A DNA stretch of 13,927 bases from Oscillospiraceae bacterium. Its GTDB lineage: Bacteria; Bacillota_A; Clostridia; Oscillospirales; Oscillospiraceae. Numbering within the stretch: the stretch's first letter is position 1; every line of letters begins with the position of its first letter. Position numbers and translations under genes: made by a program. The stretch is from positions 1-13,927 of the forward strand of contig JAGBEM010000018.1 of the NCBI GenBank assembly GCA_017936985.1. The letters are read 5' to 3'. Below, piece after piece: positions 1 to 13,927 of this stretch. The notes beneath the pieces are model-generated. The model searched no databases. It had not been told where the DNA came from and saw only the letters and a program-made list of their open reading frames with translations.

Positions 1-645
1 AAAGCTACTTCGTTTTGCAGATCCATATCCACGGGCACGCATAGAATCACCAGTAACCACACTGCCCTCTAAGGCCCAGCTTGTGAGTGCACCCAGAACC
101 GTTCCCCCGTCGTGCAGTTTTTCTTTTGTCGTAGCAGTTTCGCCGATACCTTTACCGATAGACTTTCTTGCACCGACGATCTGCTGCGTCTTCCGAATGA
201 AATTGGGGACCATACGGAACACCATTACCAGAAGCAGCGAGATGGACGGAATCAGATTACCAAACAGACTGGTAAGCTTATCTGAGGTCAGCACCTTATT
301 ATAGCAGCCAAACCACAGCATCATGATCACGAACATACTAGCAAGTGCCCCACCGTAGATCAGTGCTTCCAAAGTGTACCGTCTACCAAAAATCACAAAC
401 AGTTTTGTTATTCCCAGCGTGTTGAACAGCGGATTGATTACCGTTAGGATGGCAAACATAGGTAGCAGACTCAGTATAGTCTTCCAGCCCTTCTTGCCGT
501 TTAGGAGCAGATAGTAGATTGCTCCCGTTACGATTCCGGCAAACAGATATGCCGGGTGTTGGATCACCACCGACAGGCCGATAGCTCCCACAAAGAAAAG
601 GAAGTTTACCAGCGGGTGGCATTTGGAAAAAGCATCTTTCATCAT
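1..645 (-). CDS. ecfT: ECF transporter transmembrane protein EcfT (partial, C-terminus off the window)
   Basis: This is the energy-coupling transmembrane subunit of an ECF transporter (CbiQ/EcfT family). It links a substrate-binding S component to EcfA-type ATPases in the membrane. The frame is open for 215 codons from ATG 645 to the left edge. Several hydrophobic segments lie in the first 150 residues. The two arginine motifs that contact the ATPases are visible: ARK at about 159-161 and MRARGYG at 202-208. The family is usually about 250-270 aa, so roughly 50 residues are missing. The start codon overlaps the stop of the upstream 428-aa gene by one base (TGATG), which indicates translational coupling and one operon. 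No ATPase or S component lies in the window; they may lie beyond the left edge. The substrate is inferred to be a corrinoid only from the riboswitch and the upstream genes. Confidence 0.9.
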   Translation of the reverse strand, partial: MMKDAFSKCHPLVNFLFFVGAIGLSVVIQHPAYLFAGIVTGAIYYLLLNGKKGWKTILSLLPMFAILTVINPLFNTLGITKLFVIFGRRYTLEALIYGGALASMFVIMMLWFGCYNKVLTSDKLTSLFGNLIPSISLLLVMVFRMVPNFIRKTQQIVGARKSIGKGIGETATTKEKLHDGGTVLGALTSWALEGSVVTGDSMRARGYGSAKRSSF

Positions 646-1931
646 CAACCCATCTCCGGTGCGCCCACATCGGTACCAAGACCCTTACAGGTATAGCACC
701 ATACGATGGTCTCACCACCCTGCAGCGCATAGGAAGAACAGCCATAGTTGGGGAACCATCCGTTGACCTTATACATCCAGCCAGACTGACTGCCGCAGTC
801 GAACTCATAAAGGTTATTGATGCCTTCAATGTAATAGCTGTTATACATAGGTGTCCAGCTATACTCGATCTGGATGTCGTATTTGCTGCAGACTCTTTTC
901 AGCACATCAAAGACGGTTTCGCCTTCCTCAAACTCCACTGTGACTGTAGGCAGGATACAGCCGTTGCTGGGGACATAGCCGGCCTTCGACTGGTCCAGAT
1001 CGCTCCAGTTGTTCAGAATGGTATCGCACCGAATGGTAATCGTGCAGGTCAGCTTGCTCTCTGTGGCGGGAGGCACAGTCGTCTCAGGAGGCGTGGTAGT
1101 CTCGGGAGGTGTTGTGGTTTCCTGAGGGGGTGTAGTCTCAGTAGGCTTTGTGGGATCCTTTTCCGGTGCTGTCGTGCCGGTAGTGGGATCAGTAGTACCC
1201 GTTGTGGAATCTGTGGTATCTGTCGTGGGGTCTGTCGTACCGGGTGTAGGATCGGTAGGCGTGGTGCCGTACTTTTCAACCCAGCGTTCTGCCTCCAGCG
1301 CATCCAGCTCATCATTGGTAAAGCACAACGTTACAGTTTTATTGGCATTTCGGAGCTGGGTGATTGCAAAGTCATTCAAAGACTGGATCGTCAGCTCACT
1401 GATGTTAATTTCACCATTTATCCAGTTCAGCATCTGACCGGTCTGGGCTTCTCCCACAGCACCGGAGAATACACTAACAGTTTGAGCACCGCTGCGGACA
1501 CTGAGCAGCGCTACTATATTGCTGAACTCTGCGGTGTTATCCTCGAATGTGAGACTGGCAACAGATACGGTATTCACGAACACCTCGCCGAAGCTGACCT
1601 CTGCACGGAAACCGTCTGCAGCCGCTTCTTCAATATTCAAAACAGCGCTGTTGGATAGCGTCAGGCTGCCGTCTTTCAACTTTACAACGGCGGTAGTGCC
1701 GGAGTTACAGCTGAGCTTATCCCCGGAACGTAGGACTGTCCCGTTCTCCGCAGGATAGGACACGCCATCCCGTTCAATATTCACGATGCCACGAATCTCA
1801 CTGAGTACAGCATAAGATCCGTCATTGGTGTCAAACCAGCCCTGGATGTAACCTACACCCAGCACGCCGGCAGCGACGATCACCAAAATAATGGCGACCA
1901 TGATCAGGTTGGCGATCTGTTTTTTCTTCAT
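645..1931 (-). CDS. Membrane-anchored FecR-like / DUF4430 (transcobalamin C-terminal-like) protein
   Basis: A 428-aa exported protein. A lysine-rich start and one hydrophobic segment (about 8-30) form a signal anchor. Residues about 38-160 resemble a FecR-like beta domain (SYAVLSEIRGIVNIERDG, then a GEVFVN-type strand). Residues about 222-293 are a low-complexity Thr/Pro/Asp/Glu linker that would span the cell wall. Residues about 297-424 match DUF4430, the family related to the C-terminal beta domain of transcobalamin and intrinsic factor: EEGETVFDVLKRVC, then CGSQSGWMYKVNG and LQGGETIVW. The start is supported by GGAGGG (1939-1944) seven bases upstream of ATG 1931. It is the second cistron after the giant surface protein and overlaps ecfT. 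I infer it presents ligand to the ECF transporter. The domain types are seen; corrinoid binding is inference. Confidence 0.85.
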   Translation of the reverse strand: MKKKQIANLIMVAIILVIVAAGVLGVGYIQGWFDTNDGSYAVLSEIRGIVNIERDGVSYPAENGTVLRSGDKLSCNSGTTAVVKLKDGSLTLSNSAVLNIEEAAADGFRAEVSFGEVFVNTVSVASLTFEDNTAEFSNIVALLSVRSGAQTVSVFSGAVGEAQTGQMLNWINGEINISELTIQSLNDFAITQLRNANKTVTLCFTNDELDALEAERWVEKYGTTPTDPTPGTTDPTTDTTDSTTGTTDPTTGTTAPEKDPTKPTETTPPQETTTPPETTTPPETTVPPATESKLTCTITIRCDTILNNWSDLDQSKAGYVPSNGCILPTVTVEFEEGETVFDVLKRVCSKYDIQIEYSWTPMYNSYYIEGINNLYEFDCGSQSGWMYKVNGWFPNYGCSSYALQGGETIVWCYTCKGLGTDVGAPEMG

Positions 1932-1965
1932 TTTTCAGCCCTCCAAGCAGGATTTCTCTATCTAC

Positions 1966-2018
1966 ATAAAAACGCAAAAACCCATCCGGCAGAAAAACGC
2001 ATAGTTCTTCCGGATGGT
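1966..2018 (-). terminator. Intrinsic terminator or attenuator ahead of the FecR/DUF4430 gene
   Basis: On the minus strand an 8-bp perfect stem (CCATCCGG at 2017-2010 with CCGGATGG at 1989-1982) is followed by two runs of five U (about 1980-1967). It sits inside the operon, about 35 bases before the start codon at 1931. It could stop part of the transcripts after the giant gene, or be the switchable terminator of a leader RNA. Confidence 0.65.
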
Positions 2019-2102
2019 ACACAGTAATTGGACATACTGTGGCGGTATCCAAATTGTCATATATAAAATGCCGTATGGCATGAATGATCGAAGTTAAAAG
2101 AT

Positions 2103-2178
2103 GGGGCTGATTGTTTCCGGGGGCAATACGCAGAAGAAGGGGGAACAACCTCTGCACAGCCGAAAAGCAATCAGCCCC
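2103..2178 (-). repeat. Long stem-loop downstream of the giant surface-protein gene
   Basis: GGGGCTGATTG at 2103-2113 pairs perfectly with CAATCAGCCCC at 2168-2178. Inside it TTTCCGG (2114-2120) pairs with CCGAAAA (2160-2166), giving about 18 bp with one G-U pair and one bulge. An inner GCAGA/TCTGC pair is also possible. On the minus strand only four U residues follow, so a classic terminator is doubtful. Confidence 0.6.
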
Positions 2179-2231
2179 GTGAGTTTTTTAAGGTGGGTGG
2201 CGGGTAGAACCTGCCACCCTAAGCATAATAC

Positions 2232-5200
2232 TTATTTGCTGTACTTGCCAGCATGCTTGCGCTTGCGGTCTGCGACCAGCAGCGCAGCCAGTCCCGCAAC
2301 AGAGACCAGCATCAAGGAAGTATACAGTGCGATGTTGGTGTCATCGCCGGTCTGAGGATTGTTGGAAGTCTTGGGTGCTGTCCAGCCCACTGAAATGGGA
2401 GACAGACCGGTAACTTCAAACTGGATACCGTCCTTGGTCTTTGTTACCTTGGGCATCTCCACATCACCGGGAGTCTTGCCAAAGGCATTGCTTGTGAACA
2501 TATGGACCACAGTAAAGTTGTAGCTGCTGTCCGTTCCTGCAGGATAAGGAATGGTAATGATGATCTTTCCATTTGCCGGGAAGTGTGTCTCGTCAGCCTT
2601 GATCCATGTCTTGCCGCCGTCTTCGGTATACATCAAAGTAACATCGTAGTGGGCAACATTCTTCTGGTCAATTTCCTTATTCTTCTCGATAATGGCCTGC
2701 ACCATTTCCTGCTTAACCTCTTCGGTAGTGTCGAAACCGACCGCCTTCAGGCTGTCAGGAACTGCGGTAATGCCGCCTTCTGTGATTTCAACCTTTGTCT
2801 GAGGCTTGTTGGAATCGGTGGGATCCTCGGGAACATCGGGATTTTCGGCATTGATGGTCACATCACTCATATCGTACAGGCTGGTCTTATTTTCTTTGAA
2901 ACGGAAATATGCAGCCAGTGCGTAATAGCCCTGCTCAGATGCCATACCATTGACTTCCAAGAAGGATACATGCTTGAATCCGCCGCCCTCAACATAGTAG
3001 TCGCAAAGCGCATCTACAACGCTTCTGCCATCCTTGACAAATCTGCTATCTGTGTGAGGATCAATACCCAAAGCAGTCAGTGCAACGATTACCTGTGCAG
3101 CCGATTCCGCGCAAGCACCGTCAATGCTGCCAAAGCCGCCGTCATCGTGCTGGATCTCAGACAAACAGGTCAGCGCTTTATCCACAGCGGTCTTTACATC
3201 GGCGTTGGTTGTGTAATAGGGAGCCAGCGCAGTCAGAGCCATACCGGTCATATCCGGGTCAGCCTTGGTGCCAGACAGTGCCCAACCACCATCTGCAAGC
3301 TGTTTCTCCAAGATCACCTCAATCAGCTTCTCGCGCGTTACGTCACCACCGGTGGGGATCTCGTAATCGTGGGAATCGAATGCAATCAGTGCCCAGATAG
3401 GACCGTTGATACCCTGTTTCTTTACATAGGTCATATCTGTCAGGCCAACCAGCAGATTGTGACCGTCTACATCCGTCACATCGTAGCCAAGAGCAGTCAG
3501 CGCCAGGATCAGACGGGAATTCTCTGTGGACTTCGCTCTATGGAGCTGTTCCTTGTCATTGATATTCTCTTTGACAAATTTCAAAACTTCCGCATAGTAT
3601 GCGTTCACATTGGGAGTATCCCTGCCAGCACGTTCCAGACCAATAACGATCCATTCACCACCGGTAGAATTGACAGTTAAACCGTAGTCCTTAGCCAGTT
3701 TCTCCAGATAGTCGCCGGTGGTCTTGAAGATATTTTCAAAGTCAGCAGGCACTGTGGGATTGCTGGGGTTGCTGGGATCAGTAGAACTGCCAGTCTCGTT
3801 AACAGTCAGCAAAATACCGCCAGGTGCAGAGCAAATCTCGTCCGGATTTGTTTCACCGTAGCGACCGGCAACAGCAAAGACATACTCGCCAAGCTCGAAA
3901 TCAGTCAGCGTAACAGTCAGCTTTCCTTCTGCATCGGTTGTGCCGAGCTTGGTCCATGCAGTCACATCGCCAGAGGTCATTGTACCAGCCTTCGCGTAAT
4001 AGATGTCCAACTGAGCGTTGACCGGCGTATTGCTGCCACCGTTGCCCATATCCGCACCGGCACGGTAAACCTGGAGAACAACGGATTCATTCTTGGCAAC
4101 GACAGTATCGCCGTTGTTCACAGTAATATAGTTGAACACGCTGGTGGGATCGTCGTAGAAGGCCCAGTTTTCAAAATGACCGACCGTTACGACATCGCCA
4201 TCGCTCAATACGATACGGTCTGAGGTTGCACCGATAGTCGTTCCGGGATAAGTGGGATATTGATAGTTGAGATAGTAATTCAGGTTCTCATCATAACCCC
4301 AGAACTTATTCATATAGGACGAGCCTGCACTTCCCGTAATGGTCAATACATTTGTCCCCAGGATACCCTGTGTATACAGGTAGCCCTTACCGGCATCTGC
4401 CTTGTCGATACCGCAGTAGAATACCTCTGTTGCGTAGATATACAGGTGCATCGCAGTAACCTTGCCGTAGTCAGCAGAGGTTTCAGGAATCTTATACATA
4501 TCCAATCCGTAGAGAGACAGGTCAAAGTAAGGTACATCTACCTTCTGCAAAGCCAGCACCTTATTTGAAGCAACAGGCTTAACGAACTGTGCATCGTGGG
4601 AGACAGACAGATAGACAGAAACCGTATTGTCAATGTCTTGTTTCTTCTCCACAATAACCGTGCATTCAGCAGTAATATCACCCGCCTTGGCAGTGATCAC
4701 CACTGTGCCTTCCGCCTTGGTAGTAACCACACCATTTGCATCTACGGTTGCCACAGCTTCGTTAGAGGAATACCATGTAACAGTCTTATCTGTGGCAGTG
4801 TCGGGAGCAACAGTTGCAGACAGGTACAGAAGCTTGCCCGGCTCCAGCTTTGCGGAGGTCTGGTTCAGCTTCACTTCCGTAACCTCGATCGCCGGATTTA
4901 CAGTAACAAGGCAAGTGTCACTGAATTCGCCCACGGTAACGGTAATGGTAACCGTACCAGCGGCCTTAGCGGTGACTACGCCGTTTTCTACAGTAGCAAT
5001 CGTTTCGTCAGAGGAACTCCACTCTGCCTTGTCGGTGGTGTTTTCGGGGGCAAGGGTTGCTGCCAGCGTTACTTTTTCCGTGACCCGCAATTGGGCAGTT
5101 TCTTTGTCCAGTGTAACACCGGTAGCAGGAACGGGCGCAGGTTTCACTTTCAGAGTAATCTCAGGCAGTGTACCCAGATTCACTCCAGCGGGAGGTGTTC

Positions 5201-8200
5201 CGCTGGCCATACCAGAGCCGTTATAGCCCATATCTCTGTGGCCGCCGATCTCTTTGCCGCCAAAACCGCCGGCAACAATGTAGCCATTAAGGGTAAGGGT
5301 TTCTGCGGACCAGTCAGCAGGTATGGTAACTGTCAGCTTCTGGGGGGTGCAGCTAAAATCGTAACGACCATAGGTAGAGCCGCTGCTGTTCTTGTAGGCG
5401 TTGCCGTTGTCATCAAAATAGGAAATCTGCCAGTTGAAGTTGTAGGCGGTAGCCAACTTTTCAGCGGGGCTGGTTAGACCGGTGATGGTAACTGTGACGG
5501 TATCACCAGCATTTAATTGCGTATTTTCATCAACAGGATTGCCTTCCGCATCCTTGATGTCTACGGTCACCTGCTGGGCAGTAACCACCTGGTAGGTGTA
5601 AACGCCATCCTTTTCCACGCGGATGATGTGGCGTCCGGTGGTCAGACCGGAAACCGTAACAGTGCCGTCCTCAGCGACAGTCACGCCGTCCGCGGTAAAC
5701 TGGCTGAAGGTCAGCGTTTCCGCGCCTACGGTGCTGCGGTTCACGGTGACGGTGCAGCCGCTTTCCGGCTTGAAGGAGACGCTTGCGCCGGCAGTGCCGG
5801 TATAGAACTGAGGAGAATGCTCCGCATCAAAGGCCTTGCCGTTGCAGGTCATATTGGTGGTAATCGCAGAGCCATCCTTGCCAACGCTGACCACAAACAC
5901 ACCGGTGCGGTCCGGCCAAATGGCAGAAAAGCGATTTGCTCCACCGGCTCCGCCGCCGGCACCGGAGGCAGTCAACTCGCTGTACATGGCATCGTAGGTC
6001 ACCAGCACAATAGCTGTACCCTCGTTCTTTGCTGTCAGCAATGCCTTTGCCGAATTGTTTGCATCCGGCTCGATGGTTATAACATCGCTGCCCTCCAGGG
6101 TTATGATCTCGTAGCTGAAGTCCGGCAGGGCGATCTTTGCATTGGTAAAGCTCTCAATTGCCTGCCAGTTGCGGAATACATTCAGCTGCTTGGTACCGCC
6201 TACATTCAAATCGATATAGCCCTTGGGGTTGATATTCATATAAATATCACCCAGGTCCAGGGCATACTTCTCGAAATTGCGATACACGGTGTTGGAATCA
6301 AAATCGCCGTTATCGTTCATAAAGAGCATTTCTTCGGTAACGGTAATGGTTTTTCCGTTCGCCTTGGAAGACTCATAATCCCAATAGGTAACGGCATCGG
6401 GATCGTCGGGCCGCTGGACGCGGATAAAGGAATTGTAGCCAAGGGGCGAGAATTTATAGATCACGGTGCTGCCCTCGGTGACCACACTGATGGGTGTGGA
6501 GAAATTATAACCAAAGGAACCGCTGAGAGTGCCTGCGGAAACCACAGAGCCAGCGGGTGCAATGACTGTGAAGTGCTCTTGCACAAGGCTGATTTTGTTT
6601 TCGCCGTTGACAGGTGTATAGTCTGTCAACGAAACACCGTTGTAACTGCTGACAGTGGCAGTAGCGCTGACAGAATAAGAAACACCATCCAGTAGCAGGA
6701 AGCTGTTGGCATTGCCTGCTGCTGCCACATTATCGTACTTGACGGTCACGGCAGCATTAGCATCCTCGGTTTCCCCTGCCAAGACCTTGAAATCAGCCTT
6801 TATAAGTACCAGTTCACTGCCAGCAGATACTGCAGTGCTCATGCCCATGCCGTCAGCGCGCCATGCGATGTGGGAAGCATTGCTGGGAACTTCAACGGTG
6901 TAGATATTACCGGAAGCTGCGGCGGTCAAGGAATTGCCCAATGCCCCAGTTTCGTCAGAAACATAGAACTCAGGTGTAACACCTGTAGGAACAGCAACTT
7001 GCACATCAAAGGTCTGCGCGGAGTCATTTACAGTCAGATTGACCGTATAGACCTGCTCGGAGTAACCCTTGCCGTCAAATGCCCGGAAGGAAAGGGCGTA
7101 TTCGCCGGAAAGGTCATTGCTGTATGTAAATGCAGTGTCGCAAGCGGTCCAATCGCCATCGCCAACTTTATACTGATAGGTCAGGCTGTCGCCGTCCGCA
7201 TCGGTAAACAGCGGAGAAAGATCCAGTTCATAATTCTTTCCTGCGTCTACACTGGCAGTAGCAGAGGAATCGCCTGCCAGTTTCGGCAGCTCGTTGACCA
7301 TAGAGAAGGTCAGCGTCCAAGTCTCATAGGGATTGTCACGCAAGCTGGGTGTTACATTGTACAAATAGAAAGTGAATGTTGCAGCACCGGCACTGAGTGT
7401 GATGTCCTTCTCAGTAAATTTATTGTTCACAGCTTTTCCGGAGGAAGTTCCGGAAACGCCGGTCTTTGTGGTAATGAAAGGCAGATCGCCAGTCTGAGTC
7501 AAATCAAAGGTTGCCTTGACTTTGCCATCAATAGGGTAATCCTTGGGCAATACCACGTTGATCGTTGTACCCTCAAGCGTTACCAGAAGATCATCGATCT
7601 TATTTCCGTTGGCATCGGTAAACAGCACATAATTCAGGCCTCCGTTGCTGGTCTCTTTGCCGATCCAGATGCCACTTTCAAAGGCTGTCACATTCACCGT
7701 GATGGTCACATAGTCCGGGCAATCACCGACCACATTGGATGCAGCGAAAACAAGAGCGTGCTCGCCACCCTCAAAGGTCAGGAAGTTGTATTTACTGCCT
7801 TCCAGAGCCTGCTTCTCCTGGCCGTTGACCAGATAATAGGTTTTAGCTTTGCTGAAGTAATCCTTCAGATTCAGTTCCAGGCCAACACCGGTATAAGTAG
7901 AAGCGGTATCCGTCTCCTTCAGCCGGATCGGCACAACGGTCGGAATCTCTTCCCGGAGAAATACCAGCTTATAGGTGGCAGTGCCCCGGGAAATACGACC
8001 ATTATATTTTGCGTCCAGAGTCAGGCTCAGTTCCCCTTTGCCGCCGCTCAGTGTCACAGTTCCTGTCGCACCTTCCACCGTAAATTTGTTGGTCGGTGTG
8101 TCGAAGGTCACATTGACAGCGGCATCTGCTGCAGTATCGCTTGTGAGCACTACGTAGATGGTGGTTCCGTCTTCATAGGCTTCCAGAACATTAGCCCCTT

Positions 8201-9446
8201 CGACCATGACCGCCACAGTCTTTCCATAATAGCTTGAAATCGAACCGATGGTTTTGTCGGTAATATCGATTACATTGCCTGCCACCGGGATCTCATTTCC
8301 GGTAATTTCAATCGGCTTTGAAACGGTCACCACACACTCTGCGGTAAAGCCACCATCCTTAGTCGTGGCAGTGATGGTAGCTGTACCGGCAGCAACACCG
8401 GTGACAACACCATCGGCAACCGTGGCGACATTTTCATCCGTAGATGTCCAAGAGACCGTCTTATCCGCAGCATTTTCCGGGGTAACCGTTGCGGTCAGGG
8501 TTACAGTTTCACCCACATTGACAGAAGCAGTCTGCTGATCCAGGGAAACACCGGTAACTGCCACAGGCTTTTCAAACCGCACAGCCACATCGTCATAAGC
8601 GAAGTAGGCGGGCTGGGAGAAACCGTAGCCATTGTCACTGGAACCGGTAACATTGAATTCTACCCTGGTAATTTTGCCCAGACCGGACAAATCCCACTTG
8701 GTCCAGTCCATAACAATGTTGTCCGGGCCGTTGACCAGATAAAACTCCGCGGTACCGGTGGTGGTATCGCCGTTGTAGCCGGTAGCCACCAGTTTGACCC
8801 AGTCACTTTCCCCGATGCTGGCAGTCAATCCGTTGCCATCCACATAGCAGCCAATCGCATAGACTGTGTTATTGACATACATATGGTCAATAACCCGTGC
8901 CTCACCGTCGGCAAAGGACAGCACTGGCACTTCTTCGGCCATATTATAAGGAGAGCCGTCCATATAGCCGTAGTGAACAGCAAAGTTGTTGGAGCCGTTG
9001 TGGCCGCCGCCAGAGGTCAGCATTCCGCTGACGTCCTGTTTGAACACGGTAAGCTGTTCGTTGTATCCGAAAGATTCTACATCGCCAGAAACATAGTTGG
9101 AAACAGCGTGGCCGCCGCTCCAGTAGCACCAGGAACCATAGGCCGCACAGATGGTGTGGGTCAGTTCCGTGTTGTTCTTGTCATACCAGCTGTAGGCTTC
9201 CTCTTTGCTGGAATAGCCCATACCATCACCGTACAGCAGAGGGCCGCCATACTGGCTGCTGTCTACAAGGGATGTCCAATCGTTTCCACCGGCAAAATTG
9301 GTTTCGCCCTTGTAATCCGCATCCTCAAAGGTAAGGGTGCGCAGCTCATAGTCTGCTTCTGTGGATACCGCAAATACATTTGCAGGCAGCATTCCCAGCA
9401 CCATAACAATTACAAGGAGCAGGGAAAGCAATCGTTTCTTCATCAT
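2232..9446 (-). CDS. Giant cell-wall-anchored surface protein: DUF4465, Big_2, DUF4430-like and alpha/alpha-barrel (transcobalamin-like) domains
   Basis: A 2404-aa exported surface protein. The signal peptide is about 1-26, ending VFA. Residues about 35-290 match DUF4465: TFEDADYKG, GSNNFAVHYG, MYVNNTVYA, WVKLVATGY and SQPAYFAYDDVAV. Big_2 Ig-like domains lie at about 296-377, 1440-1516 and 1518-1602, and a cadherin/Ig-like stretch at about 716-810. A DUF4430-like region is at about 1604-1800 (ENLNYYLNYQYP, IVLSDGDVV). A Ser/Pro linker follows, then a prenyltransferase-type alpha/alpha barrel at about 1905-2193 (QLADGGWALSG, PDMTGMALTAL, QHDDGGFGSIDG). The C-terminus carries NPQTG at 2363-2367, a membrane segment and a KRK-rich tail, a sortase signal. 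AGGAGG lies 5 bases before ATG 9446 and 8 before ATG 9443, so either may be used. A cobalamin riboswitch precedes it. Corrinoid capture is inferred; residues 380-715 and 810-1435 are not recognised. Confidence 0.88.
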   Translation of the reverse strand: MMKKRLLSLLLVIVMVLGMLPANVFAVSTEADYELRTLTFEDADYKGETNFAGGNDWTSLVDSSQYGGPLLYGDGMGYSSKEEAYSWYDKNNTELTHTICAAYGSWCYWSGGHAVSNYVSGDVESFGYNEQLTVFKQDVSGMLTSGGGHNGSNNFAVHYGYMDGSPYNMAEEVPVLSFADGEARVIDHMYVNNTVYAIGCYVDGNGLTASIGESDWVKLVATGYNGDTTTGTAEFYLVNGPDNIVMDWTKWDLSGLGKITRVEFNVTGSSDNGYGFSQPAYFAYDDVAVRFEKPVAVTGVSLDQQTASVNVGETVTLTATVTPENAADKTVSWTSTDENVATVADGVVTGVAAGTATITATTKDGGFTAECVVTVSKPIEITGNEIPVAGNVIDITDKTIGSISSYYGKTVAVMVEGANVLEAYEDGTTIYVVLTSDTAADAAVNVTFDTPTNKFTVEGATGTVTLSGGKGELSLTLDAKYNGRISRGTATYKLVFLREEIPTVVPIRLKETDTASTYTGVGLELNLKDYFSKAKTYYLVNGQEKQALEGSKYNFLTFEGGEHALVFAASNVVGDCPDYVTITVNVTAFESGIWIGKETSNGGLNYVLFTDANGNKIDDLLVTLEGTTINVVLPKDYPIDGKVKATFDLTQTGDLPFITTKTGVSGTSSGKAVNNKFTEKDITLSAGAATFTFYLYNVTPSLRDNPYETWTLTFSMVNELPKLAGDSSATASVDAGKNYELDLSPLFTDADGDSLTYQYKVGDGDWTACDTAFTYSNDLSGEYALSFRAFDGKGYSEQVYTVNLTVNDSAQTFDVQVAVPTGVTPEFYVSDETGALGNSLTAAASGNIYTVEVPSNASHIAWRADGMGMSTAVSAGSELVLIKADFKVLAGETEDANAAVTVKYDNVAAAGNANSFLLLDGVSYSVSATATVSSYNGVSLTDYTPVNGENKISLVQEHFTVIAPAGSVVSAGTLSGSFGYNFSTPISVVTEGSTVIYKFSPLGYNSFIRVQRPDDPDAVTYWDYESSKANGKTITVTEEMLFMNDNGDFDSNTVYRNFEKYALDLGDIYMNINPKGYIDLNVGGTKQLNVFRNWQAIESFTNAKIALPDFSYEIITLEGSDVITIEPDANNSAKALLTAKNEGTAIVLVTYDAMYSELTASGAGGGAGGANRFSAIWPDRTGVFVVSVGKDGSAITTNMTCNGKAFDAEHSPQFYTGTAGASVSFKPESGCTVTVNRSTVGAETLTFSQFTADGVTVAEDGTVTVSGLTTGRHIIRVEKDGVYTYQVVTAQQVTVDIKDAEGNPVDENTQLNAGDTVTVTITGLTSPAEKLATAYNFNWQISYFDDNGNAYKNSSGSTYGRYDFSCTPQKLTVTIPADWSAETLTLNGYIVAGGFGGKEIGGHRDMGYNGSGMASGTPPAGVNLGTLPEITLKVKPAPVPATGVTLDKETAQLRVTEKVTLAATLAPENTTDKAEWSSSDETIATVENGVVTAKAAGTVTITVTVGEFSDTCLVTVNPAIEVTEVKLNQTSAKLEPGKLLYLSATVAPDTATDKTVTWYSSNEAVATVDANGVVTTKAEGTVVITAKAGDITAECTVIVEKKQDIDNTVSVYLSVSHDAQFVKPVASNKVLALQKVDVPYFDLSLYGLDMYKIPETSADYGKVTAMHLYIYATEVFYCGIDKADAGKGYLYTQGILGTNVLTITGSAGSSYMNKFWGYDENLNYYLNYQYPTYPGTTIGATSDRIVLSDGDVVTVGHFENWAFYDDPTSVFNYITVNNGDTVVAKNESVVLQVYRAGADMGNGGSNTPVNAQLDIYYAKAGTMTSGDVTAWTKLGTTDAEGKLTVTLTDFELGEYVFAVAGRYGETNPDEICSAPGGILLTVNETGSSTDPSNPSNPTVPADFENIFKTTGDYLEKLAKDYGLTVNSTGGEWIVIGLERAGRDTPNVNAYYAEVLKFVKENINDKEQLHRAKSTENSRLILALTALGYDVTDVDGHNLLVGLTDMTYVKKQGINGPIWALIAFDSHDYEIPTGGDVTREKLIEVILEKQLADGGWALSGTKADPDMTGMALTALAPYYTTNADVKTAVDKALTCLSEIQHDDGGFGSIDGACAESAAQVIVALTALGIDPHTDSRFVKDGRSVVDALCDYYVEGGGFKHVSFLEVNGMASEQGYYALAAYFRFKENKTSLYDMSDVTINAENPDVPEDPTDSNKPQTKVEITEGGITAVPDSLKAVGFDTTEEVKQEMVQAIIEKNKEIDQKNVAHYDVTLMYTEDGGKTWIKADETHFPANGKIIITIPYPAGTDSSYNFTVVHMFTSNAFGKTPGDVEMPKVTKTKDGIQFEVTGLSPISVGWTAPKTSNNPQTGDDTNIALYTSLMLVSVAGLAALLVADRKRKHAGKYSK

Positions 9447-9507
9447 ACATTCCTCCTAAATAAGATGTATCTGATCGCCATATGGCGTTATATAGGGTCA
9501 GCCGGCT

Positions 9508-9527
9508 CATACTGTTCAAGCAGTATG
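9508..9527 (-). promoter_or_regulatory. Leader hairpin between riboswitch 1 and the giant gene
   Basis: CATACTG (9508-9514) and CAGTATG (9521-9527) form a perfect 7-bp hairpin in the 5' leader. No U tract follows on the minus strand. It may be part of the riboswitch expression platform; the mechanism is not visible. Confidence 0.45.
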
Positions 9528-9537
9528 TGTGCTTAAG

Positions 9538-9556
9538 CTGTGCAAAGGATGCACAG
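9538..9556 (-). promoter_or_regulatory. Hairpin abutting riboswitch 1 (possible P13 with UCCUU loop)
   Basis: CTGTGCA (9538-9544) pairs perfectly with TGCACAG (9550-9556), directly against the 3' end of the aptamer P1. In the RNA the loop reads UCCUU. This is the place where cobalamin riboswitches carry the P13 hairpin whose loop kisses L5. The loop could also pair with the AGGA of the ribosome binding site (9452-9457). Both roles are inference. Confidence 0.45.
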
Positions 9557-9779
9557 TTTGTAGGTCTTCTGACTTACGCGTTCAGATTACTCAGCGATTC
9601 CATTCCGCCTTCTCAGGATTGCTCCCAATGACCTGCTTTCGCAGAAAGAATGGAATCTTCGCGCTTACAGCACAGCAGCCATGCTGCCGTATTCCGGTTT
9701 TGCACCGGATTCCCTTGTTCAGCCGAACAAGAATGCGTGTCCTTTGGTTCTTCCATTCGGGTCGCGCATTTGCCACAAA
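9557..9779 (-). promoter_or_regulatory. Cobalamin riboswitch 1
   Basis: On the minus strand the conserved cobalamin aptamer elements occur in the right order: GGGAATCCGGTGCAAAACCGG (9714-9694), a CTGTAAGCGC core (near 9671-9661), GTCATTGG (9632-9625), CTGAGAAGGC (9616-9607) and the B12 box AAGTCAGAAGACCTAC (9575-9560). P1 can close between 9779-9773 and 9564-9557, with one G-U pair. It lies upstream of the giant surface-protein gene, with a leader of about 110 bases that contains two hairpins but no U-tailed terminator. Cobalamin binding normally represses the downstream genes. I see no convincing promoter between it and the gene that ends at 9829. Confidence 0.93.
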
Positions 9780-9828
9780 GTAAGCCGGGTGTATCGAATC
9801 CGCCTTGCGGCGGTTGTTTTCTTATGTA

Positions 9829-10233
9829 TCAAACAGGCTGTTTCTTTTTTGCCTGCTGTGCTCGTCGCTGCTGAGCACACAGCTTTTTCTCCGCTTTTTT
9901 CTGGCGGTAGATTACCTCCTGTCTGGCCCGTTCCTCTTGAATACGGGCGAAGTTAGACAGATTATCCGGTATGCTTGGCCGGGGCAGTCTGGCACGAAAC
10001 AAAGCATTTTTCCAGGTGCCAAATCGCTGCTCGATATAGCTTCCTCCGACGATCTCTCTCGGCCAGGGTGTATGACCCAATTGAATGGTATTTTGACGCA
10101 AGTATGCAAGAAGCTGTTCATCTGTATCAGAACTGTGTGCTTCTAAGAATTCCTGCTCCTGTTTCTCTAGAGCCTGGGTAACCATACGCTTGATCGTTGC
10201 CTCATAAATATTGTTTCTTCCTGCGTATCCCAT
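9829..10233 (-). CDS. Small basic protein with homing-endonuclease-associated repeat
   Basis: A 134-aa protein. Residues about 50-85 (LGHTPWPREIVGG, then IEQRFGTWKNALFRARLP) match the short repeat found beside HNH homing endonucleases, with its typical GxTP ... RFGxWxxAL pattern. The last 45 residues are a charged Lys/Arg/Gln-rich helix, likely to bind nucleic acid. No nuclease catalytic motif is present. The start ATG 10233 follows AAAGGAAA at a suitable distance. The gene lies 110 bases downstream of the DUF2292 gene and ends 50 bases before riboswitch 1, so it sits between two cobalamin riboswitches on the same strand. It may be co-transcribed from the promoter at 10830-10857. Its role is unknown. 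Confidence 0.75.
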   Translation of the reverse strand: MGYAGRNNIYEATIKRMVTQALEKQEQEFLEAHSSDTDEQLLAYLRQNTIQLGHTPWPREIVGGSYIEQRFGTWKNALFRARLPRPSIPDNLSNFARIQEERARQEVIYRQKKAEKKLCAQQRRAQQAKKKQPV

Positions 10234-10250
10234 AGATTTCCTTTCTGTGG

Positions 10251-10352
10251 GACAAATAAAAAAGCCCGGAATGACAGAGATACACTTTCCCTATCTTTCC
10301 GAACTTCGGTTCTTCCGTCAGTTCTTAAACACTGTAGACTATTTTATTTGTC
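10251..10352. repeat. Inverted-repeat-flanked structured spacer
   Basis: GACAAATAAAA (10251-10261) and TTTTATTTGTC (10342-10352) are an 11-bp perfect inverted repeat around 80 bases. The right arm overlaps the DUF2292 stop codon. Inside, CGGAA/TTCCG (10267-10271/10297-10301) and AGATA/TATCT (10278-10282/10292-10296) can pair. On the minus strand this leads into six U (10263-10258), so the spacer may act as a weak terminator after the DUF2292 gene. GAAC-TTCG-GTTC (10301-10312) is an alternative hairpin. Confidence 0.5.
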
Positions 10353-10505
10353 ACTGGGTAATTGAATGCTCCTGCGAATCTCTTCTACACGAATCGGATG
10401 ACGGTCCTTGATCATCACCCGTACCTCACCGTAGTCCAAAGAACGGATGACCTCGATCAGCTTTTTTTCTGCATTGGTCAATACAATATTTGTATCAGCT
10501 TGCAT
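10344..10505 (-). CDS. DUF2292 family small protein
   Basis: A 53-aa protein of the DUF2292 type, a family of about 50-65 aa with no known function. The sequence shows the family pattern: a helix (NAEKKLIEVIRSL), DYGEVRVMIKDRHPIRVEEIRR, then an end in SIQL. I chose ATG 10505 rather than an upstream in-frame start (10700) because GGAGG (10514-10518) lies eight bases before it, and because the longer frame runs through the riboswitch and its terminator. It is the first gene after riboswitch 2, separated only by the terminator, so its expression should fall when cobalamin is abundant. A link between this family and corrinoid metabolism would be new to me. Confidence 0.82.
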   Translation of the reverse strand: MQADTNIVLTNAEKKLIEVIRSLDYGEVRVMIKDRHPIRVEEIRRSIQLPSDK

Positions 10506-10522
10506 TCTAAACACCTCCAAAC

Positions 10523-10556
10523 AAAAAAACTGCGGCAGTACCAAGTACCGCCGCAG
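10523..10556 (-). terminator. Riboswitch 2 intrinsic terminator (expression platform)
   Basis: On the minus strand CTGCGGC-x-GTAC (10556-10545) pairs with GTAC-x-GCCGCAG (10541-10530), a stem of 11 pairs with one mismatch. Seven U (10529-10523) follow immediately. It lies between the aptamer and the DUF2292 ribosome binding site, as expected for ligand-induced premature termination. Confidence 0.9.
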
Positions 10557-10618
10557 CCGTTTTTCTGCGCAACTACAAAAGCCCTTTGCCCATCGCTCGG
10601 GTACAAAGAAGCGATCCA

Positions 10619-10803
10619 TTCCCGTAGGTCTTCTGACTTGTGTCTCAAGCAATAACCTGTCTGCCTTCTCAGAAAAACTCCAATGACTGACTTTCGTCAA
10701 CGGCAGGCTATCTCGACACTTACAGCGCCGGCAGCGTGGGGACTCTCACCCCATTATCTTGTTCAGCCGGATCGCCTAACTCCGATCAACCCGGCCACGG
10801 GAA
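10619..10803 (-). promoter_or_regulatory. Cobalamin riboswitch 2
   Basis: The minus strand carries GGGGTGAGAGTCCCC (10752-10738), a GCGCTGTAAGTG core (about 10728-10717), GTCATTGG (10687-10680), CTGAGAAGGC (10672-10663) and the B12 box AAGTCAGAAGACCTAC (10639-10624). P1 closes between 10803-10797 (TTCCCGT) and 10625-10619 (ACGGGAA), seven perfect pairs, which fixes the aptamer ends. Beyond it a hairpin with ATCGCT/AGCGAT arms (about 10617-10594) fits the P13 position, followed by the terminator. It shares a 12-base stretch CGGCTGAACAAG and the whole B12 box with riboswitch 1. It controls at least the DUF2292 gene. Confidence 0.95.
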
Positions 10804-10829
10804 CAACTATAGAATTATCCATCGGTTGC

Positions 10830-10857
10830 ATTATAACACAAAACCGCCGAAAGTCAA
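10830..10857 (-). promoter_or_regulatory. Sigma-70-type promoter of the riboswitch 2 transcript
   Basis: On the minus strand TTGACT (10857-10852) and TATAAT (10835-10830) are separated by 16 bases. Transcription would start near 10823, about 20 bases upstream of the riboswitch P1. Confidence 0.85.
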
Positions 10858-10909
10858 CCGCATATAAGGACGAAATTCACAACTTTCAGTTTTCGTTTTT
10901 GGTGGATTC

Positions 10910-11446
10910 TTACACAAAAACGAACATACCGAAAAGGAATAACTTTTCCGGTACCCATGCGAATTCCATCTGACACTTTTCCGCCAGCTTGGCTACATCG
11001 ATGCAGTAAGCGGACATACAGCTGATCTTCTGCTCCGGATGAGCGCAGGGCTCATTGTTGACTCGCTTGCAGGGGTCGCACAGAGGGCAGCCACCATAAC
11101 CCAGGCAAAAGCCATTGATCCCCTCCTTGCGAAGAGTCTCTGTAAAACGAAGAATGGCAGCATTGTGCGCTTTCTTGGATTGCTGGATCCCCTCCTTATT
11201 GTCGTAGCTGCCAATCTCCCAAATAGATTGCAGCACCAATGCCCGCTTTCCCGCTTTCAGCCGTTCCTGCACTTCCTCTACTGTGCCGCAATCCGGCGGA
11301 CAAGAATAGTTGGCATTATACTTACCGCAGAGATTATCTTCGCAGAACTTTCGAAAGGACGGGTCCTGCACAACATCTGCCGTATCAACAAAGGCTGCAG
11401 AGAAACCCATTTCATCAGCTAATTTTACAATATCATTGTCAGTCAT
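10910..11446 (-). CDS. DUF2284 family putative metal-binding protein
   Basis: A 178-aa cysteine-rich cytoplasmic protein of the DUF2284 family, often annotated as predicted metal-binding. The conserved cysteine signature is clear: C-x4-CGKYNANYSCPPDCG near residues 33-52, then CLGYGGCPLCDPCK, CAHPEQKISCMSAYCIDV in the C-terminal third. These clusters suggest bound metal or an Fe-S centre; that is inference. The frame is open up to 11557, but I chose ATG 11446: it starts the family-like sequence, has AAGG about nine bases upstream, and lies just downstream of a good promoter. It ends 50 bases before the riboswitch 2 promoter, without an obvious terminator. It is probably a separate unit, not riboswitch-controlled. 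Any role in corrinoid chemistry would rest on location alone. Confidence 0.85.
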   Translation of the reverse strand: MTDNDIVKLADEMGFSAAFVDTADVVQDPSFRKFCEDNLCGKYNANYSCPPDCGTVEEVQERLKAGKRALVLQSIWEIGSYDNKEGIQQSKKAHNAAILRFTETLRKEGINGFCLGYGGCPLCDPCKRVNNEPCAHPEQKISCMSAYCIDVAKLAEKCQMEFAWVPEKLFLFGMFVFV

Positions 11447-11474
11447 ATACAATCGACCTTTCTTTTTTTCTTCT

Positions 11475-11503
11475 ATTCTATCGATGCAACAACCAAAATT
11501 CAA
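11475..11503 (-). promoter_or_regulatory. Promoter of the DUF2284 gene
   Basis: On the minus strand TTGAAT (11503-11498) and TAGAAT (11480-11475) have the optimal 17-base spacing. The predicted transcript starts about 20 bases before the chosen start codon at 11446. Confidence 0.65.
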
Positions 11504-11574
11504 CCCCTTAGAATGTGCATTTATACTCACCCAGCCTAGAGAGTGTAGCAGATACAATATCTAAAAGTGTTAGA

Positions 11575-12090
11575 CTATTCCGGTAATTGAATACTTTTGG
11601 CCATACGGAAGATATCCGCTTCAGCGATGGTGTCTGCACTATACTCGATTACGCAACTGACCTCCGGAGATATAGTCCAGCAGAGATAGGAACGCTCGCC
11701 CATTTCGCACCGGAATGCGTCATACGCATTTACCTTGCAATCCCGTCTGTTTTGGATCTGGGCAAAGTCGATCACCATACCGATTGCATCCGTGTTAAGC
11801 ACAGTATTCTCCCCATACTCATCTTCAATGTAGGTCGTCTGGCAGCAATAATAGACGATCTTGTTCCCTTCAGAATCAGTATAGGTAAATGGCGTTACCT
11901 TGGAGATAGACTGACATTCGTAATCTTCGTCCACTTCTTTTAGGGCGTTTTCCATGTTGTAGATCTGCTCAGCAAGCTTCCAGTTAGGATCAGTCTGGCG
12001 ATTTCGCACTTCAATCCAGCGACAAACACCCAGAATGACCAGCACAAGCAAGATAATGATTCCGGCGCACCATAGTAATTTCTTTTTCAT
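11575..12090 (-). CDS. Small membrane-anchored protein, possibly DUF4367-like
   Basis: A 171-aa protein with a Lys-rich start and one strong hydrophobic helix (about 4-23), then an outward-facing domain. The domain has features reminiscent of DUF4367: PFTYTDSEGNKIVYYC, an aromatic and acidic core, and a final IAEADIFRMAKSI helix. Identification is uncertain. Its ATG (12090) overlaps the stop of the upstream SLOG gene by four bases (ATGA), so the two are translationally coupled; the longer frame to 12216 would lie inside that gene and is rejected. It contains several cysteines in the extracytoplasmic part (about residues 58, 80-81, 116, 128, 137, 144). The function is unknown, but it presumably works with its coupled partner. 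I see no clear terminator after it. Confidence 0.75.
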   Translation of the reverse strand: MKKKLLWCAGIIILLVLVILGVCRWIEVRNRQTDPNWKLAEQIYNMENALKEVDEDYECQSISKVTPFTYTDSEGNKIVYYCCQTTYIEDEYGENTVLNTDAIGMVIDFAQIQNRRDCKVNAYDAFRCEMGERSYLCWTISPEVSCVIEYSADTIAEADIFRMAKSIQLPE

Positions 12091-12554
12091 AAATTTATCC
12101 CCATCCCCTCGGCAATGTTTGTAATTTGAATAAGCCCTTTCTTTTCTCGGCGCTGGGCATATTCCAAGAGATTTCTCGAATTGCTGGCTCCGTGGCGCAC
12201 ATAGCAGACCAGCCAATCGCAGGTATCCACCATAAGCTGATTGGCTTTTACGATTGCAAATGGTCTTGGCGTCTTCTCCAGCCCTTCCGGATAATATGTC
12301 CCATCATAACCGGGCGGCTTTTCGATGGGGCGCTCTGCAGGGTGATATGGCAGCACCAACATCAGTGTGATATCCGGGTGTTGCTTTTTCGCTCTCTTTA
12401 CAGCAATGGCAGCTATTTGATCAAAGCCACCGTATCCGCCCACATAAAAATAGCGAACATTTTCTGACCTTATGAGCCGTTCAATTTCCAATTCCAGTCT
12501 GGGGAGTAAACCCTCACCGGCCTCCCGATGGCCTATAAAGAAACAGCTCTTCAT
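12087..12554 (-). CDS. SLOG-family (DUF1273-like) protein
   Basis: A 155-aa cytoplasmic protein with a Rossmann-like SLOG fold pattern. It starts with CFFIGHR, has the glycine-rich loop YVGGYGGFDQIAA near residues 37-50, a LMLVLPYHP strand-turn, and a C-terminal DWLVCYVRHGASNSRNLLEYA segment. SLOG proteins are thought to bind nucleotide-derived ligands and often work as sensors or in conflict systems. The start ATG 12554 follows GAGGTG (12563-12568) at eight bases. It is the first gene of a two-gene operon with the membrane protein and is divergent from an XRE regulator. A TATAAT lies about 35-40 bases upstream of the start codon; its -35 region overlaps an AACGATA motif, which suggests control by that regulator. 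Confidence 0.85.
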   Translation of the reverse strand: MKSCFFIGHREAGEGLLPRLELEIERLIRSENVRYFYVGGYGGFDQIAAIAVKRAKKQHPDITLMLVLPYHPAERPIEKPPGYDGTYYPEGLEKTPRPFAIVKANQLMVDTCDWLVCYVRHGASNSRNLLEYAQRREKKGLIQITNIAEGMGINL

Positions 12555-12569
12555 AGTACAGTCACCTCA

Positions 12570-12657
12570 TATCGTTTTGTTGTTTAGTAGATTATAGTTT
12601 AACATAACTATATTAACGATACAAGTCTTTAGTATATTACTGTCACTTTTAACGATA
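12570..12657. promoter_or_regulatory. Divergent promoter region with repeated AACGATA motifs
   Basis: TTAACGATA occurs at 12613-12621 and again at 12649-12657, 36 bases apart. An inverted copy TATCGTT lies at 12570-12576. On the minus strand TATAAT (about 12591-12596) would serve the SLOG gene. The repeats are good candidate operators for the adjacent XRE protein and could give autoregulation plus control of the SLOG operon. Confidence 0.5.
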
Positions 12658-12689
12658 AAATAAGGTTAATAAAGAAAGGTGGCGGTACT

Positions 12690-12998
12690 ATGGATGTTCA
12701 CGAGAAATTGCAGTACTTGTTGAATGAACGTGGTTGGACAAAATATCAATTGGCGAGAAAATGTGGCTTGAGCGATGCCACCATCGCAAACATCTTCCGC
12801 AGGAACACCATGCCCTCCATCCCCACACTGGAAGCGATCTGCCAAGGCTACGGTATAACCTTATCCCAATTCTTTGCTGAGGGAGAGATGGTGGAATTGA
12901 CCCCTGATTTGAAAGAAGTGTTTGATTGCTGGACATCCCTTTCTCCAGAGCAGAAGGTAGCAGCAGGACAGATGCTGAAAGCAATGAATCAAAAATAG
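12690..12998 (+). CDS. XRE-family helix-turn-helix transcriptional regulator
   Basis: A 102-aa DNA-binding protein. Residues about 5-62 form a Cro/C1-type HTH: LNERGWTKYQLARKCGLS, DATIANIFRRN, then the typical IPTLEAICQGYGITLSQFF. The C-terminal 35 residues (LTPDLKEVFDCWTSLSPEQKVAAGQML) are a short helical tail, probably for dimerisation. No ligand-binding or protease domain is present. ATG 12690 has AAGGTGG (12676-12682) seven bases upstream. It diverges from the SLOG-family operon, with repeated AACGATA motifs in the shared spacer, so it most likely controls that operon and itself. It is followed by a strong terminator. Confidence 0.9.
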   Translation: MDVHEKLQYLLNERGWTKYQLARKCGLSDATIANIFRRNTMPSIPTLEAICQGYGITLSQFFAEGEMVELTPDLKEVFDCWTSLSPEQKVAAGQMLKAMNQK

Positions 12999-13014
12999 AG
13001 GAGCATAATAATTT

Positions 13015-13050
13015 AGAGGATGCCGTCTTTTGGACAGCATCCTCTGTTTA
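13015..13050 (+). terminator. Intrinsic terminator after the XRE gene
   Basis: AGAGGATGC (13015-13023) pairs perfectly with GCATCCTCT (13037-13045). The inner GTC/GAC (13025-13027/13033-13035) extends the stem around a TTTTG loop. A U-rich tail GTTTATT follows. Confidence 0.85.
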
Positions 13051-13071
13051 TTGAGTGGATGAGCTTTTTAA

Positions 13072-13099
13072 TTGATTTCTGGCCGATATGGTGTATAAT
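13072..13099 (+). promoter_or_regulatory. Promoter of the PNPOx-like gene
   Basis: TTGATT (13072-13077) and TATAAT (13094-13099) lie 16 bases apart. Transcription would start near 13106, about 40 bases before the start codon at 13149. Confidence 0.8.
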
Positions 13100-13148
13100 A
13101 GTGGCAGATAGTAAGGGAGATAATACGCAAGTTATTGGAGGTAATGAT

Positions 13149-13541
13149 ATGGAAAGAGTATGCAAATTTCTGAAAGATGCCGGTGTTTACTATCTGGCAA
13201 CAGTGGAAGGCGATCAGCCCCGTGTCCGTCCCTTTGGAACCGCCAACATTTTCGAAAACAAGCTGTACATACAGACAGGCAAGGTCAAGCTCTGCTCCAA
13301 GCAGATCCTGGTAAACCCCAAGGTGGAAATCTCCGCTTTCCATCAAGGTACCTGGATTCGCATTGCCGGCGAGTTAGTAGAGGATGACCGTATCGAAGCG
13401 AAAAAGTCCATGCTGGATGCTTACCCAAACCTGCGTGGCATGTACGACGAGAATGACGGCAATACGCAGGTGTTTTATTTCCGTAACGCCGTAGCCACCT
13501 TCTCTTCCTTCACTTCCGCACCGGAAACTGTAGAGTTCTAA
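13149..13541 (+). CDS. Pyridoxamine 5'-phosphate oxidase-family (FMN-binding split barrel) protein
   Basis: A 130-aa protein of the short PNPOx-like family, flavin-binding split beta-barrels that act as small oxidoreductases or flavin/F420-type binders. Visible family features are the opening helix (VCKFLKDAGVYYLATVEGDQP), RVRPFGTANIFENKLYIQTG, a KVEISAFHQGTWIRIAGELVEDD strand pair, and a C-terminal QVFYFRNAVATFSSF strand. I chose ATG 13149 because GGAGG (13137-13141) lies seven bases before it and the promoter TATAAT ends at 13099; the longer frame from 13020 would begin inside the preceding terminator. It is monocistronic as far as can be seen. Its substrate and cofactor cannot be read from sequence. 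Confidence 0.88.
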   Translation: MERVCKFLKDAGVYYLATVEGDQPRVRPFGTANIFENKLYIQTGKVKLCSKQILVNPKVEISAFHQGTWIRIAGELVEDDRIEAKKSMLDAYPNLRGMYDENDGNTQVFYFRNAVATFSSFTSAPETVEF

Positions 13542-13575
13542 AGACCAGATTTTGCACCATATTATGAGGGAAGCC

Positions 13576-13603
13576 TTGAAATATTTATGCTTTGTGTTAT
13601 AAT
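13576..13603 (+). promoter_or_regulatory. Orphan promoter-like sequence
   Basis: TTGAAA (13576-13581) and TATAAT (13598-13603) are 16 bases apart, a near-consensus promoter. Downstream there is only a 14-codon frame (13608-13652) with no ribosome binding site. It may drive a small RNA, a decayed gene, or a gene beyond the window. Confidence 0.55.
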
Positions 13604-13690
13604 GAATATGGACTATATGAACGCACAAGAAAACGGCAAAATGATGATGTAGTGAAGCGCAAAATTTGCACTGTATTTCCTCAAAAACTG

Positions 13691-13709
13691 TGACCAACTT
13701 TTGACCAAC
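13691..13709. repeat. Direct repeat TGACCAAC x2, 11-base period
   Basis: TGACCAAC at 13691-13698 and 13702-13709. One helical turn of spacing is typical for arm-type sites of tyrosine recombinases; that role is inferred. Confidence 0.5.
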
Positions 13710-13732
13710 AAAAGTCCGGTAAAAGAAAATAA

Positions 13733-13772
13733 CTGGTATAATAGCACTATATCTCGAAGGCTAATATACCAG
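13733..13772. repeat. Imperfect 12-bp inverted repeat over an extended -10 (TGGTATAAT)
   Basis: CTGGTATAATAG (13733-13744) and CTAATATACCAG (13761-13772) match at 11 of 12 positions as an inverted repeat. The left arm contains TGGTATAAT, an extended -10 promoter element (TATAAT at 13737-13742) with no good -35. It may be a regulated promoter or a recombination-protein site. Confidence 0.45.
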
Positions 13773-13807
13773 CAACCACTACATATCTACAAAGCCAAAA
13801 ATCCGCC

Positions 13808-13822
13808 ATCGAGTGGGAATGA
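13808..13822 (+). other. guaA 3'-end-like attachment core (putative att site)
   Basis: ATCGAGTGGGAATGA reads as Ile-Glu-Trp-Glu-stop, the conserved C-terminus of GMP synthase. The bases upstream in the same frame (LQSQKSA) are not GMP synthase. This fits a duplicated attachment core left by an element integrated into the 3' end of guaA, a known integration hot spot. It is also flanked by a TCGAG/CTCGA inverted repeat (13809-13813/13825-13829). Whether the element lies to the left or is tandem cannot be decided here. Confidence 0.5.
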
Positions 13823-13880
13823 CGCTCGAAACGGCGAAAACCCGCATGAATACAGGCTTTTTTGCCCGTCCATACTGCTC

Positions 13881-13899
13881 TTGATACTGGATTGATACT
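13881..13899. repeat. Direct repeat TTGATACT x2, 11-base period
   Basis: TTGATACT at 13881-13888 and 13892-13899, again phased by 11 bases, on the other side of the att-like core. This mirrors the TGACCAAC pair to the left. Confidence 0.5.
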
Positions 13900-13927
13900 A
13901 TTTGTGTCCGCCCGGTATTCTCAAGAG

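Follow-up and report, generated by a model that had tools for sequence, protein, structure and literature searches.

A wall-anchored Clostridia-type protein with DUF4465 and toroid domains as the probable surface part of a riboswitch-controlled corrinoid uptake operon

How might a Gram-positive gut bacterium catch B12 outside its membrane? B12 is scarce and contested in the gut, and our literature search, which reached few subscription journals, returned no test of this question and no description of a DUF4465 domain fused with a transcobalamin-like pair. The window analysed here, the whole stretch of 13,927 nt from an Oscillospiraceae bacterium, encodes a 2404-aa surface protein that a first-pass annotation had described as a sortase-anchored protein with transcobalamin-like modules in reversed order, its gene preceded by a cobalamin riboswitch. 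We propose, with a probability of roughly 0.8, that the locus forms the surface portion of a corrinoid (B12) uptake operon under riboswitch control in a Clostridia-type bacterium, in which the corrinoid would be captured at the wall and delivered to an ECF transporter. The large protein and the genes behind it are laid out as follows.

2232..9446, minus strand: ORF for the 2404-aa surface protein, with an N-terminal signal sequence seen directly
8586..9134, minus strand: DUF4465 domain, residues 105-287, BtuJ-like B12-binding jelly roll (PF14717)
8328..8561, minus strand: first Big_2 Ig-like domain, residues 296-373 (PF02368)
4047..4637, minus strand: DUF4430-like region, residues 1604-1800, a remote relative at best (hhalign)
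2847..3734, minus strand: predicted alpha/alpha toroid (barrel), residues 1905-2200 (structure model)
2235..2360, minus strand: NPQTG sorting signal, hydrophobic stretch and basic tail, residues 2363-2404 (TIGR01167, TIGR03063)
645..1931, minus strand: 428-aa protein with an N-terminal hydrophobic segment and a C-terminal DUF4430 (PF14478 at residues 337-414)
690..923, minus strand: the DUF4430 domain proper (PF14478)
1..648, minus strand: EcfT-like transporter subunit, truncated at the edge of the window (phmmer)

The sortase anchoring claimed by the first-pass annotation was borne out by the ORF, its signal sequence and a C-terminus typical of LPXTG-type sortase substrates, with NPQTG at residue 2363 before the hydrophobic stretch and basic tail. 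This region scored 16.3 bits with TIGR01167 (cut-off 15.9) and 15.9 bits with TIGR03063, below the cut-off of 18.15. Big_2 was found by Pfam in three stretches (E 4.8e-35 for the protein). A 2418-aa relative has the same layout, and no relative was found in the viral contigs scanned with the protein. A NEAT/IsdC identity was rejected, the TIGR03656 match spanning residues 2283-2387 only at 22.4 bits against 155.85.

At the level of sequence, the best evidence in the large protein for corrinoid binding is the DUF4465 domain, which was missing from the first-pass description. It matches PF14717 at E 2.2e-37 (129.5 bits against a cut-off of 25) and aligns with 9I2L and 9HMU, both B12 complexes (Clarke et al. 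2026, PMC13398666). Two motifs, NNTVYA at residue 192 and QPAYF at residue 278, carry tyrosines kept in all five aligned sequences (that of the window and four relatives), and from motif and alignment we assigned these as the probable DE-helix and HI-loop tyrosines of the published loops. The HI motif, given in full as GTPAYF in the available text of PMC13398666, reads QPAYF in the window and QPGYF in the four relatives. According to the same text, B12 binding has been reported for eight distantly related members of the family, and the domain is known mainly from the FCB group, with Bacillota as one of its minor clades. Here the domain is carried by 5 of the 120 listed homologues of the large protein, the window's own included; a search of 391 genomes, sampled from the class to which the L006 genome belongs, gave no PF14717 match.

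Further towards the anchor, the prenyltransferase-type barrel that had been placed at about residues 1905-2193 is firmly predicted by the structure model, as a toroid at 1905-2200. Prenyltrans (PF00432) is matched below threshold at residues 2036-2127 (E 0.0059, 16.5 bits against 26.5). A PDB sequence search with the profile of residues 1604-2200 yielded terpene cyclases, the best at E 5.8e-4, and transcobalamin was absent at E <= 1. Terpene cyclases are also the best single-domain fold matches of the toroid. In Foldseek, the model of residues 1604-2200 found macroglobulin, complement and cyclase chains first, with transcobalamin at rank 19. Since these lists are filled by one domain, they are uninformative about residues 1604-1800, for which no match of its own was listed. 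Thioester proteins like complement headed the first Foldseek list, but such an identity was rejected, GCGEQ being missing from all 120 aligned barrel segments.

The claim that residues 1604-1800 are DUF4430-like fared less well than that of the barrel. No match to PF14478 or any other Pfam family was found in this region even at E <= 10, and it forms a conserved family of its own. When 42 segments of this type were compared by hhalign with 110 DUF4430 segments, a 38-column similarity centred on GS...Y.N..YP...DGD was obtained at E 8e-4 with a probability of 24.6%, against E 0.05-0.76 in five control comparisons. The order of strands and helix in the model of 1604-1800 agrees with that in a model of a true DUF4430, the latter of low confidence. 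It is therefore possible, from these profile and model comparisons, that the region is a very divergent DUF4430.

A clear DUF4430, the family of the transcobalamin beta domain, is encoded by the next gene (PF14478 E 1.5e-19, 70.6 bits against 23.8), where the N-terminal hydrophobic segment probably serves as a membrane anchor. The EcfT-like gene overlaps this gene by 4 nt. The fragment of it within the window has no direct Pfam match, and its apparent homology to EcfT is indirect: by phmmer it matches EcfT-like ORFs of related loci at E down to 5e-111 and the more distant L004 1694-2575 at 1e-33, and the latter reaches PF02361 CbiQ at 25.7 bits (cut-off 25). Neither neighbour had figured in the first-pass account.

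The toroid and DUF4430 occur joined in a family of relatives with the layout toroid-TM-TM-DUF4430. Its 545-aa member in locus L064 has them in the animal order, and all 12 of its best Foldseek matches in the PDB are transcobalamin chains; the fold match extends over both domains, the placement of DUF4430 being of low confidence, whereas the clear DUF4430 of the window is a separate gene. The window's 428-aa protein matches this fused relative at 61% over 145 aa. In L010, L034 and L072, toroid-only genes are followed by a DUF4430 gene. A profile scan also found a beta or beta-like domain before the toroid in one chain, in the arrangements L-A (11 of 120 listed homologues) and L-A-b-A (19 of 120), with b-A in many loci. 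The order is thus beta-like then toroid inside the large protein, and toroid then DUF4430 across genes, so the reversed order first described is real and common in the family, while the next gene supplies the animal order. It was discarded as a novelty, both orders being present here and already published (PMC1796856, as far as its available text goes). The idea of a transcobalamin-like pair for B12 capture is well supported at the level of the operon and the family, and less so for a pairing of 1604-1800 with 1905-2200.

The control region before the large gene contains the following features.

10830..10857, minus strand: putative sigma-70 promoter, TTGACT-16-TATAAT with TG before the second hexamer (consensus scan, 11/12 positions)
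10606..10817, minus strand: cobalamin riboswitch 1 (RF00174, 55 bits, E 1.4e-11)
10528..10558, minus strand: intrinsic-terminator-like hairpin just after riboswitch 1, a 14-pair stem and then a T run
10344..10505, minus strand: small YezD/DUF2292-like ORF, 53 aa (PF10055 E 2.6e-4, 21 bits, cut-off 22)
9829..10233, minus strand: HNH_repeat protein, 134 aa (PF18780 E 3e-10)
9545..9747, minus strand: cobalamin riboswitch 2, some 100 nt upstream of the large gene (RF00174, 50.9 bits, E 2.1e-10)

Where a single cobalamin riboswitch had been noted, Rfam gives two on the same strand, both above the RF00174 gathering threshold of 31.5 bits. The expression platform of riboswitch 1 is probably of the transcription type. 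In the leader after riboswitch 2, a hairpin is predicted over the ribosome-binding site and start codon (9430-9575, z -3.2). If the genes are cotranscribed, as seems likely, there may be one transcript that is checked twice by B12.

The small genes around riboswitch 1 have few counterparts in the related loci. The YezD/DUF2292-like ORF behind the terminator has one homologue, L050 5956-6192 (4e-11), just before a toroid gene. Of 77 loci, four encode weak homologues of the HNH_repeat protein, at E 3e-4 to 1e-7 (L053 3503-3940, L070 4099-5154, L072 546-1667 and L075 18361-18642); they lie just after a cobalamin riboswitch in L053 and L072 and just before EcfT in L070 and L072; a B12-linked DNA-binding role is conceivable. 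Upstream of riboswitch 1 lies a DUF2284 metal-binding protein (10910-11443, E 2.8e-39), whose sole match in the 77 loci, L064 8564-9112 (2e-67), directly precedes the fused toroid-DUF4430 gene.

The gene set and its linkage to riboswitches recur in these 77 loci, which came from a contig scan for the best 80 of 233 relatives and many of which are cut by contig ends. By their record titles they are mostly MAGs of Lachnospiraceae, Oscillospiraceae, Ruminococcus and other Clostridia-type or Bacillota lineages, with one Bacteroidales MAG (L029). In 50 loci a small DUF4430 gene lies within 1.5 kb of a toroid gene and on its strand, and 50 contain an EcfT homologue within 15 kb. Locus L004 further holds EcfA, an S component, a CbiQ-like protein and, adjoining the operon, CobT (PF02277 E 1e-117). 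A riboswitch model built from 16 riboswitches of the window and loci matched 48 of the 77 at E <= 0.01 (36 of 65 among loci outside the building set), and 55 of its 59 matches are on the strand of the toroid. In 39 loci a match lies at most 600 nt upstream of a toroid, DUF4430 or EcfT gene, counting also matches that run up to 200 nt into the longest frame. The sequence ahead of the toroid ORF is 300 nt or longer in 63 loci; such a match is present in 45 of these and absent from 18.

Rfam itself, at its gathering score, gave 23 cobalamin riboswitches in 14 of the 33 loci searched (0.52 Mb). In 16 genomes, picked by hand and partly for riboswitches known beforehand, 59 RF00174 matches at E <= 0.001 were found in about 41.3 Mb, a density that predicts about 0.7 in 0.52 Mb. 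A match was present in 14 of these genomes (over the cut-off in 12), those of L034 and L050 having none. In four of the 16, namely R. bromii ATCC 27255, 5AMG and YE282 and one Ruminococcaceae MAG, the single match sits just before the toroid operon, at 27 bits in two of them and so below the cut-off of 31.5. In L063 this single match runs into the toroid gene's longest frame.

The riboswitches at L042 8872-9007, L045 8921-9056 and L061 8912-9044 are only 133-136 nt long, the L061 alignment being without much of the middle of the model, and two short ones, at 27 bits, would be missed by routine annotation since they fall under the Rfam cut-off. L005 1313-4992 has three in series, the first two each followed by a 94-aa ORF and then a 138-aa DUF4430 lipoprotein-like gene, and the third preceding a 450-aa DUF4430 protein; the 138-aa genes look identical in the parts compared. 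Divergent pairs occur at L001 100-990, L004 7179-7656, L008 1343-1819 and L064 1490-1957. In L036 a Clostridiales-1 sRNA (RF01699, 7101-7259) is flanked by a minus-strand cobalamin riboswitch on one side and a DUF4430 gene on the other.

From the computed domains, riboswitches, recurring gene set, fusion family and fold similarity we infer binding by each module, pairing in trans, hand-over and repression. The large protein would be exported and fixed to the wall, where its N-terminal DUF4465 would catch cobalamin from outside, with the Ig-like domains as spacer. Close to the wall anchor, the toroid would hold the corrinoid jointly with a DUF4430 beta-grasp domain, most likely that on the membrane-anchored product of the next gene, and the corrinoid would be handed to the ECF transporter, whose EcfT gene follows. 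When cobalamin is plentiful, both riboswitches would shut the operon. The DUF4465 would then be a second capture site, with hand-over between the sites. We tentatively extend this to a two-site relay across the wall, in which DUF4465 would capture far from the membrane and pass the ligand to the wall-proximal toroid, and the tethered DUF4430 would close on it in the manner of a lid, as though a transcobalamin had been divided between two proteins, and deliver it to the transporter.

The DUF4430 of the next gene is the likelier partner of the toroid, given the family of relatives in which the two domains share one chain. It is doubtful that region 1604-1800 instead closes on the toroid around the corrinoid within the same chain, in reversed order. 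The common chains with a beta or beta-like domain before the toroid, the weak profile similarity to DUF4430 and the report of both orders in bacteria in 2007 (PMC1796856) are consistent with such a pairing in cis, but the region has no Pfam match and is separated from the toroid by about 100 aa, toroid-only genes precede DUF4430 genes in three loci, and the natural fusion joins the toroid to a DUF4430 like that of the next gene. The ECF transporter might import a precursor or part (cobinamide, alpha-ribazole or cobalt) rather than complete cobalamin, which we consider somewhat more doubtful still. Cobalamin riboswitches also control precursor uptake, a related EcfT is CbiQ-like, and the CobT beside the L004 operon would fit cobamide remodelling. 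Moreover, the S components of L004 and L064 match the Pfam riboflavin-type S-component model over its cut-off and the NCBIfam folate and riboflavin models below theirs, NCBIfam giving no B12-specific name to either. Against this, members of DUF4465 have been reported as binding complete cobalamin (PMC13398666).

A catalytic toroid (terpene cyclase, prenyltransferase or sugar-active), in a surface enzyme or adhesin whose position near riboswitches is a coincidence, is very improbable. The terpene cyclases among the fold and PDB sequence matches and the Pfam name Prenyltrans would favour it, but DxDD, the catalytic motif of class II terpene cyclases, is missing from all 120 aligned barrel segments (of 248 found), which rejects that identity, and the repeated association with cobalamin riboswitches and with DUF4430 and ECF genes speaks against the enzyme reading too.

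The protein very probably scavenges B12 by a design foreseen in 2007, when Burroughs et al. described bacterial fusions of toroid and beta-grasp (SLBB) domains in either order, secreted or wall-anchored, with CbiO/CbiQ-like genes in their operons, and predicted B12 scavenging (PMC1796856). The window shares with those proteins the surface location, the combination of domains and the transporter genes, and its DUF4430 neighbour resembles the second, paralogous SLBB protein of their operons; it differs in that its beta-like region 1604-1800 is very divergent. Relative to the available text of that paper, the DUF4465 head, the tandem riboswitches, the linkage of the gene set to riboswitches, the fused toroid-TM-TM-DUF4430 family and a possible two-site capture and relay are additions. 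Like animal transcobalamin, intrinsic factor and haptocorrin, the system combines a toroid with a DUF4430 beta domain, and the fused relative matches these carriers over both domains. Unlike them, the window has its toroid and clear DUF4430 in separate surface-tethered proteins, and the ligand would be transferred to a transporter instead of the whole carrier being taken up.

As in Bacteroides BtuJ1 and BtuJ2, a DUF4465 with both motif tyrosines is found in a locus under B12-riboswitch control (PMC12751083, PMC13398666); those are Gram-negative lipoproteins, whereas here the DUF4465 is one domain of a 2404-aa wall protein. The proposed ECF-type import of cobalamin recalls ECF-CbrT, although CbrT itself binds cobalamin and the available text of PMC5997447 describes no DUF4430 or toroid partner for it. 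No CbrT-named model was among the matches of the S components examined (L004 and L064). In the Isd system of staphylococci, wall-anchored receptors pass haem to a membrane importer. By analogy, a tetrapyrrole-type ligand would here be handed from wall to importer by unrelated domains, and the ligand is itself unrelated to haem.

The locus places DUF4465, a B12-binding domain known mainly from the FCB group, on a Gram-positive wall protein. If the relay reading is true, the fused toroid-DUF4430 proteins would represent, in bacteria, an arrangement near that of the animal carriers. Short soluble fragments of the system would allow tests both of the 2007 prediction that bacteria have transcobalamin-like scavengers and of the idea that animals acquired their B12 carriers from such bacteria.
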